Shown: piece by piece, positions 1 through 38,080 of the stretch
Layout: the number at the start of each line of letters is the position of its first letter
Position numbering within the stretch: the stretch's first letter is position 1
Source of the DNA: Desulfobacca acetoxidans
GTDB lineage: Bacteria; Desulfobacterota; Desulfobaccia; Desulfobaccales; 0-14-0-80-60-11
Reading direction: 5' to 3'
DNA length: 38,080 bases
Assembly (NCBI GenBank): GCA_020722205.1
Contig: DYLF01000013.1
Location: 1 to 38,080 of the forward strand
Notes under the pieces: model-generated
Told to the model about the DNA's origin: nothing
Database searches by the model: none
What the model saw: only the letters and a program-made list of their open reading frames with translations
Translations under genes and position numbers: made by a program

Positions 1-435
1 CTTACCGGCGCCAAAGCCCGAGAGTGCCCCAAGCCCTTGCGCCGCATCGTTTACCAGGACCCCGAAACCGGCAAGGTTTATGCGTTCCTCACCAACCACT
101 TCCGGTTGGCAGCCAAGACCATCGCCGACATCTACCAGGAGCGCTGGCAGATCGAAATATTTTTCCGCTTCATCAAGCAGAACCTAAAGATCAAGGCCTT
201 CATCGGCAACTCCGAGAACGCCGTCATGACCCAGATCTATGCGGCCCTCATCGTCTATCTTTTGCTTTGCTACACCAAGTTCCTCTGTAACTTGAGCGTT
301 ACTTTGCAGAACTTGATGCGGGTCTTGCAGCTTAACCTGTTTCGCACTTGCTCCTTGCAGGAACTTTTTGAGCCGCCAGGCCCGGTGCCGGATAATATGA
401 ATGTTAATAACCAGTTAACCCTGGCTTGGGCCTAG
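1..435 (+). CDS. IS4-type transposase, C-terminal part (5' end outside window)
   Basis: The frame is open from base 1, so the gene begins upstream of the window; about 144 C-terminal residues remain. The segment YQERWQIEIFFRFIK matches the Y-(2)-R-(3)-E-(6)-K signature that holds the last acidic residue of the DDE catalytic triad in IS4-family transposases. It is followed by a hydrophobic helix (YAALIVYLLL) and a leucine-rich tail typical of the family. The two Asp residues of the triad lie outside the window. The stop at 433-435 runs straight into sequence that could contain the right end of the element. A 14-base stretch at 434-447 recurs inverted at 27289-27302. Activity cannot be judged without the 5' half. 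Confidence 0.85.
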   Translation, partial: LTGAKARECPKPLRRIVYQDPETGKVYAFLTNHFRLAAKTIADIYQERWQIEIFFRFIKQNLKIKAFIGNSENAVMTQIYAALIVYLLLCYTKFLCNLSVTLQNLMRVLQLNLFRTCSLQELFEPPGPVPDNMNVNNQLTLAWA

Positions 436-779
436 CCGGACAGAAATGATATCTAGTGTTTTATAGATTCGAAAAAGGGGTTATTTTATGCCCTTGGCAA
501 TGGGTCAACTGAGACTAAATTCCTTACAATGCCACAATCCACGAGCGTTTTGCCAAGCAGTGGCTTCCGACAACCCGGGCACATAAAACTTTCAGGCTGC
601 CTAAGTGCTATCAGGTAAACTATGTATGACATTTCGCTGGCAAATCTACTTTCAAAATCCATTATAGTCCGCGGTAATCTTCCATACCCACGTACTACAT
701 ATTGTGTTTACTTGAGTCAATTGCATAGCCCCAAAAGAGAATTCTCCACTTCTCCCTCTCCACCCGCTGGCCACTGACC
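436..779. other. Gene-free region after the transposase
   Basis: About 340 bases, AT-richer than the flanks, with no convincing gene. It presumably holds the right terminal inverted repeat of the insertion sequence, but the left end is outside the window so the repeat cannot be matched. A short ATG frame at 488 (32 codons) has no homology that I recognise. Near the fdhD end, 749-765 carries a 17-base C/T-rich string that recurs at 26607-26623. Confidence 0.5.
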
Positions 780-1661
780 TCACTGCAAACGCCGGGGGTG
801 AGTATAGACGTTGTAACGGTCCTCACGGACAAAGCCTACCAGGGTGAGGTGCAGTTCCTGAGCAAGCTGCACGGCCAGGCTGGTGGGGGCCGACACCCCG
901 GCCAACACCGGGATGCCGGCCCGGGCGGCCTTCAGGGCCATCTCAAAGCTGAGGCGGCCGCTGAGCAAGGCCACCATTTCCCCCAGATCCCGCCTCTCCA
1001 GGAGCGCCCGGCCGATGACCTTGTCCAGGGCGTTGTGGCGGCCGACGTCTTCAGCGCTGAGGAAAACCGCGCCCTCTGGTGTGGCCAAGACGGCGGCATG
1101 GGCGCCCCCGGTCTGGGCGAAAACCGGCTGCGCTTCAGGCAGCCGGGCCATCAGGGCCAAGAGTTGCCCGCTGCTGAGGGTCAAAGCACCGGCAACCGGC
1201 TTCACCTGCCGGCAGATTTCGGTGACGGCCTCTTTGGCGCACAGGCCGCAGCTTGCATAAGAAACCTCCAGCTGTCGGCGCCCCCGGCGGGCCAAGGCCT
1301 CGGGGGTGAGTGTCACCTCCACCACGTCGGGGGTCAGAGTGGGGTCGGCACCCCTCCCGCAGAAGTGCAGGGTAAGAACCTCTGACAACTGCTGGACGAT
1401 CCCCTCGGTGAACAAGAACCCCAGGGCCAGCTCCTTTTCCCCGCCCGGCAGGCGCATCAGCACCTGAAAAGGCTCCCCCGCCAAGCGGATTTCCAGTGGT
1501 TCCTCCACCACCACCAGGTCCCGGATGGTCTGGCTTTGGCAAGCGCGGTAAGAAATTACCGGCAATTCTATAAACGTCCGGAGTGCTGCGTGCTGAGTGC
1601 TGCGGCTTGAGGGATTCTTATTTTCCTGGTCCCGAACCGCGTGCCCCAAGTCCCGGTTCAT
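780..1661 (-). CDS. fdhD: FdhD, formate dehydrogenase accessory sulfurtransferase
   Basis: FdhD passes sulfur from a cysteine desulfurase to the molybdenum/tungsten bis-MGD cofactor of formate dehydrogenase in the cytoplasm. The family signatures are present: a central SCGLC motif (Cys138 and Cys141 from the chosen start), SAEDVGRHNALDKVIG, and the C-terminal SGRLSFEMALKAARAGIPVLAG block. The ATG at 1659-1661 overlaps the TGA of nadK (ATGA), so the two genes are probably translationally coupled; a start 7 codons upstream is less likely. The first 35 or so residues are non-conserved and include a run encoded by three tandem heptamers (1582-1602). No formate dehydrogenase structural gene is in the window. 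The length of 293 residues is normal. Confidence 0.93.
   Translation of the reverse strand: MNRDLGHAVRDQENKNPSSRSTQHAALRTFIELPVISYRACQSQTIRDLVVVEEPLEIRLAGEPFQVLMRLPGGEKELALGFLFTEGIVQQLSEVLTLHFCGRGADPTLTPDVVEVTLTPEALARRGRRQLEVSYASCGLCAKEAVTEICRQVKPVAGALTLSSGQLLALMARLPEAQPVFAQTGGAHAAVLATPEGAVFLSAEDVGRHNALDKVIGRALLERRDLGEMVALLSGRLSFEMALKAARAGIPVLAGVSAPTSLAVQLAQELHLTLVGFVREDRYNVYTHPRRLQ
1582..1602. repeat. Three tandem heptamers inside the fdhD 5' region
   Basis: Units AGTGCTG, CGTGCTG and AGTGCTG follow one another without spacer. They encode part of the non-conserved N-terminal extension of FdhD (residues STQHAAL). They belong to a set of degenerate 7-base repeats found at several gene edges in this window. 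Confidence 0.65.
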
Positions 1662-2521
1662 GCCGGCACCACCTCGGCACACTGGCCGGCTATCTCGCCC
1701 CAGCCTAACTTGGTGCGCAGTATCTGGAAAAAGCTGCGGTGGGGAGACTTGACAAGCTTCAAATTATGAGGCGCTGCTCTTACCTCCACCCTGTCCCCTG
1801 GCATCAGTTCCTGCCCCACTTGGCCGTCCAAGGTGAGATAGGCATCCCGCACTTTCTCATTCAAAGTAACCGCTACGCAAACCGTGTCCGGCAGGATCAG
1901 CGGCCGGTTGCTTAAGGTAAAGGGACAAATGGGTAAAAGAATGATCTGCCGCAGGGTAGGGTAGGCAATAGGACCACCGGCTGACATAGTGTAGGCGGTG
2001 GAGCCGGTGGGAGTGGCGACGATGAGCCCGTCAGCCCGGTAGGTGGTAAGATATTCATCGTCGATCCAGGTGGTCAGTTCCACTATACGGGCTAACGCCC
2101 CCTTGTTGATCACCGCGTCATTCAGCACATGCTCCTGCCAGATAGATTTACCCTGACGAAAAAGAGTGGCGGTCAGTACCATGCGGCTTTCCACTTCATA
2201 GTGACCAGCCAACACCTGCTCCATGGAGGAATAAAGTTCCGGCAACGCCACCTCGGTGAGAAATCCCAGACCCCCCATGTTCACCCCCAACAGAGGGATG
2301 CCCTGGTGACCGTAATGGCGGGCCACCCCCAAAAGAGTGCCGTCCCCCCCCAGGACGATAATGAGGTCAATCCGTTCGGGTAAAGGAAGAACGTCGGGCT
2401 CCGGCTCATTTTCCATCAGATGAGCCGTCAGCCCCCGCACCGCAAACCACTCCTGCAAAGCCCGCCCGGCTTCCCAGGCGTCCACTTTGCCCTTCTTGGT
2501 GACCACCGCCACAGCCTGCAC
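1658..2521 (-). CDS. nadK: NAD kinase
   Basis: ATP(or polyphosphate)-dependent NAD kinase makes NADP+ from NAD+ in the cytoplasm. The GGDGT motif (residues 58-62), the glycine-rich GVNMGGLGFLTEV block, and the NAD-binding segment with DGLIVATPTGSTAYTMSAGGP are all present. The start is chosen at the GTG of 2519-2521, because a strong GGAGGAGG lies 7 bases upstream; a TTG nine codons further up would place that site inside the gene. The resulting 287 residues fit the family. The stop overlaps the fdhD start by ATGA. The gene diverges from the aminotransferase gene. Confidence 0.93.
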   Translation of the reverse strand: MQAVAVVTKKGKVDAWEAGRALQEWFAVRGLTAHLMENEPEPDVLPLPERIDLIIVLGGDGTLLGVARHYGHQGIPLLGVNMGGLGFLTEVALPELYSSMEQVLAGHYEVESRMVLTATLFRQGKSIWQEHVLNDAVINKGALARIVELTTWIDDEYLTTYRADGLIVATPTGSTAYTMSAGGPIAYPTLRQIILLPICPFTLSNRPLILPDTVCVAVTLNEKVRDAYLTLDGQVGQELMPGDRVEVRAAPHNLKLVKSPHRSFFQILRTKLGWGEIAGQCAEVVPA

Positions 2522-2614
2522 AGCCAGCCCTCCTCCTATGGTTGACAACTATCATATTCTCCGGTAATTATCAAATGGCCACTGGCAGCATACCATATAA
2601 AGGAGAACCTCACT

Positions 2615-3811
2615 TTGCAACTTGCTCGTCGCATTCAACAGATCCCCCCCTCCGCCACCCTGGCCTTAAATACCAAAGCCAATCAGCTCAAGGCCCAAGG
2701 GGTGGACGTGGTTAATTTCGGAGTGGGAGAGCCTGATTTCGACACCCCGTCGCATATCCGGGAAGCGGCCATCCGGGCCATCCAGGAAGGTTTCACCCGC
2801 TACACCCCGGTGGGCGGCATCCTCGAACTCAAAGAAGCCATCGCCTACCGCTTCCACCAAGACCTTGGCTTGGCTTACACGCCGGCGGAAATCATGGTTT
2901 CCTGCGGCGGCAAACACGCCCTCTACAACCTGTTCATGGTCATCTTCGAAGCCGGCGACGAGGTCATCGTCCCGGCACCCTTCTGGGTCTCCTATCCACC
3001 GATGCTCATGCTCGCCGAGGCTGTACCGGTGATCATCCCCACCCGGCAGGAAAACAGCTTTAAGCTCACCGCCGCCGAACTGAAAGAGCGTCTGACCCCC
3101 AAGACCCGGGGGATTATCTTGAACAGCCCCTCCAACCCCACCGGGGCCATGTATAGCCAGAAGGAACTGGCGGCGTTGGCCGAGGTCGTCTTGAAACACA
3201 ACCTGACAGTCATTTCCGATGACATCTATGACAAGATCCGCTTTGACGGCGCACCCTTCTGGAACCTGGCCATGCTGGCCCCGGAACTCAAGAGGCGCAC
3301 CTTTGTGCTGAACGGCCTCTCCAAAACCTACGCCATGACCGGCTGGCGTATCGGCTATGCAGCCGGACCGGCCCAGGCCATCGCCGCGGCTATCAAGCTC
3401 CAGAGCCAAAGCACTTCCAACCCCAACTCCATCGCCCAAAAGGCCGGCGTCGCCGCCTTGCTGGGACCCCAGGACGCCGTGGCCGCCATGCTGAGCGAAT
3501 TCGCCTGGCGGCGCGACGACATCTACCGGCGGTTGCTGGACATTCCCGGCCTCTCCACCTCCAAACCGGAGGGTGCTTTTTATATCTTCCCCAATTTCTC
3601 GGCCTACTTTGAGGCCTGCCAACCCGCCCCAGGGCAGACCTACTCCCAGTACCTGGCGGAGTATCTCCTGGAAGAGGCCCAGGTGGCTATGGTGCCCGGC
3701 GCCGAGTTCGGCGAAGACCACTGCTTGCGCCTCTCCTTTGCCACCTCCCGGGAACGCATTGCCACCGGGGTCGGACGCATTAAGGAAGCCTTGGCAAAGC
3801 TGGGGGAATAA
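2615..3811 (+). CDS. aspC: Class I aspartate aminotransferase (subgroup I-gamma type)
   Basis: A PLP-dependent aminotransferase of 398 residues, predicted to interconvert aspartate/2-oxoglutarate and oxaloacetate/glutamate; some I-gamma members also accept prephenate. The PLP lysine is in NGLSKTYAMTGWRIGYAAGP, preceded by the ISDDIYDKIRFDG block that contacts the cofactor ring. The N-terminal VVNFGVGEPDFDTP and TRYTPVGG motifs and the C-terminal LRLSFATS arginine segment are typical. The start is a TTG at 2615, chosen because AAGGAG lies about 10 bases upstream and the N-terminus then matches the family. TTGACA at 2542-2547 is a possible -35 element, but the -10 is poor. Confidence 0.9.
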   Translation: MQLARRIQQIPPSATLALNTKANQLKAQGVDVVNFGVGEPDFDTPSHIREAAIRAIQEGFTRYTPVGGILELKEAIAYRFHQDLGLAYTPAEIMVSCGGKHALYNLFMVIFEAGDEVIVPAPFWVSYPPMLMLAEAVPVIIPTRQENSFKLTAAELKERLTPKTRGIILNSPSNPTGAMYSQKELAALAEVVLKHNLTVISDDIYDKIRFDGAPFWNLAMLAPELKRRTFVLNGLSKTYAMTGWRIGYAAGPAQAIAAAIKLQSQSTSNPNSIAQKAGVAALLGPQDAVAAMLSEFAWRRDDIYRRLLDIPGLSTSKPEGAFYIFPNFSAYFEACQPAPGQTYSQYLAEYLLEEAQVAMVPGAEFGEDHCLRLSFATSRERIATGVGRIKEALAKLGE

Positions 3812-3824
3812 ATGAACTTAGATG

Positions 3825-3859
3825 AGCGCGGCCGGAGACCGGAGTTGGACGGCCGCGCT
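3825..3859. terminator. GC-rich 10-bp hairpin between convergent genes
   Basis: AGCGCGGCCG (3825-3834) and CGGCCGCGCT (3850-3859) are perfect inverted arms with a 15-base loop. They sit between the ends of the aminotransferase gene and the convergent PxxKW gene. No T-run follows on either strand, so a bidirectional terminator role is inferred from position and stem strength only. Confidence 0.4.
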
Positions 3860-3874
3860 GCCCGCTCAGGAAGG

Positions 3875-4162
3875 TTAACGGCCCGCCGCTGCGCGCTTGG
3901 AGGCCTTCAAAGGATTGATCTTGGCAGAGTTGCCGTTGCTCTTATCCGACTTGACGTGCGTGGCCAGATTGCAGTTGCCTCGACGCCACTTCACCGCCGG
4001 GTCCGGAAAAGACGCGCAGAATCGGGATCCCTCAAAATCGATGATGCGCTCGCAACCCTCACAGTTGGCTACCACCGGCCGACATCTGCCGCCATTGAAC
4101 GAGCAGCCTTTTTTGGTCATGAAGGAACAATCCACACCCGGTTTGACACTTACACAATGCAT
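3875..4162 (-). CDS. PxxKW family cysteine-rich protein
   Basis: A 95-residue protein with nine cysteines in its first 65 residues and the segment DPAVKW, the PxxKW signature of a small cysteine-rich family known mainly from Desulfobacterota. The cysteine spacing (C-x8-C-x6-C-x6-C-x6-C-x2-C) suggests metal or Fe-S binding, but the function is unknown. The C-terminal third is lysine/arginine-rich and lacks cysteine. The ATG has a GAGAGGGGG ribosome site 8 bases upstream. A good promoter lies at 4197-4224, so it is probably transcribed alone. Confidence 0.8.
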   Translation of the reverse strand: MHCVSVKPGVDCSFMTKKGCSFNGGRCRPVVANCEGCERIIDFEGSRFCASFPDPAVKWRRGNCNLATHVKSDKSNGNSAKINPLKASKRAAAGR

Positions 4163-4196
4163 GGCGATCAGCCCCCTCTCTAATAAAATTTTTTAT

Positions 4197-4224
4197 AATA
4201 TAAAATATTCTACCTTTTTGTCAA
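4197..4224 (-). promoter_or_regulatory. Promoter of the PxxKW gene
   Basis: Reading the minus strand, TTGACA (4219-4224), a 16-base spacer and TATATT (4197-4202) form a sigma-70-type promoter about 35 bases before the start codon. The surrounding DNA is strongly AT-rich. Confidence 0.6.
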
Positions 4225-4331
4225 TAAGGTCGGCCAACTAGTGGGGAAAAAATAACCGTTTTTTGCTTCTTTCTTTTCTGCTTTTCCCCCAGAATTTCTT
4301 TATCTTTTTTCATCTGGGCGAGGGAACTTAC

Positions 4332-4925
4332 ATGCCTAAGAAAGAGCAGCTTCCCGATTATCATGCCAAGCGGGATTTCAACCGTACCCCGGAACCGCCA
4401 GGCGGACGGCGGGCGGCGGGCAACGAGCCTCTCTTTGTCATCCAAAAACATGCCGCCCGCACCCTGCACTACGATTTTCGTCTGGAGATCGAAGGCGTTC
4501 TCAAGTCCTGGGCGGTACCCAAGGGGCCGTCCACCAACCCCAGAAACAAACGGCTGGCCGTGCCCACCGAAGACCATCCCCTGGACTATGCCGATTTCGA
4601 AGGCGTTATCCCCGAGGGCGAATACGGCGCCGGCACAGTGCTGGTCTGGGACACCGGCACCTTCAGAAACTTGACCGAGAAAAAAGGCCGGCCCATCCCT
4701 CTGAACGAGGCCCTGGCCCACGGCCACCTCAAAGTCTGGCTGGCGGGCAAGAAACTCAAAGGCGGCTACGCCCTGACGCGCTTTCAGAAAGAACCCGACG
4801 AAAACTGGCTCCTGGTGAAGCTGGACGATGAATGGGCCACCACCGACCGGGACCCGCTGAAGGACGAACCCCGCTCGGTGCTGACCGGACGGACCTTGGA
4901 AGAAATGGCGCCAAAAACTCAGTAG
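4332..4925 (+). CDS. Stand-alone LigD-type 3'-phosphoesterase
   Basis: A 197-residue protein corresponding to the phosphoesterase domain of bacterial LigD, which trims 3'-phosphate and 3'-ribonucleotide ends during non-homologous end joining. The active-site set is intact: His40, His46, Asp48 and Arg50 in KHAARTLHYDFRLE, then His82 and Tyr86 in DHPLDYADFEGVIPEGEYGAG. The spacing is the same as in the Pseudomonas enzyme. No polymerase or ligase domain is attached, and no ku or ligD lies in the window. The ATG at 4332 is chosen because the conserved part starts soon after it; the frame is open upstream to 4263 but T-rich and unlikely to be coding. Confidence 0.9.
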   Translation: MPKKEQLPDYHAKRDFNRTPEPPGGRRAAGNEPLFVIQKHAARTLHYDFRLEIEGVLKSWAVPKGPSTNPRNKRLAVPTEDHPLDYADFEGVIPEGEYGAGTVLVWDTGTFRNLTEKKGRPIPLNEALAHGHLKVWLAGKKLKGGYALTRFQKEPDENWLLVKLDDEWATTDRDPLKDEPRSVLTGRTLEEMAPKTQ

Positions 4926-5086
4926 CAGGTATAGTCCATACCGGAATGGTGACCACCGCCTTCACCTCAGCCTCTCCCTCGCCAACAGGCGGCGAGGAGG
5001 AAGAAACTTTATCCAAGTTATGAATGATCTGCTTGCCATAGGTTTGATATGACCTAGGGAGAATTCTTGACCAGTAACCCAAGTTC

Positions 5087-6313
5087 TTAATTAAACCCAT
5101 CTTGACCGTGGCCCTCGCCCGGAGAAAATCCCCTGATCATCAGATAAAAACCCATGGTTGACCACAGGATGACCAGGGCCGTTAGCAGGTAACCGGTCGT
5201 AAAGCCCAATCTCGTCACCACCGGCCCCATGGCCGCGGAGCTGGCCGTCATGCCCAGGTAGATGCAAGTATTATAGCCGCCCATGGCCAGACCCCTGGCC
5301 TCCGGGGGCACGGTCTCGGCGACCAGGGCACCGGTGGGGGTAAAAGCCAGGCCCATGGCGGCGCCCAAGGCCGCCGCGGTCCCCATAAATTGCCACCCGC
5401 TGCGGCACAGACCGAAAGCCGCCAGAGAGACGCCTAAGCAAAGGAAACCCAGAACGGCCAGATGCTGGCGTCGGGCCACCTGATCGCTCAGGCGCCCGCA
5501 GGGGATGCGGGATAACGCGTTCACCAGCCCCTGCATGGCGAACACCAACCCGATTCCCCCGGGTTGCAGCCCCTGTTGGTGGGTGTGCAGGGGAGCAAAG
5601 GTGATAAACATCCCCAAGCCGAAACAGCCCCCCAGGGTGGCCAGCCAGCACCCCAGGAGGGGGTGGTTTCTCAAAACTGCCCTAATATTTGACCCCAGGG
5701 GGGAAGAACCCGGACCGCGGACCCTCTCTTTCCCCGAGGACGGTAACAAAGCCATCGCCAAGCCGGCGATGACCGCCACCATCAAGGCCGAGAGCAGAAA
5801 AAGTAGCCGGAAGCCCAGCCACTGGGCCAGCCCGCCACCCAAGGCCGGCCCCAGGCTCATCCCCGTATAGATGGCGGTCGTATACCAACCATAGGAACGC
5901 CCCAAATGGGTGCCCGGGGAGATATCAGCAACGTAGGCCATGAGGGTGGGGCCGATGGCCGCCAACCCCAGGCCGAAAAGAATCGAAATGCCCATGAGCT
6001 GGCAGGGGGTCTGGGAAACCGCCAGGAGCAGGGCGCTGACCGAAGAGACCAAGAGCCCCCAAAGCACCAGGGTCTTCCGGCCCCAGCGGTCGGACAGCAC
6101 CCCCAGAGGGAAAGAAAGGACGCCAGCCATCAGTAAAAACAGGGAATTGATAACCCCCACTTCCAGCGCCCCAGCTCCCAGCTCCCCGGCAAAGAGCGGC
6201 ACCATGGGAATCCGCATGTAGGAACCCACATAGCTGGCAAATCCCAGGCTGCAAATGGCCCATAACAGGGCGGCGTAGTGAAGGTTCAGCTTCCGGGGAT
6301 CAATAAAGTTCAA
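5087..6313 (-). CDS. MFS transporter (12-TM, drug-exporter type)
   Basis: A 408-residue inner-membrane protein with about 12 hydrophobic segments. The loop 2-3 signature of the major facilitator superfamily is visible (GVLSDRWGRKTLV), with a degenerate second copy (GRLSDQVARRQHL) in the C-terminal half. The segment GPALGGGLAQWLGFR in helix 5 resembles the antiporter motif of drug-proton exporters. The substrate cannot be told. The only usable start is a TTG at 6313, just after an in-frame stop; no clear ribosome site precedes it. It is divergent from tilS, with about 157 bases between them. Confidence 0.85.
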   Translation of the reverse strand: MNFIDPRKLNLHYAALLWAICSLGFASYVGSYMRIPMVPLFAGELGAGALEVGVINSLFLLMAGVLSFPLGVLSDRWGRKTLVLWGLLVSSVSALLLAVSQTPCQLMGISILFGLGLAAIGPTLMAYVADISPGTHLGRSYGWYTTAIYTGMSLGPALGGGLAQWLGFRLLFLLSALMVAVIAGLAMALLPSSGKERVRGPGSSPLGSNIRAVLRNHPLLGCWLATLGGCFGLGMFITFAPLHTHQQGLQPGGIGLVFAMQGLVNALSRIPCGRLSDQVARRQHLAVLGFLCLGVSLAAFGLCRSGWQFMGTAAALGAAMGLAFTPTGALVAETVPPEARGLAMGGYNTCIYLGMTASSAAMGPVVTRLGFTTGYLLTALVILWSTMGFYLMIRGFSPGEGHGQDGFN

Positions 6314-6470
6314 AGTTTAGAAGAAGGCAACCGGCAATGTTTGATATCTTTGAATGGACCTTTGCCTCAGCAAAAATTGTTTTATAATATCAAAATTCCC
6401 AAGGCTGGTGAGAAAATGGCTCCCCCCCTTGCCGGCGGCAAATTCTTGGCTCCAAGTTGGTGACACCTGA

Positions 6471-7955
6471 ATGATCCAACCGTTATTTGACACCGCGGCG
6501 GCCCCCCATCTGGTAACCCGGGTCAAAGAGTATGTCCTCGCCGAAGGCCTTTTCACCCCCGGCGATCGGGTCCTGGTCGCTGTGTCCGGCGGACCCGATT
6601 CCGTGGCCCTGCTATCTATCCTGCACCGCCTGCAACACGACTTGGGGCTGACCCTGGGAGTGGGTCATTTTGATCACGGCCTTAGGGGACGGGAGTCCCA
6701 GAAGGATGCCGCCTTTGTCACTCAGCTGGCCAAGCAATTAAATCTGCCCTGCCATGGGGGGACAGGGGACGTCCGAGACCACGCCGAGCAGGGCAAAATT
6801 TCCCGGCAAATGGCGGCCCGGCGCCTGCGCCTGGAGTTTCTCAGGAAAACCTGCCGTCTTCAGGGTTACCAGAAAATTGCTTTGGGCCACACCGCGGATG
6901 ACCAGGTGGAGCTATTTTTCCTGCGCTTGCTGCGCGGGGCCGGGCCGGAAGGTTTAAAGGGCATGTGGCCGCTAACGCCCACCGGACTGGTTCGACCGCT
7001 TTTGGCCGTGGGCAAGCAGGTGCTGTTGGCTTGGCTGAAACAGGAGAACCTCGCTTATCGGGAGGATGCCAGTAATTTGAGTACCGTCTATCTGCGCAAC
7101 CGGGTGCGCTTGCACCTTCTGCCCCACCTGGCTGAACAATATAATCCCCGATTGCCTGCCGCGATCTGGCGGCTCATGGCCTTGCTGCAGGATGAAGAGC
7201 GCCTCTTGGCTGCCGAAATGAACCAACAGGTCAGCGGACTGATACAACGCCCCGCCCCGGACCTGCTCATCCTGAAGCTGCCCCAGTTGTTGCCAGCCGC
7301 CCCCGCATTTCAACGGCGGGCCCTGCGTTATGCCTTGGGAGAATTCCGCCGGGATCAGGACATTACTTCTGCCCAGACCGCAGCTCTTTTGGCTCTGGCC
7401 CGGGGGGCGAAAAGCGGCGGCCTCGTCGATTGCCGCGATTGCCTGGTGGCCCGGGCCGGCTCGGAACTGCATTTCCTCAAGCCCTTGCCAGCTTCTTCCC
7501 AAGAAACCCTGACCCTCCCCTCCCCCTCCTCAGATCGCCCGGTCTCGGTGCTCTCCCCCGCTGGCTGGCACTGGCGCTTGGCGCTTCTACCCAGGGTCCA
7601 GACTCAGCCGCCGCCTTCAGACCCCTGGCGGGTCTGGCTGGACGCCGACCGGCTTGCTCTCCCTTTGGCAGTCCGCCATTTCCTTCCGGGAGACCGCTTC
7701 CACCCCCTGGGCGCCCCAGGCCCCCGCAAACTCCAGGACTTCCTGGTGGACTGCAAAGTCCCCCGTTGGCTCCGGCCCTTCCTCCCCCTGGTAACCGCCG
7801 CCGGCCACATCATCTGGCTGCCGGGCCTAAGAATCGCCGACCCTGTGAAGATCACCACCGCTAGTCTTAATGTTCTGGAAATAACCCTTCAGCCGGCCGG
7901 ACCGGAAGCGGAGAGGCTATGGCCGCTCTTCCTGGCCTTTTTCTCCCGCCGGTGA
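6471..7955 (+). CDS. tilS: tRNA(Ile)-lysidine synthetase
   Basis: TilS converts the wobble cytidine of the CAU-anticodon tRNA-Ile to lysidine, so that it reads AUA. The N-type PP-loop SGGPDS is at residues 39-44, followed by VGHFDHGLRG and GHTADDQVELFFLRLLRG, both characteristic of the family. The C-terminal part (about residues 380-480) resembles the TilS tRNA-binding domain, including FLPGDRFHPLGAPGPRKLQDFLVDCKVP. The 494 residues are normal for the long bacterial form. TATAAT at 6383-6388 is a possible -10 element. The gene is essential in most bacteria. Confidence 0.93.
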   Translation: MIQPLFDTAAAPHLVTRVKEYVLAEGLFTPGDRVLVAVSGGPDSVALLSILHRLQHDLGLTLGVGHFDHGLRGRESQKDAAFVTQLAKQLNLPCHGGTGDVRDHAEQGKISRQMAARRLRLEFLRKTCRLQGYQKIALGHTADDQVELFFLRLLRGAGPEGLKGMWPLTPTGLVRPLLAVGKQVLLAWLKQENLAYREDASNLSTVYLRNRVRLHLLPHLAEQYNPRLPAAIWRLMALLQDEERLLAAEMNQQVSGLIQRPAPDLLILKLPQLLPAAPAFQRRALRYALGEFRRDQDITSAQTAALLALARGAKSGGLVDCRDCLVARAGSELHFLKPLPASSQETLTLPSPSSDRPVSVLSPAGWHWRLALLPRVQTQPPPSDPWRVWLDADRLALPLAVRHFLPGDRFHPLGAPGPRKLQDFLVDCKVPRWLRPFLPLVTAAGHIIWLPGLRIADPVKITTASLNVLEITLQPAGPEAERLWPLFLAFFSRR

Positions 7956-8069
7956 CAATTGGGGAGGTCCGGATTTTTCTAACCCTGGAGCAATTGACAA
8001 TATTTTCCTGGCAATGACTTGGGCCTTCCTGCTAAGATTCAAAAAATCTTCCTGTCTGGAGGATTGAAC

Positions 8070-8269
8070 ATGACCCCGCCCATACCGGTGGTCAACGCCG
8101 AGCAGTGTATTGCCTGCGGCAACTGCGAGCAGGTGTGCCCGGAGGTGTCCGGCTTAACGAGGCCCTGGGGTATTCGGAGGTCATCAATTCCACCGGCGCA
8201 CCTCCTAACCGCATTCAATTGGCCATTGATCAATGCCCGGCCCAGGCTATAAGCTGGAAGACTTTCTAA
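8070..8269 (+). pseudogene. [4Fe-4S] ferredoxin with one-base frameshift
   Basis: The first 26 codons encode a ferredoxin N-terminus with C-x2-C-x2-C-x3-CP (Cys13, 16, 19 and 23). At about 8147-8149 the frame breaks. Moving forward one frame restores RLNEALGYSEV, then DQCPAQAISWKTF and a stop at 8267-8269. One extra base (GTGTTC instead of GTGTC) would give an intact 66-residue ferredoxin of the Desulfovibrio single-cluster type, with the fourth ligand in the distal QCP motif. Read as it stands, translation goes out of frame after Val26 and ends at 8252. A GGAGGA ribosome site precedes the ATG. Either this is a genuine recent lesion or it is a sequencing error; the undamaged remainder favours error or a very recent event. 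Confidence 0.8.
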
Positions 8270-8288
8270 TTGCGGGAGAACACCCGAC

Positions 8289-9317
8289 ATGAAAAAGACC
8301 AGAACCTTTAAAACCTTATTAGTGACCGGAGGCGCCGGTTTCATCGGCAGCAACTTCATCCTCTACCTGCTGCGCAAATATCAGGACTATCAGATTATCA
8401 ATCTTGATCTCCTCACTTACGCCGGGAATTTGGCCAATCTAACAGAAGTGGAAGCAAACCCCAACTATAAGTTCGTTAAAGGAGACATCGCCGATAAAAA
8501 GTTGATCTACAATATTGTTAAAGATGTAGATATAATTGTTAATTTTGCTGCTGAATCCCATGTTGACAGATCAATCCTGGACAGCGCCGCCTTTATTCAT
8601 ACCAATATCATGGGAACTCACACCCTCTTGGAAGCCGCCAGAATAAACGGTTTAAAACGCTTTCATCATATCTCCACTGACGAAGTTTTCGGACATCTAG
8701 GGCCCTACGACCCCCCCTTCAATGAAAAAACTCCTTATGCCCCGCGCAGTCCTTACAGCGCCTCCAAGGCCGCCGCCGATCATTTGGTCAACGCCTATTT
8801 TAATACCTATGGATTGCCCACCACTATCTCCAATTGTTCTAATAATTATGGCCCCTACCAGTTTCCCGAAAAACTCCATGCCTTATTCATCACCAATCTG
8901 CTGGAAGGAAAGAAAGTCCCCCTCTACGGAGATGGCCGGCAAATCCGGGACTGGCTCTACGTCACGGACCATTGCGAAGCTATCGATCTTATCATCCACC
9001 AGGGCAAACCCGGGGAAACCTATTGTATCGGGGGAGCTTGCGAGAAAACCAATCTGGCGATTACCAAAAAAATCCTGGAATTGTTGGGACAGGGCGAAGA
9101 AATGATCGAATTTGTGACAGACCGGCCGGGACACGATCGGAGATATGCCATCGACTTCACCAAAATTAAGACTGAACTCGGTTGGGTCCCCAAAACCCCT
9201 TTCGAGGAAGGAATGAAACAGACCGTGGAGTGGTACAGAAATAACGCGCAGTGGTGGCAGAACATCAAGAGCGGTGAATACCTTGAGTATTATCAGAAAC
9301 AATATGGCATAAAATGA
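8289..9317 (+). CDS. rmlB: dTDP-glucose 4,6-dehydratase
   Basis: Catalyses the NAD+-dependent conversion of dTDP-glucose to dTDP-4-keto-6-deoxyglucose, the second step of dTDP-L-rhamnose synthesis. Features of this extended short-chain dehydrogenase are clear: TGGAGFIGSN at residues 13-22, AAESHVDRS, the catalytic STDEVFG loop, YSASK with Tyr156 and Lys160, and NNYGPYQFPEK. The 342 residues are full length. The usual partners rmlA, rmlC and rmlD are absent here. Codon use is more AT-rich than in neighbouring genes, which is compatible with acquisition by transfer. It begins 19 bases after the broken ferredoxin gene and may share its transcript. Confidence 0.93.
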   Translation: MKKTRTFKTLLVTGGAGFIGSNFILYLLRKYQDYQIINLDLLTYAGNLANLTEVEANPNYKFVKGDIADKKLIYNIVKDVDIIVNFAAESHVDRSILDSAAFIHTNIMGTHTLLEAARINGLKRFHHISTDEVFGHLGPYDPPFNEKTPYAPRSPYSASKAAADHLVNAYFNTYGLPTTISNCSNNYGPYQFPEKLHALFITNLLEGKKVPLYGDGRQIRDWLYVTDHCEAIDLIIHQGKPGETYCIGGACEKTNLAITKKILELLGQGEEMIEFVTDRPGHDRRYAIDFTKIKTELGWVPKTPFEEGMKQTVEWYRNNAQWWQNIKSGEYLEYYQKQYGIK

Positions 9318-9356
9318 CCAGGAAGATCCCGGTCTACTAAAAACCTCCCCACCACG

Positions 9357-9416
9357 GCCTCTTGCCTCGCAAGTAAGCTTAACTTTAGGCTTACCCGCAC
9401 AATATCGCAAAGAGGC
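9357..9416. repeat. Nested inverted repeats between rmlB and rpsT
   Basis: The outer arms are GCCTCTTGC (9357-9365) and GCAAAGAGGC (9407-9416), complementary apart from one bulged A. The inner arms are GTAAGC (9373-9378) and GCTTAC (9389-9394) with a 10-base loop. Together they could fold as a two-stem RNA or cruciform of about 60 bases. I recognise no known RNA family. Confidence 0.5.
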
Positions 9417-9420
9417 AAAC

Positions 9421-9458
9421 AATTACTTACTTGACAAAAGTAATTTTTCTGATGAAAT
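9421..9458 (+). promoter_or_regulatory. rpsT promoter overlapped by an inverted repeat
   Basis: TTGACA (9431-9436), a 16-base spacer and TGAAAT (9453-9458) form a plausible promoter for rpsT. The -35 lies in the loop of a perfect 8-bp inverted repeat, AATTACTT (9421-9428) and AAGTAATT (9438-9445), which is followed by TTTCT. That hairpin could instead be a weak terminator for rmlB, or an operator. Confidence 0.45.
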
Positions 9459-9489
9459 TTGAGAAATAAAATTTTAGGAGGATACAAGT

Positions 9490-9765
9490 TTGCCCACTAG
9501 ACATCTCTCTGCCATGAAGCGGGCCCGTCAGAATAAAAAGAGAAGAATCCGTAATCAGAGCCGGAAAACCCGAGTGAAACACCTGGTGCGCGCCGTCCGC
9601 CTGGCCCTGACCCAAAATAACCTGCCGGCCGCAGAAACCACACTGAGCCAAGCTGGTTCCCTCATTGCCCGGGTGGCCGCCAAGGGCACCCTGCACTGGC
9701 GAACCGCCGCCCGCAAAATCTCCCGCCTTACCCGCCAGGTCAACTCGCTGAAATCTGCTACTTAA
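9490..9765 (+). CDS. rpsT: 30S ribosomal protein S20
   Basis: Primary binding protein of 16S rRNA in the small ribosomal subunit. The 91-residue, very basic sequence has the family pattern: SAMKRARQNKKRRIRNQSRKTRVK at the N-terminus and KGTLHWRTAARKISRLTRQVN near the end. The start is a TTG at 9490 with a strong AGGAGG 7 bases upstream. TTG or other rare starts are known for S20 genes, where poor initiation helps autoregulation; whether that applies here is inference. Confidence 0.93.
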   Translation: MPTRHLSAMKRARQNKKRRIRNQSRKTRVKHLVRAVRLALTQNNLPAAETTLSQAGSLIARVAAKGTLHWRTAARKISRLTRQVNSLKSAT

Positions 9766-9896
9766 AAAGAAGTTCGGGTTCTGCTGCCAAAAAACAACAT
9801 GACCTCACTGCGCTTGTCCCGACGCCGCCATTCGGCTCTTGGTTTGTCTGCTTCCCGGACGTAAAGTGGAAAACCGACCCTTGCAGAGTCTCCGGT

Positions 9897-10913
9897 TTAC
9901 TGCTTGCGGAAAGCGCCGCCGTTCTTGATTTCACTGAAAATCATTCGGCCGGCGGTAGTTTGCAGAACGCTGGTGACCGAGACCTCCACTTCCTTGCCGA
10001 TAAACCGACGGGCATTCTCGATCACCACCATGGTGCCGTCATCCAGATAGCCCACCCCCTGTCCTTGGGTCTTCCCTTCCCGTTGAATCTGCACCTGCAG
10101 GGTCTCTCCCGGTAAAACCGCCAGTCTCAGGGCGTTGGCCAGTTGGTTGATATTTAAAACGGTGATGCCCTGGATTTCGGCCACCTTGTGCAGGTTAAAG
10201 TCGTTGGTCAAGATTTTGGCCCGAAGTTTCTGGGCCAGCGCCACCAGCTTGGAGTCCACCCCGGCCCGTGGGAAATCCTCTTCCACCAGCTCCACCCGTA
10301 TGGAGTTGTGCTGCTGTAAGCGTTTCAGCACGTCCAGCCCCCGGCGGCCCCGCAACCGCCGCAAATCATCCGGAGAATCGGCAATATATTGCAATTCTTC
10401 CAAGACAAATCTGGGAACCACCAACGTGCCCTCCAGAAAGCCGGTTTCCACAATATCGGCGATGCGGCCGTCTATGATGACGCTGGTGTCCAAAACCAAA
10501 AGCGCCGTCCGAGAAGGACGGTTCGGTTCCAGAAAGGCGGGGGCGGTCACCTCCGAGATCTTTTTGCCGCCCAACACCAATCCGATGTAACCAAAAATCA
10601 CGCAGAAGATTATGTACAGGGGAATCTGTAACGTGGGCAGTTCCAGAAACTGATCAAAGGGATAACTGGCCAGCTTGGCAATGCCTAAGCCGATAAACAG
10701 GCCCAGAGTGCTGCCGATTATGGTCTTGAGCGGAATGTGTTTGATAAGCTTCTCTAGCCCCAAGGTCAGAAGGGCTAGCAGCAGACCGGCCCCTGCACCG
10801 GCCCACCCGGCCCACCAGTGGTGGCGAAACTGCGGAATCTGACTGCCGATAAGATACCCACTGGCCGAGCAGATAGCGCCCAACAGGGTTACAGTCGCCA
10901 CCCTCTGCAACAC
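9897..10913 (-). CDS. PIN/TRAM domain membrane protein (YacL type)
   Basis: A 338-residue protein with four hydrophobic segments in the first 115 residues, a PIN nuclease domain (about 138-255) and a C-terminal TRAM domain (about 265-325). The PIN acidic residues are visible: LVLDTSVIIDGRI, VPRFVLEEL, GVDSKLVALA and ILTNDFNLHKVA. TRAM is an RNA-binding fold. The family includes Bacillus YacL; the combination suggests a membrane-anchored RNase, but the substrate is unknown. The GTG start directly follows an in-frame stop and has GGAGGT 9-10 bases upstream. It lies downstream of carD in the same direction, an association seen in other bacteria. Confidence 0.9.
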   Translation of the reverse strand: MLQRVATVTLLGAICSASGYLIGSQIPQFRHHWWAGWAGAGAGLLLALLTLGLEKLIKHIPLKTIIGSTLGLFIGLGIAKLASYPFDQFLELPTLQIPLYIIFCVIFGYIGLVLGGKKISEVTAPAFLEPNRPSRTALLVLDTSVIIDGRIADIVETGFLEGTLVVPRFVLEELQYIADSPDDLRRLRGRRGLDVLKRLQQHNSIRVELVEEDFPRAGVDSKLVALAQKLRAKILTNDFNLHKVAEIQGITVLNINQLANALRLAVLPGETLQVQIQREGKTQGQGVGYLDDGTMVVIENARRFIGKEVEVSVTSVLQTTAGRMIFSEIKNGGAFRKQ

Positions 10914-11079
10914 CTATTACTCACCTCCTCTCCCTTAGAGATGGTTCAGCGAGAGGGTCAAGCACGGCCCGACGCCAAGTTGAAACCTGCACCAGCGCCA
11001 CTGCCGGGATGCCAACGGTTATCTGTCAGTTTAGGAGGTGAAAAAACGTTCTGCCCCACCGCGGGGGGGATTCCCCGGT

Positions 11080-11577
11080 TTACTGGGCAGACTCATCCTG
11101 CCCGAGCAATTCGAGGAGTTGGGCCTCGATCTCATCTTCTTTTTTATTATTAACCAGGGAAAGTTCTCTCACCAAGAGATTTTTTGCAGTGTCCAGCATC
11201 TTTCGCTCCCCGAAGGAAAGCTCTTTTTCGGTTTTCAGCAAAACCAAGTCCCGCAGCACTTCCGCCACCCGAAAAGGTGAACCGGTCTTGATCTTGTCCA
11301 TGTAATCGCGATACCGCCGGTTCCAAGTTTGGTTGTTGAGACGAGTGGGGCGGTGGCGCAAAATATCGAAAACCTCAGGAACCGCGCTGGAATCGATAAC
11401 TCCCCGTAAGCCGATGTTTTTGGCATTACTGGTAGGAATCATAATGATCATATCATTATCAAGCAGGCGCATGATATAGAATTGCTGGGGGGAACCGGCC
11501 ACCTCCCGTTCTTGGATTGCCTCGATTACCCCGACCCCATGGGCCGGATACACGGCCATTGAGCCTATCTGAAACAT
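11080..11577 (-). CDS. carD: CarD family transcriptional regulator
   Basis: CarD proteins bind the RNA polymerase beta subunit through an N-terminal Tudor-like domain and stabilise open promoter complexes, often at rRNA genes. That domain is seen in MFQIGSMAVYPAHGVGVIEAI and FYIMRLLDNDMIIMIP; the helical C-terminal DNA-binding part follows, with WNRRYRDYMDKIKTGSPFRVAEVLRDL. The 165 residues are the normal length. The ATG at 11577 has AGGAGG 9 bases upstream; a TTG one codon earlier is possible. After the stop the minus strand has a C/G stem and a T6 run (11042-11047), a weak terminator candidate before the PIN/TRAM gene. Confidence 0.93.
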   Translation of the reverse strand: MFQIGSMAVYPAHGVGVIEAIQEREVAGSPQQFYIMRLLDNDMIIMIPTSNAKNIGLRGVIDSSAVPEVFDILRHRPTRLNNQTWNRRYRDYMDKIKTGSPFRVAEVLRDLVLLKTEKELSFGERKMLDTAKNLLVRELSLVNNKKEDEIEAQLLELLGQDESAQ

Positions 11578-11717
11578 CAATTCCCACCTCCTGCTAATTC
11601 AAGTTCATTTTATCACAATAGCACAACAAAGCCAAGTGATTATTCCGAGTTTATTTCCCCCTGGTTCAACCTCCCCCTCCCACCGGCCGCAAGCTCGAAT
11701 TTCCTGCGCACCTGTGG

Positions 11718-12809
11718 CTATCGTTGGAACCGGAAGTACAATACTTCACCGTCTCTAATGGTATAATCCTTCCCTTCCACATGGAGTAGACCGGCTTCTT
11801 TAACCCTGGCAGGAGAGCCTAAGCGGGTCAGGTCATTAAAATCCATCACCTCGGCCCGAATAAAACCTTTTTCCATGTCCGAATGCACCTGCCCCGCCGC
11901 TTTCGGGGCCTTGGTGTTGAGCGGGGCAGTCCAGGCCCGCACTTCCGGCCCGACAATGGTATAAAACGTCACCAACTTCAGCAGTTGATAGCTTTCCCGA
12001 ATTAAGCGCTTTATCCCCCACTCCGGCAGCTGCAGGCTTTTTAAAAATTCTTGACGTTCCTCCTCCGCCAACTCCAGCAGCTCTGCCTCCAGGTCGCCTA
12101 AAATCGGCACTACCGGCACCTGACGGGCTGATCCCAGGTCCTTAAGGGCCCTCAAGTGCGGCCCCTCCGGAAACTCCGTTTCGCTCACATTGGCCACAAA
12201 AAGATAGGGCTTGTTGGTCAACAGGGACACTTCCTTCAGGTGCTCCCGGTCGCCGGCAGAAAGGGGCGCCTCCCGAGCCCAAACGCCCTGATTGAGAGCC
12301 TCGGCCAGCTTGGCGGCCCCCGCCAATGCCACCGCCGCAGCCTTGTCTCCTGATCTGCTGCGCTTCTCCAGTTTTATTTGGTATCTGCCCAGGACTTCCA
12401 GGTCTGCCAGGAAAAGCTCAGTCTCCACCACCTCCACATCTCTTACCGGATCCAACCGGCTCAACGGGTGAGGACAATCCAAGGCCTGAAAACAACGCAC
12501 CACATGCACCAGAAGGTCAACGTCCCGCAGGTTGGCCAAGAACTGGTTGCCCAGCCCTTCACCCCGACTGGCCCCGGCAATTAAGCCGGCCACGTCCACA
12601 AACTCAATGGTGGTGGACGTCAGCTTCTGGGGCCGGAGTAGTTCCCCCAACTTCTCCAGCCTGTCATCGGGCACCGGCACCACACCGGTGTTGGGCACAA
12701 TAGTGCTGAAAGGGTATATCGCGGTTTCCGCCCGGCCAGCAGTGAGTGCATTAAAAATGGTGGTCTTCCCGGCATTGGGGAGCCCGATGAGACCGCAACG
12801 CCATCCCAT
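11718..12809 (-). CDS. ychF: YchF/OLA1-type ribosome-associated ATPase
   Basis: A universally conserved Obg-related P-loop protein that hydrolyses ATP rather than GTP and binds ribosomes. Motifs in order: GLPNAGKTTIFNAL (G1, residues 9-22), DVAGLIAGASRGEGLGNQFL (G3), and NVSE in place of the NKxD specificity motif, as expected for YchF. The C-terminal TGS domain follows, with FYTIVGPEVRAWT, the segment KAAGQVHSDMEKGFIRAEV and the closing YTIRDGEVLYFRF. The 363 residues are full length. No strong ribosome site precedes the ATG. Confidence 0.95.
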   Translation of the reverse strand: MGWRCGLIGLPNAGKTTIFNALTAGRAETAIYPFSTIVPNTGVVPVPDDRLEKLGELLRPQKLTSTTIEFVDVAGLIAGASRGEGLGNQFLANLRDVDLLVHVVRCFQALDCPHPLSRLDPVRDVEVVETELFLADLEVLGRYQIKLEKRSRSGDKAAAVALAGAAKLAEALNQGVWAREAPLSAGDREHLKEVSLLTNKPYLFVANVSETEFPEGPHLRALKDLGSARQVPVVPILGDLEAELLELAEEERQEFLKSLQLPEWGIKRLIRESYQLLKLVTFYTIVGPEVRAWTAPLNTKAPKAAGQVHSDMEKGFIRAEVMDFNDLTRLGSPARVKEAGLLHVEGKDYTIRDGEVLYFRFQR

Positions 12810-12870
12810 CAGAAGACCGGGCGCCGTGAGCCATGATTGCTGAGCGGTTTAGAACCCATTTGCTTGTGCT

Positions 12871-14040
12871 TCAACTCGGCCGCGGCGGATGCCAGCGGCC
12901 AGGGATAACAGCCCCACAGTACCCACATTTACCCCCCTTTAGATGCATCTCCCCCACCTGGTAGCCGCGGCGACTGATGACCAGCTTGCCACAATGATGG
13001 CAATAGCTGTTCTCCCCCGGGTGCCCCGGACAGTTTCCGATATAGACATATTTTAACCCAGCGGCCAGGGCCGTCTCCCGGGCCTGTTCCAAAGTGCTCA
13101 CCGGCGTGGGGTAATGATGGGCCATCTTATGCAAGGGGTAAAACCGGGAAAAGTGCAACGGCGTCAGAGGCCCCAATTCCCTCGCAATCCACTGGCACAT
13201 GCGGCTGACAGATTCCATTGCATCGTTGTACTGAGGGATAACCAGATTGACGATCTCCACGTGGATGCCTTTTTGCCGCAAAAGCTTCAGAGTCTGAAGC
13301 ACGGGGGCCACTTCCCCGTCGGTGAGCTCCTGATAAAAACGATTGTCAAAGGACTTGAGATCGATGCAGGCGGCATCCAGAAACTCCGCCAGTTTGGCCA
13401 GCGGTTCGGGGTTGACGTAGCCGGCGGAATGGCAGACGTTTAACACCCCGGCTTTTTTGGCCAGCCGCCCCACCTCCAGCATATACTCATAAAAAATGAC
13501 GGGTTCCACGTAAGTGTGGGCTATGGAGGCGGCGCCGCTCTGATGGGCGGCGGCCACCACCGCCTCCGGGGGCAGGTCGAAGTTATAGGTCTCCTCGGGC
13601 CGGGCTTGTGATATCTCCCAGTTCTGACAAAATTTGCAGCGCAAATTACAGCCGGCCGTGGCAATGGAAAAGGATGTACTGCCCGGCAGGACGTGAAAAA
13701 AGGGTTTTTTTTCGATGGGGTCTACATGCACTGCACATGGGTTGCCGTAAACTAAGGTGTAGTATTGCCCCTGGCGGTTTTCCCGCACACCGCACTCACC
13801 CCGCTCCCCGGGAGACACCTCGCAGCGCCGGGGGCAAAGTTCGCACCGAACCACTTGCCCGGGCAACTGGCGAAAAAATTTGGCCGGGTGAGGCCGGATA
13901 AAACCATATTGCACTGACGGTCCGAAACCGCCGGCTAAGGGACGCGGCAGAGTCAATAGTGCCAAGGCGCACAGACCCGTCTGCACGAAGGCGCGCCGAT
14001 CCAGCAACCAGCCGCACCACTCCGCGGACTGGGATTTCAT
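12871..14040 (-). CDS. amrS: AmmeMemoRadiSam-type radical SAM protein with Tat-like signal
   Basis: The radical SAM motif CNLRCKFCQNW (Cys131, 135 and 138 from the chosen start) follows a cysteine cluster CELCPRRC (66-73). A C-terminal zinc-ribbon-like region has CHHC and CGYC. This is the PflA-like family named for genomic linkage with Memo and AMMECR1 homologues. The start at 14040 gives an N-terminus with DRRAFVQTG followed by a hydrophobic stretch and PRPLAGG, which resembles a twin-arginine signal. Family members with such signals exist, yet radical SAM chemistry normally needs cytoplasmic reductant. An upstream start at 14145 is possible but adds an unlikely tail. No Memo or AMMECR1 gene is in the window. 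The substrate is unknown. Confidence 0.85.
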   Translation of the reverse strand: MKSQSAEWCGWLLDRRAFVQTGLCALALLTLPRPLAGGFGPSVQYGFIRPHPAKFFRQLPGQVVRCELCPRRCEVSPGERGECGVRENRQGQYYTLVYGNPCAVHVDPIEKKPFFHVLPGSTSFSIATAGCNLRCKFCQNWEISQARPEETYNFDLPPEAVVAAAHQSGAASIAHTYVEPVIFYEYMLEVGRLAKKAGVLNVCHSAGYVNPEPLAKLAEFLDAACIDLKSFDNRFYQELTDGEVAPVLQTLKLLRQKGIHVEIVNLVIPQYNDAMESVSRMCQWIARELGPLTPLHFSRFYPLHKMAHHYPTPVSTLEQARETALAAGLKYVYIGNCPGHPGENSYCHHCGKLVISRRGYQVGEMHLKGGKCGYCGAVIPGRWHPPRPS

Positions 14041-14175
14041 CTGGCTGGTCCCTGAAAAGGCGGGGAATCTGCCGGAAGTATTACCGCCTGGACATACATA
14101 GCCCACCTCTGCCGCGCTGCGTCTCAGAAGGAGAACAGTTGTCAAAAGGCGGGGTGGCCTGGGGGTGAACTACAT

Positions 14176-14463
14176 TTAACTGACTTGGTTTATGCGGTTG
14201 CGCAACACCCCGGAGGTCTTGAAGACCACGACCTTTCTCTCCCGAAGGATGAGATTCTCCTTGGTCTGCGGGTTTCTACCCCGCCGGGCATTCTTGTGCC
14301 TCACCGAGAATTTCCCGAAGCCGCTAATAAGCAAATCTTCGCCACTGGCCAGGGTCTCTTTGATGATTTTCAACACTTCTTCCATCACTGCCCGAGAATC
14401 CACCTTACTCAAGCCAACCTGGGTCTGCAAGCGACTGATCAGTTTCTCTTTGGTGAGGGCCAT
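14176..14463 (-). CDS. HU/IHF family DNA-binding protein
   Basis: A 95-residue nucleoid-associated protein that bends DNA as a dimer. It begins MALTKEKLISRLQTQVGLSK and has the conserved arm SGFGKFSVRHKNARRGRNPQT, close to the IHF-alpha pattern, including the DNA-intercalating RNP segment. The C-terminal FKTSGVLRNRIN is typical. HU and IHF-alpha cannot be separated with certainty by eye. It has its own strong promoter at 14511-14539. Confidence 0.92.
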   Translation of the reverse strand: MALTKEKLISRLQTQVGLSKVDSRAVMEEVLKIIKETLASGEDLLISGFGKFSVRHKNARRGRNPQTKENLILRERKVVVFKTSGVLRNRINQVS

Positions 14464-14510
14464 AATCTACCTTTACTTCAAACTAAAAGATTTGATCAAC
14501 AAGCTAACTT

Positions 14511-14539
14511 ATAATAAATAAAATGAATTTGCCTGTCAA
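14511..14539 (-). promoter_or_regulatory. Promoter of the HU/IHF gene
   Basis: On the minus strand TTGACA (14534-14539), a 17-base spacer and TATTAT (14511-14516) form a near-consensus sigma-70 promoter about 50 bases before the ATG. Confidence 0.65.
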
Positions 14540-14661
14540 GGTTTTTTTCTTTTTGGCCGCCCCCAGATATCTCCCCCAACCGCAGAAGTCCGGCAGGGCT
14601 AAGCCGACCTCGGCGGCACATGTAAACCCGCCGCCCGGCACCACCCCCGAAGTTTGCCTTC

Positions 14662-15540
14662 TCATGAATTAACCGGCTTAGACCCGGGCCTATCGCCCAT
14701 GTATTGGCGCAAGCCGAAATCCAAGGCATGAAAGGCGCAAGCATCCAGACAGCGCAAGCACATAATGCACTCGGGACTGTGCGCATCCTCATAGGGTTTC
14801 ACCCCGGTGGGGCAAACCCGGACACACGCCTGACATTGCACACAGTTGCCCGGTATGTATTCCAAATGCACCAGCGTCATGCGGCTGAAGAGGCCGTAAA
14901 AGGCCCCCAAGGGACAGAGCACCCGGCAGAAAGGGCGGCTGATAAATACCGCCGTCACCAACAAAATGGCCAAGATGGTGATTTTGTTCCAAAAATAAAA
15001 CCCCAGGGTCTGCCATAAGTCCGGTTTCACCAGAATCAGCGGTATCGCCCCCAAGAGGGTGCCGGACGGACAAAGTAGTTTGCAGAACCAGGGTTGTCCC
15101 AACCCGTAGCGGTCAATGAGCAAGAGCGGCAGTAGCAGTACCAGGATAACCAGGACGCCGTACTTTACCCACCGCAACGGAGCCCAGAGGGCAAATTTCG
15201 GACTGCGGATTTTAAAAAGCAGGTCCTGAATAAACCCGAAGGGACAGAACCAGCCACAGGGCAGACGCCCCACCAGGGTGCCGATGAACCCTAAATAGCC
15301 GATGACCATGGTACCCAAATGCGGCCAACTCCCCGGCGCAGAAAACCGCAGGCTGGCCACAAAGTTCTGCACCGCTCCCACCGGACAGGACAATAGCGCC
15401 GCCGGACAGGAATAACAGTTCAGCCCCGGATGGCACACCGCCTTCAAGGGCCCCTGATAAATTACCGAGCCGAAGGGAAACAGCAAATAGGAATTAGTTC
15501 CCAGAGTAACCAAAGTCTGCACCAGCCATCTGAAGGTTTG
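14662..15540 (-). CDS. NapH/CcoG-like 4Fe-4S membrane protein
   Basis: About 290 residues with five to six hydrophobic segments and many cysteines. Membrane-embedded pairs CGWFCPFG, CKLLCPSG and CRVLCPLG are the CxxxCP motifs of the NapH/NosR/CcoG group. A C-terminal double ferredoxin region follows: CVQCQACVRVCP and CIMCLRCLDAC. Such proteins pass electrons across or within the inner membrane. The frame is open to 15543, whose last codon is the ATG at 15541-15543; this start directly follows the TGA of the small CXXC gene upstream (TGAATG). Coupling to that peptide and divergence from arsR/tusA suggest a role in reducing thiol or sulfur carriers, which is inference. A GC hairpin (14611-14633) lies downstream without a T-run. 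Confidence 0.85.
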   Translation of the reverse strand, partial: QTFRWLVQTLVTLGTNSYLLFPFGSVIYQGPLKAVCHPGLNCYSCPAALLSCPVGAVQNFVASLRFSAPGSWPHLGTMVIGYLGFIGTLVGRLPCGWFCPFGFIQDLLFKIRSPKFALWAPLRWVKYGVLVILVLLLPLLLIDRYGLGQPWFCKLLCPSGTLLGAIPLILVKPDLWQTLGFYFWNKITILAILLVTAVFISRPFCRVLCPLGAFYGLFSRMTLVHLEYIPGNCVQCQACVRVCPTGVKPYEDAHSPECIMCLRCLDACAFHALDFGLRQYMGDRPGSKPVNS

Positions 15541-15543
15541 CAT

Positions 15544-15675
15544 TCAGCCCACCCCGATGCAGGACAAACAAATAGTATTGCCCAGATTGTTCAGAAATTC
15601 CAAATCCCCCGTGTTCACCCCCAAGAGAAATAACAACGTAAATAAAATAATCAGCCATATCGCCCGCTTCGGCAT
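15544..15675 (-). CDS. CXXC small membrane protein (CD1871A type)
   Basis: A 43-residue peptide: a basic N-terminus (MPKRAIW), one transmembrane helix (LIILFTLLFLLGV), a short polar stretch, and the C-terminus ICLSCIGVG with a CXXC pair. It resembles the small CD1871A-like CXXC-motif proteins that are encoded next to 4Fe-4S membrane proteins. The start is the ATG at 15675, with AGGGAG 7 bases upstream; an upstream start at 15750 would add 25 polar residues and lacks support. The stop abuts the ATG of the 4Fe-4S membrane protein (TGAATG), so the two are probably made together. It may be a redox subunit of that protein. Confidence 0.75.
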   Translation of the reverse strand: MPKRAIWLIILFTLLFLLGVNTGDLEFLNNLGNTICLSCIGVG

Positions 15676-15879
15676 TTTTGATCTCCCTTTCCGCCAAGAC
15701 CCCCTATCAAACTGCCGTCTCTGGCCTTGACCCCAAAAAATGAACCACAAACCCCGGTAACTGGTGCTCGCCTCCCAAACCTCAACCCAAGCCCATCTTA
15801 CGGCAACCGATAACCTTTAACATCATTATATCCAGAGGAGCAAATCAAAGGGATTTTTTTTCAAATTTCTTTAAACAAC

Positions 15880-15924
15880 TGGTTGACAAACCAATATATC
15901 TGCTTATTATAATATTATAATATT
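15880..15924 (+). promoter_or_regulatory. arsR promoter with possible operator
   Basis: TTGACA (15883-15888) lies inside a short inverted repeat TGGTT-GACA-AACCA. TATTAT (15905-15910, 16-base spacer) or TATAAT (15908-15913, 19-base spacer) can serve as the -10. The following ATAATATTATAATATTATGATAAAT is a self-complementary AT tract that runs through the start codon. ArsR-family operators are AT-rich inverted repeats overlapping the promoter, so autoregulation is plausible. The leader would be only a few bases long. Confidence 0.55.
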
Positions 15925-16209
15925 ATGATAAATAAAAAACTCGAAATGGCCTGCCGCTGCCTCAGGGTGTTGGCCCATCCTACCCGTCTCCTGATTATCC
16001 AGGCGTTGATCTCAGGAGAAAAAGCAGTGCAGGAGATCGAAAAAGAAGTAGGGGCCTCTCAATCCAGCGTCTCCCAACACCTAACCCTGCTTCGGGACAA
16101 GGAGATTGTTTCCGCCCGGCGGGCGGGTCCACAGGTCTTTTACCGTCTCCAGGACCCGAAGCTGAGCCAGTTGCTGGCCCTGGCCAGGGAACTCTTTTGC
16201 AAAGAATAG
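15925..16209 (+). CDS. ArsR family transcriptional regulator
   Basis: A 94-residue winged-helix repressor. The family blocks are clear: LRVLAHPTRLLIIQAL, then the helix-turn-helix with EIEKEVGASQSSVSQHLTLLRDKEIVSARRAGPQVFYRL. The early MACRCLRVL segment carries two cysteines in helix 1, and a third (FCKE) lies at the C-terminus; these could sense metal, thiol or sulfur species. It heads the tusA/dsrE-like run and diverges from the CXXC/4Fe-4S membrane pair, so it may control both directions. No ribosome site precedes the ATG, which lies only a few bases after the -10, so the message may be leaderless; a second ATG at 15946 is an alternative. Confidence 0.9.
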   Translation: MINKKLEMACRCLRVLAHPTRLLIIQALISGEKAVQEIEKEVGASQSSVSQHLTLLRDKEIVSARRAGPQVFYRLQDPKLSQLLALARELFCKE

Positions 16210-16322
16210 AACAAACCTTTGAACGGAGATATTACCCTTACCCTTAAATCATAACCTGTAACCGCCGGCTTTTACCCGCTGGCCCGCAGCCTATAACCTG
16301 TCTTTCTAAAGGAGAAATTTTT

Positions 16323-16562
16323 ATGGCCAAATTCACTCCCCACCGCACCCTGGACTGCCGGGGAGACGCCTGTCCCATGCCGCTGCTGAAAACCAAAAAA
16401 GCCATGAACGATCTGGCCAGCGGCCAGATTCTAGAAGTCTTGGGTACAGACCCCGGCTCTAAGAACGATCTGCCCAGTTGGGCCAAGCGCACCGGCAATA
16501 TTTATCTGGGCGAAGAAGAGGAAGCCGGCGGCCTTTTCCACTTTTATCTCCAGAAAAAATGA
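16323..16562 (+). CDS. tusA: TusA-type sulfur carrier protein
   Basis: A 79-residue sulfurtransferase-like protein with the family signature LDCRGDACPMPLLKTKKAM; the cysteine of the CPxP motif carries a persulfide. The rest (GQILEVLGTDPGSKNDLPSWAKRTGN) matches the alpha-beta sandwich of TusA/SirA proteins. In sulfur-metabolising bacteria TusA exchanges sulfur with DsrE-type proteins, and here such genes follow directly. The ATG has AAAGGAGA 8 bases upstream. The stop overlaps the next start by ATGA. Confidence 0.92.
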   Translation: MAKFTPHRTLDCRGDACPMPLLKTKKAMNDLASGQILEVLGTDPGSKNDLPSWAKRTGNIYLGEEEEAGGLFHFYLQKK

Positions 16563-16876
16563 AGCCGGCGATGAACTGTTCTTTAGGCATTTTGGTCTGC
16601 AACCGTGAGGTTCTGCCGCATCTGCTCCAGATAGTGGCCGCGGCTGAGAGGCAGGGTCTGGCGGTGGAGATCTTTTTCACCGGCGAGGGAGTGTTGGTGA
16701 CCCAAGAGCCGCGCTTTGCTGAGTTGGCCGGCCGGGCTCGTCTGGCCCTCTGTGAGGTGAGTTTCCGGGCTTTCGGTCTAAAGGGCGAAGTGCCCGGCCT
16801 GGGCTACAAGGATTTTGCCACCCAGGCCCGCCACGCCGCCATGCTGGACGACTGCCCCCACTATCTGGTTTTATAG
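16559..16876 (+). CDS. DsrE-like protein
   Basis: A 105-residue alpha/beta protein that looks like the DsrE/TusD fold: ILVCNREVLPHLLQIVAAAERQGLAVEIFFTGEGVLV at the N-terminus and a cysteine near the middle (ARLALCEVSFRAFGL). A DDCPHYLVL end closes it. Four cysteines (7, 14, about 66 and near the C-terminus) could take part in persulfide transfer. The start ATG overlaps the tusA stop (ATGA); another Met four codons later is possible. The fold assignment rests on pattern and context, so the exact subfamily is open. Confidence 0.75.
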   Translation: MKPAMNCSLGILVCNREVLPHLLQIVAAAERQGLAVEIFFTGEGVLVTQEPRFAELAGRARLALCEVSFRAFGLKGEVPGLGYKDFATQARHAAMLDDCPHYLVL

Positions 16877-16951
16877 CCAAACGCACTCCTTACTCACCCG
16901 TTAAACAAATGGCGAGAAAACTGCTCACCACCCATGGTTTAGGGAGAAGAT

Positions 16952-17236
16952 ATGAAAAAAGTGGCTGTCGTGGTGCGAACTCAGGAACGAACCTATGAGG
17001 CCCTGCGCTCCTCTCTGGGCTGCCTGCTGGAGGACCATCAGGTGGGCTACTTCGTCATCGGCCAAGAGATTTCTCCGGACGAAGCCTTCCTGGACAATCT
17101 GGGCTTTCTCGAAGAGATGGGAGGACGACGCTACAGCGACCAGCCGGCTAATGCGGCGCAATTCGGTTTTACCCTTGCCTCTCTCGAGGAAATGGGTGAA
17201 CTTCTACGGGACTATGACATCATCATTCCCTTCTGA
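16952..17236 (+). CDS. Small DsrE-like protein of the sulfur-carrier cluster
   Basis: A 94-residue protein starting with a beta strand (KKVAVVVRTQ) and a helix with one cysteine (SSLGCLLEDHQVGYFVIGQE), and ending in a strand (RDYDIIIPF). The order resembles a short DsrE/DsrF-like domain, but the sequence match is weak. The single Cys24 sits roughly where the active cysteine of TusD/DsrE lies. A GGGAGAAG ribosome site precedes the ATG. It lies 75 bases after the previous gene in the same direction. Confidence 0.65.
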   Translation: MKKVAVVVRTQERTYEALRSSLGCLLEDHQVGYFVIGQEISPDEAFLDNLGFLEEMGGRRYSDQPANAAQFGFTLASLEEMGELLRDYDIIIPF

Positions 17237-17334
17237 GAATTACGGCTGTGACAACATGGACCGCCATTAACCGGAAATGTCTCCCATTGACCGCGGAGCA
17301 CTGTTTGATGATCAACAATCGCTGGTGAGGAATT

Positions 17335-17508
17335 ATGAGAATCCTGCATATTTATCGCCACCCCCCTGATCAGGTGACCAGAACCCTGGTGAATATCCTC
17401 TCCCGCCATCGCCAGGCCACAGAATTCCCCCTGTATCAGGAACCGGTGGCTTATGACCGCTTGGTTAGTCTGATCAAGGAACATGACCAGGTAATTTCCT
17501 GGTGGTAA
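17335..17508 (+). CDS. 57-residue TusB/DsrH-like protein
   Basis: A short gene starting ATGAGAATC, preceded by GTGAGG 5 bases upstream, that encodes 57 residues. It opens with a strand (MRILHIYRHP). Its end, YDRLVSLIKEHDQVISWW, closely resembles the C-terminus of TusB/DsrH proteins, which finish with an aromatic residue after a V-x-S-W pattern. It is shorter than typical TusB (about 95 residues) and has no cysteine, so the usual sulfur-binding residue is missing. It is flanked by DsrE-like genes on the same strand, and the stop is 13 bases before the next ATG. I consider it real because of this placement and its ribosome site. Confidence 0.65.
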   Translation: MRILHIYRHPPDQVTRTLVNILSRHRQATEFPLYQEPVAYDRLVSLIKEHDQVISWW

Positions 17509-17521
17509 AGAGGTGCTGACT

Positions 17522-18118
17522 ATGACTGACTCTGCAGAATCTGAAAAAGCCCCCGGCTCTCTGACCCTGACGCCGGAGCTGGCAGCTTATCTGGCGGAGC
17601 AGGTCCGCCTTCAGGTGGAAGAAGAATTGCGGAAGCGTGGGTTGGAAAGTCCGCGCCCCAAACGGGTGGCCCTGATAGCCTCCAAGGGCACCCTGGACAT
17701 GGCCTATCCACCGCTGATTTTGGCCACCACCGCAGCAGCCATGGACATGGAGGCGGCGATCTTTTTTACCCTTTATGGCATTGACATCATCAAGAAGAGG
17801 ACCTGCAGCGACCTTAAGGTCCCCTCCCTGGCCAACCCCGCCATGCCGGTGCCCGTACCCAACATTGTCGGGGTGCTGCCCGGCATGACTTGGATGGCCT
17901 CGTGGATGATGAAAGATTGGATGAAAAAGGGCGGGGTCCCCACCATCCCTGACCTCCTGGACATGGCACGAGAAAACGGCGTTCGCCTCATTGCCTGCCA
18001 AATGTCTTTGGATGTCTTGGGCATTAAAAAAGAGGAGCTGATCGACGGCCTGGAGTTTGCCGGCGCCGGCGCCTTCCTGGACTATGCCGCTGAGGCGGAT
18101 ATCACCCTCTTCGTCTAA
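17522..18118 (+). CDS. DsrE2 family protein
   Basis: A 198-residue member of the DsrE/DsrF/DrsH-like (DsrE2) family. An N-terminal coiled region (about 1-45) is followed by VALIASKGTLDMAYPPLILATTAAAMDMEAAIFFTLYGI, the hydrophobic core of the family. The NPAMPVPVPNIVGVLPGMTWMASWMM block and the LIACQMSLDVLGIKKEELIDGLEFAGAGAFLDYA block then follow. The two conserved cysteines (RTCSDL and IACQMS) are present. DsrE2 proteins are membrane-associated and bind TusA and rhodanese partners in sulfur oxidisers. The ATG at 17522 is chosen over a GTG three codons upstream, because AGAGGTG lies at that GTG. Confidence 0.9.
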   Translation: MTDSAESEKAPGSLTLTPELAAYLAEQVRLQVEEELRKRGLESPRPKRVALIASKGTLDMAYPPLILATTAAAMDMEAAIFFTLYGIDIIKKRTCSDLKVPSLANPAMPVPVPNIVGVLPGMTWMASWMMKDWMKKGGVPTIPDLLDMARENGVRLIACQMSLDVLGIKKEELIDGLEFAGAGAFLDYAAEADITLFV

Positions 18119-18198
18119 GGTGACCGGTCAGAAGCACCCCTCTTTTGGTCGGCTTTACCATCTCTCCTGCACCGACCAGGATTACTTCTCTCTCTGAC

Positions 18199-18804
18199 CT
18201 ACGTCAGGGTAATGACCTGGTCGGCCATTTGCATATGATTGACGATATCCAGCATGTTGGTGGTCTCGCCCACCTCTTTCTCCTCCAGGAGTTGAAAGTG
18301 ATTGAGGCAGGTGCCGCACACCAGCACCTGAACACCTGAAACTTCCAACTCTTGCAGCTCGGCCAGGACTTGGGAACCCCCCACGGCAAGCTTGACCCCG
18401 GCATTGAGCAGCACCAGCCGCCATAGTTCGGGGTACATTTCCTTTAGGGTGCTTATAAAGTTGACCATCAGTTTCCGGCCCAGCTCATCATCCCCCCGCC
18501 CCAGACGGTCGGTGCCCACCACCACCAGAATCTTTTTCTCTTGCACCCCCTCTTTTTCCAACGGCTGAGCCGCACCCTCCGCGACCGCCATTCGGAAGCC
18601 GGAGACGGCGAAATCCTGCCCCTCCTGCCAAATCATGACGCGATACCCGGCGCGCTCCAAAAAGCGCCTGACATTGTCCCGAGCCGCCTCATTGTCCACC
18701 ATGACGGTAACCTGGCCCGCCTCATCGGTGTCGATGAAATCTTTGGTCTTAAGCACCGGCTGCGGACAAGCCAGCCCCCGGCAGTCAAGTCTTCTCTCGT
18801 TCAT
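18199..18804 (-). CDS. yedF: YedF, sulfurtransferase-like selenium metabolism protein
   Basis: A 201-residue two-domain protein. The first about 75 residues are a TusA-like domain (LDCRGLACPQPVLKTKDFI). The second half (from about residue 90) is DsrE-like, with KKILVVVGTDRLGRGDDELGRKLM, LLNAGVKLAV and LVCGTCLNHFQL. YedF is commonly found near selenium genes and is suspected to handle selenide or persulfide; the biochemical role is not settled. It converges on the DsrE2 gene, about 80 bases apart, and closes the sulfur-carrier cluster. No selD or selenoprotein gene is visible in the window. Confidence 0.9.
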   Translation of the reverse strand: MNERRLDCRGLACPQPVLKTKDFIDTDEAGQVTVMVDNEAARDNVRRFLERAGYRVMIWQEGQDFAVSGFRMAVAEGAAQPLEKEGVQEKKILVVVGTDRLGRGDDELGRKLMVNFISTLKEMYPELWRLVLLNAGVKLAVGGSQVLAELQELEVSGVQVLVCGTCLNHFQLLEEKEVGETTNMLDIVNHMQMADQVITLT

Positions 18805-18940
18805 GTCATTTCGTTCTCAAAACCTTTCCTGGATTGATTTGAAATATCTGTTCAGCACCATCTTATCGTTGCTCTTAGGACTTACCGCCTTCCTGAGAAG
18901 GTTTAGAAGTTCTGGTCCTTAACTTTTTCCCACCTACGCC

Positions 18941-19915
18941 TCACGGCTTGCGGCTGTCAGCAAAAATATCCCGGTGGCTGGGCAGCACCCCCAAACCAGG
19001 CGCGGTTTTAACCGCGTTGAGAATGGCTTGCTGCAAGGCGGTTTCCGCCAACAACCCAATGATATGTAAGTCAACGGGGATCTCGGGTTTAGCCAGCACA
19101 AAAACCACATCGCCGTCAAACAGGGTGTGGACCGGTCGGATGCAGCGCGCCAAGCCGTTGTGGGCCATCTGCGCGATCTTCTGAGCTTCTTCCCGAGTTA
19201 GGCGCGCATTGGTAACCACCACCCCAATGGTGGTGTTGCTGGGTTCCCCGAAGCGTTGCCGCACCACCCCTTGACGTAGCAGGGCGATGGAGTCGGCAAA
19301 TTCCCAGCTCTCCGGCGAGACCCGGGCCCCTGCCAGAATGCGGCCGCTTTCCGGGTCCACCACATCCCCTAAGGCATTGACCACGGCCAAAGCCCCCACC
19401 AGCAGGCCGTTCGGCCCCGCCAGAAAACTGCTGCCCAACCCCCCTTTTGTGGCCTGCCTGATGCCCAAGAGTTTGCCGACGCTGGCGCCGGTGCCGGCGC
19501 CGATACTGCCATCACCTTGCACCTCCCGCCGAGCCGCCTGGCAGGCGGCATAGCCCATAGCCTTGTCCGGCCGCACCCGGCAATTGCCCAAAGAAAGATC
19601 GTAGATCACTGCGGTCGGCACGATGGGCACGCGGGTGATGGCCACGTCAAAGCCCTGCCCCTTTTCCTCCAGAAACTCCATCACACCGCCGGCCGCGTCC
19701 AGGCCGAAGGCGCTGCCGCCGGTTATGAGCACCGCATGCACCTCATTGACCAGATGAAACCCCATGAGGGCTTCCATCTGCCGGGTGCCCGACGCAGAGC
19801 CGCGGATATCGGCGCTGCCCACGGTGCCCGGCGGACAAAGAATCACGCTGCAACCGGTGATATTCTTAAAATCACTGGCATGGCCCAAGGCAAAGTCGGG
19901 GACGAGCGTAATCAA
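18941..19915 (-). CDS. P1 family peptidase (DmpA/NylC-like self-processing hydrolase)
   Basis: A 324-residue member of the DmpA/BapA/NylC N-terminal nucleophile hydrolases, which cleave themselves to expose a threonine or serine that attacks peptide or amide bonds. The cleavage site is visible as EPSNTTIGVVVTNA: Asn227 with Thr228 as the likely nucleophile. Other family blocks are NEVHAVLITGGSAFGLDAAGGV and the segment GASVGKLLG. The TTG start overlaps the stop of the upstream lipoprotein gene (TTGA), so the pair is probably coupled. The substrate is unknown; aminopeptidase or cyclic/linear amide hydrolase are both open. No signal peptide is seen. Confidence 0.9.
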   Translation of the reverse strand: MITLVPDFALGHASDFKNITGCSVILCPPGTVGSADIRGSASGTRQMEALMGFHLVNEVHAVLITGGSAFGLDAAGGVMEFLEEKGQGFDVAITRVPIVPTAVIYDLSLGNCRVRPDKAMGYAACQAARREVQGDGSIGAGTGASVGKLLGIRQATKGGLGSSFLAGPNGLLVGALAVVNALGDVVDPESGRILAGARVSPESWEFADSIALLRQGVVRQRFGEPSNTTIGVVVTNARLTREEAQKIAQMAHNGLARCIRPVHTLFDGDVVFVLAKPEIPVDLHIIGLLAETALQQAILNAVKTAPGLGVLPSHRDIFADSRKP

Positions 19916-21753
19916 GGCCGTACCTGGTAGTCAGTGGGTCCAAAAAGAATCTTCGCCCGACCCTCTTCAATGGTCAGGATATAAATGGAGATTTCCGCTA
20001 GGCGCTCCGGAGAAAACCCCCGAAACCATGGCAGGTCAGGAAAATTTTTGCACTCCAGGAGCTTCTGTGGCAAATCCGCCCGGGTTACGGTGGGCTCGGC
20101 TTCCAGAAGGCTCACCAGCATCTTGACTATGGCATATCCTTGGGCCGCCAGATAGTCAGGGGCTTCACCAAACTGGCGGCGATAAGCGTCCAGGAATTGT
20201 CCCACCGCCGGATTGGGATCGCCGGCATAAAAGGCGTCCGTAAAGATCAAACCATCCACATTTCTAACCTGCTCTTCCTGCCCTTCAGCAGGATGCGCCA
20301 AGTTGGTGCCCATCAGGCGCACCTGTTTGAGGGGAGTGGCGGCCAGCTGTTTGGCAATCAAGGCCACCGCGCCCAAATCATCCGGAATGAACAAGGCCTC
20401 GAAAGGTGGCAAGTCCGGGTTGTTATTCCCCAACGCGATCAGCGGCTCCAAAACCCCAGCAAAATCGCGACAGCCTGAGGGGTAGGTTTCCATAGTGACC
20501 AACTCGCCGTTGGCCACGTTCAGTTCCTCCCTAAAAAGTTGGGAGAAAGTCCGACCATAGGAGGACTCGGGCGCTAAAACAGCGTAATTTTTAATGCCCA
20601 GGTTAGCTGTCCCGTATCGCACCAATTCCCGGACTTGGGCCTGCGCCGACAAAAAGGCCTGGAAGATCAAATTGCCGACTTGGGTAACCTCAGTTTTTTG
20701 GGTCAGGGCGATGAGGGGGATGCCCACCGCTTGAGCTGCTTGCGCCGCTCCTTGGGCGCTTCCCGAAGTAATGGGCCCCAGGATGGCGACCAGACCCTCC
20801 TCCTGGGCCAAATCCCTGACGGCTTGGGCGGCGCCGCCAGGGTCGGCAGGGCAGTCTTTCCAGCGCAACGAAAGAATAGTCCCCTGGGCCGCCAACTCCA
20901 TGCCCTGCCTGACATTTTGTCCCGGTTTGGCAAACTCGCCGCTCAGGGGCAGCAGGCAACCCACCAACAATTTTTGCCCAGTGAGCAGACGCTCCGCCTG
21001 AGCCGCTTCTTTGCTCTCAGGAAAGCGCTCCTTCAGAATCTCCACCCATTTTTGAGCCTCTGCCCTATGCCCTGCCTCCCGGGCCGTCTGAGCCAGGCGT
21101 AACAGCAATACCGCACTAAGAGGTGAGTCCCGATAAAGGTTGGCCAGGTTTTCCAATTCGGCCGGCGTAGCCGCCTCCACCAGACGGGCTTTGATATCAT
21201 CAAACCACTCCTGGTCGCCGGCTGGCAAATCCGACGCGGCGATCCTCAACCGGGCAAAGGCAGCTGCTATCCGACCCTGTTTCAAATAAATTTCGGCCAG
21301 CAGGGCATTGGTGGAGAAACGTAGGCTGACCGGCAAATCCGCCGCCGTAAGGGAGTCCAGCACCTGAATCGCTTTCTGATAGTTCCCCATTTTAAATGAC
21401 GCCCGGCCGATGCCATAGCGCGCCTTCAGAGAGACTGCAGGTTCCAAGCCGGCAACGGCCAGCAGCCTTTCGTAGGTCGCCAAAGATCTCCCCCAGTCTC
21501 CCATCAGCCCCAAGACCTCCGCCTCCCGCAAATTGGCCTGCAAAAGATGGGGGCCTTTGGGATAGCGTTCCCGGTAGGCGATATACTTTTCCAAGGCTTG
21601 GCGATAGGCTTGGCGGCGGTAACAATATTCAGCGTCCTGAAAGAGCCCTTCCCCCGGCTCCTGGACCGCCACCGGCGGCTCTGCGGAGGGAAATATAATG
21701 GGCGCTCCCGGACAGCCGGCGACCAGTAAAAGTAATATTATGAGTTGTATCAT
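19912..21753 (-). CDS. LpoA-like TPR lipoprotein with periplasmic binding domain
   Basis: About 613 residues. The N-terminus (MIQLIILLLLVAGC) is a lipoprotein signal with lipobox V-A-G-C. Residues about 40-260 are tetratricopeptide-like helices (DAEYCYRRQAYRQALEKYI, RYGIGRASFKMGNYQKAIQVL). Residues about 265-600 form a type I periplasmic binding fold (VGCLLPLSGEFAKPGQNVRQGMELAA, VAILGPITSGSAQGAAQAA, VLAPESSYGRTFSQLF). This is the architecture of LpoA, the outer-membrane activator of penicillin-binding proteins, so a role in peptidoglycan synthesis is likely, though ligand binding is also possible. The ATG at 21753 is preferred, with GGTGG 8 bases upstream; a GTG at 21765 is an alternative. 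It overlaps the peptidase gene. Confidence 0.87.
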   Translation of the reverse strand: MIQLIILLLLVAGCPGAPIIFPSAEPPVAVQEPGEGLFQDAEYCYRRQAYRQALEKYIAYRERYPKGPHLLQANLREAEVLGLMGDWGRSLATYERLLAVAGLEPAVSLKARYGIGRASFKMGNYQKAIQVLDSLTAADLPVSLRFSTNALLAEIYLKQGRIAAAFARLRIAASDLPAGDQEWFDDIKARLVEAATPAELENLANLYRDSPLSAVLLLRLAQTAREAGHRAEAQKWVEILKERFPESKEAAQAERLLTGQKLLVGCLLPLSGEFAKPGQNVRQGMELAAQGTILSLRWKDCPADPGGAAQAVRDLAQEEGLVAILGPITSGSAQGAAQAAQAVGIPLIALTQKTEVTQVGNLIFQAFLSAQAQVRELVRYGTANLGIKNYAVLAPESSYGRTFSQLFREELNVANGELVTMETYPSGCRDFAGVLEPLIALGNNNPDLPPFEALFIPDDLGAVALIAKQLAATPLKQVRLMGTNLAHPAEGQEEQVRNVDGLIFTDAFYAGDPNPAVGQFLDAYRRQFGEAPDYLAAQGYAIVKMLVSLLEAEPTVTRADLPQKLLECKNFPDLPWFRGFSPERLAEISIYILTIEEGRAKILFGPTDYQVRP

Positions 21754-21814
21754 CTTCTGAACCACCGCAAGCTTGGCCTCAAAAAAGGCAAGGGGCTATA
21801 GGTTCGCAGAAAAA

Positions 21815-21835
21815 ACCTTTAACCCCTAACCCTCA
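21815..21835. repeat. Degenerate heptamer run between dnaK and the lipoprotein gene
   Basis: Units ACCTTTA, ACCCCTA and ACCCTCA are adjacent. They sit in the 147-base gap downstream of dnaK and resemble other 7-base runs in the window. Confidence 0.45.
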
Positions 21836-21900
21836 GCCACAAATCAACGCCCAGAGACCGGCTGCCTGACCAGTGGCTGCCGCTCACCGTGCTGGTCTTT

Positions 21901-23805
21901 TCACTTCACTTCCTCAAACTCGGCTTCCACCACTTCCTCTTCTGGCTTTTTGCCGGCCTCGGCCGAACCTTTGGCCGCACCAGCACCCCCCCCACCGGAG
22001 GCAGCCTGCTGATACATGGTCTCGGCCAGCTTATGGGAACTCCGCATCAAGGCTTCGCACCGATCCTTGATGGCCTGCGTATCAGAGCCCTCCATGGCTT
22101 GTTTTAACTGGGAGATATGACCTTCGATGTCGCTCTTGGTGGCGGCGTCAACCTTTTCGCCCAAGTCTTTGAGGGTCTTTTCAGTGGTATAGATCAAAGT
22201 GTCGGCTTGGTTGCGTGCCTCCACCAGCTCTTTCTTGCGCTTGTCTTCTTCCGCATGAAGTTCGGCTTCTTTGATCAGATTTTTGATCTCTTGTTCACTT
22301 AAACCGCTTGACGCCGTAATCCGGATGGACTGCTCTTTGCCGGTCCCCATGTCTTTGGCGGAAACATGCACAATGCCGTTGGCATCAATGTCAAAAGTCA
22401 CCTCGATCTGGGGGATGCCCCGCGGGGCGGGAGGAATGCCAAACAGTTCAAAGCGCCCCAAGGTCTTGTTATCGCTGGCCATTTCCCGTTCCCCTTGCAG
22501 AACATGAATGGTGACCGCCGTCTGATTGTCAGCCGCAGTGGAAAAGATCTGGCTCTTCCGGGTCGGAATGGTGGTGTTGCGCTCGATGATCCTGGTGAAA
22601 ACCCCGCCTAAAGTCTCGATGCCCAGTGACAGGGGGGTGACATCCAACAGCAGAATGTCCTTCACTTCCCCTTTGAGAACGCCTGCCTGGATAGCGGCCC
22701 CCACCGCCACCACTTCATCGGGGTTCACCCCCTTGTGTGGTTCCTTGCCGAAGATGCTCTTCACCTTCTCCTGCACCCGGGGCATGCGGGTCATGCCGCC
22801 CACCAGAATGACTTCATCAATGTCCCGCGATGACAAACCAGCGTCACGCAACGCCAGCCGACATGGACCTTCCAACTTGTCAATAAGATCGGCCGCCAAA
22901 GCCTCCAGCTTAGCCCGGGTAAGTTTGATCAGCAGGTGCTTAGGGCCTGTGGCATCAGCAGTAATAAAGGGTAAATTGACTTCGGTTTCCAGCGACGTGG
23001 AGAGTTCCATCTTGGCCTTTTCCGCCGCTTCCTTCAGACGCTGCAAGGCCATCTTGTCGGTCCTGAGATCAATCCCCTGATCCCGACGGAATTCGTCGGC
23101 CAGGTAATCGATCACCCTCTGGTCGAAATCTTCGCCACCCAGGTGGGTATCACCGTTGGTGGATTTCACCTCAAAGACGCCTTCCCCGATCTCCAGGATG
23201 GAGATGTCGAAAGTGCCACCGCCCAAATCGAAAACGGCGATTTTCTCGTCTTTCTTTTTGTCCAGTCCATAAGCCAAAGAAGCCGCCGTGGGTTCATTAA
23301 TAATCCGCAGGACGTTCAGACCAGCAATGCGGCCCGCATCTTTGGTAGCTTGGCGCTGGGCGTCGTTGAAATAAGCCGGCACGGTCACCACCGCATCACT
23401 GACCTTTTCACCCAAATACTCCTCGGCAGTCTGCTTCATCTTGGTCAGCACCATAGAGGAAATCTCCGCCGGGCTATATACCCGCCCACGAATCTCTATG
23501 TGAGCATCGCCGTTTTCAGCCCGCACAATCTTGTAGGGCAGGATCTTCAGATCCCGTTGGACTTCCGGATCGTCAAACTTCCGGCCTATGAGACGTTTCA
23601 CCGCAAATACGGTGTTTGTGGGGTTGGTTATGGCCTGACGTTTGGCAATCTGACCCACTAACCTCTCCCCGCTATCGGTGAAGGCCACCACTGAGGGGGT
23701 GGTGCGGCTGCCTTCCACGTTGGCGATGACATTGGGTTCGCCGGCTTCCATCACAGCCACACAGGAATTGGTGGTGCCTAAATCTATCCCAATTACTTTG
23801 GACAT
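21901..23805 (-). CDS. dnaK: Chaperone DnaK (Hsp70)
   Basis: ATP-dependent chaperone of 634 residues. The ATPase domain begins [22 protein letters not shown] and includes [37 protein letters not shown] and [11 protein letters not shown]. The linker [19 protein letters not shown] and the substrate-binding domain follow. The tail is glycine-rich and ends with the acidic [10 protein letters not shown], as usual. A perfect AGGAGG precedes the ATG. It follows grpE by 12 bases. dnaJ is not adjacent; downstream lie unrelated lipoprotein and peptidase genes. Confidence 0.98.
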
Positions 23806-23817
23806 TTATATTTCCTC

Positions 23818-24408
23818 CTAAACAGTCACGTCGATTTCTGATTTTTGCGGGTTCCGGGCCACCACCACCAGGGCCGGCCGGAGAAGACGATTCTGGTAAA
23901 GATAGCCTTTTTGCAACTCCTTCAATACCGTAAGGGGGGCCACCTCAGGATTTTCTTCTTCCATCACCGCGTGGTGGTAGGCCGGATCAAAAGCCTGTCC
24001 CAAACTGTCGATTTTGCTGACGCCGAACCGGTTTAAAACTCTAAGGAATTCTTGTTGGGTCCTCTCCACCCCTTCCACCAGGGCCGGCGGCGCTTCCAGT
24101 GCCCGCCCATGCTCCATCGCCCTCTCGAGGTTGTCCAGCACGGGCAAGAGTTCCTTGAGCAGGTTCTCGTTGGCATACTGTAGCAACTCGACGCGTTCCC
24201 GTTCCTGCCGCTTCTTCAGGTTTTCCATTTCCGCGGCATAACGGAGCATGCGTTGGTAATTTTCCTGGGCCTCTTTAGTCTTTTCCGATAACTGGTTTTC
24301 GAGTTCGGTGGTGTAGTCCACCACCGCCTCAGTGGGAGCAGACTCCCGACCCTCCGCCGTGGGCGCCGTCTCGGTTGTCTGCTCTTCCTGCTTATCGGTC
24401 GAATTCAT
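23818..24408 (-). CDS. grpE: Nucleotide exchange factor GrpE
   Basis: Dimeric co-chaperone that releases ADP from DnaK. The first about 35 residues are acidic and disordered. A long coiled-coil follows (about 35-90: NYQRMLRYAAEMENLKKRQERERVELL). The C-terminal beta domain has FGVSKIDSLGQAFDPAYHHAVMEEE and GYLYQNRLLRPALVVVARN, both family signatures. The 196 residues are normal. It lies between hrcA and dnaK on the same strand. Confidence 0.97.
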   Translation of the reverse strand: MNSTDKQEEQTTETAPTAEGRESAPTEAVVDYTTELENQLSEKTKEAQENYQRMLRYAAEMENLKKRQERERVELLQYANENLLKELLPVLDNLERAMEHGRALEAPPALVEGVERTQQEFLRVLNRFGVSKIDSLGQAFDPAYHHAVMEEENPEVAPLTVLKELQKGYLYQNRLLRPALVVVARNPQKSEIDVTV

Positions 24409-24541
24409 GTGGTGATAAAGCCTCCATGAATATAATTTATTAGGTTAACCACAGATTACGAAGCTCATCTTGCCGTCAAGCTGCTTCAGCCACGCAATCT
24501 GGGCCTCTTTTGCCAGAGGTTCGACTCTCCCCGAACCCGAT

Positions 24542-25591
24542 TCAACACTGCCGTTTGCTCAACCGCTCGGTGACCAGATCAGCAGTGAACTGGACAATAG
24601 GAACCAGCCTGGCATAGTCCATGCGCATAGGACCGATGATCCCCAAGCTGCCCACGGGAGCCTGATCCAAAGAATAGGAAGAGGCCACCAGGGAGAGCTG
24701 CATTTCGGGAAAGTGCTCGTTTGGGCTGATAATTATCTGCACCCCCTGGGAAACCATGGTCTGGTCCAACAAGGTGACCAGATGATGTTTTTCCTCAAAG
24801 GCCTTGAAAATCGCCCGGATCTTTTCAACATCGGCGGCAAACTCCGGATAATCCAGTATGCGACTGGTCCCTTCAATATAGAGTTCCTCCTGCTTCTCAT
24901 CTTGCAATGCCCGGCGGCTTAGATACAAGGCCTCAGAGACCATTTTATCGAACAGGATCTTTTCCTCTTGCATCTGGGCCACAATCCGTCGCCTGGCTTC
25001 CCCCAGGGTGAGATTCTGGCAGATTCCATTCAAATAGTCGCTGAAGCGGTCCAGTTGTTTCTGCGAAAATTCCAGGCCGGTACGCACAAACCGGGTTTGC
25101 ACCTGGTTATCTTGGGATACCAGCAGGGTCAGCACCCCATCACCCCCCAAGTGGACGAACTTGATGTGCCTGAGGCACATGGCCTGTGGCCGGGGAGGCA
25201 ACACCAAAGAGGGATGACCTGAGACCGCAGAGAGCACCCGGGAAGCCTGGCGGAATAATTCCTGGGGATCCTCGGCAGGTGGAGAGAAGGCTTGGCAAAT
25301 CTGTTGCCGGGTGTTGACCCCCAACTCCTGAATCGGCAGAATATGATCCACATAATAACGGAAACCCAAGGCAGTGGGGATTCTCCCGGCGGAGGGGTGG
25401 GGCTGCTGCAAATAACCGCGTTCCTCCAAATCCTGCATGACATTACGGATGCTGGCCGCACTCAGCTGCAGACCTGACAATTTGGCCACCGTCCGGGACC
25501 CCACCGGTTCACCGCTAGCTATATATTGCACCATAACGGTGCGTAGGATCCAACTCTCCCGTTCTGTCAAGATTTCCTTTATGTTAGACAT
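24542..25591 (-). CDS. hrcA: Heat-inducible transcription repressor HrcA
   Basis: HrcA represses heat-shock operons by binding the CIRCE element and needs GroEL for folding. The N-terminal winged helix is clear: LTERESWILRTVMVQYIASGEPVGSRTVAKLSGLQLSAASIRNVMQDLEERGYLQQPHPSAGRIPT. The C-terminal GAF-like part has LLDQTMVSQGVQIIISPNEHFPEMQLSLVASSY and GSLGIIGPMRMDYARLV. The 349 residues are full length. It leads hrcA-grpE-dnaK, with a sigma-70-type promoter just upstream. No CIRCE sequence is visible before it or before grpE, so it may act elsewhere, for instance on groESL. Confidence 0.96.
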   Translation of the reverse strand: MSNIKEILTERESWILRTVMVQYIASGEPVGSRTVAKLSGLQLSAASIRNVMQDLEERGYLQQPHPSAGRIPTALGFRYYVDHILPIQELGVNTRQQICQAFSPPAEDPQELFRQASRVLSAVSGHPSLVLPPRPQAMCLRHIKFVHLGGDGVLTLLVSQDNQVQTRFVRTGLEFSQKQLDRFSDYLNGICQNLTLGEARRRIVAQMQEEKILFDKMVSEALYLSRRALQDEKQEELYIEGTSRILDYPEFAADVEKIRAIFKAFEEKHHLVTLLDQTMVSQGVQIIISPNEHFPEMQLSLVASSYSLDQAPVGSLGIIGPMRMDYARLVPIVQFTADLVTERLSKRQC

Positions 25592-25605
25592 CTTAATCCT
25601 TATGA

Positions 25606-25634
25606 ATAGTAAGTATCCCCCCCGAATTTGTCAA
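25606..25634 (-). promoter_or_regulatory. hrcA promoter
   Basis: On the minus strand TTGACA (25629-25634), a 17-base spacer and TACTAT (25606-25611) lie about 15 bases before the ATG. AAGGA serves as the ribosome site. No CIRCE arm (TTAGCACTC/GAGTGCTAA) overlaps it. Confidence 0.6.
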
Positions 25635-25698
25635 GGGAAAGCATCTATTTAATCTGGCCCCCAGCCCTTGCCTCCCTCCCCTCCCTATTGCCGTTTGC

Positions 25699-26391
25699 CT
25701 ATTCTTGACAACGGTGTCGGATAATCTCCCCTTCCACCATGAAAACTACCTGTTCCGCAATGTTGGTGGCGTGATCGGCTGCTCTTTCCAGATTGCGGAC
25801 GATGGTGATCTGACTATGGCCGAAAGCCACGGCTTCCTGACCGCCCTCCATGTCTGCCAGCAACTTCTTGATAATGCGCCGATCCAGTTCGTCCACCTCT
25901 GCGTCGGCCCGGCAAACCTCCCGCGCCAGTTGTGGATTCCTCTGAGTAAATGCCAACATGCTCTGACGGCTCATGGCGAAGGCCGCTTGCGCTAAGCGAG
26001 GTAAATCGGGGTGGAACTCCCTGTCGCGAAAGCGTTGCAACTCCAAACTCTCCTCTGCTATATTAACCGCCAGGTCACCCAGGCGTTCCAATTCCACAAT
26101 GATATGATCTATGGCCATGAGTAACCGTAAATCCATGGCCACCGGTTGATAAAGCGCGATAACCCTCACCACCGCGGCATCAATCTCCTCTTCCAACTCA
26201 TTGATGACTTTATCGCCGCCAATAACTTGCCGGGCCAGTTCGGCATCCCTCTGCCAAAGGGCCGTGGTGCTGCGGCTCACCGCCTGGAGGGCCAGTTCCG
26301 CCATGGCCAATAGTCTTCCCTGTAAGCCCTTCAGCTCCTGATGAAACCTGTCAAGCTTCTCTGTGCCGCCCCTCGCGGTGATTTCGGCCAT
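25699..26391 (-). CDS. phoU: Phosphate signalling protein PhoU
   Basis: A 230-residue helical protein with two PhoU domains. Each carries a metal-binding E/D-x-x-x-D motif: ELERLGDLAVNIAE in the first and RNLERAADHATNIAE in the second. PhoU links the Pst phosphate transporter to the PhoR kinase and dampens phosphate uptake. No pst or phoBR gene lies in the window. It follows hrcA in the opposite reading order on the same strand, with about 107 bases between the phoU stop and the hrcA start. Confidence 0.95.
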   Translation of the reverse strand: MAEITARGGTEKLDRFHQELKGLQGRLLAMAELALQAVSRSTTALWQRDAELARQVIGGDKVINELEEEIDAAVVRVIALYQPVAMDLRLLMAIDHIIVELERLGDLAVNIAEESLELQRFRDREFHPDLPRLAQAAFAMSRQSMLAFTQRNPQLAREVCRADAEVDELDRRIIKKLLADMEGGQEAVAFGHSQITIVRNLERAADHATNIAEQVVFMVEGEIIRHRCQE

Positions 26392-26577
26392 GGCCTGAAC
26401 CCCCTGAATTCTCTTGCCTACAAAAGCAGTCTAACAATTTGCGGGCGGGGCGGCAATGCACGGCCACAGAAATTATTAAAAAACTTCTCCTGATTGCCGA
26501 AAGGAAAAAATACCCACCACCTGACCGCTCATATCCAAAGAGTGATGTTTACTCTCTGGATTATCATTTGTCTTTCC

Positions 26578-26586
26578 TGATATAAT
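26578..26586 (+). promoter_or_regulatory. Extended -10 promoter of the Cache-like lipoprotein gene
   Basis: TGATATAAT (26578-26586) is a perfect extended -10 element (TG-n-TATAAT). No good -35 is seen 17 bases upstream, as is common for this promoter type. It would give a leader of roughly 80-150 bases that includes the hairpin at 26634-26649. Confidence 0.5.
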
Positions 26587-26633
26587 GCTATGCAGAGTTG
26601 CAACCTCTTCTCCCTCTCCACCCACTGCTGGCG

Positions 26634-26649
26634 CAGGCGTCCTCGCCTG
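26634..26649. repeat. REP-like short palindrome
   Basis: CAGGCG-TCCT-CGCCTG forms a tight 6-bp hairpin with G.T and further pairing outside. It lies in the leader of the lipoprotein gene, close to a 17-base string shared with 749-765. This form of palindrome is common as a dispersed extragenic repeat in bacteria. Confidence 0.45.
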
Positions 26650-26674
26650 TGTGCACGGAACCGGGGTGGGGGCT

Positions 26675-27277
26675 ATGAGTGATGACAGGTGGGACCGAGT
26701 GAACTTGAAGGGAAAATACGATGAGAAGAAACAACGCCGCTTTATGCGCGGCTTAGTCTATTTGTCGTTGTTCTTTTATGCCGGCGCCCTCCTCGGGGGA
26801 TGTCAGACCAGGGAAAAGCCCCTGTCCCCTGCGGCGGCGGCCTTCAAAAAAGAGGTGCAAGGGAGCATTGAGATGCTCTCACAGGTTCTGATAGCTCCCC
26901 TGCAACAAAAAGATTTCTCAGCCATCCACCAAGCCCTGCAGGAACATACCCCCGAAGCACTCAAACTGTGCCGGCTGTGTCCCTTTATGCTGGCGGTGCT
27001 GGACCTTGACGGAGTGACCCTGGCCGTTTATCCGCCCCGGGATCATAATAAGAATTACTCCCAATACAAGGCGGTCACCAAGGCCTTAACTGAGGGGCGG
27101 ATCGGCCAAGCCAAGCTTTTTTTGCCGGATGGTTCCCAACTTTTTATGATCTGTGCCCCGTTGCGCAAGGAGAGAGAAATCCAAGGCCTAGTCGTTTTTA
27201 TCGCCCGCCCCAAGGAAATTGCAGAAAAATACGGCCTCTCGGAGCACGAATTTTTTGCCCTCGACTTCAATTCCTGA
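26675..27277 (+). CDS. Free-standing Cache/PDC-like lipoprotein
   Basis: After a hydrophobic signal (MRGLVYLSLFFYAGALLGGC) a lipobox L-G-G-C marks a lipoprotein. The mature part of about 155 residues has a helix (EVQGSIEMLSQVLIAPLQQKDF), then a Cache-like sequence: MLAVLDLDGVTLAVYPP, NYSQYKAVTKALTEGRIGQAKLFLPDGSQLFMICAPLRK and a final strand IQGLVVFIARP. Cache domains bind small ligands outside the cytoplasmic membrane. Here no kinase or chemoreceptor domain is attached, so it may be a periplasmic binding partner. The start is uncertain: ATG 26675 has a G-rich ribosome site but a long n-region; ATG 26744 gives a cleaner signal but no ribosome site. Confidence 0.65.
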   Translation: MSDDRWDRVNLKGKYDEKKQRRFMRGLVYLSLFFYAGALLGGCQTREKPLSPAAAAFKKEVQGSIEMLSQVLIAPLQQKDFSAIHQALQEHTPEALKLCRLCPFMLAVLDLDGVTLAVYPPRDHNKNYSQYKAVTKALTEGRIGQAKLFLPDGSQLFMICAPLRKEREIQGLVVFIARPKEIAEKYGLSEHEFFALDFNS

Positions 27278-27404
27278 GTTGCCCGTCTATTTCTGTCCGG
27301 CTGGTCAATGAAAATAGACACCCCCAAACACTGGCCCACCACCACGCACCAACCCCCGGCGGTGAAGGGGCAACCGGCCCAGAAACGCCCCCGCCCGCTA
27401 CCAC

Positions 27405-27677
27405 TTAGCAGAGCCAACAGCCCTTCTGGCGCACTTCCTCATACCACTGCGGCAAGATCCTCCTAAACTGGCCCCTCTCCAAAAGCAACAGCTCCCGCAC
27501 CTGCCCCACGTCAATAAAACCGCCGAAATAGGAAAACTTCACCAGCGCCCAAAGATTTTCCACCGAAAACTCCCGGCACTCTTCGGGCACCCGCTCCCAC
27601 ATCTCCTCTTCCTGGATAATTTTTTTAATACGGTGGAAATTCGCCTCTAGTCTGGCCAAAATTTCCGGGTTCGTCAT
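27405..27677 (-). CDS. Hypothetical protein, 90 residues
   Basis: I do not recognise this family. The sequence is predicted mostly helical, acidic in the first half (FHRIKKIIQEEEMWERVPEECREFSVENLWALVKF) and with a glycine turn (SYFGGFIDVGQ). It ends ...RQKGCWLC, with a C-terminal C-x2-C that might bind metal or be redox active. It lies downstream of the stress-protein gene on the same strand, with 90 bases between. The ribosome site is poor (GAGG only one base from the ATG), so the start may be wrong. It is kept because it has coding-like composition and no better alternative frame. Confidence 0.6.
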   Translation of the reverse strand: MTNPEILARLEANFHRIKKIIQEEEMWERVPEECREFSVENLWALVKFSYFGGFIDVGQVRELLLLERGQFRRILPQWYEEVRQKGCWLC

Positions 27678-27767
27678 GCCTCAGCTTTTGAACAAATTTT
27701 TTGGCTTCTCGGCGTCTCGCAGATCGAACTTTTCCAGACACCGATCTGGATAAGATGCGTTGCCAGC

Positions 27768-28217
27768 TTACTCCTTGCCGGGGGGAAGAGTGATCACCGG
27801 GATGGGGGAACTCCGCACCACTTTATCGCAGACACTTCCGAAGATCCTGCGCTCCAGGCCCTTGCGTCCATGGGTCCCCATGACGATTACCTCAATGCCT
27901 TCTTTGTTAACCAGTTCCAAGATCTTTTCCGCCGGGGAGCCCATGGCCACCCGTGTCTCCAGCTTCGGAAAGCCTCTGAATACCTCCTTGGCCAAAACAG
28001 CCATCTTGCTTTCCGCCGCTTTCAGGACTTCTTCGCTGAGTTTCTTGATATTGCTGTGAGGCACATAGAAAGAAGAATAATCCGAAAGGTCTTGCGTTAC
28101 ATACATCACATAAAGGGTGGCGTCGAACTTGCTGACAAAGGTCTTGACCCACGGCATTAAGGATTCGACGCTTTCCGTCAAATCGATGGGAAAAAGAATC
28201 TTGGTGACCTGTTTCAT
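27768..28217 (-). CDS. Universal stress protein (UspA family)
   Basis: A 149-residue UspA-fold protein. It starts KQVTKILFPIDLTESVESLMPWVKTF, and the ATP-binding motif G-x2-G-x9-G-S/T is present near the end as MGTHGRKGLERRIFGSVCDKVVRSSPIPVITLPPG. ATP-binding members act as dimers and help cells survive starvation, redox or respiratory stress; the precise partner is unknown. The ATG at 28217 has GGAGA 7 bases upstream; a start at 28331 would add a non-conserved tail. It lies 137 bases downstream of the MFS gene. Confidence 0.93.
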   Translation of the reverse strand: MKQVTKILFPIDLTESVESLMPWVKTFVSKFDATLYVMYVTQDLSDYSSFYVPHSNIKKLSEEVLKAAESKMAVLAKEVFRGFPKLETRVAMGSPAEKILELVNKEGIEVIVMGTHGRKGLERRIFGSVCDKVVRSSPIPVITLPPGKE

Positions 28218-28342
28218 TTCAGAAATCTCCTTCTGATCCTGGTGCCGGAAATTGTGAAAATTTTCATTAGTTCTTATCAAAGGCCGCGGTGTCATGTCAA
28301 GATGAAAAGCTGACCCTAAGACCATAGCCACCTCAGCACATT

Positions 28343-28363
28343 CGGCTTACGGCTCACTGCTTA
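28343..28363. repeat. Heptamer run at the 3' end of the MFS gene
   Basis: Units CGGCTTA, CGGCTCA and CTGCTTA are adjacent. The minus-strand reading supplies the last codons and the stop of the MFS gene. The first 19 bases are identical to 29772-29790, so the MFS gene is flanked by direct repeats. Confidence 0.65.
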
Positions 28364-29772
28364 CCCGCCCGTCGCCGCGGCCAGAGGTTGTTAAGCAGAT
28401 TGAGGGCCGCCACCCCGCTGGCCACCGCAAAGGCCTGCTGAAAACAGGATAACCCCAGGCACACTCCCGGGCTTAATCTCTGATGGTGTTGACCCGCAAA
28501 CACCATCACCATCAGGGTTACCCCCAAAAGCGACCCCAGATTCTTCAGGGCTGAGTTGGTGCTGGTGGCCAAACCTATCTGGGCCGGTTCAACCTGGCGA
28601 AGTATTTCATTAAGATTAGGAGCCTGAAACAGGCCAAAGCCTAAACCCGTGAGGGCCAGCCTGGCTGCCAGCGTAAAAGTGGTGCTTTCGGGTTTGAGGG
28701 TGAAAAAAGATGCCAGACCGAGAAGTATCAGCACCGACCCCAGCCGCAGGATTCGGAGGTTGCCCAGGCGGTCGGCCAAAAAACCTCCCAGCGGCGACAC
28801 CGTGGCATTGGTGAGGCTCAGGATGGCCAGCAAGAAACCCGCCTGGTCCGACGGATAATGATATACCTGGTCCAACAGGAAGGGGAGCAAGAAGAAGGCC
28901 CCCATCACGCCGGCAAAAGCCAGCACTACAGCCGTTGACCCCAAAACAAAAGACCGGCTGCGCCAGAGTTCCGGGGGCAGCAGGGGCTGATCTGCCCGAC
29001 GCTCCAGAAAAAGCAAAACCACAAACAATATTGCCGCCCCACCCGACAACAGCACCCCCCCCAGCCCTGCCCCACCCATCTGACGGACACGCGTCAAGGC
29101 CAACAGCAGTAACAGGAAAGAGGCGGCCAGCAGAACATTGCCCTTCAGGTCCAGCCTCCGCCAACTCCAGCTGGTGTCGGCGCCGAACCGCAGTAGCGGC
29201 CCGGCCCCCAGCATCAGGGCCAAGGCGCAAAGGGGCAGATTGACAAAAAACACCCACCGCCAACCCAGATAAGCCGTCAGCAGACCCCCCAACGGAGCCC
29301 CCACGCTGATGCCGGCGGCAAAGCCGGTGGAGAGCAGACCCAGGGGCATCCCCCGTTCCCCATCAGCATAGGTCAGCACAATGAGCCTGGGCGCCACCCC
29401 CAACATCAAGGCAGCCCCCAAACCCTGGCAGGCCCGATTGCCCACCAGCCAGGCAAGAGACGGACTCAGTCCGCATAATGCCGACGCCCCGGTAAAAACC
29501 ACCAAACCCGCCAGAAAAACCCGCCCGGTGGGCAGGAGATCCCCCAAGCGCCCGCTGGTGATGAGCATGGAGCCGTTGATCAGCAGGTAAACCACCACCA
29601 CCCAGGATATGTTTTCCAGACTGCTGTGAAAATCATAGCCTATGGCAGGCAGGGCGATATTGACGATGCTGGTGTCGATGGTGGCCATAAAAGCCCCCAA
29701 ACACGCCAGCATCAAAAAACGGCGGCGCCCGACCGTCGCCTGACGGCATGACGGCCAAAGCTCCGGGGTCAC
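28354..29772 (-). CDS. DHA2-type MFS exporter (14-TM)
   Basis: A 472-residue drug:H+ antiporter-2 type transporter of the inner membrane with about 14 hydrophobic segments. Family motifs: FMATIDTSIVNIALPAIG in helix 1 (motif D1), GRLGDLLPTGRVFLAG (motif A), ACQGLGAALMLGVAPRLI (motif B) and GAPLGGLLTAYLGWRWVFFVNLP (motif C). It probably exports a toxic or hydrophobic compound; the substrate is open. Its GTG start overlaps the znuB stop (GTGA), and that junction lies in a heptamer repeat. The gene is bounded on both sides by the same 19-base repeat, which suggests it was inserted into the metal-importer operon. Confidence 0.9.
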   Translation of the reverse strand: MTPELWPSCRQATVGRRRFLMLACLGAFMATIDTSIVNIALPAIGYDFHSSLENISWVVVVYLLINGSMLITSGRLGDLLPTGRVFLAGLVVFTGASALCGLSPSLAWLVGNRACQGLGAALMLGVAPRLIVLTYADGERGMPLGLLSTGFAAGISVGAPLGGLLTAYLGWRWVFFVNLPLCALALMLGAGPLLRFGADTSWSWRRLDLKGNVLLAASFLLLLLALTRVRQMGGAGLGGVLLSGGAAILFVVLLFLERRADQPLLPPELWRSRSFVLGSTAVVLAFAGVMGAFFLLPFLLDQVYHYPSDQAGFLLAILSLTNATVSPLGGFLADRLGNLRILRLGSVLILLGLASFFTLKPESTTFTLAARLALTGLGFGLFQAPNLNEILRQVEPAQIGLATSTNSALKNLGSLLGVTLMVMVFAGQHHQRLSPGVCLGLSCFQQAFAVASGVAALNLLNNLWPRRRAGKQ

Positions 29773-30587
29773 GGCTTACGGCTCACTGCTCGCCCCCCCC
29801 ATAGTTGGGAAGCCAAAAAAACCAGGGACAACAGCAACACCACCGTGGCCCCGGATGGCCAATCGACAGCATAGGATATCCCCAGACCGCCCAGGGTGGA
29901 GATCATGGCGGCGGCGGCCGAGACCATCGTCATGCACCCGATGCGCTGAGTAAAATTGCGTCCCACCGCGCCGGGTATCACCAACAAGGCAGACACCAAA
30001 ATAATGCCCACTAGATAGATGGAAACCACAATTACCAGCGCCATGAGAACCAAAAAAAGACAACGCAAGGCCGTGACCGGCACCCCGCTGACCCAGGCCA
30101 TCTCCTCATCAAAGCTCATAAACACCAGTTCTTTGAAAAAGGCGGCTAGCGCTGCCAGGACGACAAAGGTGACCAAGAAGATTTGCACCAGTTGTCTTTC
30201 CCCGATGGCCAGGATGTTGCCGAAGAGGAAACCAAAGACGTCCACATTATATGTTCTCGATAAATGTATAAAAATCACCCCCAGGGCCATGGAGGCGGCA
30301 AAAAAGATGCCGATGGCCGCGTCCTCCTCTAATCGCCCTCGGCGGGACGTCCATTCAATGGCCAACGCCACCAGCACCGAAAACCCTACCCCGGTGAAAA
30401 GCGGGTCAACGCCCATTAAAAATCCCAGGGCCACCCCGCCGAACGCCGAATGAGAAATGCCCACCCCGATGAAGGCCAGCCTCCGCAGGATGATAAAGAC
30501 CGAAAGCAGACCGCCGAGACAGCTTAACAGCAGGCCGGCCACCAAGGCCCTCTGGAAAAAACCCAGTCCCAGCACCTCACATATCAT
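29769..30587 (-). CDS. znuB: Zinc/manganese ABC transporter permease
   Basis: A 272-residue inner-membrane permease of the ABC-3 family. About eight hydrophobic segments are seen, with the family blocks AFIGVGISHSAFGGVALGFLMGVDPLFTG, DAAIGIFFAASMALGVIFI and GIILVSALLVIPGAVGRNFTQR. Zinc and manganese importers cannot be separated by the permease alone. The ATG at 30587 overlaps the end of znuC by 11 bases; a start at 30695 would lie deep inside znuC. The last residues (AVSRKP) come from a heptamer repeat and are not conserved. Confidence 0.9.
   Translation of the reverse strand: MICEVLGLGFFQRALVAGLLLSCLGGLLSVFIILRRLAFIGVGISHSAFGGVALGFLMGVDPLFTGVGFSVLVALAIEWTSRRGRLEEDAAIGIFFAASMALGVIFIHLSRTYNVDVFGFLFGNILAIGERQLVQIFLVTFVVLAALAAFFKELVFMSFDEEMAWVSGVPVTALRCLFLVLMALVIVVSIYLVGIILVSALLVIPGAVGRNFTQRIGCMTMVSAAAAMISTLGGLGISYAVDWPSGATVVLLLSLVFLASQLWGGRAVSRKP
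29772..29792. repeat. Heptamer run at the znuB/MFS junction
   Basis: Units CGGCTTA, CGGCTCA and CTGCTCG are adjacent. The minus-strand reading forms the last codons of znuB and the GTGA overlap with the MFS gene. The first 19 bases match 28343-28361 exactly. Confidence 0.65.
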
Positions 30588-31356
30588 GGCTCCGCACCAC
30601 CCGATGGGGAATTTCCCCATGAAAAAGGTATTCCACGCTGCAGCCGAAGGTGCTCTCGAGAGCCAACCGACCGATGGGAGGGGGCTGATGCACATGCACC
30701 CGACGGTTCAGACAGACAATATCATCCACATGCGTAACCACCGCCCCGATGTCATGGGAAACCATTATCACCGTCAACTGCAATTCTTCTTTTAGTCGCT
30801 GGATTAATTCATAGAGTTCGTCTTGCAGGCAGGCGTCCAGGGACACCATGGGCTCATCCAACAGCAACAGGCGAGGTTCCACCGAGAGGGCGCGGGCGAT
30901 AAAGACCCGCTGCTGTTCGCCGCCAGACAACTCCCCAATGGGCCGGTGGGCCAAATGCGCCATGCCCAACCGGGCCAGGTTGTCCCAGGCAATCTGTCGG
31001 TCACGGCGACTCGGACGTGAAAGCATCCCCATCACTCCATACCGGCCCATGAGCACCACCTCCAGAACAGACACCGGAAAGTGGGGGTTGCTCAGCGGAC
31101 GTTGCGGCAGATAACCCACTCGGCGCCCTTGACGCCGCAGCTGCCACGGAGTTTCGCCGAACACCAAAATCCCCCCCGCACTGGGCTTCACCAATCCCAG
31201 AATGACTTTCAACAGGGTGCTTTTGCCGGCCCCGTTGGGACCCAGCACCCCCACAAAGTGCCCCTCCTGAATGTCCAGAGTGATGTCCTCCAGAATGGGC
31301 ACCCGGTTATAATTTACATCCAGATGCCTGATCTTAATAACCACCGTCTCCGTCAA
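30577..31356 (-). CDS. znuC: Zinc/manganese ABC transporter ATP-binding protein
   Basis: A 259-residue ABC ATPase. Walker A is GPNGAGKST, the signature is LSGGEQQRVFIARAL, Walker B is LLLLDEP, and the switch His is in VSHDI. The C-terminal extension (DDIVCLNRRVHVHQPPP onward) is usual for metal-importer ATPases of this group. It energises uptake by ZnuB. The start is a TTG at 31356 with AGAGG 8 bases upstream. It lies between znuA and znuB in a tight operon. Confidence 0.92.
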   Translation of the reverse strand: MTETVVIKIRHLDVNYNRVPILEDITLDIQEGHFVGVLGPNGAGKSTLLKVILGLVKPSAGGILVFGETPWQLRRQGRRVGYLPQRPLSNPHFPVSVLEVVLMGRYGVMGMLSRPSRRDRQIAWDNLARLGMAHLAHRPIGELSGGEQQRVFIARALSVEPRLLLLDEPMVSLDACLQDELYELIQRLKEELQLTVIMVSHDIGAVVTHVDDIVCLNRRVHVHQPPPIGRLALESTFGCSVEYLFHGEIPHRVVRSHDM

Positions 31357-31397
31357 GTCTCAAACCTCTGGCCTCTTCCCTCTTGGCCTTTGCCTTA

Positions 31398-32369
31398 TTA
31401 TCGCATCGCCTCAAGCATATTGCTCAGGTTGTGGCGCATCAGGGCCAGATAGTCCCCCCCATACGGCGGGACCCCTCCCAGTGGATCCAGCAGCACCACT
31501 TTAGCTCCGGCTTCCTTGGCTATCACCTCCGCCACTCTGGGATTGAGCTGAGGTTCGGCAAATACCGCCTTCACCCCTGAGAAGCGGATGGCTTGCACAA
31601 TCCTTTGTATCTGCCGGGGCGTAGGTTCCCGACCCGGAGAAAGTTCAATCACCCCTGCCTCCCGCAAGTGATAACGCCGGGCAAAGTAGGCAAAGGCCGG
31701 ATGAAAACAGACATATTCCCGCCGCCGGAAGGTTTGCACCTGGGCACTAATCTCCTGATGTAATTTTTCCAATTCCTTCACATAAGCCGCCAGATTGGCC
31801 TCATAAACCTGCCGATGCAAGGGGTCCAATTCCATCAGGGCTTGCCCCACCCGGCGACAGATATCCTGCACCAAAACCGGGTCCAGCCACACGTGCGGGT
31901 TGCCTCCCATATGATGCTCCTCGTGCTCTAAATAACTCTTCCCAACCCCACCCGGGTCACGGTGCTGATGGTTCTGCTCTTCCACCCCCTGGATCAATTC
32001 CAAACCCCACACTGCTTCCACCCCCCTCAGATTCTTAGCCGCCTGACTCTTCAAGAGCCTTTCGGCCCAGGGGTCCAAGCCACCCCCCACGTAAACGAAG
32101 AGACGGGCAGCCAAGGCCTGCGCCACCGCAGAAGGGGTTGGTTCAAAAACATGGGGGCTGGCCCCCGGGGGGATGAGCACCTGCACCCTTACCCGTTCTC
32201 CCCCGATCTTTTGACAAAAATCCCCCAGGGGAAGAATGCTGGCCGCCACCGGGATGCGGGCCGACCCGCCTGCAGCCGATGAAACTCCAACCAGCAAAAG
32301 CCATCCCAGGCCAATCACCAGAAACGCCCTGAGCCGTAAACCGTAAACCGTAAGCCGTCGCCAGCTCAT
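31398..32369 (-). CDS. znuA: Zinc/manganese ABC transporter substrate-binding protein
   Basis: A 323-residue periplasmic cluster-9 binding protein. The signal peptide (AFLVIGLGWLLLVGVSSAAGG) follows a non-conserved basic start. Metal ligands are expected in GASPHVFEPTPS, NPHVWLDPV and CFHPAFAYFARRYHL. The loop NHQHRDPGG...YLEHEEHHMGG is histidine-rich, as in zinc-binding members, so zinc is favoured over manganese. The ATG at 32369 has GGAGG 8 bases upstream; a TTG at 32384 overlaps that site. The n-region is encoded by four tandem heptamers (32331-32358). It heads znuA-znuC-znuB-MFS. Confidence 0.92.
   Translation of the reverse strand: MSWRRLTVYGLRLRAFLVIGLGWLLLVGVSSAAGGSARIPVAASILPLGDFCQKIGGERVRVQVLIPPGASPHVFEPTPSAVAQALAARLFVYVGGGLDPWAERLLKSQAAKNLRGVEAVWGLELIQGVEEQNHQHRDPGGVGKSYLEHEEHHMGGNPHVWLDPVLVQDICRRVGQALMELDPLHRQVYEANLAAYVKELEKLHQEISAQVQTFRRREYVCFHPAFAYFARRYHLREAGVIELSPGREPTPRQIQRIVQAIRFSGVKAVFAEPQLNPRVAEVIAKEAGAKVVLLDPLGGVPPYGGDYLALMRHNLSNMLEAMR
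32331..32358. repeat. Four tandem heptamers in the znuA signal-peptide region
   Basis: GAGCCGT, AAACCGT, AAACCGT and AAGCCGT are adjacent and encode RLTVYGLRLR of the ZnuA n-region. Gain or loss of a unit would shift the frame between the start codon and the signal peptide. Confidence 0.7.
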
Positions 32370-32754
32370 AATCCGCACCTCCAACTAATCAACCCCCTTA
32401 CCCCCTTACCCTAATCCCCATAAAAGCAGAAAAAAATACCCGCTGGACGATAATGAAAATTGGTGCGCAAACCTATGCGCCTTTAAAATACTATTTTCCC
32501 GCCGGAGTTGCAATTTCAAGGTTTATCCCAAGTAACCCGCCGGTTCTTAATAAAAAAAGGCAAAATGCCGAATTAAAGTAGGGTCAGGAAAAAAATTTCT
32601 CTGCCCATCTATCCCAAAGTTTGTCTATATGGTAACTAATAAATCAAAACTTTGCCGTGACCGACTGGCCGCCCTGCCCCCCCCGATTTGCAGCAAGCAG
32701 CAGGGTGGATAAACCAAAATCTTCCTAGCTAGCCACCAGGAAAAGACCACAAGC
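32370..32754. other. Intergenic region between znuA and the sensor kinase
   Basis: About 385 bases without a gene, AT-rich. It contains a run of ACCCCCTT-like units (32390-32410), GATAATGAAAAT (32449-32460), which resembles half of a Fur-family box and might take part in Zur or Fur control of znuA, and a small inverted repeat GCGCA/TGCGC (32465-32480). The divergent promoters cannot be placed with confidence. Confidence 0.4.
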
Positions 32755-35700
32755 ATGGCGGAATTTTTACAGACTCAATCTGATTATCTTCGTTTTCTCT
32801 ACAGTCTGTCTTTTCTCCTCCTGGCCTCCATCTGCCTTACCCTGCATCGCAGGCCGGACCGCCTGCTGGCTTGGCATTGGTTGGGTTGGTTCGGCCTCTC
32901 TCACAGCCTCCATGAATTGCTGGAGACCATGTCCCTCCACTCGGCCGGTTCCGCCCTTCTCAACGCTGCCTGCCTGGTCCTGTTAAGTCTGTCCTATCTT
33001 TTTCTCGTGGAATTCGGCCGCTCCGGAGTGGTACCTGATACTTCCCCCAGAGTGGGGCGCTGGCTTCTGGCAGTGTTGGCGGCCCTCTCAATCTCCGGAG
33101 GATTCGCCGGTTGGCCCGGCCTGGCGGCCACCTCCCGCTATTTCCTGGGTCTGGCAGGCGGCTGTTGGGCCGGCCTGACCCTTTATCGGGCTGCCTCCTG
33201 GCAAAGTAACACCAACCTCCTCCTGCGGGCTGCCGGTTTGACCATGATTTGCTACGGCCTGGCCACCGGCCTGGTGCTCCCCCCGGCGCCGCTTTTTCCC
33301 GCTTCCTGGCTCAGTGCCAACACTTTTTCGGCCCTCACCGGCTTCCCTCTCCAGGTGGGGCGTAGCTTTTTGGCTGTTCTCCTTACTTTCTGGCTAGGGC
33401 TGTTCCGTCAGTCCACCCTGGACCGGGAGGCGGACCGCCATACCCGCAATGTCCGCCGGCTGCTTCTTTGGGGCGGCTCCGGCTTGCTTTTGCTCATCCT
33501 CTCCATGGGCTGGCTGATTACCCAGAAGTGGGGGCAGGAGACGCAGCGGCAATTGCACCAGGATTACGACCATCACATCAGGATTATCCGTCAGGTGCTG
33601 ATGGAAAAAATGAGGGAAGCAGACCAACTGGTTCAGGCCTTGGCCGGCTCCTCCGAAATCAAGCGGGCCTTAACCGGTGGAGGCCGTCAGGAGCTGGAAC
33701 ACGTTAACACCCTCCTGGACCGTTTCAGCCAGGTGCTGCCCTTGTCCGTATGCTACCTCCTGGACCTTAAGGGCTTTACTATTGCTTCTTCCAACCGCGG
33801 CCAGCCCGACAGTTTTGTCGGTCAATCTTACGCCGACCGGCACTATTTTCAGATGGCCGAAGCCGGCTCGCCGGACAGATACCTGGCCTTGGGGCCCACC
33901 TCCAGGGAACGGGGCTATTACTCCAGCTATCCAGTGTGGGGACCGCACGGCAACGTCCTGGGGGTGGCGGTGCTCAAGCGCCCCCTGGCCGTCCCGGAGC
34001 CCCTCTTTCATGAGGGTTGCCTCTACTTTCTTATCGATCCTCAAGGGGTGGTCTTCTTGAGCAATCAAGAAGATCTGGTTTTAAAAAGCCTCTGGCCTTT
34101 ATTTCCGGAAGTGAGCCGTCAGGTGGCATTGACCCGACAGTTCGGCGCCGGTCCTTTCCCTGCCATCCTGGATAGCGAACCGGCCGAAGGGAGCCAGATT
34201 GTTTTCCAGGGCCAACGTTTTCTCATTCATCGTTACTCTTTTCCATATCAAGGCTGGTCCCTGGTGCACCTGGGGCCGATGGCCTCCATAGCTGTCTCCC
34301 GCCTGATGGGCATCGGCACCACCCTCATCCTCTGCCTGGCGCTCCTGGGGCTGCTCCTCGGCTGGGACATGAGCATCGAGGCCACCGCCCGTCTCAGGAC
34401 AAGCGAACGGAATTATCTCGAGGAGCTGCGGCAAAGGGAAGAGCAATACCGCCGCCTCTTCGCGGACGCCGGCGACGGCATCCTGATCGCCGACCTACAG
34501 GGCAACCTGTTGGACGCCAATAAAAAGATCCAGAGTCTCCTGGGGTATTCCCGGGATGAGTTGATCGACATGCATTATACTCAGATCCATCCCCCGGAGG
34601 CCTTGGAGAGAACCATAACCACCTTTCAAGAAATTGTCCGGCAAGGCTCCGGTAATCTGAGCCTTGGCTGGGTACTCACCAAAGACGGCCGGCACATACC
34701 GGTGGAAATCAGCGGGGGGCTGATCACCTACGGTGTCCGGACGGTGGTCCAGAGCATCTTCCGGGACATCTCGGAGCGCCGCAAGAGCGAGGAAGAGCGC
34801 CTGCGCCTCAGTAAGCTGGAGTCCCTGGGGGTGCTGGCCGGCGGCATCGCTCATGACTTCAACAACATCCTGACTGCTATTCTGGGCAACCTCAGCCTGG
34901 CCATGATGACCGCGGAGATTTCCGCCGCTGGCCAGGAAAGACTCCGGGAGGCGGAGAAAGCTTGTGCCCGGGCCCAGGGCCTCGCTCGGCAGTTGTTGAC
35001 CTTCGCCAAAGGCGGCCGACCCATCAGAAAAATCGCCGCCTTGGACACCATCTTAAAAGAGGCGGCAGGGTTCACCTTAAGCGGCTCCCGAACGAGCTGC
35101 CAGTTTTCCCTGGACAGGGAGCTCTGGCCGGTGGAAGTGGACGAAGGTCAGCTCACCCAGGTCATCAACAATCTCCTCCTCAACGCCGACCAGGCCATGC
35201 CCGAGGGCGGAATTATTTCCCTACAGGCGGAAAATGTCACCCTGGAGCCAGGTTCCACCTCACCTCTGCCGCCAGGCAAATATGTCAAGTTCTCCGTCAC
35301 CGACCAGGGAGTCGGCATACCCGAAAAATATCTTGACAAGATTTTTGATCCCTACTTTACCACCAAAAAAGAAGGTAGCGGCCTGGGTCTGGCCACTGCC
35401 TATGCCATTATCAAGAATCACCAGGGCCATATTGCCGTGGAGTCGCAGCCGGGGGTGGGAACCCGCTTCACCATCTTTCTGCCGGCAGTGCCAGGTAAAG
35501 TGCCGGACAGCGGCAAAGCCCCCCCGGAGACGCTCCTGGGAGAAGGCAGGATCCTCATCATGGATGACGATGACATGGTGCGACAGGTCCTCGGAAAGAT
35601 GCTGACTAAGCTAAATTATGAAGTGCAGTTTGCCCGGCATGGTGAGGAAGCCATCAGCCTTTTTGAACGAGCCATGGGCGATGGCCAACCATTTCGGGCG

Positions 35701-35919
35701 GTCATCCTGGACCTGACCATCCCCGGAGGCATGGGCGGCAAAGACGCTGTCAGAGTGATGCGCCGGCTCAATCCCTCCGTCAAGGCCTTGGTGTCCAGCG
35801 GCTATTCCGATGACCCGGTCATGGCTGATTTTAACAACTATGGGTTCGACGGCGTCCTCGTCAAACCTTACAAACTCCAGCAATTGAGCCAGCTCCTGGC
35901 CGAAGTGTTGTCCTCTTGA
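32755..35919 (+). CDS. Hybrid sensor histidine kinase with membrane and Cache-like sensor regions
   Basis: A 1054-residue membrane sensor. Residues about 10-225 hold seven or so hydrophobic segments; another helix at about 235-255 leads into an extracytoplasmic Cache-like region (about 260-510: VCYLLDLKGFTIASSNRGQPDSFVGQSYADRHYF) and a second helix near 518-535. A PAS domain follows (about 562-680). HisKA has the phospho-acceptor His700 in GGIAHDFNNILTAILGN, and the ATPase domain has an N-box (NNLLLNADQAMPEGG), DQGVGIP and GSGLGLATAYAI. A C-terminal receiver domain has Asp986 in VILDLTIPGGMGG. No DNA-binding partner is next to it. The signal is unknown; a small molecule is likely. Confidence 0.92.
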   Translation: MAEFLQTQSDYLRFLYSLSFLLLASICLTLHRRPDRLLAWHWLGWFGLSHSLHELLETMSLHSAGSALLNAACLVLLSLSYLFLVEFGRSGVVPDTSPRVGRWLLAVLAALSISGGFAGWPGLAATSRYFLGLAGGCWAGLTLYRAASWQSNTNLLLRAAGLTMICYGLATGLVLPPAPLFPASWLSANTFSALTGFPLQVGRSFLAVLLTFWLGLFRQSTLDREADRHTRNVRRLLLWGGSGLLLLILSMGWLITQKWGQETQRQLHQDYDHHIRIIRQVLMEKMREADQLVQALAGSSEIKRALTGGGRQELEHVNTLLDRFSQVLPLSVCYLLDLKGFTIASSNRGQPDSFVGQSYADRHYFQMAEAGSPDRYLALGPTSRERGYYSSYPVWGPHGNVLGVAVLKRPLAVPEPLFHEGCLYFLIDPQGVVFLSNQEDLVLKSLWPLFPEVSRQVALTRQFGAGPFPAILDSEPAEGSQIVFQGQRFLIHRYSFPYQGWSLVHLGPMASIAVSRLMGIGTTLILCLALLGLLLGWDMSIEATARLRTSERNYLEELRQREEQYRRLFADAGDGILIADLQGNLLDANKKIQSLLGYSRDELIDMHYTQIHPPEALERTITTFQEIVRQGSGNLSLGWVLTKDGRHIPVEISGGLITYGVRTVVQSIFRDISERRKSEEERLRLSKLESLGVLAGGIAHDFNNILTAILGNLSLAMMTAEISAAGQERLREAEKACARAQGLARQLLTFAKGGRPIRKIAALDTILKEAAGFTLSGSRTSCQFSLDRELWPVEVDEGQLTQVINNLLLNADQAMPEGGIISLQAENVTLEPGSTSPLPPGKYVKFSVTDQGVGIPEKYLDKIFDPYFTTKKEGSGLGLATAYAIIKNHQGHIAVESQPGVGTRFTIFLPAVPGKVPDSGKAPPETLLGEGRILIMDDDDMVRQVLGKMLTKLNYEVQFARHGEEAISLFERAMGDGQPFRAVILDLTIPGGMGGKDAVRVMRRLNPSVKALVSSGYSDDPVMADFNNYGFDGVLVKPYKLQQLSQLLAEVLSS

Positions 35920-36062
35920 GCCCAAACCGATCTTTTTCCCATCTGTCCAATTTCCCCCGGCAACACCAGCCGCCAGCTCCTGCCCAGACAGGCTGACCCC
36001 TACAGACCTGAACTTACCTTACATTCCTCCTGAAAATAATTAGTCTTTCAACTTCCCTTCCC

Positions 36063-36111
36063 TTGACTTATACCCATAAAGACCTATATTATTTTCACAT
36101 TATTTTGTGAA
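36063..36111 (+). promoter_or_regulatory. Promoter and palindromic site before the NifU-like gene
   Basis: TTGACT (36063-36068), a 16-base spacer and TATATT (36085-36090) form a good promoter. A perfect inverted repeat TTCACA-TTATTT-TGTGAA (36094-36111) covers the expected transcription start and ends just before the AAGGAG ribosome site. It could be an operator or a leader hairpin. It is not a recognisable IscR site. Confidence 0.55.
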
Positions 36112-36120
36112 GGAGACACC

Positions 36121-36642
36121 ATGTATTCCCAAATCGTCATGGACCATTTTAAAAACCCCCGCAACGTGGGAGAACTCGCTGATGCCGACGGGATCGGCGA
36201 AGTCGGCAACCCCGTCTGTGGCGACATGATGAATATCTTCATCAAAGTGAAAGACAATCGCATCGAGGATATCAAATTCAAGACCTTCGGCTGCGGGGCG
36301 GCCATCGCGGTGTCCAGCATGATTACCGAAATGGCCAAAGGTAAGACCCTGGAGGAGGCCATGAAGATCACCAATCAGGACGTGGCCGAAGCCTTGGGAA
36401 ATCTGCCCAAAAACAAGCTGCACTGCTCCAACCTGGGAGCCGACGCCCTGCACTCCGCCATAAAAAACTACCTGGACCGCAAGACCGGTAAAATCAAGGA
36501 CCTGGATTGGGACCGCCAAGCCCACCTCAAAGGCTCAGGCCCGGAAGGCTGCTACTGCCCATATTGTCAGAAAAAAATCGAAGAAGAATCCCCCTTCTGT
36601 GTCTTCTGCGGCAGCGAAATACCCCACGAACATGATCACTAA
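36121..36642 (+). CDS. nifU: NifU/IscU-type Fe-S scaffold with C-terminal zinc ribbon
   Basis: A 173-residue scaffold protein on which Fe-S clusters are assembled. The IscU-like domain carries the three cluster cysteines: Cys33 in NPVCGD, Cys58 in TFGCGAAIA and Cys102 in KLHCSNLG, with the neighbouring Asp35. An added C-terminal region has C-x2-C (residues 146 and 149) and C-x2-C (160 and 163), a zinc-ribbon pattern, and ends in HEHDH. It precedes a NifS homologue by about 30 bases. The ATG has AAGGAG 7-8 bases upstream. Confidence 0.93.
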   Translation: MYSQIVMDHFKNPRNVGELADADGIGEVGNPVCGDMMNIFIKVKDNRIEDIKFKTFGCGAAIAVSSMITEMAKGKTLEEAMKITNQDVAEALGNLPKNKLHCSNLGADALHSAIKNYLDRKTGKIKDLDWDRQAHLKGSGPEGCYCPYCQKKIEEESPFCVFCGSEIPHEHDH

Positions 36643-36673
36643 GCCCCCCGGCCTAATTATCCAGGACCCCGCC

Positions 36674-37843
36674 ATGAAAACCATCTATTTGGACCATCTC
36701 GCCGCCACCCCTCTGCACCCCAAGGTGAAAGAGGCTATGATCCAGCATATCAACACCATCTACGGCAACCCGGTGGCTGATTATTCCCTCGGCCAGCAGG
36801 CCGGCCAGGTCCTGGAACAGGCCCGGCTCCAGGTGGCCGACCTCATTAACGCCGACCCCAACGAGATCGTCTTTACCTCGGGCGGCACTGAGTCGGTCAA
36901 CCATGCCATCAAAGGGGTGGCTATCGCCTTGCGGGAGCGGGGCCGCCGTATCATCACCTCCAACATCGAACATAAGTCCGTCCTCAACTCCCTACGAACT
37001 CTGCGCCTCCTGGACTATCAGGTCACCTCTCTGGATGTGGATAATTACGGCCTGGTGGATCCGGCCGCAGTGGAAAAGGCCATCACCCAGGATACCATCC
37101 TCATCAGCCTCATGCTGGCCAACAACGAGATCGGCACCATTGAACCCATCAGGGACATCGCCAAGATCGCCCAAAAACACCAGGTGGTATTCCATACCGA
37201 CGCAGTGGACGCAGTTGGGGTGATCCCGGTCGACGTCAAAGACCTGGGGGTGAATCTCCTCTCTCTGGCGGCTAATATCTTTTATGGCCCCCCCGGGGTG
37301 GGAGCCCTTTACATCAAGAAAGGCACCCCGGTTTGGCCCTTGTTGGACGGCGGCATGCAGGAAAACAAGCGCCGGGCCGGCACCGAAAACCTCATCGGCC
37401 TCGTCGGCCTGGGAGTGGCCGCCGACCTGGCCCGCCTCGAAATGCCCGCCCGCCTGCCGCACCTTCAAGCCCTAAAAGAGCGCCTGACCAGAGGACTGTG
37501 GGAGCGGATTCCGGACATCCAGATTAACGGCCACCCTAATCAGTGCCTGCCCCATCTGGTCTCCGTCTCCATCAAATACGTCGAGGGCGAAAGCCTGATG
37601 CTGATGCTGGACGAAGAAGGCATCTGCGTTGCCACGCGCTCAGCCTGTGCCTCCGGCTCGCTCAGGGCCTCCCACGTCCTCATCGCCACCGGCCTGGACT
37701 TTGCCACCGCCCAGGGCACCCTCCTTTTCAGCTTCGGGCGGGACAATACCGAGGCGGATGTGGACAAGGTCCTGGACGTTCTGCCGCCTATCGTCCAAAA
37801 ACTGAGGGAAATGTCACCACTCTATAAGAAAATAAATCTGTAA
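36674..37843 (+). CDS. nifS: NifS/IscS-like cysteine desulfurase homologue lacking the PLP lysine
   Basis: A 389-residue class V aminotransferase-fold protein. It matches NifS/IscS along its length: YLDHLAATPLHP, SGGTESVNHAIKG, His100 in SNIEHKSVLNSL, Asp176 in FHTDAVDAVG, RRAGTEN and the catalytic Cys325 in TRSACASGS. The cofactor segment reads SLAANIFYGPPGVGALY where IscS has the form S-x-S/A-x-HK-x-YGPKG. The HK pair is replaced by Asn201-Ile202 (bases 37274-37279), so the Schiff-base lysine is absent; the usual Gln near Asp176 is Asp179. Desulfurase activity is therefore doubtful. The start at 36674 is chosen for its AGGA site and conserved N-terminus; ATG 36632 overlapping nifU is less likely. 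Confidence 0.88.
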   Translation: MKTIYLDHLAATPLHPKVKEAMIQHINTIYGNPVADYSLGQQAGQVLEQARLQVADLINADPNEIVFTSGGTESVNHAIKGVAIALRERGRRIITSNIEHKSVLNSLRTLRLLDYQVTSLDVDNYGLVDPAAVEKAITQDTILISLMLANNEIGTIEPIRDIAKIAQKHQVVFHTDAVDAVGVIPVDVKDLGVNLLSLAANIFYGPPGVGALYIKKGTPVWPLLDGGMQENKRRAGTENLIGLVGLGVAADLARLEMPARLPHLQALKERLTRGLWERIPDIQINGHPNQCLPHLVSVSIKYVEGESLMLMLDEEGICVATRSACASGSLRASHVLIATGLDFATAQGTLLFSFGRDNTEADVDKVLDVLPPIVQKLREMSPLYKKINL

Positions 37844-37849
37844 CCCACG

Positions 37850-37899
37850 GGTATTAACCAGAAATCGGTCAACCCTCCCACCGAGTAATACCACTTTTT
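37850..37899 (+). terminator. Intrinsic terminator after the NifS-like gene
   Basis: GGTATTA (37850-37856) pairs with TAATACC (37886-37892), with an inner CGGT/ACCG stem, and is followed two bases later by TTTTT (37895-37899). It lies 7 bases after the stop codon. Confidence 0.6.
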
Positions 37900-37903
37900 C
37901 TTC

Positions 37904-38080
37904 CTGCTCACTGCTCGGCAGGCGGTGGAAAACCCTGCTCTCAAAAATCTGGCGGGTTTAAGAGAATAATATCCCTTAGGCAGCAGCCAAATCCTTTTCC
38001 TGGGTTTGTTCTACCTTCTGTTATTTCAGGCCGCAGCCCGAGTGCGTTTTTTCAACCGGCTGATCCGCCGCCGCAGAATA
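37904..38080. other. End of window, no assigned gene
   Basis: It opens with two heptamers, CTGCTCA CTGCTCG (37904-37917). From 37970 the plus strand is open to the end and would encode a hydrophobic segment (ILFLGLFYLLLFQ) followed by an arginine-rich stretch. Two minus-strand frames are also open inward from the edge and end near 38020. The true gene cannot be chosen from this fragment. Confidence 0.35.

Follow-up and report, generated by a model that had tools for sequence, protein, structure and literature searches.

The window, a 38,080-nucleotide stretch of DNA from Desulfobacca acetoxidans, carries two adjacent genes on the forward strand. The first, nifU (36121-36642, +), encodes a 173-amino-acid IscU-type Fe-S scaffold with a C-terminal zinc ribbon. 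The second, nifS (36674-37843, +), lies 31 bp downstream and encodes, in an intact frame, a 389-amino-acid protein of the NifS/IscS fold that lacks the expected lysine, as evidenced by its translation, its match to Pfam Aminotran_5 (class-V aminotransferase; 247 bits), and an AlphaFold2 model. NifU matches Pfam NifU_N with 169.5 bits and passes NCBIfam TIGR03419 (200.5 versus a cut-off of 187.9); NifS scores under the NifS/IscS equivalog cut-offs of NCBIfam (TIGR03402, 477.8 versus 530.75; TIGR02006, 361.1 versus 643.2). An earlier note, made from the sequence alone, had described an extra zinc ribbon on the scaffold, and this is borne out by a Zn_Ribbon_1 match of 25.4 bits against a cut-off of 25. 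The ribbon motif, CYCPYC-x10-CxxC, spans NifU residues 144 to 163 (36550-36609, +), and its cysteines (Cys146, Cys149, Cys160, and Cys163, in the C-terminal CxCPYC...CxxC) are invariant in the family alignment. Likewise, the scaffold residues Cys33, Asp35, Cys58, and Cys102 are invariant across 29 aligned relatives.

The cofactor loop of NifS, SLAANIFYG (37262-37288, +), lies within residues 197 to 213, which read SLAANIFYGPPGVGALY. Where the canonical loop is S-x-S-A/G-H-K, window NifS has S-L-A-A-N-I, and the note was right that the His-Lys pair has become Asn-Ile (37274-37279): Asn201 (AAT, 37274-37276) and Ile202 (ATC, 37277-37279) stand where all 58 canonical rows of the alignment have His and Lys. 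The elements that the note described as persisting, namely, the catalytic cysteine loop with Cys325 (37646-37648, +), His100, Asp176, and the RRAGTEN segment, are all present. The AlphaFold2 model of NifS (mean pLDDT, 91.5) has the IscS fold, with Z values of about 51 to 55 versus NFS1, IscS, and A. fulgidus IscS, and loop 321-330, which holds Cys325, has low pLDDT, which we read as mobility. The NifU model contains an ordinary IscU domain. A fold search using the whole NifU model as the query matched the IscU domain alone among the matches listed, and the closest PDB chain to NifU is 4eb5_C, the A. fulgidus IscU. Models of this kind say nothing about the activity of either protein.

Scanning genome contigs for relatives of window NifS identified 80 loci. 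All relatives with at least 54% identity that cover the loop lack the lysine, and they belong to Desulfobaccales-like and other deltaproteobacterial or proteobacterial MAGs; relatives at about 51% identity and lower have His-Lys, the sole exception being L048, with His-Arg. Sampling was widened by searching 395 Desulfobacterota genomes, from which 60 more regions were retrieved, and the Lys-less set grew to 84 distinct sequences, each drawn from a separate assembly or assemblies. Because dN/dS among close family pairs is 0.05 to 0.22, the Lys-less genes are working genes under purifying selection. An explanation by gene decay or by a fault in sequencing or assembly, to which we give a negligible probability, is ruled out by the 84 relatives, these dN/dS values, and the intact frame, and the note's argument against random decay holds.

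Phylogenetic analyses argue that the bacterial Lys-less family is monophyletic, with one origin. In a quick tree made from all columns, a single branch with a support of 96 split off 61 Lys-less rows, among them A. fulgidus IscS (whose sequence in the trees is that of 4eb5, identical at 382/382 residues). When the cofactor-loop, Gln, and Cys-loop columns were removed, 40 bacterial rows were recovered together at 99/93, or at 86/62 with A. fulgidus added, and when every trait column was removed, the bacterial (Desulfobacterota) Lys-less clade had a support of 99/97. The free tree from which all trait columns were removed has two changes, yet a single clade that includes A. fulgidus IscS is not rejected (AU p value, 0.63), so that common descent of the archaeal protein with the bacterial clade is neither demonstrated nor refuted by the trees. 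L048, which is verrucomicrobial, groups with the Lys-less rows in the quick tree and was excluded from the careful trees. Another unusual protein, L182 (genome G128), retains the histidine, has Gln in place of Lys, and reads STC instead of SAC; L048 and L182 are possible separate or intermediate losses. There is also a deviating Lys-less type (L165, L179, and L185), with the loops SGISLG, NGPALAG, or SGPALG and the Cys loop NTGSACASKALKT, and genome G373 carries both the deviating and the main types.

When 59 rows from the family were set against 58 that bear the lysine, five positions that are 98 to 100% fixed in the Lys-bearing class proved to have changed jointly: the lysine, the preceding histidine, Gln179, Thr11, and Arg351. 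The note had mentioned only the first two. Across the family, the lysine position is occupied by Gln (59%), Pro (22%), Thr (7%), Ser (5%), Ile (3%), or Ala (3%), and the histidine position is Asn in 88% of rows. At position 179, where a glutamine faces PLP (98% in the Lys-bearing class), family members have Ala, Asp, Val, or Thr, and window NifS has Asp179 (37208-37210, +). Position 11 (Thr in 100% of the Lys-bearing class) is Ala in window NifS, and position 351 (Arg in 100%) is Val, Leu, or Ile in the family, with Leu351 (37724-37726, +) in window NifS. By homology, position 351 would be the site of the substrate-carboxylate arginine, an assignment for which we take the arginine of SufS to be the second homologue. 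The first is the T. onnurineus desulfurase, in which Arg371 binds the carboxylate (PMC5426080). Compared with canonical NifS/IscS/NFS1, therefore, the family has the same fold, Cys loop, and IscU partner but is without the Schiff-base Lys, the His, the Gln, and the substrate Arg.

Cys325 is present in 100% of Lys-less and Lys-bearing rows alike and is retained by every family member, TSGGTES is largely retained, and a C-terminal SPLY segment is conserved, with S381 and P382 invariant. Despite the loss of the Lys, His, Gln, and Arg, His100 and Asp176 are 100% conserved in the Lys-less family. The equivalents of these two residues hold PLP in active enzymes, and the pocket that they form in the family may hold another ligand. 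It is conceivable, although we consider it quite unlikely, that the protein is still an active enzyme that binds PLP non-covalently (via the phosphate loop together with His100 and Asp176) or has some other ligand in its pocket and retains a desulfurase or lyase reaction. In favor of such an enzyme are the full conservation of His100 and Asp176, the largely kept TSGGTES, and PDB entry 4hvk, in whose title the A. fulgidus protein figures as an "unusual" L-cysteine desulfurase, but it would have to work without the Lys, His, and Gln expected to contact PLP and without the substrate Arg. No replacement lysine specific to the family was found among the 59 and 58 rows, and two lysines conserved in the family, Lys80 and Lys89, are frequent in Lys-bearing NifS as well. 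The note's idea of another cofactor anchor is thus less supported, the PLP and substrate contact residues having changed together, and A. fulgidus IscS is reported to be inactive (PMC7585200).

The closest characterized protein to the family is A. fulgidus IscS (probable cysteine desulfurase 2; PDB 4eb5, 4eb7, and 4hvk, with 4r5f being the D199K mutant). A. fulgidus, too, is a sulfate reducer. At the five positions, A. fulgidus IscS has Asp for Lys, Asn for His, Ala for Gln, Ala for Thr11, and Leu for Arg. Like window NifS, it has lost the Lys and His (Asn-Asp there, Asn-Ile here), the Gln, and the Arg, has Ala at position 11, and has kept the Cys; it also has an IscU-scaffold partner, the closest PDB relative of window NifU. 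Unlike window NifS, it is archaeal, the two proteins are about 40% identical, and its IscU has no zinc ribbon. A published account, citing Marinoni (2012), Pagnier (2014), and Yamanaka (2013), reports that A. fulgidus IscS has no desulfurase activity, the Lys being Asp, and that one of its cysteines serves as a ligand of the IscU-bound [2Fe-2S] cluster (PMC7585200). M. acetivorans IscS1 is likewise reported to lack the catalytic Lys (PMC7585200) and by that description resembles the family, although it comes from a methanogen.

The note had proposed asking whether Lys-less NifS proteins form a clade linked to zinc-ribbon NifU genes, and both parts of that proposal hold. A two-CxxC NifU tail is found in 71 of the 80 Lys-less NifS with an adjoining NifU, and 6 more of these 80 have a Cys-containing tail outside the strict pattern. 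On inspection, a ribbon of that kind was found on 0 of 30 NifU beside Lys-bearing NifS; the one formal two-CxxC match among these 30 pairs, L041, resembles an Nfu-type CxxC. In gut Clostridia (Flavonifractor and relatives; L033, L034, L036, and L062), the NifU beside a Lys-bearing NifS has a short, Cys-rich tail (e.g., CDCEEGHCCSSCG) that differs from the zinc ribbon. Because L179, L182, and L048 are Lys-less yet pair with a NifU without a ribbon, the link is strong without being absolute. In the deviating type, L165 and L185 have a nearby NifU with a CxxC tail. The gene order is nifU-nifS in the window's group and nifS-nifU in a second group. Strict pairing with NifU, together with the conserved SPLY segment and its invariant S381 and P382, might also be expected of a purely structural or regulatory partner that stabilizes or gates NifU and leaves the cluster untouched. 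We regard this as highly unlikely, since it does not predict a 100% conserved Cys325 and loop, and no direct evidence was found for the scaffold regulator that the note had suggested.

The rest of the window's genome, which is 99.97% complete, bears on which proteins work together. It encodes one NifU_N protein, the NifU beside the Lys-less NifS, as well as one SUFBD protein, and dsrA is present. One other NifS-like protein (L002) has His-Lys, differs in its Cys loop, and is not encoded beside a nifU, and a third Aminotran_5 protein (L085), considered as a second desulfurase, was rejected since its sequence reads as that of an alanine-glyoxylate-type aminotransferase. Because the NifU_N protein is the sole one, L002 is unpaired with nifU, and L085 does not read as a desulfurase, the Lys-less NifS is the natural partner of the genome's only NifU/IscU-type scaffold. 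The pair resembles MIS (minimal ISC) in consisting of two genes, without a carrier, and one full-length HSP70 was found in the genome and no second; MIS as described, however, includes a cysteine desulfurase, whereas window NifS lacks residues expected of one. The window also encodes FdhD (780-1682, -) and TilS (6471-7955, +). FdhD normally receives sulfur from an IscS, and so here it would need L002 or another source.

A fused TusA and DsrE protein (18199-18804, -) is a possible sulfur carrier. Together with L002, it brings up a persulfide shuttle, in which Cys325 would accept sulfane sulfur from a separate source (the candidates being L002, polysulfide, or a carrier of the TusA/DsrE type) and pass it to NifU in the manner of SufE, not as a ligand. 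The retention of Cys325, the mobile loop, and His100, a residue with a possible part in persulfide chemistry, would suit such a role, and candidate donors are at hand in the genome and the window; however, L002 adjoins no nifU, a large IscS fold is unnecessary for shuttling, and the A. fulgidus precedent (PMC7585200) favors ligand donation. On balance, we find a shuttle unlikely.

The lifestyle of the organisms offers another line of evidence. In the Desulfobacterota sample, dsrA was found in 60 of 70 genomes with the Lys-less family versus 130 of 325 others, for which classification was incomplete. The nifU-nifS pair immediately precedes a co-oriented dsrA in three genomes (G167/L106, G125/L120, and G177/L133); in L133, nifS and dsrA are 10 bp apart and a dsrB-like frame comes next. 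Fisher tests on the ribbon and dsr links take no account of phylogeny, and because the Lys-less proteins of bacteria form a clade with a single origin, few independent events stand behind either link. A Dsr lifestyle explains the loss of the lysine only in part: many dsrA-positive genomes keep a Lys-bearing NifS with a modular NifU. Since this is the arrangement in most checked dsrA-positive genomes without a close family member, sulfidogenesis permits the loss of the lysine but does not force it.

We propose that NifS is a non-enzymatic, ligand-donating partner of NifU that assembles clusters from sulfide, a reading that we hold to be reasonably probable. The NifS/IscS-fold protein would no longer be a cysteine desulfurase and would presumably be inactive and free of PLP. 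It would form a complex with the NifU scaffold, where the Cys325 thiolate would be donated as a ligand to a nascent [2Fe-2S] cluster on Cys33, Cys58, and Cys102 (with Asp35). The sulfur would come not from cysteine but from sulfide, which is plentiful in dissimilatory sulfate reducers, and the zinc ribbon of NifU may be a co-inherited accessory for docking, metal handling, or client transfer. A mechanism like that of A. fulgidus seems most likely because the residue changes are shared, the loop Cys and the scaffold residues are kept, and the closest IscU in the PDB is from A. fulgidus. The PLP-independent partner of the scaffold that the note had offered as one option would accordingly seem the best of its readings. 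Several observations count against ligand donation: the 100% conservation of His100 and Asp176 would be odd for an empty pocket, L002 could supply sulfur, the retention of Lys-bearing NifS in many dsrA-positive genomes indicates that sulfide supply alone is insufficient to account for the loss, and few independent evolutionary events underlie the ribbon and dsr links.

The conservation of the NifU/Lys-less NifS pair across many sulfate reducers suggests that clusters are built from sulfide, not cysteine. Sulfide as a sulfur source has in vivo support in the unrelated SMS machine, which resembles the NifU-NifS pair in the sulfide use that is proposed for the latter but has SmsCB, not IscU (PMC12192291). 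We also posit, with a little less than even confidence, a sulfide-using Fe-S branch across sulfate-reducing Desulfobacterota, in which NifS is purely a ligand donor and the scaffold has gained a ribbon, sometimes beside dsrAB. If so, co-clustering with dsrAB would couple sulfide production with cluster building, and sulfide, iron, or some other ligand might sit in the pocket formed by His100 and Asp176.

The general view is that cysteine supplies the sulfur for bacterial NIF/ISC machines. Here, a presumed sulfur donor is without its cofactor and substrate residues and, in one genome, is paired with the only NifU. A search of the open-access literature for bacterial Lys-less NifS or zinc-ribbon NifU found nothing relevant; the ligand-donor mechanism is already known in archaea, and the bacterial family, its zinc-ribbon partner, and the Dsr link appear to be undescribed. 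A. fulgidus IscS would move from an archaeal curiosity to one case of a broad class, and direct cluster building from sulfide in sulfidic habitats becomes testable in bacteria. The automatic label "cysteine desulfurase" is probably wrong for Lys-less proteins.

Finally, about 4 kb upstream of nifU, the window encodes a ZnuA-type binding protein, an ABC ATPase, and an ABC-3 permease (29769-32384, -). This transporter is for metal uptake, with zinc as its probable substrate, and its closeness to a zinc-ribbon nifU is probably a coincidence.
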